Assembly: GCF_900105075.1 (NCBI RefSeq)
Contig: NZ_FNSK01000001.1
Coordinates: forward strand, 2,059,001 to 2,123,000
Reading direction: 5' to 3'
DNA length: 64,000 nucleotides
DNA from: Rhodobacter sp. 24-YEA-8
GTDB taxonomy: Bacteria; Pseudomonadota; Alphaproteobacteria; Rhodobacterales; Rhodobacteraceae
Shown here: piece after piece, positions 1 through 64,000 of the stretch
Layout of the letters: each line of letters starts with the position of its first letter
How positions within the stretch are numbered: position 1 is the first letter of the stretch
Position numbers and translations under genes: made by a program
Notes under the pieces: generated by a model
Told to the model about the DNA's origin: nothing
The model's input: only the letters and a program-made list of their open reading frames with translations
The model's database searches: none

Positions 1-1
1 C

Positions 2-958
2 CGCGATGAAAGCGGCTACCGCTTTCTCGATCTTCTCAGGCGCAAGCTGCATGAAGGGGTCAGGGTGCGGCTCTCGGTCGACTGGCTTGGCAGCCATTCC
101 CGCCCGCGCCGCGCGCTGCGCGAATTCGTCGCCGCCGGGGGCGAACTGCGCTATTTCTCGCCGCTCGACCATCTGACCGACACCGCCCATCTGAACCTGC
201 GCAATCACCGCAAGATGGTGATCGCCGATTGTGCCCTTGTCTGGTCGGGTGGGCGCAATGTCGGCGATGAATACCTCGCCTCGCCGCCCGGCAAATGGGT
301 GGATCTGAGCTTTACCGCCGAAGGCCCGGTGGTCGACAGTTTCAACGCGGTCTTCGCCTCGGATTGGGAAGTGGCGGGCGATCCCCTGTCTGATCCGGTG
401 CCGCCCGCCGTCGCACCTCGCGGCGAGGCGCTGTTGCAGCTGGTTCCCGCCGGGCCGGACGAGCCGCAGGATGTGCTGCATGACGGGCTGGTCGCCGCGA
501 TCTACCGGGCGCGCCGCCGGGTCTGGATCGCGACGCCCTATTTCGTGCCGACCGATGCGCTGGCCCAGGCGCTTGCGACAGCGGCGCGCAGCGGGGTCGA
601 TGTCCGGGTCTTTCTGCCGCGGAAATCAAACCAATGGACCACCGATCTGGCGCGCGGCCCCTATATCCGCGCCTTGCAACCGACCGGCGTCGGCTTTCAC
701 TTTTTCCGGCCCGGCATGATGCATGCGAAAGCCGGGCTGATCGACGATGGCTGCTGGATAGGATCGGCGAATTTCGACGTCCGCTCGATGCTGCTGAATT
801 TCGAACTGGCAGTGATGGCCTGGGATACGGCCACCGTCGCGGCCATCAGCCGCTGGTTCGACCGCCTGTTGCCCGATTGCGATGACAGCCTGCCCGCCCC
901 CGGTTTCCTCCGGCGCCTGACCGAAGGCGTCTTCCGTCTCGGAGCGCCTATATTGTGA
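2..958 (+). CDS. Phospholipase D-like / cardiolipin synthase family protein, 5' end outside window
   Basis: The open frame enters from the left edge, so the N-terminus is missing; 318 residues are visible. Two HKD motifs of the phospholipase D superfamily are present: HRKMVIAD near visible residue 69 and HAKAGLIDD near 241. Each is followed by the usual Gly/Ser-Asn segment (SGGRNVGDEY and GSANFDVRS). Two HKD motifs in one chain are typical of bacterial cardiolipin synthases and related phosphatidyltransferases, which work on phospholipids at the inner membrane. No membrane segment is visible in this part; one could lie in the missing N-terminus. The stop codon overlaps the GTG start of the next gene (GTGA), so the two are probably translationally coupled. 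The family is secure; whether the product is cardiolipin is inference. Confidence 0.85.
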   Translation, partial: RDESGYRFLDLLRRKLHEGVRVRLSVDWLGSHSRPRRALREFVAAGGELRYFSPLDHLTDTAHLNLRNHRKMVIADCALVWSGGRNVGDEYLASPPGKWVDLSFTAEGPVVDSFNAVFASDWEVAGDPLSDPVPPAVAPRGEALLQLVPAGPDEPQDVLHDGLVAAIYRARRRVWIATPYFVPTDALAQALATAARSGVDVRVFLPRKSNQWTTDLARGPYIRALQPTGVGFHFFRPGMMHAKAGLIDDGCWIGSANFDVRSMLLNFELAVMAWDTATVAAISRWFDRLLPDCDDSLPAPGFLRRLTEGVFRLGAPIL

Positions 959-1695
959 CCGACACCTCCCTGCGTATCGCCAGCTACAATATCCGCAAGG
1001 CGCTTGGCACCGACCGGCGGCGCGATCCGGCCCGGGTCCTGCGGGTGATTGCCGCGCTCGGGGCTGATGTCGTCGCGCTGCAGGAGGCTGATCTGCGCCT
1101 CGGCCAGCGCCGCCCGATCTTTGACGAGGCCGAAGTGTTTCGCCGCACCGGCCTGCTTCCGGTCCGTTTTGACCATGGCCGCGACAGCCTCGGCTGGCAC
1201 GGCAATGCGCTGCTGGTCTCTCCCGGGTTCAGGGTGATCTCGCAAAGCCATCACGACCTGCCGGGGCTGGAGCCGCGCGGCCTCGTCTCAGCTTTGCTCG
1301 AACGCGACGGCCGGCGCCTGCGGGTCACCGGTGTGCATCTGGGCCTCTTGCGCCATTCGCGGCGCCGGCAACTCTCGGCGCTGCTGGATATGCTGCCCGA
1401 AGAAGAAGACACCGCCATGCTGATCGCCGGCGATTTCAACGAACGCTCGCTGGAAGTGGGTCTCGGGCGGCTGTCGAAACGGTTCCGGATCCTCTCCGGT
1501 GGCCCGACCTATCATTCCCGCCACCCGGTCTTTGCGCTGGACCGTATCGCGATCTCGGAGGGGTTCACCATGGCCGAGGCCTCTGTCCATCGAAGCCCCG
1601 AGGCCAGCCGCGCGTCAGATCACTTGCCCCTGGTTGCAGATTTGCGCCTGTCGCATATGGCCGATGACGGCGCAGATATCTCTCAGCTGCTGTAA
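955..1695 (+). CDS. Endonuclease/exonuclease/phosphatase family protein
   Basis: This 246-residue protein has the order of motifs of the EEP (DNase I-like) fold: an N-terminal SYNIRKALG strand, LQEADLR with the metal-binding Glu, GDFNERS in the middle, and C-terminal SDHLPLVADL with the catalytic Asp-His. Members cleave phosphodiester or phosphate-ester bonds in DNA, lipids or inositol phosphates. There is no signal peptide, so it is probably cytoplasmic. The GTG start at 955 lies inside the stop of the phospholipase D-like gene, and this pairing suggests a shared phospholipid-linked role (inference). The 3' end overlaps the convergent sulfotransferase gene by 13 bases. Confidence 0.85.
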   Translation: MTDTSLRIASYNIRKALGTDRRRDPARVLRVIAALGADVVALQEADLRLGQRRPIFDEAEVFRRTGLLPVRFDHGRDSLGWHGNALLVSPGFRVISQSHHDLPGLEPRGLVSALLERDGRRLRVTGVHLGLLRHSRRRQLSALLDMLPEEEDTAMLIAGDFNERSLEVGLGRLSKRFRILSGGPTYHSRHPVFALDRIAISEGFTMAEASVHRSPEASRASDHLPLVADLRLSHMADDGADISQLL

Positions 1696-2474
1696 CCGAA
1701 GCACTTCTGATAGGCGACACTCGCCTCTCCCGCAGCGATATCATTGATGATGTCGGCAGCATCAGGCGGCAGGACGCGGGCCTCGCCCTCCAGCCTGCGC
1801 TTGACTTCATAGCCGCGACCAAAGCTCTCGAAGCCCGCGAAAGGGTCACCGTCAAGCGGCCAGTCCAGCCAGTCACCAAGACTGCGTTGTGCGGCCGGAT
1901 CCAGCATCAGCTCTTCGAACCGACACACCCTGAGCCGGTCACCATGCGTTCCGGCAAGCGATACCAGCGCGCGCGTCGCCGTCTGCAAATAGGCTTCGAT
2001 CCAGGCGCGCCCATGGGTGGCTTCGGTATTCTGCCGGCTCTGTTTTTCAAGCAGGCTGCGGATGACATCTCGTATATCGCGCACGAGGACGATGATCTTC
2101 TCGGGCCGGATGGTTACAATGGTTGGCTCATGAAAATCGCCGCGCACCTCTTTCACGCCCCAGGCGTCGAGACCTGCCAGATGCGGCGCCAGAAAATCGG
2201 TATAGCGTCTCACAAACCCTTCATGGTTGCGCTGAGCGGGCGGTAAAAACCAGTCGGTGTCCCGGTCCTCCCACGCGAATTCTTTCCATCTCGCCCGGAT
2301 GGTCTTCGACATTACCCCATGGATGAACCAGGGCTCACTCAGCAGCCAACGCTTCGGCGGGGTTGTCAGCATATTGGACAGAGCTGTGCTCCCCGAGCGC
2401 CCCATCGCAGCGATATAGAGCTTTGCGCTGAAAAGCGGAGGATCTTCACCGCTCAGAAATCCGGTCTCTGCCAT
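1683..2474 (-). CDS. Sulfotransferase family protein
   Basis: The 263-residue product shows the PAPS-dependent sulfotransferase pattern. The 5'-phosphosulfate loop is near residues 24-31 (GRSGSTAL), and the 3'-phosphate binding segment VLVRDIRDVIRSL lies near residues 130-142. Such enzymes move sulfate from PAPS to a hydroxyl or amine of a glycan, lipid or protein; the acceptor cannot be told from sequence. The ATG has an AAGG ribosome site about 7 bases upstream. It stands alone on the minus strand and its last codons overlap the convergent EEP gene. No PAPS synthesis genes are in the window. Confidence 0.8.
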   Translation of the reverse strand: MAETGFLSGEDPPLFSAKLYIAAMGRSGSTALSNMLTTPPKRWLLSEPWFIHGVMSKTIRARWKEFAWEDRDTDWFLPPAQRNHEGFVRRYTDFLAPHLAGLDAWGVKEVRGDFHEPTIVTIRPEKIIVLVRDIRDVIRSLLEKQSRQNTEATHGRAWIEAYLQTATRALVSLAGTHGDRLRVCRFEELMLDPAAQRSLGDWLDWPLDGDPFAGFESFGRGYEVKRRLEGEARVLPPDAADIINDIAAGEASVAYQKCFGYSS

Positions 2475-2553
2475 CGGTAACCTTGCGCCCCTCTTTCGCC
2501 CGGCTGTGTCAACGATATGGCCAAGCCCGTGATCAGCCCTGAAAGCCTCTGCC

Positions 2554-3540
2554 TTACATCATCCCCGGGACAACCTGATCCGGCGGGCGGTGGCCATCAG
2601 CGAAGGTCTTGATATTGATCAGAACCTTCTCGCCCATCTCGATCCGCCCCTCGATGGTCGCCGATCCCATATGCGGCAACAGAACCACATTCGGCTCTTC
2701 GCGCAGGCGCGGGTTGATCTCATTGCCGCGCTCATAGACGTCAAGGCCCGCGCCCGCGATCTCGCCCGCGCGCAGCGCGCGTGTCAGCGCATTCTCGTCG
2801 ATCACCTCGCCACGCGAGGCATTCACCACCACCGCTGTGGGCTTCATCAGCTTGAGGCGCCGCGCATTCAGGAGGTGAAAGGTCGAGGGCGTATGCGGGC
2901 AGTTGATCGAGACAATATCCATCCGGGCGAGCATCTGGTCGAGGCTTTCCCACCAGGTCGCCTCCAGCTCGGCCTCGACCTCGGGGCGCACGCGGCGGCG
3001 GTTGTGGTAATGGACCTGGCAGCCAAAGGCGCGGGCACGCCGCGCCACCGCCTGGCCGATCCGCCCCATGCCCAAAATCCCCAGCCGTTTGCCTGCAAGC
3101 CGCGAGCCGAGAAAGGCCATGGGCGTCCAGCCTTCCCATTTGCCACTGGCCATCGAGGCGATGCCTTCCGGGATGCGCCGCGTCACCGCCATGATCAGCG
3201 CCATGACCATATCGGCAGTGTCCTCGGTCACCACACCAGGCGTGTTCGACACCAGGATCCCGCGCGAGCGCGCCGTGGCCACGTCAATATGGTCAACCCC
3301 TGCGCCATAATTCGCGATCAGTTTCAGCCGGTCCCCGGCCTGGCCGATCAGCCCTGCATCTATCTGGTCGGTAATCGTCGGCACCAGAACATCGCAGCTT
3401 TGCAGTGCCGCCAGCAGCTCATCGCGGGTCATTTTCACATCCGGATCACGCAGCCGGACGTCGAACAACTCCTTCATCCGGGTCTCGACCGGCTCGGGCA
3501 AGCGTCGCGTCACAACAACAGTCAGGCGTGGCGATGGCAT
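2554..3540 (-). CDS. D-2-hydroxyacid dehydrogenase (glyoxylate/hydroxypyruvate reductase type)
   Basis: The 328-residue protein belongs to the NAD(P)-dependent D-isomer 2-hydroxyacid dehydrogenases. It has the dinucleotide motif GMGRIG at 157-162 and the catalytic set Arg243 (NASRGEV), Glu274 (NEINPRL) and His290 (LPHMGSAT). The Y-G-A-G-V-D segment at 78-83 fits the substrate loop. It probably reduces glyoxylate or hydroxypyruvate, or oxidises D-glycerate. The frame stays open another 137 codons upstream, but that part overlaps the divergent SH3 gene and lacks family similarity. The start at MPSPRLTVVV gives the usual family length. Its true substrate is inferred. Confidence 0.88.
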   Translation of the reverse strand: MPSPRLTVVVTRRLPEPVETRMKELFDVRLRDPDVKMTRDELLAALQSCDVLVPTITDQIDAGLIGQAGDRLKLIANYGAGVDHIDVATARSRGILVSNTPGVVTEDTADMVMALIMAVTRRIPEGIASMASGKWEGWTPMAFLGSRLAGKRLGILGMGRIGQAVARRARAFGCQVHYHNRRRVRPEVEAELEATWWESLDQMLARMDIVSINCPHTPSTFHLLNARRLKLMKPTAVVVNASRGEVIDENALTRALRAGEIAGAGLDVYERGNEINPRLREEPNVVLLPHMGSATIEGRIEMGEKVLINIKTFADGHRPPDQVVPGMM

Positions 3541-3670
3541 GGCGTCTCCCTCAACTCTTCCATCAGGCGCGTCTTGGGTGCACAGTGGGGTCAAGCGGGG
3601 CGGACCACAAGCCCCCGTCTCTGAGGTCATAAAAAATGCGGGGCACAGCCCGCAAGAGCAGGCAACGGAT

Positions 3671-4360
3671 ATGAGCATCGCATCTTTCAGGAACGGCCAG
3701 AAGCCGGAGCAGATGACCCGCCAGACCAGACGCCCGATGCTGGCGGCGGCCCTGTTCTGTGCGACCCTCTTCTCTGCGACCCTCGTCCTGACCGGCGCGC
3801 CGAAAACCGCGAAGGCCGATGAAGCCACCGAAACCGCGATCGAAACCGCGGTGGCCGCCACCTCGTCCGGCGCGACGTCGGGCACCTCCGGCACTGCCCC
3901 GACCACGCGCACGGTCAAGGAATGCAAGCCCGGTATCGGCTGTGTCACCAATCTGCCCTTGCCGCGCTATGTCTCGCTCAAGGGCGATCAGGGCAATGCG
4001 CGGCGCGGCCCCGGGCTCACGCATCGCATCGACTGGGTGTTCACCCGGCCCGGAATGCCGCTGCGAGTCACCGCTGAATATGAAAACTGGCGCCGCGTTG
4101 AAGACCAGGACGGCGCCGGGGGCTGGGTGCATTATGCGCTGCTTTCGGGGGTGCGCTCGGTGCTGATCACCACCGATATGGCCGAGTTCCGCGACGCGCC
4201 GCGCGCGGATGCACGGGTCAGCGCCCAGGCCGAAATGGGTGTGGTCGCGCGTATCCTGCAATGCAATACCGACTGGTGCCGGATCTCATCCGGCGGCGAG
4301 CGCGGCTGGGTGCCGAAAACCGCGATCTGGGGCGTCGACCCGGACGAGACCGTCGAATAA
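3671..4360 (+). CDS. Exported bacterial SH3-domain protein
   Basis: The product (229 residues from this start) has a basic N-terminus, a hydrophobic stretch (LAAALFCATLFSATLVLTG) and a likely cleavage after AKA, so it is probably periplasmic. After a Thr/Ser/Ala-rich linker come two SH3-like repeats, about residues 100-155 and 160-222, with the conserved elements N-x-R-x-GPG, W-x-x-V and GW(V)xxxxL/I. Bacterial SH3 domains often bind cell-wall peptides. The start at 3671 has AGG 8 bases upstream. A second ATG at 3713 would give a neater signal peptide but has a poor ribosome-site spacing. It is transcribed divergently from the dehydrogenase; its partner is unknown. Confidence 0.75.
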   Translation: MSIASFRNGQKPEQMTRQTRRPMLAAALFCATLFSATLVLTGAPKTAKADEATETAIETAVAATSSGATSGTSGTAPTTRTVKECKPGIGCVTNLPLPRYVSLKGDQGNARRGPGLTHRIDWVFTRPGMPLRVTAEYENWRRVEDQDGAGGWVHYALLSGVRSVLITTDMAEFRDAPRADARVSAQAEMGVVARILQCNTDWCRISSGGERGWVPKTAIWGVDPDETVE

Positions 4361-4400
4361 TATCACCACCAACCAGCACCAGCCCCCTCTGGCCGGCCTG

Positions 4401-4421
4401 CGCCTCGGGCGGGCGTATTTT
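4401..4421. repeat. Diverged half-copy of the dispersed CCGGCGGG-TATTT repeat
   Basis: CGCCTCGGGCGGGCGTATTTT resembles the right end of the dispersed element seen at 43730-43842 and 50361-50468, read in reverse (GCCTCCGGCGGGGATATTTA). It lies in the 167-base gap before the CDF transporter. The match is partial, so this is a tentative assignment. Confidence 0.35.
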
Positions 4422-4527
4422 CGTCACGGGGAAATTGCAGTCCGCCCGATAACATATTCCGGGCGAGGCATTCGCCAGGATGGCGGGGGCAGCGCCCCCC
4501 TTTCGATGCCCGCTACAGGAGCCTGTC

Positions 4528-5430
4528 ATGCCTGAGAAAGATCCCCGCACCAGGCTGAGCCTTTCCGCCGGCATCGCCTCGGTCATGGTCGCGTCGGTGC
4601 TGGTCGGGCTGAAGCTCTGGGCGGTGGTGGCGACTGGCGCGCTGTCGGTTGCCGCCTCGCTGGCCGACAGCGCGGTGGATCTGGTGATGTCGCTCGCGGC
4701 CGCCAGCGCGATCCTTTACGCGGCGCGTCCGGCGGATGAAGACCACGCTTTCGGGCACAGTTCAGCCGAAGATCTGACCGCGCTGGCCCAGGCGCTTCTG
4801 GTCACCGGATCGGCCGGTTACATCGCCTGGTCTGCGCTGGACCGGCTGATCAATGGCGGCGTGGCCAGTCTTGGTGCCGAGGGAACCGGCACCCTGGTGA
4901 TGGTCATCTCGATCCTGCTGACACTGGCGCTGGTCTGGTGGCAGGGGCGCGTGGCGCGGCTGACCGGCAACCGCGTGGTGGCTGCTGACCGGCTGCATTA
5001 CCTTGGCGATCTGATGCCCGCGGTCGGTGCGGTGATCGCCTTGCAGGCCTCGCAGCATCTGGGCATCACCGGGCTGGATTCCTGGGTCGCACTGCTGGCC
5101 GCCGGGGTCATGCTGATCGGCGGGGTGCGCATCGGCAAATCGGCCTGGGATGCGCTGATGGACCGCCGGGCCGATCCCGAGATCATCCGGGGCATCGCCG
5201 AACTTGCCGGGAGCTGGCCCGGCATACGCGGCTTTCACGACCTCAAGACCCGCACCAGCGGCAGCCGGGTCTTCGTCAACCTTCATATCGAGCTCGACGG
5301 CGATCAGAGCCTGCGCGAGGCCCATGACATCGGCGCCGCACTGCGCCGCGAAATCCTGCGGCGCTGGCCCGGTTCAGATGTGATCATCCACAAGGATGTT
5401 GCAGCGACGGATGGGCAGCCCGGCACCTGA
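4528..5430 (+). CDS. Cation diffusion facilitator (CDF) metal efflux transporter, FieF-like
   Basis: This 300-residue inner-membrane protein follows the CDF plan: about six transmembrane segments, then a cytoplasmic domain of some 85 residues. Metal-site signatures are ADSAVD in TM2, the FGHSSAED motif (G-H-x-x-x-E) before TM3, and HYLGD in TM5. They match FieF/YiiP-type zinc/iron/cadmium-proton antiporters. The ATG at 4528 has AGGAG six bases upstream; the upstream ATG at 4480 has no such site. No metal regulator is adjacent, so the transported ion is inferred from family only. Confidence 0.88.
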   Translation: MPEKDPRTRLSLSAGIASVMVASVLVGLKLWAVVATGALSVAASLADSAVDLVMSLAAASAILYAARPADEDHAFGHSSAEDLTALAQALLVTGSAGYIAWSALDRLINGGVASLGAEGTGTLVMVISILLTLALVWWQGRVARLTGNRVVAADRLHYLGDLMPAVGAVIALQASQHLGITGLDSWVALLAAGVMLIGGVRIGKSAWDALMDRRADPEIIRGIAELAGSWPGIRGFHDLKTRTSGSRVFVNLHIELDGDQSLREAHDIGAALRREILRRWPGSDVIIHKDVAATDGQPGT

Positions 5431-5546
5431 GCCCTTCGCGCTGTACCTTCTCGGCCAGCGGAGGGCCGGGTTGCGATCACGGCAATCCCGAAGCCGGGCA
5501 AGCAACGATCTTGCCGCGCCCCGCTGGCTGTGTAGAATAGGCAATT

Positions 5547-5572
5547 ATTCGTTCGTACAATTCCCGACGAAT
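5547..5572. promoter_or_regulatory. Candidate TetR operator: dyad ATTCGT-N14-ACGAAT
   Basis: An inverted repeat ATTCGT (5547-5552) and ACGAAT (5567-5572) lies 34 bases before the TetR start codon, inside an AT-rich stretch of otherwise GC-rich DNA. TetR-family regulators commonly bind such dyads in front of their own gene. The arms are short, so this is only a candidate site. Confidence 0.35.
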
Positions 5573-5605
5573 CCCGTTCCCCGCTGCCGTCACAGAAAGG
5601 CGCCG

Positions 5606-7507
5606 ATGACCAGTTCCGACAGTGCGGAAAAAAGAGCTGCCCCGCCTGGTGACATCCGCCAGTCCGGCTCCGAACGCCGCCCCTATATTCGTGACACTGA
5701 AGAGAACCGCCGCGAAGCGCTTGTGGCAGCGACGCAGTCACTGGTGGCCGAGGGCGGGCGCCCGGCGGCAACGGTCAGGGCGATTGCGGCGCGGGCGGGG
5801 GTCACTCCGGGGTTGATCCGTCATTACTTCGGATCGAAAGAAGATCTGCTGCGCGCAGCCTATGTCGCGCTGATGGATGGCATGACCAACAAAGGCGAAG
5901 AGGCGCTTGCCGCCGCGGGTGCCGTGCCGGCCGAACGGCTGGCAGCCTTTATTGCTGCCACCTTACGCCCGCCGGTGCTCGATCCGAAGGCGGTCGGGCT
6001 CTGGGCGGGCTATCTGCATCAGGTTCAGTCCGATCCGGGGCTTCTGGCGCAGCACGAAAGTTCATATCTGCAATTCCGGAACCGCCTCCAACAGCTGATT
6101 GCCGATCTTGGCCGCCCGGTCGCGGATGGCCAGCTGCGCCAGGAGGCCATCGCCTGCAATGCGGTGCTTGACGGGCTCTGGCTCGAAGGTTCGGTTTTGC
6201 CTGGTCACTTCGCTGAAAACGAGGTGATCCGGATCGGTTTGCGCTCGGTCGGCGCAATTCTGGGCGTCACGCTCACAGACTTTACCCCCCGCCGGCAGGC
6301 AGCTCAGACCAGGAGAGAAATGATGCGTTATTCCGCGGTGTATGAACGGCTGTCCGGCCTGGGTTCGGCGAAATGGGCGGTGCATCGCCTCGCGCGCGAG
6401 ATGGCGGAGGAAGGGATCCCGGTCATCGAGCTTACCATCGGCGAGCCGGATTCCCCCACGCCCCCCGAACTGATCGAGGCCGCGAAATCCGCGATGCGCC
6501 CCGGGCGCCTGGGCTATTCCGATGGCAGGGGCGAGCCCGGCCTGCGCGCGGCACTGGCGAAACGTTACTCGGAACGGCGCGGCCGCGCGATCGATCCCGA
6601 TCAGGTGATATGCCTGCCAGGAACTCAGACCTGTCTCTATGGCATCCTTCGCACCCTTGTCGAAAACGGCGATGAGGTGCTGATCGGCGATCCGATGTAT
6701 GCGACCTATGAAGGGCTGATCCGCCAGACCGGCGCCAGCCCGGTGCCGGTGGCACTGCGCCCCGAACATGGCTTCCGGATGCGGGCGGCGGATCTGGCGG
6801 CCAAGATCACGCCCGCGACGCGGGTGATCTTCCTCAACACGCCCCATAATCCGACCGGTGCCGTGCTGACCCGCGAGGATATCGCGGAAATCGGTGCGCT
6901 TGCGGTGAAACATGATCTCTGGATCGTCTCGGATGAGGTCTATGAGGATCTGATTTTCCCGGGCGTCACCTTCACCTCGCCGCTTGACCTGCCCGAACTG
7001 GCAGAGCGTACCATCTGTGCCGCATCGATCTCGAAATCGCATGCTGCCCCCGGCTTCCGGTCGGGCTGGGTGATCGGGCCGCAGGAATTCGCCGCCAAAC
7101 TGCTGCCGCTTTCCGAAATCATGCTTTTCGGCAACCAGCCCTTCCTGGCTGACATGACCGAACTTGCGGTTTCGCATCCGTCGCCGATTGCGGCCGGTAT
7201 GGTCGAACGCTTCTCGCGCCGGGCGGATCTGGTGGCGACGGCACTGGATGGCAAGGCCGGGCTGAAGGTTCACCGCCCCGAAGCCGGCATGTTCGCCCTT
7301 GTGGATATTCGCGCCACCCGCCTTTCGGGCCAGGAATTCGCGCTCGGGCTCCTGCGCGAGCGCCATGTCGCGGTCATGCCCGGCGAGAGCTTTGGCGAAG
7401 GGCTGGCGGGCTGGCTGCGACTTTCGCTCACCCAGCCCGATGAGGCCATCGCCGAGGCCTGCACGCAGATCCTCGCCCATGCTCAGGCGCAGATGGCCGC
7501 AGCCTGA
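5606..7507 (+). CDS. TetR-family regulator fused in frame to a class I/II PLP aminotransferase (or two genes joined by a frameshift)
   Basis: One uninterrupted frame of 633 residues holds two complete proteins. Residues about 30-235 form a TetR regulator of the BetI type, with the helix-turn-helix VRAIAARAGVTPGLIRHYFG. Residues 239-633 form a full-length fold-type I aminotransferase, with NTPHNPTGAVLT, SDEVYEDL, the PLP-binding Lys477 in SISKSHA, and a C-terminal WLRLSL. The second part has its own signals: AGGAGAG at 6311-6317 and ATG at 6320. There is a C6 run at 6285-6290. With one C fewer, the TetR frame would end at TGA 6321-6323, giving an ATGA overlap with that ATG. Either a fusion, a frameshifted pair, or a sequencing error is possible. 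Confidence 0.8.
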   Translation: MTSSDSAEKRAAPPGDIRQSGSERRPYIRDTEENRREALVAATQSLVAEGGRPAATVRAIAARAGVTPGLIRHYFGSKEDLLRAAYVALMDGMTNKGEEALAAAGAVPAERLAAFIAATLRPPVLDPKAVGLWAGYLHQVQSDPGLLAQHESSYLQFRNRLQQLIADLGRPVADGQLRQEAIACNAVLDGLWLEGSVLPGHFAENEVIRIGLRSVGAILGVTLTDFTPRRQAAQTRREMMRYSAVYERLSGLGSAKWAVHRLAREMAEEGIPVIELTIGEPDSPTPPELIEAAKSAMRPGRLGYSDGRGEPGLRAALAKRYSERRGRAIDPDQVICLPGTQTCLYGILRTLVENGDEVLIGDPMYATYEGLIRQTGASPVPVALRPEHGFRMRAADLAAKITPATRVIFLNTPHNPTGAVLTREDIAEIGALAVKHDLWIVSDEVYEDLIFPGVTFTSPLDLPELAERTICAASISKSHAAPGFRSGWVIGPQEFAAKLLPLSEIMLFGNQPFLADMTELAVSHPSPIAAGMVERFSRRADLVATALDGKAGLKVHRPEAGMFALVDIRATRLSGQEFALGLLRERHVAVMPGESFGEGLAGWLRLSLTQPDEAIAEACTQILAHAQAQMAAA

Positions 7508-7539
7508 AGCAGCTGCCCGAACCAGCCATCTGAAGATCC

Positions 7540-8685
7540 TCAGCTGCGCGCCGCCCTTCGCATCAGCGGCGCCAGCACCAGGATGAACATCAGCATCACG
7601 GCGGCAAAGATAAAGGCCGCGCGCAGGCTGAACGTGCCCGCGATGATGCCAAGCGTCGGCGGCCCGACGAAATAGCCGAAATAGCCGTAAAGCGTGGCCC
7701 GCGCCACGGCCCGCGCCCGGGTGCCTTCCGCCGAATGCCGCCCGACCAGCGAAAAGGCGGTCGGCGCGATCACCGAAGATCCTACCCCCATGATGATAAA
7801 CCCGGCATAGGCTGCATTGGGCGTCCCTGCCTGCGACGCGATCAATGCGCCGCAGGCGGCAATCAGCGCGCCGCCCATCAACAGGCGGAACGGGTCCAGC
7901 CGCGCGACGAGCCCCTGCCCCATCAGCCGCGCGACCCCCATAGTCAGCGCCAGCACCGCCGGGCCAAGCGCGCCCTCCTCCGGGCTGCCGCCGAGCGTCT
8001 TTTCGATATGCAAAGCCGACCAGCCTTCGGCGGCGTTCTCGGTGAGAAACGCGATCAGCACCATGCCGCCGCCAATCAGCGGCACAAGGCCCAGACCCGG
8101 CCCGCCGGCCTCGGGCCGCTTCAGCCCGTGAATGGCGCCATCGCGCTCAAAGGTCAGAACCGCAAAGACCAGCGCCAGCAAGGCCATGGTCCCCAGAACC
8201 AGATCCGGCGTCCACCCAAGCCCGCGCAATTGCCCGGTGCAGATCGCCCCGCCGCCATAGCCAAAGGAATAGGCGGCATGGGCAAGGTTCATCAGGTGAA
8301 CCTTGCGCGTGGTCTCAAGCTCCGCCGTGCGGGCATTCATCAGAACATCGGTCAGCCCGGTGCCAAAGCCACAAACCATCATCGCAAGCGGAAACATCCA
8401 GGGCACAACCACCGTCCCCGGCAATGTGAAAGCCAGTGCCATCGCCCCCGCTGACAGCGGCAGCGCCACTTTGCCAAGACGGTGGCCGATCAGCGGCGCG
8501 AGCAGCATCGCCGTCACCGCCGCCAGCGGCGTGAACAGCAAAAGCCCGCCCAGTCGTGCCTCATCGACGCCAAGCTGCGCCTTGAGATCCGGCATCACCG
8601 CCGCAAACGACCCCCAAAGGATCCCCATCGCCGCAAAAGCAAAAACCACTGCCCGCGCGGTGATTACGGTTTTCAGAAAAGACAT
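7540..8685 (-). CDS. MFS transporter
   Basis: The 381-residue protein is almost entirely hydrophobic, with about 12 predicted membrane helices and short loops, as in compact major facilitator superfamily permeases. The N-terminal half carries an MFS-like loop (LIGHRLGKVALP). The second half includes GVARLMGQGLVARLDPFR, and the chain ends in MRRAARS. The start at MSFLKTV has GGAGG six bases upstream; the frame stays open for 97 more codons but lacks any such signal. It converges on the TetR-aminotransferase gene with a 32-base gap. The substrate cannot be told. Confidence 0.82.
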   Translation of the reverse strand: MSFLKTVITARAVVFAFAAMGILWGSFAAVMPDLKAQLGVDEARLGGLLLFTPLAAVTAMLLAPLIGHRLGKVALPLSAGAMALAFTLPGTVVVPWMFPLAMMVCGFGTGLTDVLMNARTAELETTRKVHLMNLAHAAYSFGYGGGAICTGQLRGLGWTPDLVLGTMALLALVFAVLTFERDGAIHGLKRPEAGGPGLGLVPLIGGGMVLIAFLTENAAEGWSALHIEKTLGGSPEEGALGPAVLALTMGVARLMGQGLVARLDPFRLLMGGALIAACGALIASQAGTPNAAYAGFIIMGVGSSVIAPTAFSLVGRHSAEGTRARAVARATLYGYFGYFVGPPTLGIIAGTFSLRAAFIFAAVMLMFILVLAPLMRRAARS

Positions 8686-8785
8686 AGGGGGCCTCCGATC
8701 CCAGCCCTTCTGCCAGGTGCTGTCGCCCCCGTCCATCCTGTAAGCGACACGACCGCCGCAGGATTTCGCCATCCTTTCCCCTTGA

Positions 8786-8808
8786 CTGAAATACTCCCGC
8801 CGGAGGCA
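8786..8808. repeat. Diverged half-copy of the dispersed TATCCCCGCCGGAGGC repeat
   Basis: The segment around GAAATACTCCCGCCGGAGGC matches the right end of the elements at 43842 and 50468 (AAATATCCCCGCCGGAGGC) with two or three differences. It lies between the divergent MFS gene and rplY. Confidence 0.45.
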
Positions 8809-8923
8809 ATCAGCCCCCGTCGCCGCGCCGGTTTTCCCTTTTCTTCCCCGCGATTCCCCGCTATAGGCCCCCATCCGCCACGCACCCTTGGAGGGTGGCG
8901 GTTTTATCAAATGGAGAATACCA

Positions 8924-9523
8924 ATGGCACGCGAGATCCCTGATCTTCTGGCCGTGGTGCGGACGGGGACAGGCAAGGGGGCCGCCCGTCAAGCCCGTCG
9001 TGAGGGCAACGTACCCGGCATCATCTACGGCGACAGCAAAGAGCCGACGCCGATTTCGGTCAAGTACAACTACCTGCTGAAGAACCTGAAAAAAGGCCGC
9101 TTCCTGCAGACGCTGTTCAACCTCAAAGTTGAAGGCCAGGCTGATCAGCACGTGATCTGCCGCGGCGTGCAGCGTGATGTGGTCAAAGACCTGCCGACCC
9201 ATGTCGACTTCATGCGCATCCACGACAATTCGCGCATCAACCTCTTCATCCATGTTGATTTCATCAATGCGGATAAAGCACCTGGCATCAAGCGTGGCGG
9301 CACCCTGACCGTCGTGCGCGCCGAGGTTGAGCTGGAAGTTGTTGCATCCGACATCCCGGCCCAGATCACCGTGGATCTGGAAGGCAAGCAAATCGGCGAT
9401 GTGATCCATATCGAAGATGTCGCGCTGCCCAAAGGCGTGAAGCCGACCATCGGCCGCAACTTCGTGATCGCGAATATCGCGGCCCCGTCCGGCCTCGCAG
9501 CTTCCGCTGACGAAGAAGAGTGA
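8924..9523 (+). CDS. rplY: 50S ribosomal protein L25 (general stress protein Ctc form)
   Basis: The 199-residue protein is the long, two-domain L25/Ctc form. An N-terminal 5S rRNA-binding domain (about 1-95, with [20 protein letters not shown]) is followed by a C-terminal beta domain (about 96-190, with [13 protein letters not shown]) and an acidic tail. It binds 5S rRNA in the central protuberance of the large subunit. The ATG at 8924 has GGAG seven bases upstream, and an intrinsic terminator follows the stop by 25 bases. pth lies 1.3 kb downstream; rplY and pth are often neighbours in alphaproteobacteria. Confidence 0.96.
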
Positions 9524-9547
9524 TCCTTTCGGATCGCAGAATGTGAA

Positions 9548-9573
9548 ACGGGGGGCTTTTGCCCCCCGTTTTC
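9548..9573 (+). terminator. Intrinsic terminator of rplY
   Basis: Stem ACGGGGGGC / GCCCCCCGT (9548-9556 with 9561-9569), loop TTTT, followed by a T run. It sits between convergent rplY and the heme monooxygenase gene. Confidence 0.9.
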
Positions 9574-9605
9574 ATTTCACGCCATCGGCGGCGCGGCTAA
9601 GCGGC

Positions 9606-9920
9606 TCACGCGCCGATGAATTGAACGGATTCGAACACTTCCAGTTTCGGATGCTCCAGGATCACCCCCTTATGCCCGCCGGCCCCGCCATGGGCGGCCC
9701 GAAACGCCTCTGATTTCGTCCAGTCGCGAAACGCCGCCTCGCTCTCCCACATCGTATGCGAGGCATAGAGGCGGACACCGTCGGCCTCGGCCCCTTTCAT
9801 CAGGTGAAAGCTGACAAAGCCCGGCACCTGTGGCAGTTGGCTTTCGCGGTTTTTCCAGATCGCCTCGAATGTGGCCTCCTCGCCGGCCTTCACTTTGAAA
9901 CGGTTCATGGTGAGATACAT
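9606..9920 (-). CDS. IsdG/HmuQ-type heme-degrading monooxygenase
   Basis: The 104-residue protein is an antibiotic-biosynthesis-monooxygenase-fold (ferredoxin-like) protein. It carries the residues that define IsdG-type heme oxygenases: Asn6, Trp67 and His77, in MNRFKV, FRDWTKSEAFRAAH. These match the Asn-Trp-His triad of staphylococcal IsdG in spacing. Such enzymes work as dimers, open the porphyrin ring and release iron. The gene follows the FkbM methyltransferase gene by 36 bases on the same strand, probably as an operon. No heme uptake genes are in the window, so the link to iron supply is inference. Confidence 0.8.
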   Translation of the reverse strand: MYLTMNRFKVKAGEEATFEAIWKNRESQLPQVPGFVSFHLMKGAEADGVRLYASHTMWESEAAFRDWTKSEAFRAAHGGAGGHKGVILEHPKLEVFESVQFIGA

Positions 9921-9956
9921 TCAGTGCTCCCTCTGTGCTCTGTTTTTGCGCCCGGT

Positions 9957-10667
9957 TCAGGGGCTGCCAATTCGGCGAAACACCACCGTCGCGCCCCGCG
10001 AGCCTTCCGGCTCATAAGCGAAACCCTGACGCGCCAGCGCATCGAAGATCTGCCTTGTGCCCTCTGGTCCGTACAGCGCGGGATGGATCTCGCAGATGAT
10101 AAGCCGCAGCGCGGCAGGCATGTCAGCGCGCAGGACCTCAAGCTCTGCCCCTTCAATATCGCAGCTGAGGACAGTGGGCTGCAATTCATCAAGCAGGCGT
10201 GCCGCAGGCAGCGCGGGAACCTGCGTGACCGGCACCGATTGCGGCAGGTCACGCCCTGCCCTCTGCGCCAGATTTCTGAGAGACGAGGCCCAGAACGCCT
10301 GTCGCTGGCAGAATTCGACCTCTGCCGCAGTTTCCCCCTCGCCGGTCACCGCACCATGGATAAGCCGCACCTTGCCAAAGCCATTCTCCTGCAGGTTTTT
10401 GCGGGCAAGCCGGATCGTCTTCGGCCCGGCCTCGACCCCTGTTACCGCAACCGCGCCGATCCGACGTGCCGCCAATGCGCAGAGATACCCCATCCCTGCC
10501 CCGAAATCGGCGAAACGATCGCCTTCGACAAGGTGGCGCTCTACCGCATCCGCTTCGGTATGTTCATAACGCCCGCTTTCAAGCGCCTTGCCCAGCCCGC
10601 CTCTGACAGCCGTCTCGGGCAGCGAAAATTCCATGCCCCGCAGGGTGAAGGTCCGCATCTGGTCCAT
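9957..10667 (-). CDS. FkbM-family SAM-dependent methyltransferase
   Basis: The 236-residue product has a Rossmann methyltransferase core with motif I FADFGAGMGYL (near 53-63), the acidic GVEAGPKTIRLARKN strand, and the FkbM-type motif LSCDIEGAELEVLRADMP near 165-182. FkbM enzymes transfer a methyl group from S-adenosylmethionine to hydroxyls of sugars or polyketides; the acceptor here is unknown. The start MDQMRTF has GGAG very close upstream, and an in-frame Met four codons later is an alternative. It is divergent from pth and upstream of the IsdG-like gene. Confidence 0.8.
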   Translation of the reverse strand: MDQMRTFTLRGMEFSLPETAVRGGLGKALESGRYEHTEADAVERHLVEGDRFADFGAGMGYLCALAARRIGAVAVTGVEAGPKTIRLARKNLQENGFGKVRLIHGAVTGEGETAAEVEFCQRQAFWASSLRNLAQRAGRDLPQSVPVTQVPALPAARLLDELQPTVLSCDIEGAELEVLRADMPAALRLIICEIHPALYGPEGTRQIFDALARQGFAYEPEGSRGATVVFRRIGSP

Positions 10668-10780
10668 GACTCCAGCCCTTGGTTGAGGGGAAAGGGCCGT
10701 TCGGCTATAGGTCGACCAGTGGCGTGGCCCTGCCCGACATGCCCAGCAGCGCGGTCGCACCCGGAATGATCGGAAACACT

Positions 10781-11497
10781 ATGAAACTCTTTGCAGGCCT
10801 TGGCAATCCGGGCGCGAAATACTCGGGAAACCGCCATAATATCGGCTTCATGGCGCTGGAACGGATCGCTGCGGATCACGGCTTTACCCCCTGGCGCAAA
10901 GCGTTTCAGGGCGAGGTGTCAGAGGGCCGGCTGGGGCGCGAGAAGGTCATCTTGCTGAAACCCGCGACCTTTATGAACCTCTCGGGTCAGTCGGTGCGGG
11001 CGGCGGCGGATTTCTACAGGATCGACCTCGCCGATATCACGGTTTTCCACGATGAGCTGGATCTGGCGCCGGGCAAGCTGAGGGTGAAACAGGGCGGCGG
11101 CCATGCGGGGCATAACGGGCTCAGGTCGATCCATGCTCATCTGGGCGAGGCCTATGGCCGGGTCCGGCTCGGGATCGGGCATCCCGGCCATAAGGATGCG
11201 GTCGCGCATTATGTGCTGAGTGATTTCAGCAAGGCCGACCAGGCCTGGCTTGATGATCTTCTGCGCGGGATCTCGGACGGTGCGTCCGCCCTGGCCGAGG
11301 GCGACAGCACCCGGTTCATGAATGCGGTCAGCCTGCGCACCGCGCCGCCGCGCTCATCTGGCGGGGGGTGTTCCGGCGGCCCGGTGGCAGGCCCCCCGGG
11401 CCGCAAGCTGCCGCCCGAGCCAAAACCTGCGCCAAATCCCGAAGTGGAGCCAGATACGCGCAGCGCCATGCAAAAGCTGATGGATCGCTTTCGCTGA
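10781..11497 (+). CDS. pth: Peptidyl-tRNA hydrolase with proline-rich C-terminal tail
   Basis: Pth frees tRNA from dropped-off peptidyl-tRNA. The 238-residue protein begins directly with the family signature MKLFAGLGNPG and has the catalytic His in NRHNIGF (about residue 20), the Asp in FHDELDL (about 94), and GGGHAGHNGLRSI. The core ends near residue 190. A 45-residue Gly/Pro-rich tail, with a final SAMQKLMDRFR, goes beyond the bacterial norm of about 190-200 residues; such tails occur in alphaproteobacteria. The start at 10781 is fixed by the family N-terminus although the frame is open 34 codons upstream. Confidence 0.95.
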   Translation: MKLFAGLGNPGAKYSGNRHNIGFMALERIAADHGFTPWRKAFQGEVSEGRLGREKVILLKPATFMNLSGQSVRAAADFYRIDLADITVFHDELDLAPGKLRVKQGGGHAGHNGLRSIHAHLGEAYGRVRLGIGHPGHKDAVAHYVLSDFSKADQAWLDDLLRGISDGASALAEGDSTRFMNAVSLRTAPPRSSGGGCSGGPVAGPPGRKLPPEPKPAPNPEVEPDTRSAMQKLMDRFR

Positions 11498-11566
11498 ACC
11501 CTATGAAATCATAGACCAACGGCCTGCTTTGCCTTATCCCGGAACAAGGGAAAAGGGAAAGATATC

Positions 11567-11851
11567 ATGACATTCAGCCAGATCATCGTCTCGCAATTCG
11601 CGGATCCGTTCCGCATCATTCTGCTGATCGGCCTCGTCTGGACCATGATGCGCACCCGCGCGGCCAGTGGCACGCTGATCCCGCTTGCCGCCGGGATCGT
11701 CTTTGTCGCGGTGCTGATCCCGATGACCCTGACCGCTGCCAGCGAGATCCCGGTGAAAGATCAGATCCTTGCGGGCCTTGTGACGAATACGGTGATCACC
11801 GGCATCGTCCTCGGGATCTGGGAAGCGGTGAACCGGGCGCGAAAAGGCTGA
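11567..11851 (+). CDS. Small hydrophobic membrane protein, unknown function
   Basis: I do not recognise this 94-residue protein. It has about three hydrophobic segments (PFRIILLIGLVWTMM, LIPLAAGIVFVAVLIPMTL, VTNTVITGIVLGIWEAV) joined by short polar links and ends in basic NRARKG, so an inner-membrane location is likely. The ATG is preceded by AAGGGAAAG, and a strong terminator lies 20 bases after the stop, both supporting a real gene. It follows pth by 69 bases. Confidence 0.65.
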   Translation: MTFSQIIVSQFADPFRIILLIGLVWTMMRTRAASGTLIPLAAGIVFVAVLIPMTLTAASEIPVKDQILAGLVTNTVITGIVLGIWEAVNRARKG

Positions 11852-11872
11852 ACGAAACAGCGGATAAAGGAA

Positions 11873-11906
11873 AACGGGCCGGGGAAATCCCCGGCCCGTT
11901 TCTTTT
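11873..11906. terminator. Bidirectional intrinsic terminator
   Basis: A 13-base-pair GC-rich stem (11873-11885 with 11888-11900) with A residues before and T residues after it. It can stop transcription of both the small membrane protein gene and the convergent MHS transporter gene. Confidence 0.85.
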
Positions 11907-11921
11907 GTCGCCTGCGTCAGA

Positions 11922-13706
11922 TTACTGGTTCTGATCCGCGAAGATGTCTTTCTTATGCGTGCCGCCCGGGACAAACAGCGCCCCGATCACCACCGTCATC
12001 AGTGCGACGACGATGGCATACCACAGACCCGCATAGATGTTGCCGGACTGCGCCGAGATCGCGAAAGCGGTCGCCGGCAGCAGGCCCCCGAACCAGCCAT
12101 TGCCGATATGATAGGGCAGCGACAGACCGGAATAGCGGATCCGCGTCGGGTAAAGCTCGACCAGCATCGCAGCAATCGGGCCGTAAACCATCGTCACAAG
12201 AATGATCAGATAGGTCAGGGTCAGAACGATGGTCAGCTTCTGGGCCGAGAAGATGTCGAAGAAGTTCTTCGCCACCGCCACGGTCTCATTCGGCTGACCT
12301 GCAACCGGGTAGCCTGCGGCGCTCAGCGCGTCATTCAGCTCGGTGTCGAAACGCTTCTTCTGGTCCGCCGCATCCGCTGCAACACCCGAATAGCCCTCGA
12401 TCACAGTTTCGCCGATTTTCACCGAAGCCACGGTTCCGGCAGCGACATCGACGGTCTCAGAATTGGCCGAACGAGCAGTCAGGCCCGCTTTGATGATGTC
12501 GCAGCTGTTGGTGAATTTCGCGGTACCAACCGGGTTGAACTGGAACGAGCAGTCAGCCGGGTCGGCGCTCACCACGATCGAGGTCTGATGCGCCGCATAA
12601 AGCATCGGGTTCGCGGTCTTGGTCAGGAAACCAAAGACCGGGAAATAGGTGATCGCCGCGATCAGGCAGCCGCCGAGGATGATCGGCTTACGGCCGATCC
12701 GGTCCGAAAGGCGACCGAAGAAGATGAAGCCATAGGTGCCGAGGATCAGCGACCAGGCCACAAAGACGTTGGCGGTGAAGCTGTCGACCTTGATCACGTT
12801 CTGCACATAGAACAGCGCGTAGAACTGGCCCGAATACCAGACCACAGCCTGGCCCGCGGTCAGACCGAACAGCGCGATCAGAGCAATCTTGCCGTTTTTC
12901 CAGTTGCCAAAGGCTTCGCGCAGCGGTGCTTTCGAGGCCGCACCCTCTTCCTTCATCTTCTTGAAGGCAGGCGATTCATTCATCGTCACGCGGATATAGA
13001 GCGAAACGAGCAGCAGACCGATCGAGCCGATGAACGGGATCCGCCATCCCCAGGCGTTGAAGGCCTTCATCATCTGCTGGGTGCCATCGGGGTTCAGAAC
13101 CGGCTGGCTTGCCGCGTCCAGCACCGGCTGGTCGGGGTAATTGCCATTCACATAGCCCTGCACCATCAGGATGACGATCAGCGACAGAAGCAGACCCAGC
13201 GTCGCCGTGGTCTGGATGAAAGCGGTGAAATAGCCGCGCTGGTTTTGCGGCGCATGTTCCGCCACATAGACCGCCGCGCCACCATATTCACCGCCAAGCG
13301 CCAGACCCTGCAACATGCGCAGGATGATCAGGATGACGGGCGCCGCCACACCCCAGGAGTGGTAGCTCGGCAGGATGCCGACGATGAAGGTCGAGATACC
13401 CATGATGAGGATTGTCATCAGGAAGGTGTATTTCCGGCCGACAATGTCGCCCAGCATCCCGAACACCAGCGCGCCGAACGGGCGCACAATGAAGCCCGCC
13501 GCAAATGCCAGCAGCGCGAAAACGTTGCGCGTGGCTTCGGGGAACGGCGTGAAGAACTGCGCACCGATGATCGCGGCCAGCGATCCGTAGAGGTAGAAAT
13601 CATACCATTCAAAGATCGTGCCCGCAGAAGAGGCGAGAATGACCTTCTTCTCTTCCCGGGTCATGGGGCGTGAGCGGTCGCGCACGTCCGGTGTTGATGC
13701 TGCCAT
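11922..13706 (-). CDS. MFS transporter of the metabolite:proton symporter (MHS) type with large internal loop
   Basis: The 594-residue protein begins like ProP/KgtP/ShiA-type MHS permeases: a short cytosolic N-terminus, then SSAGTIFEWYDFYLYG. It has the loop GDIVGRKYTF, EYGGAAVYVAEHAP, and a second repeat with GRLSDRIGRKP. Relatives are about 430-450 residues. The excess is a hydrophilic insert at roughly 370-485 between two helices, predicted on the periplasmic side and holding two cysteines (ADCSFQF, TNSCDII). Substrates in the family are organic acids, betaines or aromatic acids. GGAGGAAG precedes the start. There is a 282-base gap to adk upstream. Confidence 0.85.
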   Translation of the reverse strand: MAASTPDVRDRSRPMTREEKKVILASSAGTIFEWYDFYLYGSLAAIIGAQFFTPFPEATRNVFALLAFAAGFIVRPFGALVFGMLGDIVGRKYTFLMTILIMGISTFIVGILPSYHSWGVAAPVILIILRMLQGLALGGEYGGAAVYVAEHAPQNQRGYFTAFIQTTATLGLLLSLIVILMVQGYVNGNYPDQPVLDAASQPVLNPDGTQQMMKAFNAWGWRIPFIGSIGLLLVSLYIRVTMNESPAFKKMKEEGAASKAPLREAFGNWKNGKIALIALFGLTAGQAVVWYSGQFYALFYVQNVIKVDSFTANVFVAWSLILGTYGFIFFGRLSDRIGRKPIILGGCLIAAITYFPVFGFLTKTANPMLYAAHQTSIVVSADPADCSFQFNPVGTAKFTNSCDIIKAGLTARSANSETVDVAAGTVASVKIGETVIEGYSGVAADAADQKKRFDTELNDALSAAGYPVAGQPNETVAVAKNFFDIFSAQKLTIVLTLTYLIILVTMVYGPIAAMLVELYPTRIRYSGLSLPYHIGNGWFGGLLPATAFAISAQSGNIYAGLWYAIVVALMTVVIGALFVPGGTHKKDIFADQNQ

Positions 13707-13988
13707 CTGGCTTCCTCCATGTCTGCCGCCCGTTCCGGGCCGGCCTCTCCCTGTTTCCCCCGCCCCCGCACCAGAAAAGGCGCAAAGACAAACCGACGCC
13801 CGAAAGCGTCATGCGCCCGGGCGGTCACCGGCAGATCACCCCCTTACCCGGGGCCCCTGCCAGCCGGCCCCTGGCGGGTCCGGCGGTTTTTGCTGGTGAG
13901 CGGCAGCCGGGCTTGCGTGCCCTGATCCTCTGCCGGCCACTCCCTTATCCGATCACCGGGGGCCCTCCTCCGCCCGGAAACCGGTACT

Positions 13989-14660
13989 TCAGACCGCAAC
14001 CCGGCCGGTGATCCGGCCAAGCGAAGCGGTCACCTCGGCGATGGGTTGCATCGCGTCGATCTTTTCCAGCACGCCCTTCGCCCCGTAAAAGGCGATCAGC
14101 GGGGCGGTCTGGGCGTGATAGGCCTTCAGCCTTTCGCGCACGGTGATGTCATTGTCATCGGTGCGGCGTTTCATCTCTGTGCCGCCGCATTTGTCGCAAC
14201 TCCCGGCATGAGCGGGCTTGCGAAACGTGTCGTGATATCCCTCGCCGCAGGATCCGCAGGTGTAGCGGCCCGAAACCCTCTCCACCATCGCCTCGTCATC
14301 GACCTCAAGGCTCACCGCCGCCGTGATCCGCCGCCCCTGCACCGCCAGCAGCTGGTCCAGCGCCGCCGCCTGGGCCTGGGTCCGCGGAAAGCCGTCCAGG
14401 ATGATCCCCTTGCCGCAATCAGGCTGCGCCATACGGTCCTTCAGGATCGCCAGCACGATCTCATCCGAGACCAGCGCGCCGGCCTCCATCACAGCTTTCG
14501 CGGCAAGGCCCGCGGGCGTGCCGGCGCTCACCGCGGCGCGCAGCATATCGCCGGTAGAGAGCTGGACGAGGCCATGCTCCTCTTCCAGCATCCTGGCCTG
14601 GGTGCCTTTGCCTGCACCGGGGGGGCCGAGAAGGATCAGAACCGGGATCTCGCGGGTCAT
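13989..14660 (-). CDS. adk: Adenylate kinase with zinc-type LID
   Basis: Adk converts AMP plus ATP to two ADP. The 223-residue protein has the P-loop [10 protein letters not shown] at 12-21, the AMP-binding STGDMLR, LDGFPRT, and a long LID with four cysteines in CGSCGEGY...CDKCGG (C-x2-C twice), the zinc-binding form. The start codon overlaps the acs stop (ATGA), so translation is probably coupled. Acetyl-CoA synthetase releases AMP, which this enzyme can recycle. In Rhodobacterales the housekeeping adk usually lies among ribosomal protein genes, so this may be an extra copy (inference). Confidence 0.94.
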
Positions 14661-16621
14661 CCCTTGTTCATCCTGTTCTCAATAAGGTCTTCGACGACGG
14701 TCGGGTCCGCGAGGGTTGAGGTATCCCCGAGGGCGGCAAAATCGTTTTCGGCGATTTTGCGCAGGATGCGGCGCATGATCTTGCCGGAACGCGTCTTCGG
14801 CAGGCCCGGGGCGAACTGGATCAGGTCGGGTTTTGCGATCGGGCCGATCTCGGCGCGGACCCAGGCCTCCAGCTCGCGCTTCAGCTCGGGGGTCGGCGTC
14901 ACCCCGTTCATCAGCGTGACATAGGCATAGATGCCCTGCCCCTTGAGGTCATGCGGATAGCCGACAACTGCCGCTTCGGCGACCTTCTCATGCGCGACAA
15001 GAGCGGATTCCACCTCTGCCGTGCCCATCCGGTGGCCGGAGACGTTAATGACATCATCGACACGGCCGGTAATCCAGTAATAGCCATCCGCATCGCGACG
15101 GCAGCCGTCGCCCGTAAAATAATACCCTTTATACTGGCTGAAATAAGCCTCTTCAAATCGCGCGTGATCCCCCCAGAGCGTCCGCATCTGCCCGGGCCAG
15201 CTGTCGCTGATGCACAGCACGCCCTCGCATTCGGTTTCGCTCAGCTCTGCCCCGGTCTGCGGGTCGAGCACCACCGGCTTCACCCCGAAAAACGGCACCG
15301 TCGCCGAGCCGGGCTTCGTCGCCACAGCCCCCGGCAAGGGCGTCAGCATATGGCCGCCGGTCTCGGTCTGCCAGAAAGTGTCGACGATCGGCAGTTTCCC
15401 TTTTCCAACATATTTGTCGTACCAGGCCCAGGCTTCGGGGTTGATAGGTTCACCAACCGAGCCAAGCAGCTTCAGAGACGACAGGTCGTGACGTTCGACA
15501 AATTCCGGCCCCATCCCCATCAGCGACCGGATCGCGGTCGGCGCGGTGTAGAACTGGTTGACCCGGTGTTTGGCGCAGACCTCCCAGAAACGGCCGGCAT
15601 CGGGCCAGGTCGGCACGCCTTCGAACATCAGCGTGGTGCCGCCATTCGCCAGCGGCCCATAGACGATATAGCTGTGGCCGGTGACCCAGCCGACATCGGC
15701 CGTGCACCAGTAAATATCGCCGTCATGATAGTCGAACGTATATTGATGCGTCATCGCGGCATAGGTGAGATAGCCGCCCGATGTATGCACCACGCCCTTC
15801 GGCTTGCCGGTCGAGCCGGACGTATAGAGGATGAACAAAGGATCCTCGGCACCGACCTCGACATAGGGGCAATAGGGCTTCGCCTCGGCCATTTCCGCCA
15901 GCAGGTCGAAATCGCGGCCCGAGACCCAGGAGGTCTGCTCGCCCGTGCGTTTCACCACCAGGCATTTCACCCGGTCCGAACAATGCAAAAGCGCCTTATC
16001 GGTATTGTCCTTGAGCCCGGTCTTCTTGCCGGCGCGCGGTGCCCAGTCGGCGGTGATGACGAGCTTCGCCTCGGAATCATTGATCCGGTTCGCCAGGGCA
16101 TCCGGGGAAAACCCCCCGAAAACAACGGAATGCACCGCGCCAAGCCGGGCGCAGGCCAGCATCGCATAGGCCGCCTCGGGGATCATCGGCAGATAAAGCA
16201 CGACGCGGTCGCCCTTTTTCACGCCATGCGATTTCAGCACATTGGCCATGCGCGAGACCTGCTCGAGCAGCGCGCGATAGGTGATATGTTGCGCCGGTTC
16301 TTTCGGATCATCCGGCTCCCAGATGATCGCGGTCTGCTCCGCCCGGTCGATCAGATGGCGGTCGATGCAATTCGCCGCCACATTCAGCGAGCCGTCGCCA
16401 AACCAGCGGATCGAGATATTCCCCGGCGCGAAACTGGTCTCTTTCACCGTGCTATAGGGCTGGATCCAGTCCAGACGAAGCCCCTCACGCCCCCAGAACG
16501 CATCAGGAGACGCAACCGATTCGCCATAAAGACGCGCGTAACCCGCAGCATCAACATGCGCACCCGCCGAAAATTCCAATGATGGCGCGCGGCCCCCGCG
16601 CGGATCGGGCTGGTCTTTCAT
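14657..16621 (-). CDS. acsA: Acetyl-CoA synthetase (AMP-forming)
   Basis: Acs activates acetate to acetyl-CoA with ATP, giving AMP and PPi. The 654-residue length is normal. Visible motifs are the adenylate-forming P-loop [35 protein letters not shown], and [32 protein letters not shown]. The C-terminal catalytic Lys lies in [11 protein letters not shown], which in other bacteria is the site of reversible acetylation. The start MKDQPDP has GAGAGGA upstream; an ATG 19 codons earlier lacks one. It is first in an operon with overlapping adk. Confidence 0.96.
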
Positions 16622-17079
16622 GGCATCCTCTCCCCCTGGTCTTCTGGCAAACACGGCCGCAACCATCTGCTTCACCACATCACGGGACCCGCCCGGCTCA
16701 CGGTGAACCTCTCCCGATCGCAGCTTAACGCGAGGTGAATTTTTACGTAACCCCTGTTAGCACAATCATTTTTCTGTAAATTTTTTCACCATAATCATGT
16801 CAATAGTGTAAATCTACACAGGCACCGCCACAAGTTTGACATTTTCTTTCAACACCCTGGCCGTTCACAGCTTTGCGAGCGGGCGTGAAGAACCGGCCTT
16901 CTCCGGCTGAAAAACAGCGAAACAACCCGCCGCCCGGAAAGATCCTTTCCGGATTCAACATTGGCCACGCAAGAAAATGATTCGCACACCTGGCCTGCCA
17001 ATCACCCGCCACGGCGCCCCGCCGCGCATGACAAAAGGGCGGCCCAAAGGCCGCCCTTTCCCGGCAGCAAAGCCCGCGC
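16622..17079. other. Intergenic region upstream of acs
   Basis: I see no gene in this 458-base gap. It holds an AT-rich block at about 16735-16850 that stands out from its surroundings. On the minus strand a TTGACA hexamer (16798-16803) is followed after 17 bases by a weak -10-like TTTACA, so the acs promoter probably lies here. The beta-helix gene ends on the right side. Confidence 0.5.
16807..16820. promoter_or_regulatory. Short palindrome GTGTA-AATC-TACAC upstream of acs
   Basis: A perfect 5-base inverted repeat with a 4-base spacer lies immediately upstream of the candidate -35 of the acs-adk operon. It may be a regulator site; no family can be assigned. Confidence 0.35.
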
Positions 17080-19371
17080 TCAGGTCGGCAGATCCATCCG
17101 CATCGTCACCACGGCACGGCCCTTCACGGCTTCGCCCCAGCGCAGCTGCACCTGATTGCCCCCCGGCCCCTGCCCCGGCACGGCGATGGGCGAAATATAG
17201 CGCTGCACATTCGCGGCATTGGACACGGAAGTCTCGGGCTGCGCCGCCTCGACCATACGGATACGGCCGCCAAAGGGGATAAAGGCCGAGGCATCCACCG
17301 TCCAGGTATCGGCATTGGTGTTCTGCACATGCTGCACCACCACCGGGTTCGAGATCGACTGCGCCACCTGGTTATAGGTATTGGCCGAGACCCGCACATC
17401 GCGTGAGCGGGTGAAATCCAGCGTGGAATGCGTGGTATCAACCCGGTCCACCCGGTCAATCGTGGCGTTGAACACCCGGAACATATTGTTTTCCATACAG
17501 AACCCGTTCAGGAAATGCCCGGGCCCATAGGGTTTCACCACCACCCAGCGAAAGGCCGAAGAGACATCCGAGGCAATGAAGATATTGCCGACGATGTTCA
17601 GCCCGCCGAATGAGAACTCATTGTTGAATTCGGGAGCCGCATCATGCTCATTGCCCCATTCGATAAAGCAGTTGTCGATGTAATTGCCGGTCACCACTGT
17701 CGCCACATTGGTCTGGGTAAAGACGATCCCGGCCAGCCTTACCCCCGCCGCCATGTCATCCCCCTGAAAGAAATGGTTCGACTGGATCATATGCGAGGTG
17801 CCGTTCATCACCGCGAAATGGCGGAAACGGACGACGCGGTTGTTCCTCAGCTTGACGTCATTGGCGTTGACGTTCATCGCGATGGTGGTGCGGTTTTGCG
17901 CCGGAAGCGATTGCTCGTCTGACAGGAACTGGCAGTAATCGACATGCATACCCTGGCAACCGGTCCCGGACGAGGAAATGCCGCGATCTTTCGGGCGGTT
18001 GAAAGTGCAATTCTCGAACCGGTTGACCGAACCTGCCGCTGGCATCATCACGCCCGAGGCAATCCCAAGGCAGTTGAATTCGATATCATGGATCTCGAAG
18101 CGATTCAGCAGCGAAAATCCCCCGAAATCAAGCATATACTTGAATCTCCGGAAGGAATAGGTGCGGGTCCCGGCAGCCGCGAATAACGGCTCAGACAGTT
18201 CGATCCAGCCCGCGCCCACGTTTTTCGAGCGCACATAGACCTCACGCCCGACGCCCGCCCCCTCGACCAGCGCGCCAATCGGGATATTGGCGACATTGGT
18301 CACCGAGGTCAGCCGGGTGTGATGTGTCGAAGGTGTATAGGTGCCAACCGAGGTGAAACTCTCGCTATTCCAGGCGGTGGAGCTTACCGCATTCAGCGAT
18401 CCGTTCCTGAGCACCCGGCGATTGGCAAAGCTGGTCTGGCCTGACAAAAGCGAGACATCGACCGGCGCGGCGAGATCGACCCGACGCCCGGACAGGTCAA
18501 AGGTGACATGGTCATTGAAGTAGAACAGCGCCTGCAACGCGCGCCGGAATCCTTCGGTATCGTCACCAAAGGCGCGTGAATAGCTCTCCAGATCGAAATT
18601 CCGGGTCAATACCAGCCGGTTCGCCGCCGGCACCCTCACCGTGCCGACAAAGCGGATCGGAGAGCTGACCGTCAGATTGCCCTGGATCGGATAGACCCCG
18701 GTCGGCACCAGAATAGTACGGCCGCCCGCCGCCGCATCGGCGCGCTGAAACGCCGCCATGTCATTGGCAACGCCATCGCCCAGCGCGCCGTGATCCCTCA
18801 CATCGACCACATCTGTCAGATCCCGCAGCCAGAACGAGGTGACATCCTCGATCACGATATCGTCGATCCGCACCGTGCCGCCATTCGGGCCGGTCAGATC
18901 GAGACCGAAATGCGCAAAGACCGGCAGATGCCCCCAGACAAGATCCACCCCGGGCCGGTTCCCCGCGCCGATAATCGCCTGGACCGTGACCACTTCACCA
19001 TAAGAAGACAGACCCACCGCCGTGGCGGTCTGGGCCACCGATCCCACATTCGCCCCTGCGGCAGTTCCGGCCCAGGCCGCGATCCTGACCGCCGGCAGGT
19101 TCCCCGAGACCGCCTTGATCCGCACAGTCACCCGCAAATACATATCCGGGCGCAGGGGCGTCTGCGCGAAAGCCCGGATCCGCTGCGTGGCCGTGGTCTT
19201 CATCAATTCGAAACAGCCGCCGAAATCCTGGTCATTGCCAACCAGTGCCGCGCCAGCCACCCCGGTATAAGACGCATCCCCCGGCCGCCCGTTCGCTGAT
19301 GACCAGTTCGCCAGCCCCGCAGCAAATGGCAATGGCATCAAAGCCAGCCCCTCGGTAATCGCCTTGTTCAT
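17080..19371 (-). CDS. Large right-handed parallel beta-helix protein (pectate-lyase-superfamily / GH28-related)
   Basis: The 763-residue protein has an N-terminal region (1-185) that looks like a beta-sandwich, carbohydrate-binding-like domain. A pectate-lyase-3 type entry motif follows (DHGALGDGVANDMAAF, near 193-208), then a long beta-helix. The coils show spaced Asn-x-hydrophobic turns: FENCTFNRP, VDYCQFLSD, LRNNRVVRF, IQSNHFFQG, VTGNYIDNC, IVGNIFIAS, MENNMFRVF. A C-terminal beta-rich cap follows. No signal peptide is visible. Such folds bind or cleave polysaccharides. I recall similar proteins across Rhodobacterales, without a known function. No phage structural genes are nearby. Confidence 0.8.
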   Translation of the reverse strand: MNKAITEGLALMPLPFAAGLANWSSANGRPGDASYTGVAGAALVGNDQDFGGCFELMKTTATQRIRAFAQTPLRPDMYLRVTVRIKAVSGNLPAVRIAAWAGTAAGANVGSVAQTATAVGLSSYGEVVTVQAIIGAGNRPGVDLVWGHLPVFAHFGLDLTGPNGGTVRIDDIVIEDVTSFWLRDLTDVVDVRDHGALGDGVANDMAAFQRADAAAGGRTILVPTGVYPIQGNLTVSSPIRFVGTVRVPAANRLVLTRNFDLESYSRAFGDDTEGFRRALQALFYFNDHVTFDLSGRRVDLAAPVDVSLLSGQTSFANRRVLRNGSLNAVSSTAWNSESFTSVGTYTPSTHHTRLTSVTNVANIPIGALVEGAGVGREVYVRSKNVGAGWIELSEPLFAAAGTRTYSFRRFKYMLDFGGFSLLNRFEIHDIEFNCLGIASGVMMPAAGSVNRFENCTFNRPKDRGISSSGTGCQGMHVDYCQFLSDEQSLPAQNRTTIAMNVNANDVKLRNNRVVRFRHFAVMNGTSHMIQSNHFFQGDDMAAGVRLAGIVFTQTNVATVVTGNYIDNCFIEWGNEHDAAPEFNNEFSFGGLNIVGNIFIASDVSSAFRWVVVKPYGPGHFLNGFCMENNMFRVFNATIDRVDRVDTTHSTLDFTRSRDVRVSANTYNQVAQSISNPVVVQHVQNTNADTWTVDASAFIPFGGRIRMVEAAQPETSVSNAANVQRYISPIAVPGQGPGGNQVQLRWGEAVKGRAVVTMRMDLPT

Positions 19372-20199
19372 TGTCGCACCCCGCCTGGATCATCACCGGC
19401 GCCGGACCAGTCCCGCGCCAGACCCCGAGTGAGTTACTAAGGAAGCGTTAACCCCGGCTCATACCGCCGCGCGCCGCGTCACCAGCCGCCGCAACAACAA
19501 CCTGGCCAAAGCCCCCTCTTCCTCTTGTCTTGGCAGGGTGCTGATTTATCGCCTGCGCGGCGCGCGTCTTTTCTCAGATGCGGGATCTGTTTGTTCATCT
19601 GTTCTGGCTGAGGGCCCCGGACGGTTTCCGGAATCTTTTTCTGAATATGCCCGGAATCAGCTTTGGCAGTCTGGTGAGATTTCTGGCGGCCAGCGCCAGA
19701 ATGACGCGGGCGCGTGCCCGCTCACTGCCGCGACAGGCATGGCTGGCTGGTCATCAGCGTGACATTAGAGGCGGGCGCTCACTCTTTGGCCGAAAGCTTG
19801 TCATCCACACCCGGGCTTTCACTTGTGTGGCATCTGCAGGGAAGAGGTCGTCCTACAAAAGCGGCCTCACCCGCGATGGGCCGGAATGGCAGCCATGACC
19901 TTGCGCGACATCCCTGTGCTCAGAAGCCGCCAGCGGTTCATGGAGCAAACAGCCCGCCCGGTCAGGGACATCAGCCCCGAGGGCCAGGAACCATCGAAAC
20001 AGCAGGTTTTACTGCAACGAGCGACGCGCAGACGCCCGTTCCTTCAGAACAGCATCGCTGAACAGCGAACCGGGCGTCTCGTCCATGCCCCGCATCGCCA
20101 CCCCCGCCATCGACTTGCGAGGGTGACACATGATCCAGATGCCGCGGCGAGACCCGACGAAATCAGCGCCCTGACAAATACTGCCGCCGGTGGCGCAGA
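19372..20199. other. Gene-poor region between beta-helix gene and lysK
   Basis: I find no convincing gene in these 828 bases. Several short frames exist on the plus strand but show no recognisable domain and no good ribosome site. A long imperfect inverted repeat (AGACGCCCGTTC near 20030 with GAACCGGGCGTCT near 20075) could fold behind lysK. The region also contains the promoter of the minus-strand beta-helix gene at its left end. Confidence 0.5.
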
Positions 20200-21792
20200 T
20201 CAGCCAACCAGCTCTCCGGCCAGCGCCCGGTCGATCAGCGCAATTGATTCCGACACCCCGTAAAGCGCGACAAAGCCGCCAAAACGCGGGCCCTCGGATG
20301 CGCCCAGCAGCACCTCGTAAAGCGCCCTGAACCAGTCACGCAGCGGATCGAAGCCATGATCCTTGCCGACCGCATAGACGATGGTCTGCAGCGCCTCATC
20401 CTCGGCCTGACCATCTTCCGGCCCGGCAAAAGCCGCCAGCCGTCCGCGCAGATCAAGGATCGCGGCGCGCTCCGTGTCAGATGGCAGGCGGAACACCCGG
20501 TTCGGCGCGATCTTGTCCTGGAAGTAGCGCAGCGCGAACCCCGCCGCCGCATCCAGATCCGGGTTGGTCTCAGGCGAGGCCTCGGGCGCATAGCGGCGGA
20601 TAAAGCCCCAAAGCCCGGCCGCATCCTTGGCCCCTGCGACGGAGGCAAGGTTCAGAAGCATGGCAAACGGCACCACCATCGTCGATTTCGGCGGCTTGCC
20701 GTTATGGATATGCCAGACCGGATTATTGACCTGCTGCTCAACCGTCTGATCCGGGAAAGCTTTCAGCTGCTGGTGATATTCGTCAACAGCCTTGGGGATC
20801 ACATCCCACCACAGCCGCTTGGCCGTTTTGGGCTTTTGATACATGAAGTAAGACAGGCTCTCGGCCGAGGCATAGGTCAGCCATTCGTCAATCGTCAGCC
20901 CGTTGCCCTTGGACTTCGAGATCTTCTGACCTTCGAAATCAAGGAACAGCTCATAGGTGAAATGGTTGGGCTTTTTGCCCCCCAGCACCTCACAGATGCC
21001 GTCATAGATCGGCGTATTGGTCGAATGGTCTTTGCCATACATCTCGAAATCGACGTCAAGCTCGGCCCAACGTGCACCGAAATCGGGCTTCCATTGCAGC
21101 TTCACATTGCCACCGGTCACCGGCAGCGTCCATTCGCGCCCATCCTCATCGTCAAAGGTGATCGTGTGGTTCACCTTGTCGATGGATTTCATCGGCACAT
21201 ACAGCACCCGACCCGTTTCCGGATGGATCGGCAGGAAGCAGCTATAGGTCTGCTGCCGCTCTTCGCGCAAAGAGGCCAGCATGATCGCCATGATCTCGTC
21301 ATAGCGCTCGACACAAAGCTTCAGCGTCGCGTCGAACAGCCCCGCCCCGTAGAATTCCGTCGAGGAGATGAATTCATATTCGAACCCGAACGTGTCGAGA
21401 AACCGGCGCAGCATGGCGTTGTTATGAGCGCCAAAGCTCTCATACTCGCCAAACGGGTCCGGAACGCTCGTCAGCGGCTTCTGGATATTGGCCTTCAGCA
21501 GATCCTGCTGCGGCACATTTTCCGGCACTTTGCGCATCCCGTCGAGATCGTCGGAAAAACAGATCAGCCGCGTCGGGATGTCCGAGATCGCTTCAAAGGC
21601 GCGGCGGATCATCGTGGTGCGCGCAACCTCGCCGAAGGTGCCGATATGGGGCAGGCCCGACGGACCGTAGCCGGTCTCGAACAGCACATAGCCCTTTTCC
21701 GGCGCCTTCTTCTCATAACGTTTGAGCAGCGCGCGGGCCTCTTCGAAAGGCCAGGCTTTCGACTTCATCGCCGCATCGCGGAGCTCAGACAT
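20200..21792 (-). CDS. lysK: Lysyl-tRNA synthetase, class I
   Basis: The enzyme charges tRNA-Lys. The 530-residue sequence is of the class I type found in archaea, spirochaetes and many alphaproteobacteria, not the usual bacterial class II. It has the HIGH-type motif [11 protein letters not shown] near 42-52 and the KMSKS-type motif KISKSKGN near 285-292. The start at MSELRDA has AAGGA seven bases upstream; an earlier in-frame ATG at 21816 would contain that ribosome site. It stands alone between two gene-poor stretches. Confidence 0.95.
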
Positions 21793-22811
21793 GAGAATTT
21801 CCTTATCTGTGACCATCGGCGCCAGTGCCGACGGGAAGCCCCGCTCTATTGCCGCAGGCAGTTTTCGTCAATGTGCCGGGCGGCACTGCGCGCATCTTTG
21901 CCCCGATATAAGGTGGCATCTCGACGCCTTTCCCCTGCAATCCCTGTCAGCTCAATCCCCGTCACCCGCGCGCGGCGCTTTGACCGGCAGCATGATCGCA
22001 GACCTGGATCTCCCAATCCTCTCGCGTGACGCGCCCCCTGAAGCCTTCAGGCTTGTCATTATCCAGGGCGATTTCAGATATGGTCCAGGCGGCGACCAGG
22101 TCAAAGTAGGAATAGCCAGGCTTGTGGCGCAGATCCTCAGACATCGGGCTGACGCCCCTGATCAGCTGCCTTCAGCGAATCTGAGTTTACCGGCCTGAAC
22201 CGGGGTCGAAGTCCGGACAGTGCAGGCCGCCAGATCGGCACGGGCATCGGCCAGCGCATCGAGGACCCAATCAGGGCCGCATGTAACAGCAGCACCCGGA
22301 TCTTTCCAGAAAGCCCCCAATCCCGACACATCATGACTGTCCTTCCAGACCACTGAATGAGTCTGATTTGCGGAACTGTTTTCTTTAAACAGGGTTCGAT
22401 GTGGCCAGGTATGCGAGGAAGCATGTAGATGGCAGCACGGCGTTTGGCCTGGCAATCCGCCGGGGTCAGCTCCGCTTGGGCCTGAACCTCGGGGATCGCG
22501 CTCACCGCCGCCCCGGTCCCGACAAATGTGCCGACCCGCCAGCTTGTCCAGCGCGACCAAAACGCCAGCGCGCCAATGCCCGGCACAAGAGCCGGACTAC
22601 CAGGCGGCTTGCGCAGATCAGCCGCGCGAGGCGTGTCATGTCGGCGAGATTCCGTAGCGATCCCAGGCGAATGAGGGGAGAGGCCCAGGCCGGCGTCTCC
22701 CCCGGCGGCGCTGAGCCTGACTGAGACGTTGGACTTGCCGCGAAAGGCGGCAACGATTAGCTTCGCCGTTGAAAAAACTGACCTTGCGCAAATACCTGCG
22801 CAGACTTCGGA
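21793..22811. other. Gene-poor region upstream of lysK
   Basis: About one kilobase separates lysK from the TerB-like gene. Apart from one possible 60-codon frame (21962-22144) I see nothing coding that I can support. The several overlapping frames on both strands look like GC-rich background. It presumably holds the lysK promoter and perhaps decayed sequence. Confidence 0.45.
21962..22144 (-). CDS. Possible small protein or gene remnant
   Basis: I do not recognise this 60-residue frame. Its composition looks protein-like (HKPGYSYFDLVAAWTISEIA, then EGFRGRVTREDWEIQV) and third codon positions are mostly G or C. A stop lies in frame eight codons before the ATG and no clear ribosome site precedes it. 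It could be a real small gene or the remains of a longer one. Confidence 0.25.
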   Translation of the reverse strand: MSEDLRHKPGYSYFDLVAAWTISEIALDNDKPEGFRGRVTREDWEIQVCDHAAGQSAARG

Positions 22812-23246
22812 GTGAGTGACTTGCCGCAGACCGCCCCCCCTTCGTTGTCGGCCCAGGACGCCCTCGTCGCCGTGATGATCGCCTGTTCGGCCTCGGACCA
22901 GAACATGCGCACGGCCGAGCTGGTGGCAATTCAGAGCATGGTCAACCTGATGCCGGTTTTCTCGGGCTATGATACCGACCGGATGCGGCGCGTGTCGCAG
23001 ACGGTCTTTGACCTTTTCGAAGAAGAAGACGGGCTTGATGCGTTTTTCGGCCTGATCCGCGATGCCCTGCCCGAACGGCTGCATGAGACCGCCTATGCGC
23101 TGGCCTGTGATGTGGTCACCGCAGACGGGCGCCACAGCCAGGAAGAACTCCGGATGCTTGAAGAGCTGCGCGAGGAACTCCGGATCGACCGCCTCCATGC
23201 CGCCGCGATCGAATGGGCGGCGCGGGTGCGGCATTTGCGGGCCTGA
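22812..23246 (+). CDS. TerB-like (tellurite-resistance TerB family) protein
   Basis: The 144-residue, mostly helical protein matches the TerB/DjlA-N fold, with its paired acidic patterns. These lie in ALVAVMIACSASDQNMRTAE and in the second half in ACDVVTADGRHSQEELRMLE. Acidic helices of this fold are thought to bind metal at or near the membrane; the cellular role of solitary TerB proteins is unsettled. A GTG start is inferred, with CGGAG just upstream at a tight spacing. It converges on truA. No other ter genes are present, so tellurite resistance should not be assumed. Confidence 0.75.
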   Translation: MSDLPQTAPPSLSAQDALVAVMIACSASDQNMRTAELVAIQSMVNLMPVFSGYDTDRMRRVSQTVFDLFEEEDGLDAFFGLIRDALPERLHETAYALACDVVTADGRHSQEELRMLEELREELRIDRLHAAAIEWAARVRHLRA

Positions 23247-23255
23247 ACAGGCGAA

Positions 23256-23280
23256 ATCGCCCGGGTGTCCTCCGGGCGAT
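23256..23280. terminator. Hairpin between convergent terB-like gene and truA
   Basis: ATCGCCCGG (23256-23264) pairs with CCGGGCGAT (23272-23280). There is no clear T run on either side, so termination strength is uncertain. Confidence 0.5.
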
Positions 23281-23281
23281 C

Positions 23282-24055
23282 TCAGCCCCCGAACGGATCC
23301 GTCGGATAGCCAACTCCGGTCAGATAGAGACCCTCGGGCGGGCAGACCGGGCCACAGGCGGCGCGGTCTCTGGCCTCCAGGGCCTCTTTCACACGGGCGG
23401 GCGGCCAGCCTCCTGCCCCCACCCGCTCCAGCGTGCCAACCACCGAGCGGACCTGATTGTGCAGGAAGCTGCGGGCGCGCAGGTAAAAGCGGAATTCCTG
23501 CCCCCCCGCGCAGGGGAATTCCTCGATCGAGATCTCATCGATCGTCTTCACCGGGCTTTGCGCCTGGCACATGGTCGACCGGAAGGTGGTGAAGTCATGG
23601 AGCCCGATCAGATGCGCAGCCCCGGCCCGCATCGCTTCGAGATCCAGCGCTCCCCGCACCTGCCACACAAGCCCCGCCTCCAGCACCACCGGCGCGCGCC
23701 GGGCCATCAGGCGAAACATATAGCGCCGTTCCAGCGCCGAAAACCGCGCATGGAAATCGGGTTCCACCCGCGCGCAGGCGGTGATCGCCACCGGCTGTGG
23801 TCTCAGATGCCAGTTGAGTGCCTCGCACAGGCGAAAGGGCTCCCAGTCTTTCGCAAGATCGGCATGGGCCACCTGCCCCGTCGCGTGAACGCCCGCATCG
23901 GTGCGGCCGGCGGCGGCGATGCGATGCTCGCCCGGTTCCAGCTTTGCCAGGGCCTCTTCAATCGCCTGCTGTACCGAAGGCTGCCCCCCCGCCTGGCGCT
24001 GCCAGCCGTTGAACGGAGCCCCGTTATACTCGATCCTGAATGCAAAGCGCGCCAT
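23282..24055 (-). CDS. truA: tRNA pseudouridine(38-40) synthase TruA
   Basis: TruA makes pseudouridine at positions 38-40 of the tRNA anticodon arm. The 257-residue protein shows the family start [12 protein letters not shown], the catalytic Asp53 in [15 protein letters not shown], and FRSTMCQ and [13 protein letters not shown] in the C-terminal repeat. Length and motifs are normal. The gene is divergent from ycjX, about 90 bases away. Confidence 0.95.
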
Positions 24056-24146
24056 TCCCGCCGCTTAGCCCAGATGCACCCCTTCGTCCACCTTCCCAAG
24101 CAGCAAGGCGCGCCCTATCTTCCGTCCGACAGAACAGGGGGCGGGT

Positions 24147-25574
24147 TTGGCACTTTTCGGCATCACCGACGGCATCGCACGCGGGATCGATCAGACCCAG
24201 GCGGGGATCTCCGGCCTCTTGTTCGAACCCGTGCTGCGGCTGGGCGTCACCGGCCTGTCACGCGCCGGGAAGACCGTCTTCATCACCTCGCTGATCGCCA
24301 ATCTTCTGCACCGGGGCCGGATGCTGCAACTGAGCGCCGCGCGCGACGGGCGGATCGAGACCGTCCATCTGCAACCGCAACCCGACCTGACGCTGCCGCG
24401 CTTCGATTATGAGACACATCTTGCGGCGCTGACCGGCGATGACCCACGCTGGCCGGCCTCGACCCGCTCGATCTCCGAGCTGCGCCTGTCGTTTCGCACC
24501 CGTCCCTCGGGATGGTTCGCGGGGTTTCGGGGGCCTCAGATCCTGCATCTGGATATTGTGGATTATCCCGGCGAATGGCTGCTGGATCTGGCTCTGATGG
24601 AAAAAACCTTCGCCACCTGGTCCGAGGATACCCTTGCACTGGTGGCGAAACGGGCGCCCCGCCTGCCCGAGGCGCGCGATTTTCTGGCGCTGGCCCGGGC
24701 CGAAGATGGCGCGCTGGCGCTGGACGAGGCCCGGTTGCAACTGCTGGCGACGGGCTTCACACGCTATCTGACCGCCGCCCGTGCCGCCGGCTGGTCGGAT
24801 TGCACTCCGGGCCGGTTTTTGCTGCCCGGGGATCTCGCCGGCTCGCCCGTCCTGACCTTCGCCCCGATCCCCGAGCCGTCAGAAGCCGGGCGCGGATCGC
24901 TCTGGCGCGAGATGGTGCGACGGTTCGAGGGCTATAAGGCGAAGGTGGTGACGCCGTTCTTCCGCGACCATTTTTCCCGTGTTGATCGTCAGATCGTGCT
25001 GATGGATGTGCTGGGCGCGCTCCATCAGGGGCCGCAGGCGGTGGAGGATCTGCGGAAGGTCATGGCCGAGGTGCTGACCGCCTTTCGCGTCGGGCGCGCC
25101 TCCTGGCTGTCGTCGCTGATCGGGGCCAGGCGGGTGGCCAAAATCCTTTTCGCAGCGACCCGCGCCGACCATCTGCATCATGAACAGCACCCTGCCCTGA
25201 CCGCCATCACCGAGGCGCTGGTCGCCGATGCGAAAGGGCGCGCCGAATTTGCCGGGGCCGAGGTAGCGGCTTTGTCGCTCGCAAGCCTGCGCGCCACGGT
25301 TGAAGAGACCGTGGAACGTGGCGGCGTCCCGCTGCCCGCCGTGCGCGGGCGGCTTCTGACCAGCGGAAAACAGGCGGTTATGTATCCCGGCGCGCTGCCC
25401 GCAGATCCGGCGCGGATCCTGTCTCCTGCGCGCGAGGGTGCGGCGGACTGGCTCGATGCGGAATTCGGCATGATGGAATTCGCGCCCGCGCGGCTTTCGC
25501 TGAAACCGGGCGACGGACCACCACATATCCGCCTCGACCGCGCTGTCGAATTTCTGATCGGAGACCGGCTGTGA
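24147..25574 (+). CDS. ycjX: YcjX-family P-loop ATPase/GTPase (DUF463)
   Basis: The 475-residue protein has a Walker A motif GLSRAGKT at 36-43, the DIVDYPGEWLLDLALM segment typical of YcjX, and a later FAATRADHLHHEQH. YcjX is a stress-induced protein in enterobacteria, where it is encoded with YcjF near psp genes; its exact role is unknown. A TTG start is chosen because AGGGGGCGGG precedes it and the family N-terminus follows. Its last four bases overlap the start of ycjF, so the two are translated together. Confidence 0.85.
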   Translation: MALFGITDGIARGIDQTQAGISGLLFEPVLRLGVTGLSRAGKTVFITSLIANLLHRGRMLQLSAARDGRIETVHLQPQPDLTLPRFDYETHLAALTGDDPRWPASTRSISELRLSFRTRPSGWFAGFRGPQILHLDIVDYPGEWLLDLALMEKTFATWSEDTLALVAKRAPRLPEARDFLALARAEDGALALDEARLQLLATGFTRYLTAARAAGWSDCTPGRFLLPGDLAGSPVLTFAPIPEPSEAGRGSLWREMVRRFEGYKAKVVTPFFRDHFSRVDRQIVLMDVLGALHQGPQAVEDLRKVMAEVLTAFRVGRASWLSSLIGARRVAKILFAATRADHLHHEQHPALTAITEALVADAKGRAEFAGAEVAALSLASLRATVEETVERGGVPLPAVRGRLLTSGKQAVMYPGALPADPARILSPAREGAADWLDAEFGMMEFAPARLSLKPGDGPPHIRLDRAVEFLIGDRL

Positions 25575-26572
25575 CCCAATCCCCCCACCGCCCCTTTGTC
25601 GAGGAAATCCATGCGGATGACATCCCCGAGGCCGATCCTGGTGCAGCGCCTCCGATCAGTGATCTGCCCGGGGCGGATCTCATGCTGGAGCAGCTGGCGC
25701 GCGCTGCCGGGGCGCGTCGTTCGCGCCTGACGCGTGCCGCGATCTGGGTGTTTTCAACGCTTTTCACCTTTGTTCTCGGCGTGGCGGCCTGGGACTTCAC
25801 CGCCTCGCTTTTCACGCGCAATGCGGTTCTGGGCTGGATCGCCTTTGTGCTGATCGCGCTGGCGGTTCTGATCGCGCTGATCATGGCCGCGCGCGAGGCA
25901 ATGGGTTTTGCCCGGATCGCGCGGCTTGACCATCTGCGCGCCCGCGCCGTTTCCGCGCATGTGAATGCCGATCTGAAGGCCGCACGCAGCGTAACCGGCA
26001 GCATCACCGACCTTTATGGCGCGCGCGCCGAGGCCGCCTGGGGGCTGAAACGGTTTGAGGAACATCAGGCCGAGGTGCTGGATGCCGATGCGGTGCTGGC
26101 CCTGGCCGAGACCGAGATCCTCGCGCCGCTCGACGCTGCCGCGCGGGCCGAAATCGAGGCCGCTGCGCGGCGCGTCGCGCTGGTGACCGCGCTTGTGCCG
26201 CTGGCTTTGGCGGATGTCGCGGCGGTTCTTTATTCCAATCTCGCGATGATCCGGCGGATCGCGATGATCTATGGTGGCCGGTCGGGCACTCTGGGCAGCT
26301 GGAGCCTTTTGCGCCGGGTGTTTTCCTCGCTGCTGGCGGCGGGGGCGGTCTCGCTTGCGGATGATCTGATGGGATCGGTGGCAGGCGGCGGGGTGCTGTC
26401 AAAACTGTCGCGCCGCTTTGGCGAGGGGGTGGTCAATGGCGCGCTGACGGCCCGGATCGGGGTGGCCGCAATGGAGCAATGCCGGCCATTGCCGTTTCGT
26501 GGCCTGCCCCGGCCCGGGGTTTCGGGGCTGGTGTCGCGGGCGCTTGCAGGGCTGATCCCGCGCGGGGGGTGA
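25571..26572 (+). CDS. ycjF: YcjF-family membrane protein (DUF697)
   Basis: The 333-residue protein has an acidic N-terminal tail, two adjoining membrane helices (about residues 57-100: WVFSTLFTFVLGVAAWDF and VLGWIAFVLIALAVLIALIM), then a helical DUF697-like domain containing LVPLALADVAAVLYSNLAMIR. It anchors in the inner membrane and is the constant partner of YcjX. The GTG start overlaps the ycjX stop. A dispersed repeat and a terminator follow. Confidence 0.82.
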   Translation: MTQSPHRPFVEEIHADDIPEADPGAAPPISDLPGADLMLEQLARAAGARRSRLTRAAIWVFSTLFTFVLGVAAWDFTASLFTRNAVLGWIAFVLIALAVLIALIMAAREAMGFARIARLDHLRARAVSAHVNADLKAARSVTGSITDLYGARAEAAWGLKRFEEHQAEVLDADAVLALAETEILAPLDAAARAEIEAAARRVALVTALVPLALADVAAVLYSNLAMIRRIAMIYGGRSGTLGSWSLLRRVFSSLLAAGAVSLADDLMGSVAGGGVLSKLSRRFGEGVVNGALTARIGVAAMEQCRPLPFRGLPRPGVSGLVSRALAGLIPRGG

Positions 26573-26590
26573 CTGTTGCGCGCATTGGGG

Positions 26591-26646
26591 CGCTGCCCCC
26601 GTCTGCCTTTGGCAGACTCCCCCGGGATATTTAAGGACAGATGAAA
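26591..26646. repeat. Dispersed repeat, copy A (left half only)
   Basis: It contains a small stem GTCTGCC-TTT-GGCAGAC, followed by the conserved run CCCCCGGGATATTTAAGG and GACAGATGAAA. The conserved part is identical over 28 bases to copy C (from 50396). The right-hand inverted arm found in copies B and C is absent here. It lies between ycjF and its terminator. Confidence 0.8.
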
Positions 26647-26654
26647 GACGCAGA

Positions 26655-26690
26655 AAAAGGCCCCGGAAGACGTTTCCGGGGCCTTTTGTT
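26655..26690. terminator. Bidirectional terminator between ycjF and katG
   Basis: A 14-base-pair stem (26655-26668 with 26674-26687) built around GGCCCCGGAA, with A residues on the left and T residues on the right. It serves both convergent genes. Confidence 0.88.
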
Positions 26691-26695
26691 TCGTA

Positions 26696-29014
<2,319 letters not shown>

Positions 29015-29025
29015 TTACCCATGCG

Positions 29026-29040
29026 ATAAGATGTTCTTAT
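29026..29040. promoter_or_regulatory. Palindrome ATAAGA-TGT-TCTTAT overlapping the oxyR start
   Basis: A perfect 6-base inverted repeat with a 3-base spacer ends in the start codon of oxyR. It lies within the 165-base katG/oxyR divergent region. LysR-type regulators bind T-N11-A dyads near their own promoters, so it could serve OxyR autoregulation; it does not match the full four-part OxyR consensus of enterobacteria. Confidence 0.45.
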
Positions 29041-29977
29041 GAATGCTCTGTCGATGAAACATCTGCGCTATTTCGAAGCGCTCTCGCGGATCGGCCATTT
29101 CGGGCGTGCCGCCGAGGCCTGTGCGATCTCACAGCCGGCGCTGTCGATGCAGATCCGCGAGCTGGAGGCGCTGATCGGCGCGCCGCTCGTGGAACGCGCC
29201 GCGCGCCGGGTCCGTCTGACCGCTCTGGGCGAGGAATTTGCCAGCCGTGCCCGTGATATACTGCGCCGCGTCGACCAGCTTGGCGATCTGGTGCGGGCTG
29301 CGGGCGACGAGCCGGGCGGCATTCTGCGGATCGGAGTCATTCCGACAGTCGCGCCCTATCTCCTTCCCGGTCTGATCCAGCATCTGACCCGGCGCTGGCC
29401 CGCGCTTGATCTGCGCCCGCGCGAGGCGGTGACGCGCACGCTTTTGACCGATCTGACCGCCGGGCGGCTTGATCTTGCCATCCTCGCCTTGCCGGTCTCG
29501 GAACCCGCGCTTGAAGAAGTCCCACTGATCGAGGAGGAATTTCTGCTGGTCCGCCCCCGCTCGGATGCCGGACGCCCGGTGCCGGATGCGGCGCGGCTGG
29601 CCGAGATGAAGCTTCTCCTGCTGGAAGAGGGCCATTGCTTCCGCGATCAGGCCCTGTCCTTTTGCAAGATCCCTGCCTCGCGCGCGCCGCGCGATCTGAT
29701 GGAGGGCAGTTCGCTTTCAACGCTGGTGCAGATGGTCGGTGCGGGAATCGGGGTGACGCTGATTCCCGAAATGGCGCTGCCGATCGAGACGAAATCAGCC
29801 CGGGTTGCGGTCGACCGGCTTGCCGCACCGCATCCGAAACGGGTGATCGGCATGGTCTGGCGGCGGTCAAACCCGCTTGGCCCCCAGCTCATGCGGATTG
29901 CTGCGCTGCTGAACCAGAGCCTGCCCGCCATGCTGCCAGAGCAAAACCTGCCGCATGGCAGCCCGCATCAGCCCTGA
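29039..29977 (+). CDS. oxyR: OxyR-type LysR regulator of the peroxide response
   Basis: The 312-residue protein has an N-terminal winged helix-turn-helix (HFGRAAEACAISQPALSMQIRELE) and a LysR effector domain. Cys200 and Cys209 in EEGHCFRDQALSFC have the same spacing as the peroxide-sensing Cys199-Cys208 pair of E. coli OxyR, so disulfide sensing is expected. It is divergent from katG, the classic target. The ATG at 29039 has a weak ribosome site; a second Met five codons later is an alternative start. Confidence 0.9.
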   Translation: MNALSMKHLRYFEALSRIGHFGRAAEACAISQPALSMQIRELEALIGAPLVERAARRVRLTALGEEFASRARDILRRVDQLGDLVRAAGDEPGGILRIGVIPTVAPYLLPGLIQHLTRRWPALDLRPREAVTRTLLTDLTAGRLDLAILALPVSEPALEEVPLIEEEFLLVRPRSDAGRPVPDAARLAEMKLLLLEEGHCFRDQALSFCKIPASRAPRDLMEGSSLSTLVQMVGAGIGVTLIPEMALPIETKSARVAVDRLAAPHPKRVIGMVWRRSNPLGPQLMRIAALLNQSLPAMLPEQNLPHGSPHQP

Positions 29978-30163
29978 TTTTACGCGCCTTTCCTGCGCTT
30001 GCCGCCGGCGCCTGCCGTGCTGCTTTGCAGCGGCTGCACGGAAATCCGGCAGCCGCCGGAAAATGCGCCAACAGCTTTCCTTCCATTCAACTTTATTTCT
30101 TGTGTGTTTGTTTGTCTGGTTGTTAGGATTGTTTTGCGCCAGAGCTAATAGGGAGCCGCTTCG

Positions 30164-31054
30164 ATGTGCGGGATTGTTGGACTTTTTCTGAAGGACCGTT
30201 CGCTGGAGCCCGATCTGGGCCGTTTGCTGACGGATATGCTGATCACGATGACGGATCGCGGTCCTGATTCTGCTGGGATCGCGATTTACGGTGATGATGC
30301 GGGGGGCAAGCTGACGGTTCAGTCTGCCTTTGCGGATCGCGATTTTGCGACGCTGGAGGCGGATCTCGGGGCGGCGATCGGGGCGAAGGTTTCGCTTTCG
30401 CGCAAGGACAGCCATGCGATCCTGACGCTTGCGGCGGATAAGATCGCGCTCGCACGGTCGACGCTTGCGGCTCTGCGGCCGGATGTGCGGGTGATGAGCG
30501 CCGGCGATTCGATCGAGATCTATAAAGAGACCGGTCTGCCGAAGGATGTGGCGGCGCGCTTTGGCGTCTCAAAAATGTCGGGCCGGCACGGGATCGGCCA
30601 TACGCGGATGGCAACCGAATCGGCGGTCACCACCATGGGGGCACACCCGTTCTCGACCGGGCTTGATCAGTGCCTTGTGCATAACGGCTCGCTGTCGAAC
30701 CACAATTCGCTGCGCCGTGAGCTGATCCGCGACGGTGTGAAGTTCGAGACCCAGAACGATACCGAAGTCGCTGCGGCCTGGCTGTCGCATCAGCTGGCCC
30801 AGGGTGTCGAGCTTGGCGATGCGCTGCGCGCCGGTCTTGATGTGCTCGACGGCTTCTACACCTTCGTCGTCGGCACCAAAGACGGCTTCGGCGTGGTGCG
30901 CGACCCGATCGCCTGCAAGCCGGCGGTCATGGCCGAGACCGACCAATATGTCGCTTTCGGATCGGAATACCGCGCGCTGGTCAACCTGCCGGGCATCGAG
31001 GACGCCCGCGTCTGGGAACCGGAACCCGCAACCGTCTATTTCTGGAAGCACTGA
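30164..31054 (+). CDS. glxB: Class II glutamine amidotransferase subunit (GlxB / MgsA type)
   Basis: The 296-residue protein starts MCGIVGLF, leaving Cys2 as the N-terminal nucleophile after Met removal. Other family features are TDRGPDSAGIAIYG, GIGHTRMATES and HNGSLSNHNSLR. It corresponds to the amidotransferase domain of glutamate synthase made as a free subunit. It is first of three subunit genes (1-base and 10-base gaps) and is followed by a GmaS/GlnT-like gene. In methylamine users this set makes N-methylglutamate (MgsABC); in rhizobia it is named GlxBCD. AGGGAG precedes the ATG. Confidence 0.85.
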   Translation: MCGIVGLFLKDRSLEPDLGRLLTDMLITMTDRGPDSAGIAIYGDDAGGKLTVQSAFADRDFATLEADLGAAIGAKVSLSRKDSHAILTLAADKIALARSTLAALRPDVRVMSAGDSIEIYKETGLPKDVAARFGVSKMSGRHGIGHTRMATESAVTTMGAHPFSTGLDQCLVHNGSLSNHNSLRRELIRDGVKFETQNDTEVAAAWLSHQLAQGVELGDALRAGLDVLDGFYTFVVGTKDGFGVVRDPIACKPAVMAETDQYVAFGSEYRALVNLPGIEDARVWEPEPATVYFWKH

Positions 31055-31055
31055 T

Positions 31056-31739
31056 ATGCAGACGATTGACCTTGCAACCACCACTCTGCGCGACCTGAAC
31101 GCGACGCTGCAGGCCACCAAAGGCCAGACCAATGCCACCGCCTGGGAGATCGTGAACCCGAAGGGCAGCCATGCGCTGGCCGTCGGCCTCGATGCCCCGA
31201 TCGAAGTCACCGTCAAGGGCTCGACCGGCTATTACACCGCCGGGATGAACAAGCAGGCGACCGTCACCGTGAAGGGCTCGGCAGGCCCGGGTGTTGCCGA
31301 GAATATGATGTCGGGCACCGTCGTGATCGAGGGCGATGCCAGCCAATATGCCGGGGCGACCGGCAATGGCGGGCTTCTGGTCATCAAAGGCAATGCATCA
31401 TCGCGTTGCGGCATTTCGATGAAGGGCATCAATATCGTCGTGCATGGCAATATCGGCCATATGTCGGCTTTCATGGCACAATCGGGCAATCTGGTTGTGC
31501 TGGGCGATGCCGGTGACGCGCTTGGCGACAGCCTTTACGAGGCGCGGCTCTTTGTCCGGGGCAGCGTCAAATCCCTCGGCGCCGACTGTATCGAGAAAGA
31601 GATGCGCCCCGAGCATATCGCGATCCTCCAGGACCTGCTGGCCCAGGCGGGCGCGGATGCAAAGCCCGAAGAATTCAAACGCTACGGCTCGGCCCGCAAG
31701 CTCTATAATTTCAACATCGACAATGCGTCGGCTTACTGA
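31056..31739 (+). CDS. glxC: GXGXG-domain glutamate-synthase-like subunit (GlxC / MgsB type)
   Basis: The 227-residue protein is a right-handed beta-helix like the C-terminal GXGXG domain of glutamate synthase, with repeated glycine turns: VKGSTGYYTAG, GSAGPGVAENM, GATGNGGLLVIKGNASSRCG, GNIGHMSAF, GDAGDALGDSL. In the large enzyme this domain is structural and spaces the amidotransferase from the synthase domain. The start follows the glxB stop by one base, so the two are coupled. The subunit is only meaningful together with its neighbours. Confidence 0.85.
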   Translation: MQTIDLATTTLRDLNATLQATKGQTNATAWEIVNPKGSHALAVGLDAPIEVTVKGSTGYYTAGMNKQATVTVKGSAGPGVAENMMSGTVVIEGDASQYAGATGNGGLLVIKGNASSRCGISMKGINIVVHGNIGHMSAFMAQSGNLVVLGDAGDALGDSLYEARLFVRGSVKSLGADCIEKEMRPEHIAILQDLLAQAGADAKPEEFKRYGSARKLYNFNIDNASAY

Positions 31740-31749
31740 GGGATCGGCC

Positions 31750-33087
31750 ATGAAAGACGAACAGAAGACGATCCCGCAGACCGTGCCGCGCCAGTCCTGG
31801 ACCTATAGCCAGGAGATCAATTCCGAGATCCGCCGCGCCGCCGCCACCGGCATCTATGACATCCGCGGCGGTGGGGCAAAGCGCAAGCTGCCGCATTTCG
31901 ACGACCTCCTGTTCCTTGGCGCCTCGATCTCGCGCTATCCGCTGGAAGGTTACCGCGAGCGCTGCGAGACCAAAGTGGTCCTCGGCACCCGTTTCGCCAA
32001 AAAGCCGATCACGCTCGATATCCCGATCACCATCGCGGGGATGAGCTTTGGCGCGCTTTCGGGCGCGGCGAAAGAGGCCCTTGGTCGCGGCGCCACGCTT
32101 TCGGGCACTTCGACCACCACCGGCGACGGCGGCATGACCCCCGAAGAGCGCGGCCATTCCAAGACCCTGGTCTATCAGTATCTGCCCTCGCGTTACGGCA
32201 TGAACCCAGATGACCTGCGCCGCGCCGATGCGATCGAACTGGTGGTCGGCCAGGGCGCCAAACCGGGCGGCGGCGGCATGCTTCTGGGGCAGAAGATCTC
32301 GGACCGGGTTGCCAAAATGCGCAACCTTCCCAAAGGCATCGACCAGCGCTCGGCCTGCCGTCACCCCGACTGGACCGGCCCCGATGACCTCGAGATCAAG
32401 ATCCTCGAGATCCGCGAGATCACCGGCTGGGAGAAGCCGATCTATATCAAGATCGGTGGTGCACGGCCCTATTACGACACGACGCTGGCGGTCAAAGCGG
32501 GCGCCGATGTCGTGGTGATCGACGGTATGCAGGGCGGCACCGCCGCAACCCAGGACGTGTTCATCGAACATGTCGGCCAGCCGACGCTCGCCGCACTGCC
32601 CCAGGCGGTCAAGGCGCTGCAGGATCTGGGCATGCATCGCAAAGTGCAGCTGATCGTCTCAGGCGGCATCCGCACCGGCGCCGATGTGGCCAAGGCACTG
32701 GCGCTTGGCGCCGATGCGGTCGCAGTCGGCACCGCCGCGCTGATCGCGCTTGGCGATAATGACCCGCATTGGGAAGCCGAATACCAGAAGCTCGGCACCA
32801 CCGCCGGGGCCTATGACGACTGGCATGAGGGCAAGGATCCCGCCGGCATCACCACCCAGGACCCCGAGCTGCAAAAGCGCCTCGACCCGGTCCAGGCGGG
32901 GCGGCGGCTCGCGAATTACCTCAAGGTGATGACGCTGGAGGCCCAGACCATCGCGCGGGCCTGCGGCAAGAACCATGTCCATAATCTCGAACCGGAGGAT
33001 CTCTGCGCGCTGACGGTGGAATCGGCCGCCATGGCGGGCGTGCCGCTCGCGGGAACCAGCTGGATCCCGGGGCGCGGCGGCTACTGA
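31750..33087 (+). CDS. glxD: FMN-binding glutamate-synthase domain protein (GlxD / MgsC type)
   Basis: The 445-residue protein is the synthase domain of glutamate synthase as a single subunit. It has an FMN barrel with MSFGALSGAAKEALGRGA, GDGGMTPEERG, GQGAKPGGGGMLLGQK, KIGGARPYYD, DGMQGGTAATQ and VSGGIRTGADVAKALALGADAVAVGTAAL. It should transfer ammonia (or methylamine, in N-methylglutamate synthase) to 2-oxoglutarate with reduction. GAGG lies eight bases before the ATG. A terminator follows, so the downstream synthetase is at least partly separate. Confidence 0.87.
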   Translation: MKDEQKTIPQTVPRQSWTYSQEINSEIRRAAATGIYDIRGGGAKRKLPHFDDLLFLGASISRYPLEGYRERCETKVVLGTRFAKKPITLDIPITIAGMSFGALSGAAKEALGRGATLSGTSTTTGDGGMTPEERGHSKTLVYQYLPSRYGMNPDDLRRADAIELVVGQGAKPGGGGMLLGQKISDRVAKMRNLPKGIDQRSACRHPDWTGPDDLEIKILEIREITGWEKPIYIKIGGARPYYDTTLAVKAGADVVVIDGMQGGTAATQDVFIEHVGQPTLAALPQAVKALQDLGMHRKVQLIVSGGIRTGADVAKALALGADAVAVGTAALIALGDNDPHWEAEYQKLGTTAGAYDDWHEGKDPAGITTQDPELQKRLDPVQAGRRLANYLKVMTLEAQTIARACGKNHVHNLEPEDLCALTVESAAMAGVPLAGTSWIPGRGGY

Positions 33088-33095
33088 ACTGCTTT

Positions 33096-33131
33096 GGAAA
33101 GCCGGTCCGGATCTGGGCCGGCTTTCCTTTT
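33096..33131 (+). terminator. Terminator-like hairpin after glxD
   Basis: GGAAAGCCGG (33096-33105) pairs with CCGGCTTTCC (33118-33127), followed by TTTT. It separates glxBCD from the gmaS-like gene and may attenuate read-through. Confidence 0.75.
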
Positions 33132-33193
33132 CACAACATCAGGCCAGCCCCTCGACGGGCCAGCTGTATCAAAACAACAGGGAATCGAACAAA

Positions 33194-34537
33194 ATGGCCT
33201 TGGACAAAGGGCAAAGCGCAAAGCCGCAGACCGGTGCCGAACTGAAGGCTTATGCCGAAGAGCGCGGCATCCGCTATTTCATGATCTCCTTCACCGATCT
33301 CCTGGGGTATCAGCGCGCCAAGCTGGTGCCGACCTGCGCGATCGAGGGCATGTGCCAGGATGGCGCCGGTTTCGCAGGCTTTGCGACCTGGCTCGACGTC
33401 ACCCCGGCGCATCCCGATATGCTGGCCGTGCCCGACCCCTCGACCGTGATCCAGCTGCCCTGGAACCCCGAGATCGCCTGGGTCGCCTCGAACCCGGTCA
33501 TGTCGGAAAAGCCCCTCGACCAGGCGCCGCGCAATGTGCTGCGCAAGCTGGTCGATGAAGCCGCCGAGCTGGGCCTGCGCGTCAAAACCGGCGTCGAGCC
33601 GGAATTCTTCCTGCTCAACCCCGATGGCTCCGCCGTCGCCGATGAATTCGACGATGCGGTCAAGCCCTGCTATGACCAGAACGCCATCCTGCGCCGCTAT
33701 GACCTGATCAAAGAGATCGCCGATGCGATGCTCGATCTCGGCTGGGAACCCTATCAGAACGACCACGAAGACGCGAATGGCCAGTTCGAGATGAACTGGA
33801 AATACGATGATGTGCTGGCCACCGCCGACAAGCACGCCTTCTTCAAATTCATGACCCGCGTTCTGGCCGAGAAATACGGGCTGCGCGCCACCTTCATGCC
33901 CAAACCCCTGATGGGCAAGACCGGCAATGGCTGCCATGCCCATATCTCGGTCTGGACCATGGACGGCAAGTCGAACGCGTTTTCGGATGACAGCAAAGAG
34001 CTCGGTCTGTCCGATAAGGGCCGCGCCTTCCTCGGCGGCATCATGAAACACGCCTCGGCACTCGCGCTGATCTGCAACCCGACGGTCAATTCCTACAAGC
34101 GCATCAACGCGCCCCGCACCTCGTCAGGCGCAACCTGGGCCCCGAATTCGGTGACCTGGACCGGCAATAACCGCACCCATATGGTCCGCGTTCCCGGACC
34201 CGGCCGGTTTGAACTCCGCCTGCCCGACGGCGCCGCAAACCCCTATCTCATGCAGGCCGTCATCCTTGCCGCCGGTCTCGACGGCATCCGCACCAATGCA
34301 GACCCGGGGCCCCGCTCCGACATCAACTTCTACACCGAGGGCCATCTGATCAAAGACGCGCCGAAACTGCCCCTCAACCTCCTCGACGCCATCCGCGCTT
34401 TCGATGCAGATACCGAGCTCAAAGCCGCCCTCGGCGAGGAATTCTCAAGCGCCTTCATCAAGATGAAAACCCAGGAATGGAACGAATATTGCGGCCATTT
34501 CACACAATGGGAAAAACAAAATACACTCGATATCTGA
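33194..34537 (+). CDS. gmaS: Glutamine-synthetase-family enzyme, gamma-glutamylmethylamide synthetase-like (GmaS/GlnT)
   Basis: The 447-residue protein has the glutamine synthetase fold, with metal and ammonium site motifs GVEPEFFL (134-141), EDANGQFEMNW (192-202), GNGCHAHIS and the loop around TGNNRTH. The segments EDANGQFE and TGNNRTH are those I recall being used to detect gmaS, and the gene sits beside N-methylglutamate-synthase-like subunits. It would then join methylamine to glutamate with ATP. The alternative is a GlnT-type glutamine synthetase. No N-methylglutamate dehydrogenase genes are in the window, so the choice is open. Confidence 0.8.
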   Translation: MALDKGQSAKPQTGAELKAYAEERGIRYFMISFTDLLGYQRAKLVPTCAIEGMCQDGAGFAGFATWLDVTPAHPDMLAVPDPSTVIQLPWNPEIAWVASNPVMSEKPLDQAPRNVLRKLVDEAAELGLRVKTGVEPEFFLLNPDGSAVADEFDDAVKPCYDQNAILRRYDLIKEIADAMLDLGWEPYQNDHEDANGQFEMNWKYDDVLATADKHAFFKFMTRVLAEKYGLRATFMPKPLMGKTGNGCHAHISVWTMDGKSNAFSDDSKELGLSDKGRAFLGGIMKHASALALICNPTVNSYKRINAPRTSSGATWAPNSVTWTGNNRTHMVRVPGPGRFELRLPDGAANPYLMQAVILAAGLDGIRTNADPGPRSDINFYTEGHLIKDAPKLPLNLLDAIRAFDADTELKAALGEEFSSAFIKMKTQEWNEYCGHFTQWEKQNTLDI

Positions 34538-34554
34538 AGTCGGATAAGTGAAAG

Positions 34555-34590
34555 AAACGCCGCCCGGAATGATCTCCGGGCGGCGTTTTC
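34555..34590. terminator. Bidirectional terminator between gmaS-like gene and niaP-like gene
   Basis: A 14-base-pair stem around CGCCGCCCGGA (34555-34568 with 34575-34588), with A residues on the left and T residues on the right. It serves both convergent genes. Confidence 0.87.
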
Positions 34591-34603
34591 TGTTGCAAAT
34601 CGG

Positions 34604-35914
34604 TCAGTTCAGCGCGGCCTGCTTTGTTTCGGCATCAATCGTCCAGGCCAGCAGCGCCGCCAGCGCCAGCAGGCCCGAAAACAGCCCGATCGCCATCGCC
34701 GTGTCCTGGATGAAGAGATGCACCAGAACCGAAGGCGCCAGCAACCCGCCCAGCCGTGCCATCGCCCCGGCCGCCCCCATGCCGGTTGCACGGCTCTCGG
34801 TCGGATAAAGCTCTGGCGTGAAGGCATAAAGTGCGCCCCAGGTGCCCAAAAGCGCAAAACTCATCACCATCAGCGCGGTCGCGATCAGCACAGGCCCGGT
34901 CGAGAGGGTGAACAAAAGGCAGGCAGCCGCGCTCAGGATCAGGAATCCGATCAGCGTTTTCCGCCGCCCCCAGGCCTCAACCCCCCAGGCCGCCAGCGCA
35001 TAGCCAGGGATCTGCGCCAGGGCCAGCACGACCAGGAAACCATAGCCGCGTACAAAGCCGAAGCCCTCATTCGCAAGCCGCGCCGGCATCCAGGTGAAGA
35101 CCCCGTAATAGCTCATCGAGACGAGGAACCAGACCGCCAGCATCGGGATGGTGCGCCGGATCAGCACCGGCGAGAAGATCCCGGTTGCGCCTGTGGCCCG
35201 GGGCAGTTCAACCCGTGCGGCGCCGGTCGTTTCCTTTCCGTTCATGACAAGCATCTGGTCGAGAACGGCTTTTGCCTCGGCCTCGCGGCCTTCGCGCAGA
35301 AGGTGCAACGGGCTTTCCGGGATCCAGAAGCGCAGGAAGATGCCGATCACCGCTGGCACGCCGGTCACGAAAAAGATCACGCGCCAGGTCTCGATCCCGC
35401 CAAAGCTGCTCGCGGCCCAGGCGGTCAGTGCGACGATCACCGTCCCCACCGCCCAGAAACCTTCCAGCATCACCAGCCAGCGGCCGCGGCGCGACGGCGG
35501 CAGGAATTCGGCCATCATCGCGTAATCCACCGGCAACGTGCCACCGACCGCAAGACCGGTCAGGAACCGCAGGACCAGCAGCGTGGTGAAATCCGGGGCA
35601 AAGGCCGAGGCGATGCCGAAAACCGCATCCATCGCGACTGTGATCAGGAGGATTTTGCGGCGCCCGAAACGATCCGCAAGCCGCCCGAAAACCGAGGCGC
35701 CTATCAGCATGCCAAGGAAAAACAGCGTGCCGGTCTGCAGGGCCTGCGGCACCTCCATTCCGAAGCTGGCCGCGATGGAGGCGACGGTAAAACCTACCGC
35801 CAGCACCTGCATCGCATCCGCCGTCCAGACGAGGCCAAAGACCCCCAGAAGCCGACGCTGGAACCTGCCGGTCCCCGCCCTCTCCAGCACCGTATCGACT
35901 GCAATAGCGGTCAT
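34604..35914 (-). CDS. niaP: MFS transporter, probably NiaP-type niacin/nicotinamide importer
   Basis: The 436-residue protein has 12 predicted membrane helices and the sugar-porter-like marks of the NiaP/SV2 branch: GRLADRFGRRKILL, RFLTGLAVGGTLPVDYAMMAEFLPPSRRG, PESPLHLLREGR, YTPELYPTESRATGMG-like C-terminal FTPELYPTESRATG. The neighbouring NrtR regulator and two operator-like dyads just upstream support uptake of an NAD precursor (inference). The start chosen has GGAAGGG six bases upstream; the ATG two codons earlier would overlap that site. Confidence 0.75.
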   Translation of the reverse strand: MTAIAVDTVLERAGTGRFQRRLLGVFGLVWTADAMQVLAVGFTVASIAASFGMEVPQALQTGTLFFLGMLIGASVFGRLADRFGRRKILLITVAMDAVFGIASAFAPDFTTLLVLRFLTGLAVGGTLPVDYAMMAEFLPPSRRGRWLVMLEGFWAVGTVIVALTAWAASSFGGIETWRVIFFVTGVPAVIGIFLRFWIPESPLHLLREGREAEAKAVLDQMLVMNGKETTGAARVELPRATGATGIFSPVLIRRTIPMLAVWFLVSMSYYGVFTWMPARLANEGFGFVRGYGFLVVLALAQIPGYALAAWGVEAWGRRKTLIGFLILSAAACLLFTLSTGPVLIATALMVMSFALLGTWGALYAFTPELYPTESRATGMGAAGAMARLGGLLAPSVLVHLFIQDTAMAIGLFSGLLALAALLAWTIDAETKQAALN

Positions 35915-35959
35915 CGTCATCCCTTCCCTGCCCCCCATTTTCCGGGGTGTCTGATAAAA

Positions 35960-36014
35960 TATACTCACCATGAGCATATGTAGGCGGGAGCGAAATATAC
36001 TCGATGTGAGTTTA
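35960..36014. promoter_or_regulatory. Two NrtR-box-like dyads upstream of niaP
   Basis: Dyad 1 (35960-35978) reads TATACTCA-CCA-TGAGCATA with 7 of 8 pairs; dyad 2 (35996-36014) reads TATACTCG-ATG-TGAGTTTA with 6 of 8. Centres are 36 bases apart. They share TATACTC and GAG-T/C-WTA and lie between nrtR and the start of niaP in an otherwise gene-free spacer, a place expected for repressor binding. Confidence 0.65.
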
Positions 36015-36049
36015 TGTCAATTCCGTCTGTGGCGGATTTCGCGAAAGGC

Positions 36050-36946
36050 TCAGCCCCGGCTGACCGGCAGCCTGGTGCCGGCGAGCGCGCGTGCCTCAAG
36101 CACTGCCGGGCGATAGCGGAACAACATGGCGGGCCGGCCACGGGATTCGGTCGTGGTCTCGCCGGTTTCCTCGATCAGTTCCTGCTGGTCGATCTGCCGG
36201 CGAAAATTCGATTTATGCAGCCTGAGGCCGATCAGTGCCTCGACCAGGCGCTGCAATTGCAGAAACGTGAAACTCTCCGGCATAAGTTCAAAGGCCACGG
36301 GGCGGTATTTGATCTTGGCCCTGAGCCGCGCGATCCCTGTCGCCAGAATGCGGCGATGATCTCCCTGCATGGCCCGCCCCGCGCCTGCCAGCCCTGTTCC
36401 GATCTGGTCAATGGCTTCGCCAACCAGCCCGGCCTCATAGAGCAGCTCATAGCGTGACAGAACCAGATCCTCGTTCCAGGCCTGACCATCAAGGCCGAAA
36501 GCATGGGAGATCCGCTGCACGCGCCCGGGATCGCTGGCCGCCCAGAGGTTCAGGGCCGCAATCATGCGCTGCCAGCCCTCGGGCAGGCCGCTGCGGTGAT
36601 CCTCCCAGGGGAGATACTCATACCAGCCATGCCATTCTGGCCGCCCCGTCCCCGGCGCCGCCTGTTCGCGCACAAGACCGAGATAGGAGATCGATATCCG
36701 CCGCAGATCCGCGTCTTCCCCCCGGTCACGGTCAGCGAAGGTGTAAAGCTGTTCCAGAAAGCCCACCGGATGCCCCGTCTGGCTTTCGATCCAGTCCCTG
36801 AGCCCCGCCTGCAGGCTGCGATGCGACGAAGTGAACGGGCCCGAGGGCAGTGCCTCGCCGGCGGCAACCGTCATCACCCGGGGCGCGTCCCCGGTCACTG
36901 CGGCAAGCACCGCAATCAGGTCTGCCTGAGCCAGCCCCGTGGTCAC
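36050..36946 (-). CDS. nrtR: NrtR-type Nudix-related transcriptional regulator of NAD metabolism
   Basis: The 298-residue protein has an N-terminal Nudix-like domain (about 1-195, including LEQLYTFADRDRGED and ISISYLGLV) without a full catalytic Nudix box. A C-terminal winged helix follows with FTFLQLQRLVEALIGLRLHKSNFRRQI. This arrangement defines NrtR, a repressor that senses ADP-ribose and controls NAD biosynthesis or precursor uptake. It lies directly upstream of the NiaP-like transporter on the same strand. A GTG start with GGAGG five bases before it is chosen over the open frame upstream. Confidence 0.87.
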   Translation of the reverse strand: MTTGLAQADLIAVLAAVTGDAPRVMTVAAGEALPSGPFTSSHRSLQAGLRDWIESQTGHPVGFLEQLYTFADRDRGEDADLRRISISYLGLVREQAAPGTGRPEWHGWYEYLPWEDHRSGLPEGWQRMIAALNLWAASDPGRVQRISHAFGLDGQAWNEDLVLSRYELLYEAGLVGEAIDQIGTGLAGAGRAMQGDHRRILATGIARLRAKIKYRPVAFELMPESFTFLQLQRLVEALIGLRLHKSNFRRQIDQQELIEETGETTTESRGRPAMLFRYRPAVLEARALAGTRLPVSRG

Positions 36947-37164
36947 CCTTGCCTCCGCTTTGACCTCTGCCTGACCCCGGACTAGCACGCGGGCGCAGCC
37001 TGGCCAACCATTGCCCCGGTCGTGAAGCCGCAAACCTGTAACAGCCCTTTAATCCGCGCCCCGCTTACGTTAATTCAGTGGGGAAACCCCAAACCCGGCT
37101 TCCTGCCAGACCGTCGCCCGGAGGAGGTGCGGCGGGAAACTCCCAGGCGAAAGACGACAGCCAG

Positions 37165-39003
37165 ATGCCAGCCTATCGTTCCAGAACCACCACGCATGGC
37201 CGCAATATGGCCGGGGCCCGCGGGCTCTGGCGCGCCACGGGGATGAAGGACAGCGATTTCGGCAAGCCGATTATCGCAATTGTAAATTCCTTTACCCAAT
37301 TCGTGCCCGGTCACGTCCATCTCAAAGACCTCGGCCAGATGGTCGCGCGTGAGGTCGAGGCGGCGGGCGGTGTCGCGAAAGAGTTCAACACCATCGCCGT
37401 CGATGACGGGATCGCGATGGGCCATGACGGGATGCTTTACTCGCTCCCCTCGCGCGAGATCATCGCGGATTCGGTTGAATATATGGTGAACGCGCATTGC
37501 GCCGATGCCATGGTCTGCATCTCGAACTGCGACAAGATCACCCCCGGCATGCTGATGGCTGCGATGCGGCTGAACATCCCGGCGATCTTCGTCTCGGGTG
37601 GGCCGATGGAGGCCGGCAAGGTCACGCTCGGCGACGGGCGCGAGGTCAAGCTTGATCTCGTTGACGCGATGGTGGCCGCGGCGGATGACAAAATGTCAGA
37701 CGCAGATGTGGATGCGATCGAGAAAGCGGCCTGCCCGACCTGTGGCTCGTGTTCGGGGATGTTCACCGCCAATTCGATGAACTGCCTGGCCGAGGCACTT
37801 GGTCTTGCGCTGCCGGGGAATGGCTCGACGCTGGCGACACATGCCTTCCGCAAGGGGCTCTTCCTGAAATCGGGGCGGATGATCGTCGAACTGGCAAAGC
37901 GCTGGTACGAGCAGGATGACGCGAATGTGCTGCCCCGCACCATCGCCAGCCGCGCAGCCTTTGACAATGCGATGGCGCTCGATATCGCGATGGGCGGCTC
38001 GACCAATACCGTGCTGCACCTTCTGGCCATTGCCCGGGAAGGCGGCGTCGATTTCGGGATGGATGAGATCGACGCGCTGTCGCGCAAAGTCCCCTGCCTG
38101 AGCAAGGTCGCGCCGAACGTGGCGGGCGTGCATATGGAAGATGTCCACCGCGCCGGCGGCATCATGTCGCTTCTGGGCGAACTCGACCGCGCCGGGCTGA
38201 TCAATCGCGACTGCCCGACCGTCCATTCCGAAACCATGGGCGAGGCGCTTGCCGCCTGGGATATCGCGGTGACGAACAACCCCGAGGCGCGGGAATTGTA
38301 TCTCGCAGCCCCCGGCGGGGTGCCGACGCAGGTTGCGTTCTCGCAAAGCTCGCTCTGGCCCAGCCTGGATACCGACCGCGAAAAGGGCGTGATCCGCTCG
38401 GTCGAACATGCTTTCTCGAAAGAGGGCGGCCTTGCGGTCCTGAAGGGCAATATCGCGCTGGACGGCTGTATCGTGAAGACCGCAGGCGTCGACGAGTCGA
38501 TCCTGAAGTTCTCGGGCCCCGCCGTGGTGTTCGAAAGCCAGGACGCGGCGGTCAAAGGCATCCTGAACAAGGGCGTCAAGGCCGGGGATGTCGTGGTGAT
38601 CCGCTATGAGGGGCCGAAAGGCGGGCCGGGGATGCAGGAAATGCTCTACCCGACCTCCTATCTGAAATCGCGCGGCCTGGGTAAGGCCTGTGCGCTGATC
38701 ACCGACGGGCGGTTCTCGGGCGGCACTTCGGGCCTTTCCATCGGCCATGCCAGCCCCGAAGCGGCAGCAGGCGGCACCATCGGCCTGGTGAAGGACGGCG
38801 ATCTGATCGAGATCGACATCCCGAACCGCACGATCACGCTCGCGGTCCCCGAGGCCGAACTGGCGGCACGGCGCGTGGAACAGGACCGTCTGGGCTGGAA
38901 ACCGGCACAGCCGAGAAAGCGCAACGTGACCACCGCGCTCAAGGCCTATGCCGCCTTTGCGTCTTCGGCCGATAAGGGCGCGGTGCGGATCCTGCCGGAG
39001 TAA
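37165..39003 (+). CDS. ilvD: Dihydroxy-acid dehydratase
   Basis: IlvD dehydrates dihydroxy acids in isoleucine and valine synthesis. The 612-residue protein starts with the family N-terminus [20 protein letters not shown]. It has iron-sulfur ligands in [12 protein letters not shown] and [19 protein letters not shown], the GNGSTLATH and [14 protein letters not shown] motifs, and the end motifs [14 protein letters not shown] and [22 protein letters not shown]. The frame is open upstream to 37078, but the start at 37165 fits the family. A strong terminator follows. No other ilv genes are near. Confidence 0.96.
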
Positions 39004-39024
39004 TCTGCGGCCAGGCCATGAACC

Positions 39025-39060
39025 AAAAAAGGCGGGTGATCCTCTCACCCGCCTTTTTCA
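39025..39060. terminator. Bidirectional terminator between ilvD and an MFS gene
   Basis: A perfect 14-base-pair stem around GGCGGGTGA (39026-39039 with 39045-39058), with A6 before and T5 after. Confidence 0.92.
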
Positions 39061-39069
39061 TTTTGCGTT

Positions 39070-40275
39070 CTATTTCGCCTGTGGCGCCTCATGGGTCTTT
39101 GCGTAATGGGCAAGGATGCCCAGCATCGCGATCCCGGCCACCGAAAAACCGATCGCCACGATCCCTGAAGACCGATAGCCCCAATGCAGCGCGAAGCCGG
39201 CGGCCAGCGGCCCAAGCGCGTTTGCCGCGTTAAAGGCCGCGTGGTTCATTGCCGCCGCCATGCTCTGCGCCTTGCCCGCAACATCCATCAGCCTGGTCTG
39301 CAGCGGCACAAAAACGCCCGAGCTCAGCCCGATCAGGAAGGCCGACAGGGTCATCTGCACCCAGTCGCCCACCGCGTAAGACGCATAGCCCTGCGCCAGG
39401 ATCATGAAGATCAGCAGGAGCAGCGCCGCTTTCATTGTGCCGAGCCGGATTGTCAGCCGGGCCGCCAGGATCGAGCCCAGCGTGATCCCCACACCAAACG
39501 TGGCCAGCATCAGCGTCACGCCCCAATCCGGCGGGTTCGCGGTCGCCAGCATCGCCGCCGAGAGGAAGGAATAGACCGCGAAAAGCCCGCCGCAGCCGAT
39601 CAGCCCCACCGCAAGTGTCAGAAGGACCGAGGGGTTGAACAAAGCCCGCAGCTCATCCATCGGGCGCGCATTGGGGTCAACGCCGACCCGTGGCGCCAGT
39701 TTCAGGATCAGCACCGCTGAAATCAGCGCGAGCACGCCCGGCAGCGCAAAGCCGAACCGCCAGCCAAGACCCTGGCCCAAAAGCGCCGCGAAAGGCACGC
39801 CGACGATATTTGCGACCGTCAGACCCAGCATGACCTGGGTGACGCCTTTCGCCCGCTGCTCGCGCGGCAGCGCATCGGCGGCAAAAAGCATCGCCACGCC
39901 AAGGAAACCACCATGCGGCATCCCGGCAAGGAAGCGCGTCACCAGCAGCGTCGAAAAGCCAGGCAGCACCGCCGCCAGCAGGTTCAGGACACCGTAAGCC
40001 GCAATCAGCCCGGCCAGGTAGCGCCGCCGGGGCAGTCTCGCGCCCAGAAACGAGGTCAGAGGAGCGCCTATGACCACGCCGAACGCATAGGCCGCGACGA
40101 CTTTGCTGGCCTCGGCCTCCGGCACACCAAGGTCTTTGGCATACCAGGGCAAAAGCCCCATCGAGGCGAATTCAGACGTGCCTATGGCGAAAGCGCCAAG
40201 GGCGAGCGCAAGGATCGCCCAGCTATAATCGGAAGAGCGGCCGGGCGCGGAAGAGCCACTGAGCGGCGGGGACAT
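39070..40275 (-). CDS. MFS transporter, AraJ-like drug/sugar efflux type
   Basis: The 401-residue protein begins with SWAILALALGAFAIGTSEFASMGLLPWYAKDLGV, the pattern of the DHA1/AraJ efflux permeases (G-T-x-E-F in helix 1). It continues through twelve predicted helices, with GMPHGGFLGVAMLFAADALP in the middle. Efflux of sugars or drugs is typical for this branch. The start MSPPLSG has AGGTG five bases upstream. No regulator is adjacent. Confidence 0.82.
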   Translation of the reverse strand: MSPPLSGSSAPGRSSDYSWAILALALGAFAIGTSEFASMGLLPWYAKDLGVPEAEASKVVAAYAFGVVIGAPLTSFLGARLPRRRYLAGLIAAYGVLNLLAAVLPGFSTLLVTRFLAGMPHGGFLGVAMLFAADALPREQRAKGVTQVMLGLTVANIVGVPFAALLGQGLGWRFGFALPGVLALISAVLILKLAPRVGVDPNARPMDELRALFNPSVLLTLAVGLIGCGGLFAVYSFLSAAMLATANPPDWGVTLMLATFGVGITLGSILAARLTIRLGTMKAALLLLIFMILAQGYASYAVGDWVQMTLSAFLIGLSSGVFVPLQTRLMDVAGKAQSMAAAMNHAAFNAANALGPLAAGFALHWGYRSSGIVAIGFSVAGIAMLGILAHYAKTHEAPQAK

Positions 40276-40469
40276 GGGGCACCTGATATGAAATGAGAAA
40301 CCGGAATCTGCCGGTCGGCCTTTTAGCGTTGTTTGCGATAACGGCGGGCGGCTGTCCATGGGCCAGTCTATGCGCGAATGCAGGGCAGGTTTGCAAAGGG
40401 CACAACGATGGACAAAACGCCCGTTCTCCAGGCAGGATTGTGCCACTCAGCCCCCCCGGTGCCCGCGCC

Positions 40470-42080
40470 TCAGCTCAGCCCCGGGCCCCCACCGGTGATG
40501 CGCAGAAAGCCAAAGCCATTGCCGTCCAGCCGCACAATACCGGGCGTCAGGCCAAGCCCCTGGGACGGGCCGGTCTGATGCCCCTCTCCGTCAAGACGCA
40601 GCCGGACCGCCTCCCTGCCAAGATTAAAGAGGCACAGAAGATCGCCGCGCAGGAAGGCCAGCACCGGATCGGGCGCAGTCAGGAAAGTGGTCTTGCCCGC
40701 GCGCAGCCCGGCTTCGGCGCGACGGAAGGCCAGCATGGCGCGGTAGCTTTCCAGGACGGAGCCGTGGGCGCCCTCCTGTGCGGCGACATTCCTCGCCAGC
40801 TGCGGCGCTTTCACCGGCAGCCATGGCGTGCCGGTGGTAAACCCGCCATTGGCGCTCGCATCCCAGACCATCGGTGTGCGGGTATTGTCGCGCCCGACCG
40901 GCGCCGGCCAGAAGGCAATGCCCTGCGGATCGGTCAGCTCCTCAAAGCTGAGTTCAGTATCGGTCTGGCCAAGCTCCTCGCCCTCCCACAGGCAGATCGA
41001 ACCCTCGAATGACAGCAACAACGCGCCCGCCAGTTTCGCAAGGCTGTCCTGGTCGACCGCATAAGGCAGCCAGCGCGTCACCTGGCGCGGCACATCATGA
41101 TTGGCAAAGGCCCACATCGGCCAGCCCTGGGGCGCGCCAGTGAAGAAAGCCTCGATCCGGTCGCGGAAATAGCCCGGGGTGAAGTTCCGCCCGAACATCT
41201 CGAAACTATAGCACTGATGCAGACGCCCCGGCGCGGTATAGTCACCCATCATCTGTATCGCGCGATGGGTATCGCCGACCTCGCCCACGCTCGCCGCGCC
41301 ATATTCATCCAGCAGCGCCCGGATCCGCCCAAGCCAGGCCAGGTTCTCGGGCCGGTTCTTGTCGAACAGGTGATCCTGCATGTCATAGGGATTGTCGGGC
41401 GGATCAGCGAGGTCACGCCAGTCGGCCGGATTGTCGCGCAGCTTCCGGTCGTGGAAATAGTAGTTCACGGTATCAAAGCGGAAGCCATCCACGCCGCGCT
41501 CCAGCCAGAAGCGCAGGACCGAGAGCGCCCAGTCCTGCACCTCCGGGTTGTGGTAGTTGAAATCGGGCTGCGATGTCAGGAAGTTATGCATATAGAACTG
41601 GCGGCGGCGGCCATCCCAGGTCCAGCCCGGGCCGCCAAAGACCGAAAGCCAGTTCGTCGGCGGCGTGCCGTCGTGGTCGGGGTCCACCCAGACATACCAG
41701 TCGGCGCGCGGATTATCACGCGAGGCGCGGCTTTCCGTGAAAAACGGGTGCTGATCTGACGAATGGCTGATCACCTGGTCAATGATGACCTTCAGCCCGA
41801 GGTCATGCGCCGTGGCGATCAGGGTGTCGAAATCGGCGAGTGTCCCGAAAACCGGGTCGATATCGATATAGTCTGACACGTCATAGCCCATATCCTTCAT
41901 CGGGCTTCGAAACACCGGCGAGAGCCAGACCACATCCACCCCGAGCCCCGCCAGATATGGCAGCCGCGCGGTGATACCGGGCAGGTCTCCGACCCCGTCG
42001 CCATTCGAATCCTGAAAGCTGCGCGGATAGACCTGATAGGTCACCGCGCCCTTCCACCAGTCACCCGCCGCTTTGCTCAC
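40470..42080 (-). CDS. aglA: Alpha-glucosidase, glycoside hydrolase family 13
   Basis: The 536-residue cytoplasmic enzyme has the GH13 set: YQVYPRSFQDSNGDGVGDLPGI, VIIDQVISHSSDQH, the nucleophile Asp in GFRFDTVNYY, the acid Glu in ASVGEVGD, and the stabilising Asp in FANHDVPRQ. It should split alpha-glucosides such as sucrose, maltose or trehalulose, as AglA does in rhizobia. A GTG start has GGAGGCGGGC before it. A LacI-type operator lies 31 bases upstream. The usual aglEFG transport genes are absent here. Confidence 0.92.
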   Translation of the reverse strand: MSKAAGDWWKGAVTYQVYPRSFQDSNGDGVGDLPGITARLPYLAGLGVDVVWLSPVFRSPMKDMGYDVSDYIDIDPVFGTLADFDTLIATAHDLGLKVIIDQVISHSSDQHPFFTESRASRDNPRADWYVWVDPDHDGTPPTNWLSVFGGPGWTWDGRRRQFYMHNFLTSQPDFNYHNPEVQDWALSVLRFWLERGVDGFRFDTVNYYFHDRKLRDNPADWRDLADPPDNPYDMQDHLFDKNRPENLAWLGRIRALLDEYGAASVGEVGDTHRAIQMMGDYTAPGRLHQCYSFEMFGRNFTPGYFRDRIEAFFTGAPQGWPMWAFANHDVPRQVTRWLPYAVDQDSLAKLAGALLLSFEGSICLWEGEELGQTDTELSFEELTDPQGIAFWPAPVGRDNTRTPMVWDASANGGFTTGTPWLPVKAPQLARNVAAQEGAHGSVLESYRAMLAFRRAEAGLRAGKTTFLTAPDPVLAFLRGDLLCLFNLGREAVRLRLDGEGHQTGPSQGLGLTPGIVRLDGNGFGFLRITGGGPGLS

Positions 42081-42457
42081 GCCCGCCTCCTCACTGAACC
42101 CACTATATCCTGAAACGTTTCAAACCCGGCGAAGATGAAGCCCCCGCCATGGCGCGGGCCGCCGCATGGACATGCCGGCTGCAAAAGCACCTAAGGCGGC
42201 AGCTGCGTTCCGAAAGCGGGCCTCTGCGCGCTGTATGATAGGAACAGCCAGCATCCGCGCACATTCCGGCATTCCCGCGCCTCCGTCGCAGCTCCCCGTT
42301 TGCGCTCACATTCGCGCCGCCCGGTCGCGGGGGCAAGAGGGCAGGTCCGGTGAGGCTGACACGCGCCGGAACACGGGCGCTTGTATGCATCACAATTCAG
42401 CATTTGACGCCACCCGGGGCCCGGCGCAGGGTGCCGCGACGCGAGAAGGAATACCCG
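42081..42457. other. Divergent promoter region between aglA and an MFS gene
   Basis: This 377-base gap serves two divergent genes. Apart from the LacI-type palindrome near its left end I see no gene or RNA in it. Confidence 0.5.
42111..42122. promoter_or_regulatory. LacI-family operator TGAAACGTTTCA upstream of aglA
   Basis: A perfect 12-base palindrome with a central CG, the hallmark of LacI/GalR-family operators, lies 31 bases before the aglA start. No LacI regulator gene is in the window, so it must act in trans. Confidence 0.7.
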
Positions 42458-43711
42458 ATGTCACAGATGACCGCCGCCACCAAAGCCCCGCTGATGACCC
42501 CCGTTCTGATCGCGGGTTCGGTCATCCTGATGATCGGCTTCGCGATCCGCGCCTCGTTCGGCGTCTTCCAGATCCCGGTCGCGACCGAATTCCACTGGGC
42601 GCGCAGCGAATTCAGCCTGGCCATCGCGATCCAGAACCTCGCCTGGGGGATCGGTCAGCCGATCTTCGGCGCGCTGGCCGAGAAATTCGGGGATCGCAGG
42701 GCGATCATCGGCGGTGCCCTGCTTTATGCGCTTGGTCTTGTGCTGACGGCGATGGCCACCCAGCCCTGGCAACATCAGATGCTGGCAGTGATCATCGGCT
42801 TCGGGATCGCAGGCACCGGCTTTGGCGTGATCCTCGCAATCGTCGGCCGCGCCGCCGCGCCCGAGAACCGCTCGATGGCGCTCGGGATCGGCACGGCGGC
42901 GGGGTCGGCGGGCCAGGTCTTCGGAGCCCCCATGGCCGAGTTCCTGATGCAATATTATTCCTGGCAATGGGTTTTCGTGATCTTTGCCGGCGTGGTGCTG
43001 CTGTCGCTGTTCGCGCTGCCCTTCATCCGGTCTGAACATGTCGCCTCAAAGGCCGAGCTGGAAGAGAGCCTCGGCGAGGTCCTGCGCCGCGCCTTCAAAG
43101 ACCCATCCTACACGCTGATTTTCCTTGGCTTCTTTTCCTGCGGCTATCAGCTGGCCTTTATCACCGCGCATTTTCCGGCCTTTGTCACCGATTTCTGCGG
43201 CGCGATTGATCCCGGTGGATTTCTTGCGATGATCGGGATCACGACAACCTCTGCGCTCGGAGCGGTCTCGATTGCGGTGATCGGGTTCTTCAATATCGCC
43301 GGCACCATTTTTGCGGGCTGGCTGGGCAAGCGCTATACGAAGAAATACCTTCTGTGCGGCATCTATGTGCTGCGCACCATAGCAGCCGCGGTGTTTTTCC
43401 TGCTGCCGATCACCCCGGCCTCGGTCCTGATCTTCTCGGCGGTGATGGGCTCGCTCTGGCTGGCCACCGTGCCGCTGACCTCGGGACTGGTCGCGCATCT
43501 GTGGGGGCTGCGCTATATGGGAACGCTTTACGGTTTTGTGTTCCTGTCGCATCAGATCGGCGGCTTCCTCGGCGTCTGGCTCGGGGGCAAGATGTATGAC
43601 CTTCATGGCGACTATACCCTGGTCTGGTGGATCGGTGTGGGCGTGGGTGCGTTTTCCGCCCTGGTGCATCTGCCAATCCGTGAACGGCAACCGCTGACGC
43701 AACCGGCCTGA
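42458..43711 (+). CDS. MFS transporter, oxalate/formate or monocarboxylate type
   Basis: The 417-residue protein has twelve predicted helices with a long central loop (about 190-220). It shows the pattern of the OFA/MCT-like branch: IRASFGVFQIPVATEFHWARSEFSLA, NLAWGIGQPIFGALAEKFGDRRAI, and in the second half GWLGKRYTKKYLL and LTSGLVAHLWGLRYMGTLYGFVFLSHQIGGFLGVWLGG. Family members carry organic anions. AAGGA lies eight bases before the ATG. Repeat copy B follows the stop. Confidence 0.8.
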   Translation: MSQMTAATKAPLMTPVLIAGSVILMIGFAIRASFGVFQIPVATEFHWARSEFSLAIAIQNLAWGIGQPIFGALAEKFGDRRAIIGGALLYALGLVLTAMATQPWQHQMLAVIIGFGIAGTGFGVILAIVGRAAAPENRSMALGIGTAAGSAGQVFGAPMAEFLMQYYSWQWVFVIFAGVVLLSLFALPFIRSEHVASKAELEESLGEVLRRAFKDPSYTLIFLGFFSCGYQLAFITAHFPAFVTDFCGAIDPGGFLAMIGITTTSALGAVSIAVIGFFNIAGTIFAGWLGKRYTKKYLLCGIYVLRTIAAAVFFLLPITPASVLIFSAVMGSLWLATVPLTSGLVAHLWGLRYMGTLYGFVFLSHQIGGFLGVWLGGKMYDLHGDYTLVWWIGVGVGAFSALVHLPIRERQPLTQPA

Positions 43712-43729
43712 GCGGTAGCTGTTGAACCC

Positions 43730-43842
43730 GGGCAGAGGGGGCTCTGCCCCCTCGCGGCTGCGCCACCCTCCCCCGGGATATTTAGAGACAGATGAAATCA
43801 GCAAAGGCTTTTCATCTGTCTCTAAATATCCCCGCCGGAGGC
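43730..43842. repeat. Dispersed repeat, copy B (complete, with 23-base inverted arms)
   Basis: It begins with a small stem GGGCAGAG-GGG-CTCTGCCC. Then comes a perfect 23-base inverted repeat (43775-43797 with 43810-43832) enclosing 12 bases, and it ends in CCGCCGGAGGC. Compared with copy C, both arms carry the matching change (TTAGAGA for TTAAGGA and its complement), so pairing is kept. It lies between an MFS gene and asd. Confidence 0.85.
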
Positions 43843-43933
43843 TTCCCCGGCCGGAACACAGGCGCTGACAATGCCATGAGATATGCCCCCGTCGCCAAAC
43901 GCGCTTTACCACCTTGCCGCGATCAGATAAGGG

Positions 43934-43997
43934 GCCTCGTTCCCGGATGATCCGGGACGGGCTTACCCTGCGCGACTTGCAGGGTCAGGGTAACAGG
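43934..43997 (+). promoter_or_regulatory. Two hairpins in the asd leader
   Basis: TCCCGGAT-GATCCGGGA forms one stem, and ACCCTGC pairs with GCAGGGT for a second, just before the asd ribosome site AGGAGA. They could structure the leader RNA. No known riboswitch class is recognised. Confidence 0.35.
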
Positions 43998-44006
43998 AGA
44001 ACCCCG

Positions 44007-45029
44007 ATGGGCTATAAGGTCGTCGTCGTGGGAGCCACGGGCAACGTGGGCCGCGAAATGCTGAACATCCTCGCTGAACGCGAGTTCCCGGTGGACGAGA
44101 TTGCCGTTCTGGCATCGAGAAAGTCGCTGGGCACTGAAGTCAGCTTTGGCGACAAGACCCTGAAGACCAAGGATCTCGACACTTTCGATTTCACCGGCTG
44201 GGACATGGCGCTGTTTGCCGTTGGCTCGGATGCGACGAAAATCTACGCGCCGAAAGCGGCTGCCGCCGGCTGCGTGGTGATCGATAACTCATCGCTCTAC
44301 CGCTATGACCCCGACGTGCCACTGATCGTGCCGGAAGTGAATGCCGATGCGATCATGGGCTATACGAAGAAGAACATCATCGCGAACCCGAACTGCTCGA
44401 CCGCGCAGATGGTTGTGGCCCTGAAACCGCTGCATGACCGCGCGAAGATCAAACGGGTGATCGTCTCGACCTATCAGTCCGTGTCGGGCGCCGGCAAAGA
44501 AGGCATGGACGAGCTCTGGGAGCAGACCAAAGCGGTCTATAACCCGGTCCATGAAGTGCCGCCGAAGAAATTCACCAAGCAGATCGCCTTCAACGTGATC
44601 CCGCATATCGACGTCTTCCTCGACGATGGTTCCACCAAAGAAGAGTGGAAGATGGTCGCCGAAACCAAGAAGATCCTCGATCCGAAGATCAAACTCAACG
44701 CAACCTGCGTGCGGGTGCCGGTGTTTGTCGGCCATTCGGAAGCGATCAATATCGAGTTTGAAGAGCCGCTCGACTGGCAGGAAGCTCAGGACATCCTGCG
44801 CGAGGCGCCGGGCATCATGCTGATCGATAAGCGTGAGCCGGGTGGCTATATCACGCCGATCGAATCGGTGGGCGAATATGCCACCTATATCAGCCGCGTC
44901 CGTCAGGACCCGACCGTCGATAACGGCCTTACGCTGTGGTGTGTCTCGGACAACCTGCGCAAAGGTGCGGCACTGAACGCGGTGCAGATCGCAGAGACCC
45001 TGGGCAACCGGGTTCTGAAAAAGGGCTGA
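44007..45029 (+). CDS. asd: Aspartate-semialdehyde dehydrogenase
   Basis: Asd reduces aspartyl phosphate to the semialdehyde that feeds lysine, diaminopimelate, threonine and methionine synthesis. The 340-residue protein has the nucleotide motif VVGATGNVGREM at 8-19, the active Cys130 in ANPNCSTAQ, the QSVSGAGKEGMDEL region and a catalytic His in VFVGHSEAINIEF. The start MGYKVVVVGATG is fixed by family and an AGGAGA site; an open frame of 31 codons precedes it. A terminator follows 22 bases after the stop. Confidence 0.96.
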   Translation: MGYKVVVVGATGNVGREMLNILAEREFPVDEIAVLASRKSLGTEVSFGDKTLKTKDLDTFDFTGWDMALFAVGSDATKIYAPKAAAAGCVVIDNSSLYRYDPDVPLIVPEVNADAIMGYTKKNIIANPNCSTAQMVVALKPLHDRAKIKRVIVSTYQSVSGAGKEGMDELWEQTKAVYNPVHEVPPKKFTKQIAFNVIPHIDVFLDDGSTKEEWKMVAETKKILDPKIKLNATCVRVPVFVGHSEAINIEFEEPLDWQEAQDILREAPGIMLIDKREPGGYITPIESVGEYATYISRVRQDPTVDNGLTLWCVSDNLRKGAALNAVQIAETLGNRVLKKG

Positions 45030-45051
45030 TCCCTTTTCAGCTAAATGCGTG

Positions 45052-45090
45052 AAACGGCGCGGCAGAAAACTCTGCCGCGCCGTTTTCATT
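45052..45090 (+). terminator. Intrinsic terminator of asd
   Basis: A 15-base-pair stem around CGGCGCGGCAGA (45052-45066 with 45071-45085), followed by TTTTC. A smaller hairpin AAAAGGG-CTGAT-CCCTTTT overlaps the asd stop codon. Confidence 0.88.
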
Positions 45091-45136
45091 GTGCCCCAAT
45101 CCGGATCGCAGACCTGGGGGCCATGTCATGCGCCTC

Positions 45137-45349
45137 TCACATGCGGATACCGCGCGAAACTTCCGCGAGCGGCTGCCCCGCCGGGGCTGCCTCCGGCATG
45201 TCGCAGACCCGCTCGGCGTCTCCCCTTTCGCGCAGGGATCTGGTCAGCCCGAGGGTGGAGCCGAGCAGCGTCGTCGTGGCGGCCACCATAAAGCTGGCCT
45301 GGCCGAACATGGTGAGGGACTGCGAACGGCGGATCGGCTGTTCCGTCAT
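45137..45349 (-). CDS. Possible small single-helix membrane protein
   Basis: This 70-residue frame lies 37 bases downstream of the PspA-like gene on the same strand. It has one hydrophobic segment (MFGQASFMVAATTTLLGSTLGL), then a charged stretch and a polar tail. I do not recognise it. The ribosome site is weak, but position and the membrane segment suggest a partner for the PspA-like protein, by analogy with PspB/PspC (inference). It could also be a chance frame. Confidence 0.4.
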   Translation of the reverse strand: MTEQPIRRSQSLTMFGQASFMVAATTTLLGSTLGLTRSLRERGDAERVCDMPEAAPAGQPLAEVSRGIRM

Positions 45350-45386
45350 CGGGAGTGCTCACTGTTGGATCTCCCGGGAAATGCGA

Positions 45387-46061
45387 TCAGTTCTGGCGGG
45401 ATCTGAGACGGGCGAGCACGGCCGCCGCATCGGTTTCCAGCGCCGGGCCGCAGCCGGCGGCGGCCATGCGGGCACATATGGCCTCGGCGCTCTGGCAGCT
45501 GGTCAGCGCGGCAAGAGAGGTCTCGCTGACCTCGATGATCTGCTGGCGCTCCTGCAGCCGGGCCAGCCTCGCCTCGGCCTCGGTGATGGCTGCGGTCACG
45601 TCGGTCGCCATCTCCCCCCGCGGGCCCTGGTCTTCAGCCCCTGTCGCGATTTTCCTGCCGCAGTCCAGCTCACGCAGCCGCTGTTCGACCTCGGCGAGGT
45701 GGCGACGCAGGCCGGCAATCTCGCTCTGATCTGAGTCTAGCCCCGCCCGTGTCGCCTTGCGGTCACTCTCCAGCCTGGCAATGGCGGCGGCGCCCTCGCC
45801 CGCGAGGTCATCGCGGTCGATCGCCAGCGCACCGAGGCAGCGGGTCTCCAGATCGTCGATCCGTGCGTCGATCCGCATCAGCATCTGCTTATCACGAGCC
45901 GATCGGGCCGTCACCAGTGCCAGCGCGCGCTGCGCCGATTGCACCGCCACCGCGCAGTCGCTGATTTGCTGGCGCAGGTCCGCAAGCGCCCTCGCATCGC
46001 TGATATCCCGGGTCAGATCAAAGCTGCGGCAGCGGCTCAGGCGTCTCAGGGTCTTGAACAT
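45387..46061 (-). CDS. PspA/IM30-like coiled-coil protein
   Basis: The 224-residue protein starts MFKTLRRL and is almost entirely helical with heptad-like patterns (about 30-165: LADLRQQISDCAVAVQSAQR, then EIAGLRRHLAEVEQRLRELD). Size and build fit the PspA/IM30 (ESCRT-III-like) family, which coats damaged inner membrane. The match is by architecture and the N-terminus rather than strong motifs. GGAGGCGGAG precedes the ATG. It is divergent from a TetR regulator, with a palindrome 17 bases upstream of its start. Confidence 0.6.
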   Translation of the reverse strand: MFKTLRRLSRCRSFDLTRDISDARALADLRQQISDCAVAVQSAQRALALVTARSARDKQMLMRIDARIDDLETRCLGALAIDRDDLAGEGAAAIARLESDRKATRAGLDSDQSEIAGLRRHLAEVEQRLRELDCGRKIATGAEDQGPRGEMATDVTAAITEAEARLARLQERQQIIEVSETSLAALTSCQSAEAICARMAAAGCGPALETDAAAVLARLRSRQN

Positions 46062-46077
46062 CTCCGCCTCCGTGATA

Positions 46078-46147
46078 TGAACATCGTTCACGGCTCGCAT
46101 GAACCACAAACATGAACGACGTTCAAGAATAAAATGAACGATGTTCA
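46078..46147. promoter_or_regulatory. Three near-identical 13-base palindromes between the PspA-like gene and a TetR gene
   Basis: The sites are TGAACATCGTTCA (46078-46090), TGAACGACGTTCA (46113-46125) and TGAACGATGTTCA (46135-46147). Each has the same TGAAC/GTTCA arms around three bases. A lone half-site TGAAC lies at 46099-46103. Their place between divergent genes, one of them a TetR regulator, points to repressor operators for both promoters. Confidence 0.85.
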
Positions 46148-46166
46148 CAACAATTCGGAGCGCGAC

Positions 46167-46763
46167 ATGGCAAGCAATCGCGAGGCACGCAAAGAAGACC
46201 TGCGCGAGCGGCTGATCACAGTGACCTCCGCCCAGATCGCGACGCGCGGCCTTGCACATCTGAAGGCGCGCGAGATCACTGCCGAGGCCGGCTGTGCCCT
46301 CGGGGCGCTGTACACGGCCTTTGGCGATCTTGATGAGCTGGTGATGCGGGCCAATACCCGGACGCTGGCGGATTTGCGTGCCGCGCTGGAACCTGTCGGG
46401 GCCGATGCGCCACCGGTGGAACGGCTCCAGGCGCAGACGCGGGCCTATATCGCCTTTGCCTCGGACCGGCCGAAAGAATGGGCCGCGCTGTTTGAATTCC
46501 AGCTTGCGCCCGAAAAGCCCCTGCCCGACTGGATGCGCACAGAGCAGGAGGCGCTGATGGCACTGATCGCGCTGCCGCTGTCGCAGGTCTTCCCCGCGCT
46601 TGGCCAGGAGGCACTGATGATCCGGGTGCGGACCTTTTTCGGTGCGGTCCAGGGGGCGGTGCAACTTGCCTTGCAGGACAGGTTCATCGCCGTGCCGCGC
46701 GCACAGCTTGATGCCGAAATGTCGGATCTTGTTCTGGCGCTGTGTCGTGGCTTTCCGGCCTGA
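46167..46763 (+). CDS. TetR-family transcriptional regulator
   Basis: The 198-residue protein has a TetR helix-turn-helix at about 25-55 (LAHLKAREITAEAGCALGALYTAFGDLDELV) and a helical ligand domain of the TetR_C type with FASDRPKEWAALFEFQ. It probably represses itself and the divergent PspA-like gene through the three palindromes. The start MASNREARKE has GGAG seven bases upstream; an ATG at 46134 would place the start inside an operator and lacks a ribosome site. Confidence 0.87.
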   Translation: MASNREARKEDLRERLITVTSAQIATRGLAHLKAREITAEAGCALGALYTAFGDLDELVMRANTRTLADLRAALEPVGADAPPVERLQAQTRAYIAFASDRPKEWAALFEFQLAPEKPLPDWMRTEQEALMALIALPLSQVFPALGQEALMIRVRTFFGAVQGAVQLALQDRFIAVPRAQLDAEMSDLVLALCRGFPA

Positions 46764-46920
46764 GCCCGGTCGGGTCCGGGCGCCCCGGGGATCACGCCCC
46801 TGCCCCGGGACATCTTGTAACGCAGCCCGCCCCCCGATCCCTGGGCCGGGTTTTCCATTCTTGCCGATGCCGGCCCGGCAGAGCTAGCCTGGTGCAGTCA
46901 TCCCTTACCGGAGCCGTTCC

Positions 46921-48552
46921 ATGCGTGCCCTTCTTGCGGCCCTTCTGGCCACCACAGCCTTTCCCGCTTTTGCCGATACGATCACTGCCGGCAGCCAGAT
47001 CATCTCGGTCACTGTCTATCCCCAGGGCGCGAAAATCACCCGCGAGGTGACCTTCGAGAGCCCCTCTGCCGGGGCGCATGAGCTGCTGATCACCGATCTG
47101 CCGGCCGGTACCGAACCGGGTCTGATGCAACTGGCGGCGGCGGAGGGGATCTCGACCGGGGCCTTCTCACTGCGGAGCGACCGGCTTCCGCCCCGGGACG
47201 AGGCGCTGACCCCGGATCAGGAGGCTGCGAAAGCCACCGTTGAGGCGGCAGAGGCCGCGCTGCGCGCCGCCACTTCGGTCGTCGATGCCGGCAATGCCCG
47301 GATCCAGGCCGCAACTGCGCGTGCGGGCTACCTCGCCTCGATCAGCGGTCAGCCGCCCGAGGGCGCCACCGCCGAAACGCTGCGCGAATTCGCGAAAGTG
47401 ATCGGCGAGGAAACTCTCGCCGCCGCCGAGGAGGCCAGTGCCGCCCGTGCCGATCTCTGGCCCGCGCAAAAGGCCCTGGAAGAGGCGCAGAAGGCGCTGG
47501 CTGACGCCGAGGCCAGCTTTGCCGCCCTGCCATCGCGCGCACAGGATTACACGGTGCTTTCGGTCGGCTTTGAAAGCGCCGGGGCCGGAACCAGAACCAT
47601 CACCCTCTCGCATTATGTCGACGCGGCCAGCTGGCGGCCTTTCTACGATCTGCGCCTGACGCGCAAGGATGGCGGGGGCCTCACCATCGACCGCTCGGTG
47701 CTCGTGAGCCAGGAGACCGGCGAGGACTGGAGCGGGGTCGATCTGACGCTCTCCTCCTCGCGCCCCTCCGAGCAATCTGCCCCCTCGACGCTCTGGCCCT
47801 GGCAGCGCTGGATCGAAAAAGAACAGCCCCCCGCCCTCGAGCGCGCGCGCAATATGGGCGCGGCCGAGATGGATATGGTCATAGCCCCCGCGCTCGCCGC
47901 CGAGCCGGCGCCGATCAGCGCCAGTGCCGCCATGGAAGGCGATACCGTGGTCTATCATTACCCGCGCAAGGTCGATATCGCCGATGGGGTCGAAGATCTG
48001 CGCCTCTCGCTTGATCCGTTGCAGGCCGAACCCGGGATCTTCGCCCTTGCCGTTCCCTCCCGCGACCAAAGCGCCTTTGTCATGGCGAAATTCACCAACA
48101 GCTCCGGCGAGCCGCTGCTGCCCGGGGAGGCGCTTCTTTACCGCGAAGGGGTGCTGGTCGGCAGCACCAGCCTTGGCCTGATCCCCGCCGGCAAAGAAAC
48201 CGAAATTGCTTTCGGCGCGCTCGACAGCATCACGCTGAGCCGCGACATGCCGCAGCGCGACAGCGGCCAGACCGGCGTGTTCTCGACTTCGAACCAGCTG
48301 AGCGAGACCGCGATCCTCCGGATCGAAAACCTCGGATCCGAGAGCTGGCCGGTGAAGGTGATCGACCAGGTGCCCTATTCGGAACAGCAGGATCTGAGCG
48401 TGAAGACCACGATCTCGCCGCAACCGACGGTAACGGATGTCGAGGGGCAGCGCGGCATCATGGCCTGGGAGTTCGATCTTGAGGCCGGCGCAAAACAAGA
48501 GATCTCGCTGGGCTATACGATGAGCTGGCCCGACGGGATGGTTCTGCGCTGA
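46921..48552 (+). CDS. MuiA-like protein (DUF4140/DUF4139), exported
   Basis: The 543-residue protein has a signal peptide (MRALLAALLATTAFPAFA, cleavage near 18-19). A DUF4140-like beta domain follows (about 25-75), then a coiled-coil stretch (about 95-210, rich in Ala, Glu and Gln), then a DUF4139 beta domain (about 215-540) with YVDAASWRPFYDLRL and GEDWSGVDLTLSS. Members are called mucoidy inhibitor A homologs but their biochemistry is unknown. GGAG lies eight bases before the ATG. Its stop abuts the stop of convergent mnmD with no spacer. Confidence 0.82.
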   Translation: MRALLAALLATTAFPAFADTITAGSQIISVTVYPQGAKITREVTFESPSAGAHELLITDLPAGTEPGLMQLAAAEGISTGAFSLRSDRLPPRDEALTPDQEAAKATVEAAEAALRAATSVVDAGNARIQAATARAGYLASISGQPPEGATAETLREFAKVIGEETLAAAEEASAARADLWPAQKALEEAQKALADAEASFAALPSRAQDYTVLSVGFESAGAGTRTITLSHYVDAASWRPFYDLRLTRKDGGGLTIDRSVLVSQETGEDWSGVDLTLSSSRPSEQSAPSTLWPWQRWIEKEQPPALERARNMGAAEMDMVIAPALAAEPAPISASAAMEGDTVVYHYPRKVDIADGVEDLRLSLDPLQAEPGIFALAVPSRDQSAFVMAKFTNSSGEPLLPGEALLYREGVLVGSTSLGLIPAGKETEIAFGALDSITLSRDMPQRDSGQTGVFSTSNQLSETAILRIENLGSESWPVKVIDQVPYSEQQDLSVKTTISPQPTVTDVEGQRGIMAWEFDLEAGAKQEISLGYTMSWPDGMVLR

Positions 48553-49281
48553 TCAGCGCAAAACTCCCGCAGACATATGCCGCTTGCCCGCGAAACCGGG
48601 CAGGCGGCTGACCTCGAACCCGGCACCCGCAAGCGCGCGGCGCACATGGCCGGCCGCGGTATAAGTGGCGAAAGTGCCGCCCTTTGACGTGTGATGCGCG
48701 ACCTCGGCCATCAGCGTCTCGCCCCACATTTCCGGGTTTTTCGCCGGCGAGAACCCATCAAGGAACCAGGCATCGGCCCGCCCGGTCCAGGCCGGCAGCG
48801 TATCGCGCACATCGCCATGCACGATCTCGACCGCGATCCCCGGCAGCCGAAAGCGGGTTTCGCCCGCGCTCATCGCGGCAAGGAGCGGCGCTGAAATGGC
48901 GGCAGCTTCGGGGAAATGCCGCAGCGCGCGGGCCATATCCCCGACCGCCATCGGGAAGGCCTCGAATGTGGTATAATGCAAAAGGCCCGCGCCCTCGGGA
49001 TCCTGCTGCCTCCAGGCCAGCGCGAGGGTCAGAAGGTTCAGCCCGGTGCCGAAACCCAGTTCGGCGATGCGGAACCCGTCTTGCAGCCGCGCCGGCAGAT
49101 CATTGCCGCCAAGAAAGACATGGCGCGTCTCCTCCAGCCCGCCCTTCAGACTGAAATAGGGATCGTCAAATCTGGTGGCGACAGGTATCGCATCCTCGAG
49201 CCAGCTGAGGCTGGCGGTCTCGGACCTGACGGCTTTGGGCAGTCCGGCTTCGGAAAATTCGGGTTCGGGAATCTCGGGCAT
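48553..49281 (-). CDS. mnmD: tRNA (5-methylaminomethyl-2-thiouridine) methyltransferase domain protein (MnmD)
   Basis: The 242-residue protein matches the N-terminal methyltransferase half of MnmC, which completes mnm5s2U at the tRNA wobble base. Motifs are FRIAELGFGTGLNLLTLALAW for S-adenosylmethionine, LLHYTTFEAFPM, WFLDGFSPAKNPEMW and TYTAAGHVRRALAGAGFEV. In E. coli this is fused to an FAD domain; here that half is the separate divergent gene 44 bases away. AGGTGAG precedes the start. Confidence 0.88.
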   Translation of the reverse strand: MPEIPEPEFSEAGLPKAVRSETASLSWLEDAIPVATRFDDPYFSLKGGLEETRHVFLGGNDLPARLQDGFRIAELGFGTGLNLLTLALAWRQQDPEGAGLLHYTTFEAFPMAVGDMARALRHFPEAAAISAPLLAAMSAGETRFRLPGIAVEIVHGDVRDTLPAWTGRADAWFLDGFSPAKNPEMWGETLMAEVAHHTSKGGTFATYTAAGHVRRALAGAGFEVSRLPGFAGKRHMSAGVLR

Positions 49282-49325
49282 GGCTCACCTGACGGGTTGA
49301 TGCCCCATGCGACAGCGGAGGCGGG

Positions 49326-50411
49326 ATGGCAAGCGTCGATGTGACGGTCTGCGGCGCAGGGATCTTCGGGCTGAGCACAGCCTGGGCGCTGGCAAAGCGT
49401 GGCGCAAGAGTGCGGGTGATCGAGACGCGCGCCATCGGTGCCGGCGCCTCGGGCGGCCTGGTCGGCGCCCTGGCACCACATGCGCCAGAGGCCTGGAATG
49501 AGATGAAGGCGTTGCAGTTTCGCAGCCTGACCATGGCTGCGGCCTGGTGGGACGAGGTGCATCACGCTGGCGGGGCCGACCCGCTTTACCTGCGCGCGGG
49601 CCGGTTGCAACCCCTGGCCGACAGTGCCGCGCTTGAACTTGCACGGGCGCGGGAGACAGCCGCGCGCGACCTCTGGCAAGGTGCTGCCGAATGGCGGGTG
49701 ATCCCGGCCACGGGCGCGCCCTGGGAGCCCGCCTCCCCCAGCGGCTGGCTGATCTCGGATACGCTGACAGCCCGGATTTCTCCCCGCCAGGCGCTCGCCT
49801 CGCTCGCGCAGGCGCTGCGCGCCAGGGGGGGGACGATCGGGCAGGAAGGGACAGACGGCCCCGGCCTGGTGGTTCACGCGACAGGATATGAGGGGCTCGC
49901 AGAGCTTTCTGCCCATTTCGGCCGCAAGCTGGGCGCCGGCGTGAAAGGACAGGCGGTGCTCTTGCGCCATGACGCGCGGGAAGCGCCGCAGATCTATGCG
50001 CCCGGGCTCCATATCGTTGCACATGGTGACGGGACAGTGGCCGTCGGATCAACCAGCGAGAGCACCTGGGAGACGCCCGGGCCCGATGCCCAGGCAGAAA
50101 CACTGATCACGCGCGCGCGCGAAGTGCTGCCGGTGCTGCACGGGGCCGAGGTTCTGGAACGCTGGGCTGGCATCCGCCCGCGCGCGAAAAGCCGTTCGCC
50201 TGTGATCGGGGCCTGGCCCGGCCGGCCGGGGCATTTCATCGCGAATGGCGGGTTCAAAACCGGCTTTGGCATGGCGCCGGTCTGTGCAGAGCTGCTCGCG
50301 GACCTTATAGTCGAAGGACGCGACATGATTCCGGCGGCATTTCTTCCGGCGACCTTGCTCCAGGGGGCACTGCCCCCTCGCCGCTTTGCGGCTCACCCCC
50401 GGGATATTTAA
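49326..50411 (+). CDS. FAD-dependent oxidoreductase (DAO family), resembling the MnmC C-terminal half
   Basis: The 361-residue protein starts with the dinucleotide motif VCGAGIFGLSTAWALAKRG. It has the DAO-family GASGGLVGALAPHAPE segment and a C-terminal ERWAGIRPRAKSRSPVIG and FIANGGFKTGFGMAP. The MnmC FAD domain removes the carboxymethyl group of cmnm5s2U, and the divergent mnmD supports this role. The last 20 or so residues are encoded by repeat copy C, which also supplies the TAA stop. GGAGG precedes the ATG. Confidence 0.78.
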   Translation: MASVDVTVCGAGIFGLSTAWALAKRGARVRVIETRAIGAGASGGLVGALAPHAPEAWNEMKALQFRSLTMAAAWWDEVHHAGGADPLYLRAGRLQPLADSAALELARARETAARDLWQGAAEWRVIPATGAPWEPASPSGWLISDTLTARISPRQALASLAQALRARGGTIGQEGTDGPGLVVHATGYEGLAELSAHFGRKLGAGVKGQAVLLRHDAREAPQIYAPGLHIVAHGDGTVAVGSTSESTWETPGPDAQAETLITRAREVLPVLHGAEVLERWAGIRPRAKSRSPVIGAWPGRPGHFIANGGFKTGFGMAPVCAELLADLIVEGRDMIPAAFLPATLLQGALPPRRFAAHPRDI

Positions 50412-50468
50412 GGACAGATGAAAACCCTTAGCTGACTTCATCTGTCCTTAAATATCCCCGCCGGAGGC
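50361..50468. repeat. Dispersed repeat, copy C (complete, with 22-base inverted arms)
   Basis: A GC-rich small stem (AGGGGGCA-C-TGCCCCCT) leads into CCCCCGGGATATTTAAGG. Perfect inverted arms lie at 50401-50422 and 50437-50458, and the element ends in CCGCCGGAGGC. It overlaps the end of the FAD oxidoreductase gene. Confidence 0.85.
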
Positions 50469-50469
50469 A

Positions 50470-50496
50470 AAGACCGGCCCTGGGGCCGGTCTTCAG
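50470..50496. terminator. Terminator-like hairpin between FAD oxidoreductase and aldehyde dehydrogenase genes
   Basis: AAGACCGGCCC (50470-50480) pairs with GGGCCGGTCTT (50483-50493). T tracts are short on both sides, so strength is moderate. Confidence 0.65.
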
Positions 50497-50502
50497 TTTC
50501 GA

Positions 50503-51948
50503 TCAGCCAGCCGAGAAATCGTAGCCAGAAATCGCCTTCGGCTCGAGGAATTCCTCAAGGCCCCAGATGCCGCCTTCACGGGCCCGGCCCGATTGCTTCA
50601 CGCCGCCAAAGAAGACGCCCGCGCCGCGTGACTTTCCATTCATCTCGACCATGCCGGAGACCAGCGCGCGGCCAAGCCGGTTCGCGCGGCTCTGATCTTC
50701 GGTCTGGACGTAATTGGTCAGCCCGTAAGGCGTGTCATTGGCGATGGCGACTGCCTCTTCCTCGCTGTCAAACGGGATGATCGCCATAACCGGCCCAAAG
50801 ATCTCTTCGCGCTCGATGGTCATGCCCGGCTTCACATCGGCAAAGACCGTCGGTTTCACATAGAAACCACGGTTGAACCCTTCCGGCAGATCCGGCCCGC
50901 CTGCGACGAGCCGGGCGCCCTCTTCGATGCCTTTGCGGATATAGGCCTGGATCTGATCCCATTGCCGTTTGTTCACCACCGGGCCGATATGCGGCCCCGG
51001 CTGATCCGCCGGGCCGACCGAAATTGCATTGGCCAGTTCCGCCGCCTCCGCCACAACCCTGTCATAAACCGGGCGCTCGACCAGAAGGCGCGAGGGTGCG
51101 TTGCAGCTTTGCCCGGTATTTTCCATCATCCGCGCCACCGACCAGCGCACCGCATCCGGGCGCGCGTCGGCAAACAGCAGATTGGCGCCTTTGCCCCCCA
51201 GTTCCAGCGTGACACGTTTCAGCGTCTCGGCCGCCGTTTTCGAGATCGCCCGACCGGCGCGGGTCGAGCCGGTAAACGAGATCATCTCGACATCCGGATG
51301 CGAGGAAAGCTGCGATCCGACCCCGGCGCCGTCCCCGTTCACAAGGTTGAACACGCCGGCCGGGATCCCCGCTGCATGGCAGAATTCTGCAAACATCATC
51401 GCATCGAGCGGTGCCTCTTCCGAGGGTTTGAGCACACAGGTGCAGCCCGCCAGCATCGCCGGAATGGCCTTCAGTGCGATCTGGTTCACCGGCCAGTTCC
51501 AGGGGGTGATCAGCCCCACGACACCGATCGGCTCCAGCGCGATGGCCGCGCCCGGCGCGCGATCGCCCAACGGGCGGATCCATTCGATATGCTCAAAGGC
51601 GCGCAGGAAATTCGTGGTATGCCAGGGCAGGCAGGGCGCCTGTTCTTCCAGCGCGAAATCAATCGGCGCCCCCATTTCCATCGCGATCACTTCGGCGAAT
51701 TCCTGCTTTCTCGCCTCATACTGGTCGAGAATGGCCGCCACCAGCCGCGCCCGTTCTGCCGGGGGCGTTGCGCGCCAGGCCGGCAAGGCCGCCTTGGCCG
51801 CGGCAACCGCACGGTCGGTATCGCTCTGATCCCCCAGCGAGATCACCGCGCAGGGCTCTTCATTCGACGGGTTGATGACCTGGTAATCGCGGGGTTTCGC
51901 AGGGGCAATCCAGGCGCCATTGATGTAGAAGTCGCGTTTCGTGAGCAT
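50503..51948 (-). CDS. NAD(P)-dependent aldehyde dehydrogenase
   Basis: The 481-residue enzyme oxidises an aldehyde to the acid. Motifs are LITPWNWPVNQIALKAIPAML and CVLKPSEEAP for cofactor binding, FTGSTRAGRAI, the catalytic Glu in LELGGKGANLLF, the nucleophile Cys in NTGQSCNAPSRLLV, and EEIFGPVMAIIPF near the end. The substrate is unknown. The start MLTKRDFYINGAW has GAGG seven bases upstream, and the open frame beyond it has no support. Confidence 0.93.
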   Translation of the reverse strand: MLTKRDFYINGAWIAPAKPRDYQVINPSNEEPCAVISLGDQSDTDRAVAAAKAALPAWRATPPAERARLVAAILDQYEARKQEFAEVIAMEMGAPIDFALEEQAPCLPWHTTNFLRAFEHIEWIRPLGDRAPGAAIALEPIGVVGLITPWNWPVNQIALKAIPAMLAGCTCVLKPSEEAPLDAMMFAEFCHAAGIPAGVFNLVNGDGAGVGSQLSSHPDVEMISFTGSTRAGRAISKTAAETLKRVTLELGGKGANLLFADARPDAVRWSVARMMENTGQSCNAPSRLLVERPVYDRVVAEAAELANAISVGPADQPGPHIGPVVNKRQWDQIQAYIRKGIEEGARLVAGGPDLPEGFNRGFYVKPTVFADVKPGMTIEREEIFGPVMAIIPFDSEEEAVAIANDTPYGLTNYVQTEDQSRANRLGRALVSGMVEMNGKSRGAGVFFGGVKQSGRAREGGIWGLEEFLEPKAISGYDFSAG

Positions 51949-52243
51949 ATCCGGCCTCGGTTCTGGGTGTGGCAGGTTTCGGGCGCGCCATGATGGCAGG
52001 CCCGAAAGCATTTGATCAAAAATAGCGCTTTCCCGGGCCTGGACGCAAGCCTGCTCTCCCCCCTGAACCACCATTCCCGGGGAAGAGTGCCGCTGGTGAA
52101 ACCGGCGAGACACCAAAATCTTTCCGCATTCTGCGGCCCGGTCAGGAAAGCTGTTCTAATTTACCGCGATCCCCACCTGGGGGGATGAAATATTCTCCCA
52201 CAAAGCGTAAATCTGGCGCAGGAAATTCCCGAGGAGTGCTTCC

Positions 52244-52900
52244 ATGTCCGTCCGCATCAACGATATCGCCCCAGATTTCACCGCCGACACCACCGCCGGC
52301 ACCATCAGCTTCCACGACTGGCTCGGGGACAGCTACGGCATCATCTTCAGCCATCCGCGCGATTTCACCCCGGTTTGCACCACCGAATTCGCCGCCGTTG
52401 CCCGCCTGATCCCGGAATGGAAAAAACGCGGCATCAAGGTGATCGGCCTTTCGGTCGATGGCAAAGCCGATCATGAGAAATGGAAGCGCGATATCGAGGC
52501 ATTCGGCGGCGCGCCGGCCGATTTCCCGATCATCGACGATACCAGCCTTGCCGTGTCCAAAGCCTATGACCTGCTGCCGGCCGATTACTACATCCCGACC
52601 GACGGCCGCACTCCGGCCCATACCGCAACCGTGCGCGCGGTCTATTTCATCGGGCCGGACAAGAAGGTCCGCTTCACGATCTATTACCCGATGTCGGTCG
52701 GCCGCAACTTCGCCGAGATCCTGCGCGCGGTCGACGCGGTTCTGCTCACCGATGGCAAGCCGCTCGCGACCCCGGCCGACTGGGTTCCCGGCCAGGACGT
52801 GATCGTAGCCCTCAGCCTGAACAACGACCAGGCTGCCGAGAAATATGGCGAGCTCGATATCAAACTGCCTTATCTGCGTTTCGCGAAACAGCCGGGCTGA
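52244..52900 (+). CDS. 1-Cys peroxiredoxin (Prx6 type)
   Basis: The 218-residue protein reduces peroxides through Cys45 in HPRDFTPVCTTEF, its only cysteine, so it is a true 1-Cys enzyme needing an outside reductant. The length, the PADYYIPTDGRT segment and the long C-terminal domain (YYPMSVGRNFAEILR, LPYLRFAKQPG) are those of the Prx6 group. GAGGAG lies eight bases before the ATG. The 295 bases upstream hold a hairpin-rich leader but no gene. A terminator follows. Confidence 0.92.
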   Translation: MSVRINDIAPDFTADTTAGTISFHDWLGDSYGIIFSHPRDFTPVCTTEFAAVARLIPEWKKRGIKVIGLSVDGKADHEKWKRDIEAFGGAPADFPIIDDTSLAVSKAYDLLPADYYIPTDGRTPAHTATVRAVYFIGPDKKVRFTIYYPMSVGRNFAEILRAVDAVLLTDGKPLATPADWVPGQDVIVALSLNNDQAAEKYGELDIKLPYLRFAKQPG

Positions 52901-52936
52901 GGCGCCCCGGCTGCCAAAAGCGACAGGCATAAACAA

Positions 52937-52966
52937 CAAAGGGGAGGCACGCTGCCTCCCCTTTTC
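52937..52966. terminator. Bidirectional terminator between peroxiredoxin and CHAP lipoprotein genes
   Basis: A 12-base-pair stem around GGGGAGGCA (52938-52949 with 52953-52964), loop CGC, flanked by A and T residues. Confidence 0.87.
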
Positions 52967-53016
52967 AATTTGATTTACCGGTTGAACGATGCAGGATCGA
53001 CGATCCCGGAACGGTC

Positions 53017-53571
53017 TCAGTTCGGATAGATAAAGCCGTTGACCGGATAGGAAGACAATCCCATCTCGCCCGCAACGCGCTCGACCTTGACATCGCTCCA
53101 GTCGTTTTTCCGAGAAATATCAACAACTTTCATATCCATCTGGACTTTGTTTTTGACCCAGTTGGCATGATTGATGCGGATCTCGCGTTCGGAAATCACT
53201 TCCGAGACCACAGCGATATGGCCGCGCGACATTTTCCGCGTTGCCGAAAAAGCCATCACAGCGCCCGGGCGGGGCTGGTTGCCACGGGCATATTGGCCGG
53301 CGGCAGCATTCCACCAGGTTTTCGCATCGCCGCGCAGGTCGACACCGCTCGCGGTGCGGGCAAAGGGCACACACCAGACGCGCTGCCCCTTCGACTGCTT
53401 CTGCTTTGCCTCCAGCAGCGCCATCGCCTGACGCCCCGAATCAACGCTGCCAAAAATCGAGCTGTCCGGTCCTTCCGGCGCAATATCGCGGCCCATACAG
53501 GCGCTCAGCGTCAGAGCGGCACAAAGCACGGCCATGCTCCGGAGAAGCGGTTTTGCAGCGGTGAAAATCAT
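53017..53571 (-). CDS. CHAP-domain lipoprotein
   Basis: The 184-residue protein has a lipoprotein signal with lipobox LSAC, so Cys25 is the likely lipid anchor. A CHAP (amidase/peptidase) domain follows, with the catalytic Cys in VWCVPFAR (about residue 67), the region WWNAAAGQYARGNQPRPGAVMAF, and the His in SRGHIAVVSEV. CHAP proteins cut peptidoglycan stem peptides. The upstream frame is open for 52 codons without a better start. It stands alone, convergent with the peroxiredoxin gene. Confidence 0.8.
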   Translation of the reverse strand: MIFTAAKPLLRSMAVLCAALTLSACMGRDIAPEGPDSSIFGSVDSGRQAMALLEAKQKQSKGQRVWCVPFARTASGVDLRGDAKTWWNAAAGQYARGNQPRPGAVMAFSATRKMSRGHIAVVSEVISEREIRINHANWVKNKVQMDMKVVDISRKNDWSDVKVERVAGEMGLSSYPVNGFIYPN

Positions 53572-53950
53572 GTGGTCCCGTTCCGGCGTCGTCTTGTTGA
53601 TCTGCTCATGGCCCGGTCTGTGCCGGGCTGTTGCAGAACAAAGCCGGGGAACCAGATTTGAATCAAGTTTTTGTTTCGACATATTTCGGCGATTGGCGGA
53701 TCTTTGCCAGGCGCCGCAATGCGGCAAGCAGAAAGTAGCGCCAATTCAGCCAGTTCCGGCCCGAAAAACCCTAAAATGTGTCCGCAAGCGTCTTTCCGAC
53801 CATGCATTTCACCGATCAGGCCCCTTTTCTGCCGATCACGAAAAGCCTGCAATGTGCCTGTTTCTGCATTGCAGCATCGCCCATTCTGGCCGTCACATAT
53901 GAAAAAGGGGGGCATCAGCCCCCCCGATTCCTCCGCCCTGTCAGCCGCTG
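53572..53950. other. Intergenic region between CHAP lipoprotein and lldD-like genes
   Basis: No gene is supported in this 379-base gap. It should contain the promoter of the minus-strand CHAP gene on its left and ends with the terminator of the right-hand operon. Confidence 0.5.
53901..53926 (-). terminator. Terminator of the CoA-transferase/ABC/lldD operon
   Basis: On the minus strand GGGGGGC-TGATG-GCCCCCC-type stem (53917-53923 with 53906-53912) is followed by TTTTTC, 25 bases beyond the lldD-like stop. Confidence 0.88.
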
Positions 53951-55096
53951 TCAGCGGAATCGCAGGTTGTCGCGGTTCAGATCAGAGATGGTCTTCGCCC
54001 CCATCAGGCGCATATCGCGGGTCAGCTCGGCCTTCATCTGGCCAAGGGCGCGTTCGATCCCCGCCTGCCCCGCCGCCGCCAGCGCGAAGAGGTAGAATCG
54101 CCCGAGCCCCACCGCCTTCGCCCCAAGGCTCAGCGCCTTCAGCACATGCGTTCCGCGCTGGATGCCGCCGTCGATCATCACATCGAGCCGGTCGCCCACC
54201 GCCTGCACCACCTCATCCAGCTGATCGAAACCGGTGCGCGAGCCGTCAAGCTGCCGCCCGCCATGGTTCGACAAAACGATCCCGGAACAGCCGATATCTG
54301 CAGCGCGGCGGGCGTCATCAGAACTCATCACGCCCTTCAGACAGAACTCTCCGCCCCATTCCTCACGCAGCTCTTCGACATCATCCCAGGTCATCGACGG
54401 GTCGAGCATCTCGGTGAAATAGCGCCCGATGGTCAGGCTGTCGCCCTTCATATCGATATGGGCATCCAGCTGCGGCAGGCTGAATTTCTCATGGGTGACA
54501 TAGTTGATCCCCCAGGCCGGTTTGATCGCGAACTGGAACATGCCGCCCAGTGTCAGCCGGAAGGGAATCGAAAATCCGGTGCGCAGATCGCGCTCGCGAT
54601 TGCCGCCGGTGATGCTGTCCACCGTCAGCATCATGACATTGATGCCGGCCTCTTTCGCCGATTGCATCATGGCGCGGTTCAGGCCCCGGTCTTTGTGGAA
54701 ATAGAACTGGTAGACCTGCGGGCTTCGATGCTTCTGGCGCAGTTCCTGCAGGGAAACGGTGCCCAGAGACGAGCATCCGAACATGGTGCCATAGGCCTCG
54801 GCCGCGGCACCGGTCGCGCGTTCGCCCCTGTGGTGAAACAGCCGCTGCAGTGCGGTCGGCGACAGATAGACCGGCAGGTCCAGCTTTTGCCCCATCACGG
54901 TGGTAGAAAGGTCAATCTCCTCGACCCCGCGCAGGACATTCGGCACCAGATCGACGCTTTCAAAGGCTGCCGTATTGCGGCGCAGCGTCACCTCATCATC
55001 GGCCGCGCCGTCAATGTAATTGAAGATCGGCCCCGGCAGGCGACGTTTCGCCAGGCGGCGGAAGTCGTGAAAATTGTGGCAATCGCTCAGACGCAT
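53951..55096 (-). CDS. lldD: FMN-dependent alpha-hydroxy-acid dehydrogenase (L-lactate dehydrogenase LldD type)
   Basis: The 381-residue flavoprotein has the family N-terminus DFRRLAKRRLPGPIFNYIDGAADDEVT, the FMN site YLSPTALQRL, VMMLTVDSITGGNRERDLR, and the active site His in GIVLSNHGGRQLDGS, then DGGIQRGTHVLKALSLGAKAVGLGR. It oxidises an L-2-hydroxy acid and passes electrons to the respiratory chain. It is last in the operon, 15 bases after a permease gene, so its substrate may be what the transporter brings in rather than lactate. Confidence 0.88.
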   Translation of the reverse strand: MRLSDCHNFHDFRRLAKRRLPGPIFNYIDGAADDEVTLRRNTAAFESVDLVPNVLRGVEEIDLSTTVMGQKLDLPVYLSPTALQRLFHHRGERATGAAAEAYGTMFGCSSLGTVSLQELRQKHRSPQVYQFYFHKDRGLNRAMMQSAKEAGINVMMLTVDSITGGNRERDLRTGFSIPFRLTLGGMFQFAIKPAWGINYVTHEKFSLPQLDAHIDMKGDSLTIGRYFTEMLDPSMTWDDVEELREEWGGEFCLKGVMSSDDARRAADIGCSGIVLSNHGGRQLDGSRTGFDQLDEVVQAVGDRLDVMIDGGIQRGTHVLKALSLGAKAVGLGRFYLFALAAAGQAGIERALGQMKAELTRDMRLMGAKTISDLNRDNLRFR

Positions 55097-55111
55097 AAGA
55101 CGGGTTCCGGT

Positions 55112-56089
55112 TCAGACGGTTGTGCGGAAATGGCGCTCTCGCCCGTAAAGCGAGACGAGCAGCAGGATGATCGCGCCGAACGCAGCCTGTACCGAGGCGG
55201 GCGAAAAGTTCAAGCCGATCAGCAAGGTGTTGATTTCGGTCAGAACCAGCACGCCGGCCAGGGTGCCGATGTAACTGCCGCGCCCGCCCACCAGGGCCGC
55301 ACCTCCGACAACGACCGCCGCGATGGTCTGGAACAGATAGGGCTGGCCGACATCACCGTAAGCAGACCCGGTAAAGCCCAGAAGAAGGATCCCCGCCAGC
55401 GCCGCGAAAAACGCCGATGCAGCAAAGGTCGAGGTCCAGACCCAGAGCGGGCTGATCAGCGCATAGGGCGCCGCGCCGGGGTTCGAGCCAAGCGCATAGA
55501 GGCGACGACCCCAGGGCGTCCGCTCCAGCACCAGCACGATCACGATGGTCATCACCAGCAATGCCGGGATCAGCGCAGGCACCGGCAACGGGCCAAAGGA
55601 TCCCCCGATCGACACGAAAGACGATACCGCTTTTGGCGCCGATCCCGTCGGGAAGCCTTTCGTCCAGATCAGCACAAGACCCTGGACAATCATGCCGATC
55701 CCCATTGTCACGATCAGCGGATGGATATTCAGCCCGCGCGACAAGGCGCCGTTCAGCGCGCCGATCAGGATGGCGAGACCAAAGACCACGATGCAAACCA
55801 GCCCGAAATGCCAGCCCTGTCCGTAAAGCTGCGCCGCCGTCACATTGGCAAAGCCGATGATGAAGGGGATCGAGAGGTCGATGCCACCAAGGATCACCAC
55901 CAGCGTCTGCCCGACCGACGCCACTGCGAGCAGCGCGGCGATGACCAGCAGTGCCCGGATTGCGAAAGGTGCGGAATAGCCCGGGATCAGGATGGTCCCG
56001 ATCAGATGCAGCAGCGCCGCAACCAGAAAGGCCCCGATGATCCGCGCCTTCATTCCGGTCAGATACTGAGCTGTGAGATACCGGCTCAT
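55112..56089 (-). CDS. ABC transporter permease, CUT2/RbsC type
   Basis: The 325-residue protein has 8-10 hydrophobic segments and the branched-chain/ribose permease pattern: TLVVILGGIDLSIPFIIGFANV, NGALSRGLNIHPLIVTMGIGMIVQGL, YALGSNPGAAPYALIS, and the ATPase-contact loop near the end (VVVGGAALVGGRGSYIGTLAGVLVLTEI). It forms the membrane channel with the other permease. Its start overlaps the stop of that gene by four bases. Confidence 0.88.
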   Translation of the reverse strand: MSRYLTAQYLTGMKARIIGAFLVAALLHLIGTILIPGYSAPFAIRALLVIAALLAVASVGQTLVVILGGIDLSIPFIIGFANVTAAQLYGQGWHFGLVCIVVFGLAILIGALNGALSRGLNIHPLIVTMGIGMIVQGLVLIWTKGFPTGSAPKAVSSFVSIGGSFGPLPVPALIPALLVMTIVIVLVLERTPWGRRLYALGSNPGAAPYALISPLWVWTSTFAASAFFAALAGILLLGFTGSAYGDVGQPYLFQTIAAVVVGGAALVGGRGSYIGTLAGVLVLTEINTLLIGLNFSPASVQAAFGAIILLLVSLYGRERHFRTTV

Positions 56090-57018
56090 GCATGGCTCCT
56101 TTTCGTGCCGCGATCCTGGAGCGCGATCAGCACGACCGCCGTGACAAGGATCGCGCCATAAGCGACCTGCAACACATAGGTCGAGACGTTGAACGCGGTC
56201 AGCAGGCTTTGCAGCAGGAAGATGTCAAAGGCGCCGATGGCCGCCCCCAGCAGACCGCCCTTGCCGCCCGCAAGGCTGACGCCGCCAAGCGCCACAGCGG
56301 CAATCGCGATCAGTGTATAATTCGCGCCCACTTTCGGATCGGCCGATCCGATCAGCGCGGTCAGCATCATCCCCGCTGCCGCCGCAAGCATGCCGGTGAT
56401 CACATAGGCCAGAAAGCGTACCAGCGAGACCGGCACCCCGGCGGTATAGGCCGCGCGGTCATCCGAGCCTACAGCCATCAGCTGGTCATGGAATGGCATA
56501 CGGCTCAGCCCCCACCACAAAAGCCCGATCACGCCCAGGGGCAGGAAACTCCAGCCCCCTGCCATAGCCTTCAGCCAGTCCGGCGCAGGGCCGACGGGCG
56601 CGGGCAGAATGGTCAGCGTCAGCCCGCCAAGGATCAGATAGGTTCCGAGCGTCGCCACAATGGGCTGTACCCGCACGATCACCGCCATGAACCCGTTGAA
56701 TGCGCCGATCAGTGCCCCGATCAGAAGCGCCGCCGGCCAGAGGATCAGGGGTGAGCTCAGCCCGTGATCAAGATAGAGCACCTTGATCACCACCGCCGAG
56801 ACCAGCGCCATCACCGGGCCGACAGAGATGTCGATGCCGCCCCGCCCGGCCAGGATCACCGGGGTCGAGGCCAGAGCCGCGCCGATCAGTGGCGCCGCCA
56901 TCCCCAGAAGCGTGCCCCAGGCCGCCGGATGAAACCGCGCCGGGTTCATCACGAGGTTGGCGACCAGCAGCACCACGAGAATGGCAATGGCGAATGTATA
57001 GCGTCCCAGCACCCGCAT
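56086..57018 (-). CDS. ABC transporter permease, CUT2/RbsC type
   Basis: The 310-residue protein resembles its neighbour: PVILAGRGGIDISVGPVMALVSAVVIK, GFMAVIVRVQPIVATLGTYLILGGL, and IAAVALGGVSLAGGKGGLLGAAIGAFDIF. Two different permeases suggest a heterodimeric channel. Its start shares one base with the ATPase stop and its end overlaps the next permease, so the four transport genes are tightly coupled. Confidence 0.87.
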   Translation of the reverse strand: MRVLGRYTFAIAILVVLLVANLVMNPARFHPAAWGTLLGMAAPLIGAALASTPVILAGRGGIDISVGPVMALVSAVVIKVLYLDHGLSSPLILWPAALLIGALIGAFNGFMAVIVRVQPIVATLGTYLILGGLTLTILPAPVGPAPDWLKAMAGGWSFLPLGVIGLLWWGLSRMPFHDQLMAVGSDDRAAYTAGVPVSLVRFLAYVITGMLAAAAGMMLTALIGSADPKVGANYTLIAIAAVALGGVSLAGGKGGLLGAAIGAFDIFLLQSLLTAFNVSTYVLQVAYGAILVTAVVLIALQDRGTKRSHA

Positions 57019-57737
57019 CAGCCTGCCCTCCCGAACATGGCGGCAATCACCTGATCGGTCTGCATCGCCTCTCCTGACAATTCCGCAGCCAGACTATGGT
57101 CGCGAAAGACCAGGACGCGGTGAGACATAGCAAGGATCTCTTCGATCTCGGAGGAGAGGATCACCAGCACCATCCCCTCGCCTGCCAGATCGCGGAACAG
57201 ATCATACAGCAGGTGCCGCGTCGCCACATCGACACCGCGCGTCGGGTCGTTCAGCAAGAGAACCTCCGGCTCGCGCGCCAGAGCCCGCGCCAGCAGCACC
57301 TTTTGCTGATTGCCGCCTGACAGCGCGGTGATCGGCGCTTCGGGCGATGGCGCCCTGATCTGCAACCGTTCGCGCCAGATCTCATACCGGGCGCGGCGCG
57401 CTGCGGGTGAGATCAGCGGGCCGCGCCGGTCACGCCCGGCGGTGGCAATCGCGAAATTGTCGAGGATCGAGAGGCCGGGGAAAATCCCCGTCGCGCGGCG
57501 GTCACGCGGTACATAGACGATGCGGGCCCGTTCAGCGTCACGGAAGCTGCCGATCCGTGCGCCATTCAGCGCGACTTCGCCGCCGGTCTTCCCCAGCCCC
57601 GTCAGGCTGCGCAAAAAGGTGTCCTGACCGTGGCCATCGAGACCCGCGAGGCCAAGGATCTCGCCAGCGCCGATGGTCGCCGAAAAGGCGCGCGCGCCCG
57701 GGCGCAGGGTCAGGCCGGTTGCCCTCAGATCAGCCAT
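57018..57737 (-). CDS. ABC transporter ATPase, equivalent to the C-terminal half of RbsA
   Basis: The 239-residue protein has a weak Walker A (GLAGLDGHGQDTF), a good signature LSGGNQQKVLLARAL, and Walker B VLLLNDPTRGVDVATR, in which Asp replaces the usual Glu. SSEIEEIL is in the switch position. These are traits of the second nucleotide-binding domain of ribose-type ATPases, here a separate protein. It overlaps the first ATPase gene by eight bases and the permease by one. Confidence 0.85.
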   Translation of the reverse strand: MADLRATGLTLRPGARAFSATIGAGEILGLAGLDGHGQDTFLRSLTGLGKTGGEVALNGARIGSFRDAERARIVYVPRDRRATGIFPGLSILDNFAIATAGRDRRGPLISPAARRARYEIWRERLQIRAPSPEAPITALSGGNQQKVLLARALAREPEVLLLNDPTRGVDVATRHLLYDLFRDLAGEGMVLVILSSEIEEILAMSHRVLVFRDHSLAAELSGEAMQTDQVIAAMFGRAG

Positions 57738-58458
57738 GACGGCCTCCTTCCGGCGCCATCAGGCTCAAAAGCTCTGAGGGCGTCGCGTCAGCGCGCGGGC
57801 CGGAACGCACGACCTGCCCCGAACGCAGCACGGAAATATCATCAGACAGTGCCATGACCTCATCCATCCGATGGGTGATGAACAGAAGCGTCGCGCCCGA
57901 AGCCGCGCTGCGCTTCATGAAGGCGAAGACGGAATCGCGGTCGGCAAAATCAAGCGCGGCGGTGATCTCATCAAGGATCAGCACCTTTGGCGCGCGCGCA
58001 ACGGCACGGGCGAGCACCACCAGCTGCTGCGCCGCCAGTGGCAGCGCGCCCGCCAGCGCCTCGGGGTCGATCTTTGTGCAGGCAAAGCGCGACAACACCT
58101 CTGCCGACCGGGCGGCACGGCCCGACCGTGGGATATGGCGACGGAAAAACCCGTCAAGACCCAGCAGGATATTGTCTTTGACCGACCGGTCCGGCGCGAT
58201 CAGGACCTCCTGGAAAGCGGTGGCAAAACCGGCCTCGCGAAAACCGGCGGGGCTGCGGGCCGTGATCTCGCGCCCCTCCATCCGGATCGTGCCACTGTCG
58301 GGGGCCACGATGCCAGAAAGCAGTTTCACAAGCGTCGATTTCCCCGAGCCGTTCTCGCCGAGAATCGTGTGGATGGTGCCGGGGCGGAAGGTGATTGTGG
58401 CCCCGCTCAGCGCCAGCGTCTCGCCATAGCGCTTTGTCAGGCCGGAAATCTCCAGCAT
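57730..58458 (-). CDS. ABC transporter ATPase, equivalent to the N-terminal half of RbsA
   Basis: The 242-residue protein has an intact Walker A (GENGSGKSTLVKLLSG), a degenerate signature (LPLAAQQLVVLARAV in place of LSxGxxQ), Walker B VLILDEITAALD and the switch FITHRMDEV. It complements the next gene, whose Walker A is weak but signature is good. The pair therefore reconstitutes a ribose-type double ATPase from two chains. It lies 58 bases after the binding-protein gene. Confidence 0.85.
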   Translation of the reverse strand: MLEISGLTKRYGETLALSGATITFRPGTIHTILGENGSGKSTLVKLLSGIVAPDSGTIRMEGREITARSPAGFREAGFATAFQEVLIAPDRSVKDNILLGLDGFFRRHIPRSGRAARSAEVLSRFACTKIDPEALAGALPLAAQQLVVLARAVARAPKVLILDEITAALDFADRDSVFAFMKRSAASGATLLFITHRMDEVMALSDDISVLRSGQVVRSGPRADATPSELLSLMAPEGGRHG

Positions 58459-58516
58459 GGTCCTGTCTTTCTTTTGACCGCGCGCCCGTCATCGGACGCG
58501 CGGCTTGATGGCGGGA

Positions 58517-59704
58517 TCAGTTGGCGCAGGCGCCGGGGGTCTTCGCGTAATCCCAGGCCGGGCTCGGGGCGGGATTCGTGAAATAGGCATCAAGCCAGTC
58601 TTCCGGCATCGGATCGGTCGGCGGCACCGGGAAAACCGACACCGCGTCGGGCGTCATGCAATCCTGGTACCAGGTCGCCAGATCCGCCTCATGCACCGGC
58701 GGCAGCGGGATCATCAGCGTGTTCAGGACCGGCTTTTGCCCATCCATGATCCGCGCGGCGGTGCGGTAAAGCGTCTGCGCCGTCCAGCCCGGCAGAACGG
58801 CATGGCCCTCGAAGCGAAAACCCTCGGGGCTGGCCTTCCAGTAGCCAAGCGCATCCCCGGTGATGGATGCCGTGATCACCGGCACCGGGCGACCCGCTTC
58901 GGCAAAGGCCTCGGCGATCACGCGGCTTTCAGACCCCGCCGACCAGACGGCGTCAATCGGTGCCGGATTGGTGGCAAGCGTTTGCAGCACAACGGTTTTG
59001 GTGACATTCGCCGTCCAGTCGCCATTGACGACGCGGGCGATTTTCAGGTTCGGATGCAATGCCATGGCGGCATCGGCGCCGGCACGTTCCTGCGCCACAA
59101 TCGGGTGGCCGGCAATGCCTTCAACGATCAGCACATTGCCGCCCTCGGGCAGCGCGCGGCCGATCGCATCCATCATCTCATAGCCCCAGCGGGAATAGTT
59201 GCTGTCGACATTCACCGCGGACGGCGCCGTGACCGACCCCGCCGCCGTCACAAAGGGGATGCCCGCCGCTGCTGCCGCCGCAATCGCCTCATCAAGCCCC
59301 GTGGCCGAGCCCGGGATCGAGGTGATTACGCCGCAGTCCTTATCAATGAAAGCGCGGATCTGGCTGATCTGCTGGCCGACATCGCCATTGGAATCCGAGA
59401 TCTCGAAATCCGAGACCACGCCTTCGGCAATCAGCCCGTCCACGAGGCGCTTCAGCTCATTGGTGACCGAAACGCGCCAGGGATTACCCTGGTAGCTTTC
59501 GGAATGGCACCATTTGTAAGGCTTTGCTTTCGGTGTGAAATCCGCGAGCGGCGCGGTGGCGATGGCCTGGGGCGCGCCCTCATATTGCGACTTCAGCCCC
59601 TCGGGCAAAGCCGCGATTGCCTCTTCCACCGATTGCGCGAATACCGGCATCGCAAATGCCGTCAGTGCTGTCGCAGCGCAGAGCCGCGCCATTCTCTTCG
59701 TCAT
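58517..59704 (-). CDS. Periplasmic sugar-type substrate-binding protein (peripla_BP_4 type)
   Basis: The 395-residue protein has a signal peptide (RLCAATALTAFAMPVFA, cleavage after VFA-Q). It has a type I periplasmic-binding fold with SDSNGDVGQQISQIRAFIDKDCGVI, GIPFVTAAGSV, NVLIVEGIAGHPIVAQERAGADAAM and DAVWSAGSES. It delivers an unknown ligand to the CUT2 transporter encoded downstream. GGAGGAGG lies before the ATG. A C-terminal tail of about 80 residues with two cysteines exceeds the common length of about 315-330. Confidence 0.86.
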   Translation of the reverse strand: MTKRMARLCAATALTAFAMPVFAQSVEEAIAALPEGLKSQYEGAPQAIATAPLADFTPKAKPYKWCHSESYQGNPWRVSVTNELKRLVDGLIAEGVVSDFEISDSNGDVGQQISQIRAFIDKDCGVITSIPGSATGLDEAIAAAAAAGIPFVTAAGSVTAPSAVNVDSNYSRWGYEMMDAIGRALPEGGNVLIVEGIAGHPIVAQERAGADAAMALHPNLKIARVVNGDWTANVTKTVVLQTLATNPAPIDAVWSAGSESRVIAEAFAEAGRPVPVITASITGDALGYWKASPEGFRFEGHAVLPGWTAQTLYRTAARIMDGQKPVLNTLMIPLPPVHEADLATWYQDCMTPDAVSVFPVPPTDPMPEDWLDAYFTNPAPSPAWDYAKTPGACAN

Positions 59705-59771
59705 CGGGTTCCTCCTCCCTGAATTACGCCGGCCGGATTGTGTTTTCCGGCGCAGCGGTGATCTCTCCCCG

Positions 59772-60896
59772 TCAGAAACTCTCCCGGAACAACCGGTTGA
59801 TATCTGCGATCACCGGGCCGGCGCTCTCTCGTGCGGCCAACCCTTCGGTGATGCGGGTCGATGCGGCGTGCTGGAATGCCATATAGCCGTCATGTCGCGG
59901 TCGGACCCAGGCGCCTTCCAGCGTGGCCCGGGTCGCACGGTAGAAATCCGAACTGGCGGCATTGACCGTTTCGTCCTGCCAGGCCCCGGCATGACCGGGC
60001 TGGCCGCCAGAGGCCGCGAAAGCCCCCCTTTGAACAGCATCCGAGGCGATCCAGAACGCGAAATCCACTGCCGCATCCCGCGCCCCGGAAAAGGCCGAAA
60101 CCGCGATCCCGGTGCCGCCAAGCGCAGAGCCGACCGGGCCTTTTGCGCCCGCCACCGGCATATCAGCAAAGCGGATCAGCCTCGGGCGGAAACCGGGAAT
60201 GGCATAATTGACATAGCCATAGATCAGCGGTGCCACCGCTATCCGGCTTTCAGGCCGCGCCATTTCCTCGAAAACCGCAATCGGGTCCTGGCCCGAACAG
60301 GCCGGGTCGACCAGATCTGCGATCTCGCGCAGCATCTCCCAGACCCTGGCGCCGGTTGCGGGGGGGATGATCTCTTCCCCTGTCACCTGGCAGGGCGAGC
60401 CGATATTGCCTGCCAGCGTGTAAAGCGACATCAGCGAATGCGGCGGGCGAAGCGGCAATGCCACCCTGCCATCTTTCGCCAGCGCCACCACCTCGGCCCA
60501 GCTGGCGGGAGGCGCGTCGATCAGATCCGGGCGCCAGGCCAGCACCTGGGTCGCGGCATCTATCGGAAAGGCCCATTGCCGGCCCTGCCAGGTGTAGCTT
60601 GGAAAGCTTGCGCCCACAGAACCGGCCGCCAGCGCGGCAAGATCGGCCTCGCGCCCGGGGATATCCAGGGGCGCGAGACAATTCTCGCGGGTGATCTGGC
60701 CGACATGCGGATGGTCAATCACGATCAGATCATAGGCGCGGGCAAGGTCTTCGACAGGATAGCTTTCGAAATCCTGGAGCGAGCGCTTTTCCCAGGTGAT
60801 TTCGACGCCCCGCTCTGCTGCCCAGATCGCCGAGCAGGCGACCATCGGATCATAGCCGCGCGGATGGCTCCAGGTCATGCCTTTCAGCTTAATCAC
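59772..60896 (-). CDS. Solute-binding-like protein without signal peptide
   Basis: The 374-residue protein resembles family 1 extracellular solute-binding proteins (LDIPGREADLAALAAGSVGASFPSYTWQGRQWAFPIDAATQVLAWRPDL, RAFYDAL-like C-terminal region). It begins MIKLKGMTWSHPRGYDPMVA and has no signal sequence, so it should stay in the cytoplasm. Its GTG start overlaps the CoA-transferase stop (GTGA). The tight coupling suggests it handles or senses the same substrate as that enzyme. I know of no function for such proteins; a normal exported binding protein lies next in the operon. Confidence 0.7.
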   Translation of the reverse strand: MIKLKGMTWSHPRGYDPMVACSAIWAAERGVEITWEKRSLQDFESYPVEDLARAYDLIVIDHPHVGQITRENCLAPLDIPGREADLAALAAGSVGASFPSYTWQGRQWAFPIDAATQVLAWRPDLIDAPPASWAEVVALAKDGRVALPLRPPHSLMSLYTLAGNIGSPCQVTGEEIIPPATGARVWEMLREIADLVDPACSGQDPIAVFEEMARPESRIAVAPLIYGYVNYAIPGFRPRLIRFADMPVAGAKGPVGSALGGTGIAVSAFSGARDAAVDFAFWIASDAVQRGAFAASGGQPGHAGAWQDETVNAASSDFYRATRATLEGAWVRPRHDGYMAFQHAASTRITEGLAARESAGPVIADINRLFRESF

Positions 60897-62056
60897 AGGC
60901 CGAACTCCTTACGGATGGCGGCGGAATGGGCGCCGATCAGCGGGGCCGCACCGGGTTTCGCGGGCCGATGCCCGTTCAGCCGCATCGGCAGGCGGGTCGT
61001 CTCGATGGACACGCCATCTTCGCGGGTCACGGTGTGCAGCATGTCCAGCACCGCCATCCCCTCGGAGGCCAGCAATTCCGGCCAGTCGAGCACTTTGGCG
61101 CACCAGATATCGGCCGGCTCCAGCACCGAAAGCCAGTGATCGACGCTTGCGGTCGCCACCTTGTCGGATATCAGCCGCTTGATCGTATCGCGCTGCGAGA
61201 AGGCGAGTTTTGGGTCATCACGGTAAGGCGCGAGGCTGTCGATCCCCATCAGGTCAGCCAGCCGCGCGATGGGCGTCATCGCAATCGCCAGCCAGCCATC
61301 TTTTGCCTCATAAACCCCGTAAGGCGCCGAGAGATAAGCATGGGCCGAACGGAATTCTGACCGTTTCGGCACCCGGCGACCATCGTTCAGATGAGTCGTC
61401 AGCACCTCGAACTGAAAGTCGATCAGCGCCTCCATCAGCGAGGTCTGGACATGCATTCCCTTGCCGGTGATGCCCTTCCTGACAAGCCCGGCAAGAATGC
61501 CCTGGCAGCAGGCCGCGCCCGCCAGCATATCCGCCACCGCAAGGCCAAAGGGCACCGGCCCCTGCCCTTCATCGCCATTGAGCCACATCAGCCCCGACCG
61601 CGCCTGCGCCAGCAGGTCCTGGCCCGGACGCATTACCCAGGGGCCCTCATCGCCATAGCCCGAGATCGAAGCATAGACGAGCGCCGGATTGATCGCACGC
61701 ACCGCGTCATAATCAAGGCCGAGACGCTCGATCACGCCGGGGCGGAAATTCTGGATCAGCACATCGGCCTTGCCGATGAGTTTCCGTAGCGCCTCCAGAT
61801 CGGCGGGATCTTTCATATTGATCGCAAGGCTTTCCTTGCCGCGATTGATCGCGTGGAAAATCGTCGAATCACCGCCGATCTCGGTATCCGACAGATAGAG
61901 CCGGCGCGACAGATCGCCACCATCGGGTCGCTCGATCTTGATCACCCGCGCGCCCAGATCCGCCAGCCTGAGCGAGCAATAGGGGCCAGAGAGGAACTGG
62001 CTCATATCCAGCACGACAAGCCCCTCAAGAGGCAGCGTCACGGTTTCGGTCGTCAT
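60893..62056 (-). CDS. CaiB/BaiF-family (type III) CoA-transferase
   Basis: The 387-residue enzyme moves CoA between organic acids. It has the family motifs GLVVLDMSQFLSGPYCSLRLADLGARVIKIERP, NRGKESLAINMKDP and IQNFRPGVIERLGLDYD, and the catalytic Asp147 in MRPGQDLLAQARSGLM. The start MTTETVTL has GGAG six bases upstream. It is first in the eight-gene operon that ends with the lldD-like gene. The acid it activates is unknown; lldD and the lactonase suggest a hydroxy acid or sugar acid. Confidence 0.9.
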   Translation of the reverse strand: MTTETVTLPLEGLVVLDMSQFLSGPYCSLRLADLGARVIKIERPDGGDLSRRLYLSDTEIGGDSTIFHAINRGKESLAINMKDPADLEALRKLIGKADVLIQNFRPGVIERLGLDYDAVRAINPALVYASISGYGDEGPWVMRPGQDLLAQARSGLMWLNGDEGQGPVPFGLAVADMLAGAACCQGILAGLVRKGITGKGMHVQTSLMEALIDFQFEVLTTHLNDGRRVPKRSEFRSAHAYLSAPYGVYEAKDGWLAIAMTPIARLADLMGIDSLAPYRDDPKLAFSQRDTIKRLISDKVATASVDHWLSVLEPADIWCAKVLDWPELLASEGMAVLDMLHTVTREDGVSIETTRLPMRLNGHRPAKPGAAPLIGAHSAAIRKEFGL

Positions 62057-62647
62057 GGATTCTCCCCCCTGCCGCGCCCCTCCCAAAGGCACTTGGCATT
62101 TCGTATGTGAAGGATAATTTCATTTATGGAACATTACTGCAAGCCTGAAAACGCCCCACTCGGCAAACGCACCCCGAAAGACCCTGCAAAAAGCGCCTGG
62201 AATGGCTGCGGAAAATGCACGCGAATGCCCTTCCTGACTGTCCCCTGAAGCTGTCTCATCAACAGCGACAGGAGAGCCCGGGGGGCTGGGATTACGGTCG
62301 GGATGGTGCCGCGTCTGGCGGTGACCCGCGACGATGCCGGGCCTTATATGCTATTGTGCAATCATGACGCCCGCGACGTGACTGGCACCGCGGGTTCGGG
62401 ATCTGCTGTAATGAAACAGTCAGCCGCATCCTGACCCGGGCTGCGCTCTGGTGGTGAGGCTGCGGGCTCTGACTGCACCGCTCCGGCATCACTTTGCCGC
62501 AGGAGGGCGAGGCGGGGCGTAAGAAATCAACGCCCCCCTTCGCCCCTCCAAAGCGGGCTCCTGCAAAAAAAGCGGCCCCCGGGCCGATGCCGCAGGCCAT
62601 CAGGGCCTTCCGGCCTTATGCTTTTGGCCGGTATGCTGGGATCAAGG
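62057..62647. other. Intergenic region between CoA-transferase and iclR genes
   Basis: No gene is supported in these 591 bases. The left end (62098-62135) is AT-rich and probably holds the operon promoter and an IclR-type dyad. The rest is GC-rich, with no recognisable coding sequence or repeat. Confidence 0.5.
62118..62131. promoter_or_regulatory. IclR-type dyad TTTCAT-TT-ATGGAA before the CoA-transferase operon
   Basis: The arms pair at five of six positions and lie about 62 bases before the operon start. A related string (TTTTAA-AT-ATGGAA, 63498-63511) lies between iclR and the lactonase gene, sharing ATGGAA. This is expected if one IclR regulator controls both sides. Confidence 0.4.
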
Positions 62648-63418
62648 TCAGTCCGCCGCCTCGCCCGGGCTGGAAATCTCGCGACAGGTTTCCACCAGGA
62701 TCCGCAAAACGCGGTCGCGATCAGGCGCATTCGGGTTTTCCAGCCGCCGCACGAAGGGACAGGTCAGCACCGCCTGCACCGCACCATTAGCGCCGAGGAT
62801 CGGCACCGAAAGGTTGGCCACGGCCGGGGTCTGCTGGCTTTCCATCGACTCATAGCCCTGACGGCGCACATCTTTGAGCCGCTCTTCCAGCCCGGGCGAC
62901 GCAACCTCATAGGGCATCGGCTCGTGCTCTTCATACATCAGCGCCTTTTCCTCGGGTGAGGCATAGGCGAGGAACACATGCCCCGATCCGGAATTCACCA
63001 GCCCGATCTGCGCACCGACCCGGATGGTGACACCCCAATAGCCCGGCGCCTCGACCTGCGCGATGATCACCAGATCACCCCGGTCATATTTCACCAGATG
63101 ACAGGCCTGTTCCGCCACATTGGTAAAACGCCGCATCGCCGGCATGGCCTGCGCGATCAGACGGCGGATCTGCGGGCGCTGATGGGCGACAAGGAAAAGC
63201 TTCATCGTCAGCTGATAACTGTCGCCATGGCGCGAGACATAGCCCCTGCGCGCCAGCCGGTCGAGCATCCGGTAAAGCTCAGTCGGGGACCGCCCGAGCG
63301 CGGTGGCGATGTCTTTCAGCGTCATCCCCTCTTCGCGTGCCGCCAGCAGCTCGATCATGTCGAGCCCCTTGTCCAGCGCCGGCGCCCGGTAACGGCCCTC
63401 GTCTTCAATGTCACTCAT
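62648..63418 (-). CDS. IclR-family transcriptional regulator
   Basis: The 256-residue protein has an N-terminal winged helix (about 12-70: LDKGLDMIELLAAREEGMTLKDIATALGRSPTELYRMLDRLARRGYV) and a GAF-like IclR effector domain with CHLVKYDRGDLVIIAQV, GSGHVFLAYAS and VANLSVPILGANGAVQAVLTCPF. It probably controls the adjacent catabolic operon and the divergent lactonase gene. The start MSDIEDEG has AGGT upstream; 25 more codons are open without support. Confidence 0.88.
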   Translation of the reverse strand: MSDIEDEGRYRAPALDKGLDMIELLAAREEGMTLKDIATALGRSPTELYRMLDRLARRGYVSRHGDSYQLTMKLFLVAHQRPQIRRLIAQAMPAMRRFTNVAEQACHLVKYDRGDLVIIAQVEAPGYWGVTIRVGAQIGLVNSGSGHVFLAYASPEEKALMYEEHEPMPYEVASPGLEERLKDVRRQGYESMESQQTPAVANLSVPILGANGAVQAVLTCPFVRRLENPNAPDRDRVLRILVETCREISSPGEAAD

Positions 63419-63562
63419 GGTTTTACCTGTGAAATCCTGCACCGCGATGCTACGAATTGACGCGAAGAGGTCAACGGGGTTTACTGACAGCATAAAATTT
63501 TAAATATGGAATACGCCTTCGCAGGATCCGGCGCGGGGCAGTATTTCCAGGGAAGGAAAGAC

Positions 63563-64000
63563 ATGGCCGCGGAACTGCTTCTGATCATCGGCACGCTGAA
63601 CCGCGAGACCCCCTATTTTCAGGGCGCACGCGGCGACGGGCTCCATGTATTTGCCTTTGACGAATCACTGCTGACCTTCACGCCGCGCGCGCATTTCCCC
63701 GGGATCGACAACCCGACCTTCCTTTCGGTCACGCCGGACGGGCGCCATATCTATGCAGGTTCCGAAGTGGCCGAATGGCGCGAGGGGCTGGTCACTGCGT
63801 TCCGCTACGACCACAGGGATCAGCGCCTGACTTATCTGAACACCCAGCCAAGCCTTGGCAGCATCACCGCCCATAGCCTGATCTCGCGCGATGGCAGGCG
63901 GCTTTACGTGGTGAATTATACTGTGGGCGAAGGCGGACCCGGCCAGTCGCTGGTGGTATTCGACATCCGCGAGGATGGCAGCCTCTCGCCAGCGGTGGGT
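63563..64000 (+). CDS. Lactonase family (YbhE-type beta-propeller) protein, 3' end outside window
   Basis: An ATG at 63563, with GGAAGGAAAG just upstream, opens a frame that runs off the right edge; 146 residues are visible. They show repeated propeller blades: LLIIGTLNRETPYFQGARGDGLHVFAFDE, NPTFLSVTPDGRHIYAGSEV, SLISRDGRRLYVVNY, LVVFDIREDGSLSPAV. This matches seven-bladed 6-phosphogluconolactonase/carboxymuconate-cyclase-like proteins, which open sugar-acid lactones. It is divergent from iclR and may act in the same pathway as the operon to the left. Confidence 0.8.
   Translation, partial: MAAELLLIIGTLNRETPYFQGARGDGLHVFAFDESLLTFTPRAHFPGIDNPTFLSVTPDGRHIYAGSEVAEWREGLVTAFRYDHRDQRLTYLNTQPSLGSITAHSLISRDGRRLYVVNYTVGEGGPGQSLVVFDIREDGSLSPAVG

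Follow-up and report, generated by a model that had tools for sequence, protein, structure and literature searches.

MocR/GabR regulators, as described for EnuR (PMC8739950), consist of a GntR-type head joined to an aminotransferase domain without enzymatic activity. A locus in the 64,000-nucleotide stretch of DNA analysed here (the window) resembles this arrangement, as the EnuR account presents it, in that a DNA-binding head precedes a class I aminotransferase-like domain that carries a PLP lysine, but the head is of the TetR rather than the GntR type. The locus also differs from MocR/GabR proteins in its enzyme half, which is closest to active enzymes and stands alone in relatives.

Singleton frame transitions provide another comparison, and are attributed by Antonov et al. 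(PMC3711429) to indel mutation or sequencing error. In their treatment of singletons, one class is expected to represent sequencing errors rather than indels, while singletons near 3' ends are more likely to be indels. The locus shares with these cases a frame change confined to a single genome and close to a gene's 3' end, and thus fits the reported 3'-end indel bias; it differs in that their genes are split by the frame change, whereas here two genes are joined.

The third system is the adjacent tetR-aminotransferase pair of Rhodobacteraceae (Pseudogemmobacter, Tabrizicola, Gemmobacter, Rhodobacter, and others), which has orthologous genes in the same order and on the same strand, with the same ribosome site and start for the second gene as the window. 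The pair encodes two proteins, whereas the window has one open frame. From the sequence comparisons below, we consider this frame to be most likely a private, and probably recent, fusion of an ordinary tetR-aminotransferase pair, caused by a small length change near the tetR end.

A TetR regulator and an aminotransferase in one open frame

The features of the locus are listed here, with G012 and G010 denoting the nearest relatives (identity to G012, 94.1% for TetR and 95.3% for the aminotransferase; to G010, 90.5% and 94.5%).

5606..7507, + strand: fused open frame, TetR plus aminotransferase (ATG 5606, TGA 7505-7507, 633 aa)
5606..6283, + strand: tetR part, a BetI-type TetR regulator as far as the C run (226 codons; TetR_N and TetR_C_6; homologues are separate)
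6285..6290, + strand: C6 run (at the same place, CCGCCCCC in G010 and C7 in G012)
6311..6317, + strand: ribosome site of the aminotransferase, AGGAGAG (shared unchanged by G012 and G010)
6320..7507, + strand: aminotransferase gene (Aminotran_1_2), which has a start to itself at ATGATG 6320-6325
6321..6323, + strand: TGA that ends tetR in G010, in the neighbouring frame and out of frame with tetR here
7034-7036, + strand: PLP lysine codon of the aminotransferase (alignment with 1bkg)

The first-pass annotation had reported an unbroken frame encoding two complete proteins. The frame is indeed free of internal stops from ATG 5606 to TGA 7505-7507, and the C run, the ribosome site, and the start at 6320 all lie where they had been placed. 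Completeness of both proteins was borne out by Pfam, which locates TetR_N at residues 40-85 (profile positions 2-47 of 47) and the BetI-type C-terminal domain TetR_C_6 at residues 108-219 (1-114 of 115), both above cut-off, and Aminotran_1_2 at residues 272-622 (2-361 of 361), with an interdomain linker of about 19 residues in the fused chain. The near full-length TetR_N and TetR_C_6 make the head a BetI-type TetR, and the full Aminotran_1_2 domain with its PLP lysine makes the remainder a class I/II PLP aminotransferase. K238 of the query aligns opposite K234, the PLP-binding lysine of the Thermus aspartate aminotransferase 1bkg. No named aminotransferase subfamily could be assigned from the 25 listed of 89 NCBIfam matches, each of those 25 falling below its cut-off. 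Two full-length domains in one frame are more than a random open frame. Comparison of the window with G010 gave dN/dS values of 0.196 for the TetR core and 0.169 for the aminotransferase (G012 with G010, 0.145 and 0.101); by this measure both genes are constrained, with a constraint that is not datable to the time after fusion.

The fused sequence has a single, identical match in its own genome, on the largest contig. A cation efflux gene lies upstream on the same strand, and an MFS transporter gene lies downstream on the opposite strand. The mechanical list of open reading frames also shows the frame open 5' of 5606, to ATG 5396 (703 aa), an extension (5396-5605) that overlaps the end of the cation efflux gene.

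The two genes are separate in relatives

Both halves were matched in 13/13 genomes of the genus set, which comprises the window's own genome and 12 congeners. The genus may be inferred to be Pseudogemmobacter in the GTDB sense, since the junctions of three of these genomes equal those of Pseudogemmobacter bohemicus, P. hezensis, and P. humi records. In 12/12 congeners the two genes are adjacent, on the same strand, and separate: relative to the second ATG, stop and start form a 4-nt ATGA overlap in six and a 1-nt overlap in three, two have 76 and 146 nt between the genes, and tetR extends 23 nt into the aminotransferase gene in G012. A FIPEI-like TetR end occurs in 8 of the 12 congeners; the window lacks it, as do G002, G003, G010, and G012, which marks the tail of tetR as drifting.

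Across the family, 180/248 genomes had a match at E <= 1e-60, many of them just to more distant aminotransferases. Among the family matches listed, the window's own alone spans both genes without a stop, and those in G116, G190, G162, and G237 span both with one internal TGA. Junctions were read at 122 loci: 13 from the genus, 29 from family genomes, and 80 taken from the 320 loci confirmed in a scan of genome contigs; the remaining family genomes were judged by the listed matches. A tetR gene lies beside the aminotransferase gene at 116 of the 122 loci, and six have no tetR match. Removal of identical junctions left 105 distinct ones. Comparing the junction in relatives had been proposed as a check on the locus, with separate genes and an ATGA overlap named as the sign of an artefact or a private mutation. 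This is the pattern observed: the window's own junction is the only one fused, and 59 of the 105 distinct junctions have an ATGA overlap. The others comprise nine one-base overlaps, 30 gaps of 0-20 nt, four of 21-200 nt, and two longer overlaps (19 and 23 nt). Eleven further loci include three with both genes, again separate, and eight without a tetR match in the stretch. Because the pair is tightly packed, with stop and start often overlapping, its organization in relatives suggests translational coupling, together with control by its own TetR.

Searches for other fused proteins

A search with the whole protein gave 5080 matches among 7999 candidates scored, and the 120 listed were separate aminotransferases of 389-399 aa; P0001, from metagenome contigs, has a 96% identical aminotransferase. 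With the TetR part alone there were 2094 matches, of which the 120 listed were 209-286 aa long. Against proteins of 348-1108 aa (8000 candidates scored), the TetR part gave three weak matches, none with an aminotransferase domain in precomputed Pfam assignments. The plasmids searched held no further copy of the fusion, and viral contigs held no exact match to the junction. Among the titles and abstract openings listed in literature searches, none described a TetR-aminotransferase fusion, which does not prove its absence in print.

The idea of a TetR-headed, MocR-like class thus gained no second member among the matches listed or the junctions read. The head is TetR_N by Pfam, not the GntR-type winged helix of MocR/GabR proteins, and every relative whose junction was read keeps the two genes apart instead of as one conserved chain.

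The C run and its length

Between the same flanks, the tract is CCGCCCCC (eight bases, interrupted by a G) in G010, C7 in G012, and C6 in the window, two bases fewer than in G010. The eight bases of G010 place the tetR stop inside ATGATG, whereas six carry tetR on into the aminotransferase. A stretch of 27 bases, AGCTCAGACCAGGAGAGAAATGATGCG, is the same in the window as in G012; G010 departs from it at one position, upstream of the ribosome site. In both relatives the reading frame of the aminotransferase extends without a stop ahead of the second ATG (by 108 nt in G010 and 96 nt in G012); a single frame change of suitable size near the tetR end would therefore be enough to join the genes. The first-pass annotation had suggested that a single C could account for the fusion: the TGA at 6321-6323 that would then end tetR is present, but the difference from G010, the nearest usable relative, is two bases. 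A C6 would also arise from C5 by one added base, through error or mutation, and C5 occurs in none of these relatives.

The C6 length is that of the assembled sequence of one isolate. Assembly quality was assessed by frame tests. In a strict test (reference proteins from G002, G004, and G010; 75% identity, 85% coverage), frame changes were found in 0/105 conserved genes of the window's genome and 14/93 of G012. The 105 genes contain 38 G/C runs of six or more, and by the rule of three these clean runs bound the error rate per run only at about 8%. A comparison of 400 kb of the window's genome with 400 kb of G012 revealed out-of-frame stretches of at least 45 nt in 66/256 orthologous open frames, antisense frames included; among those listed, most reflected one-base gaps with G012 shorter. 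In G012 C1:3048001-3448000 (L161-L180), this comparison shows one-base gaps in G/C runs relative to the window's genome. Given its frame changes and these gaps, single-base differences in G012 are unreliable.

A looser frame test found split genes in the window's genome at 9/98, 0/36, and 0/26 with references G002, G004, and G010, respectively, compared with 22/90, 5/32, and 4/28 in G012. For six of the nine, with reference proteins of 842, 531, 468, 539, 246, and 178 aa, G012 shows a split as well. A seventh (566 aa) lies antisense to the cation efflux gene and its preceding neighbour, which leaves two (367 and 264 aa) as candidate frame changes. Since the strict test found frame changes in none of the window's conserved genes compared with 14/93 in G012, the C6 of the window is probably real, and the C7 of G012 should be treated as weak evidence. 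Reading the C7 as a step in a shrinking tract was considered and dropped, as conserved genes of G012 are often frameshifted.

Origin of the fused frame

Fusion, frameshift, and sequencing error had all been offered as explanations of the locus, and a private mutation is the best supported: relatives have two separate genes, and close to the junction there is a length difference that changes the frame. The starting point would have been a normal two-gene unit, with a BetI-type TetR regulator followed by the aminotransferase. A small length change in the G/C-rich tract near the tetR end, most simply a net loss of two bases, would have brought tetR into register with the downstream gene at the cost of its own stop, so that ribosomes translating tetR would run on into the enzyme and produce one chain. 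We infer that the change is real in the cell and that the fused protein is made. The free aminotransferase can probably still be made because its own ribosome site and start are intact, and, with the tetR tail under little constraint, the length change was presumably close to neutral.

The main competitor is a sequencing or assembly error in the C run, in which case the cell would carry two normal genes that overlap at ATGA. Sequencing errors often fall in homopolymers, the related G012 assembly shows many, and the fusion is found in the window's genome alone; yet none of the 105 conserved genes of that genome changes frame, and the difference from G010 is two bases and not the usual one, making an error unlikely, though it is the alternative to be taken most seriously. 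Slippage at the C run, whether programmed or as phase variation, would yield fused as well as separate forms. The lengths reported for the tract in three close genomes (8, 7, and 6) would be in keeping with this, but the tract is absent from the other 10 congeners, it is broken by a G in G010, and its length in G012 is unreliable. A run of six is short for phase variation. Programmed frameshifting in particular, which had been among the suggestions, found no support: a C-rich tract limited to the window, G012, and G010 among 13 genus genomes, with differing lengths, is not a conserved slippery site, and we regard slippage of any kind as very improbable.

Hardly more credible is a selected, functional regulator-enzyme fusion, similar to MocR/GabR but with a TetR head. 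Both halves are complete and joined by the linker, the PLP lysine is retained, and the dN/dS values against G010 indicate constraint on tetR and the aminotransferase. That constraint cannot be placed after the fusion, however, the ribosome site and start of the enzyme are preserved, and neither the protein searches (among matches listed) nor the junctions read gave a second fused member. It is similarly a long shot that, following the private mutation favoured here, a newborn, expressed fusion already lets the amino acid or PLP state of its enzyme half alter DNA binding by the regulator, as a TetR-headed MocR analogue at its origin. TetR proteins and these aminotransferases are usually dimers, so the fused chain may or may not keep both functions.

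Under the private-mutation explanation, the locus illustrates that where two genes are packed closely together, a single small indel can give rise to a multidomain protein, and it cautions against taking a single fused open frame for a new class. It would be of more than minor note only with proof that the fused protein exists and has a new function; if made and working, such a protein would serve as a model for the origin of MocR-like chains.

Separately, tetR and the aminotransferase gene lie in the same frame, kept apart by one stop (7 TAA, 10 TGA, 1 TAG), in 18 distinct junctions with gaps of 0, 3, or 15 nt (L032, L033, L049, L061, L062, L064, L068-L076, L080, L082, and L104). Stop loss or readthrough would fuse the genes at these loci, and fusions may thus be one mutation away in several genera.
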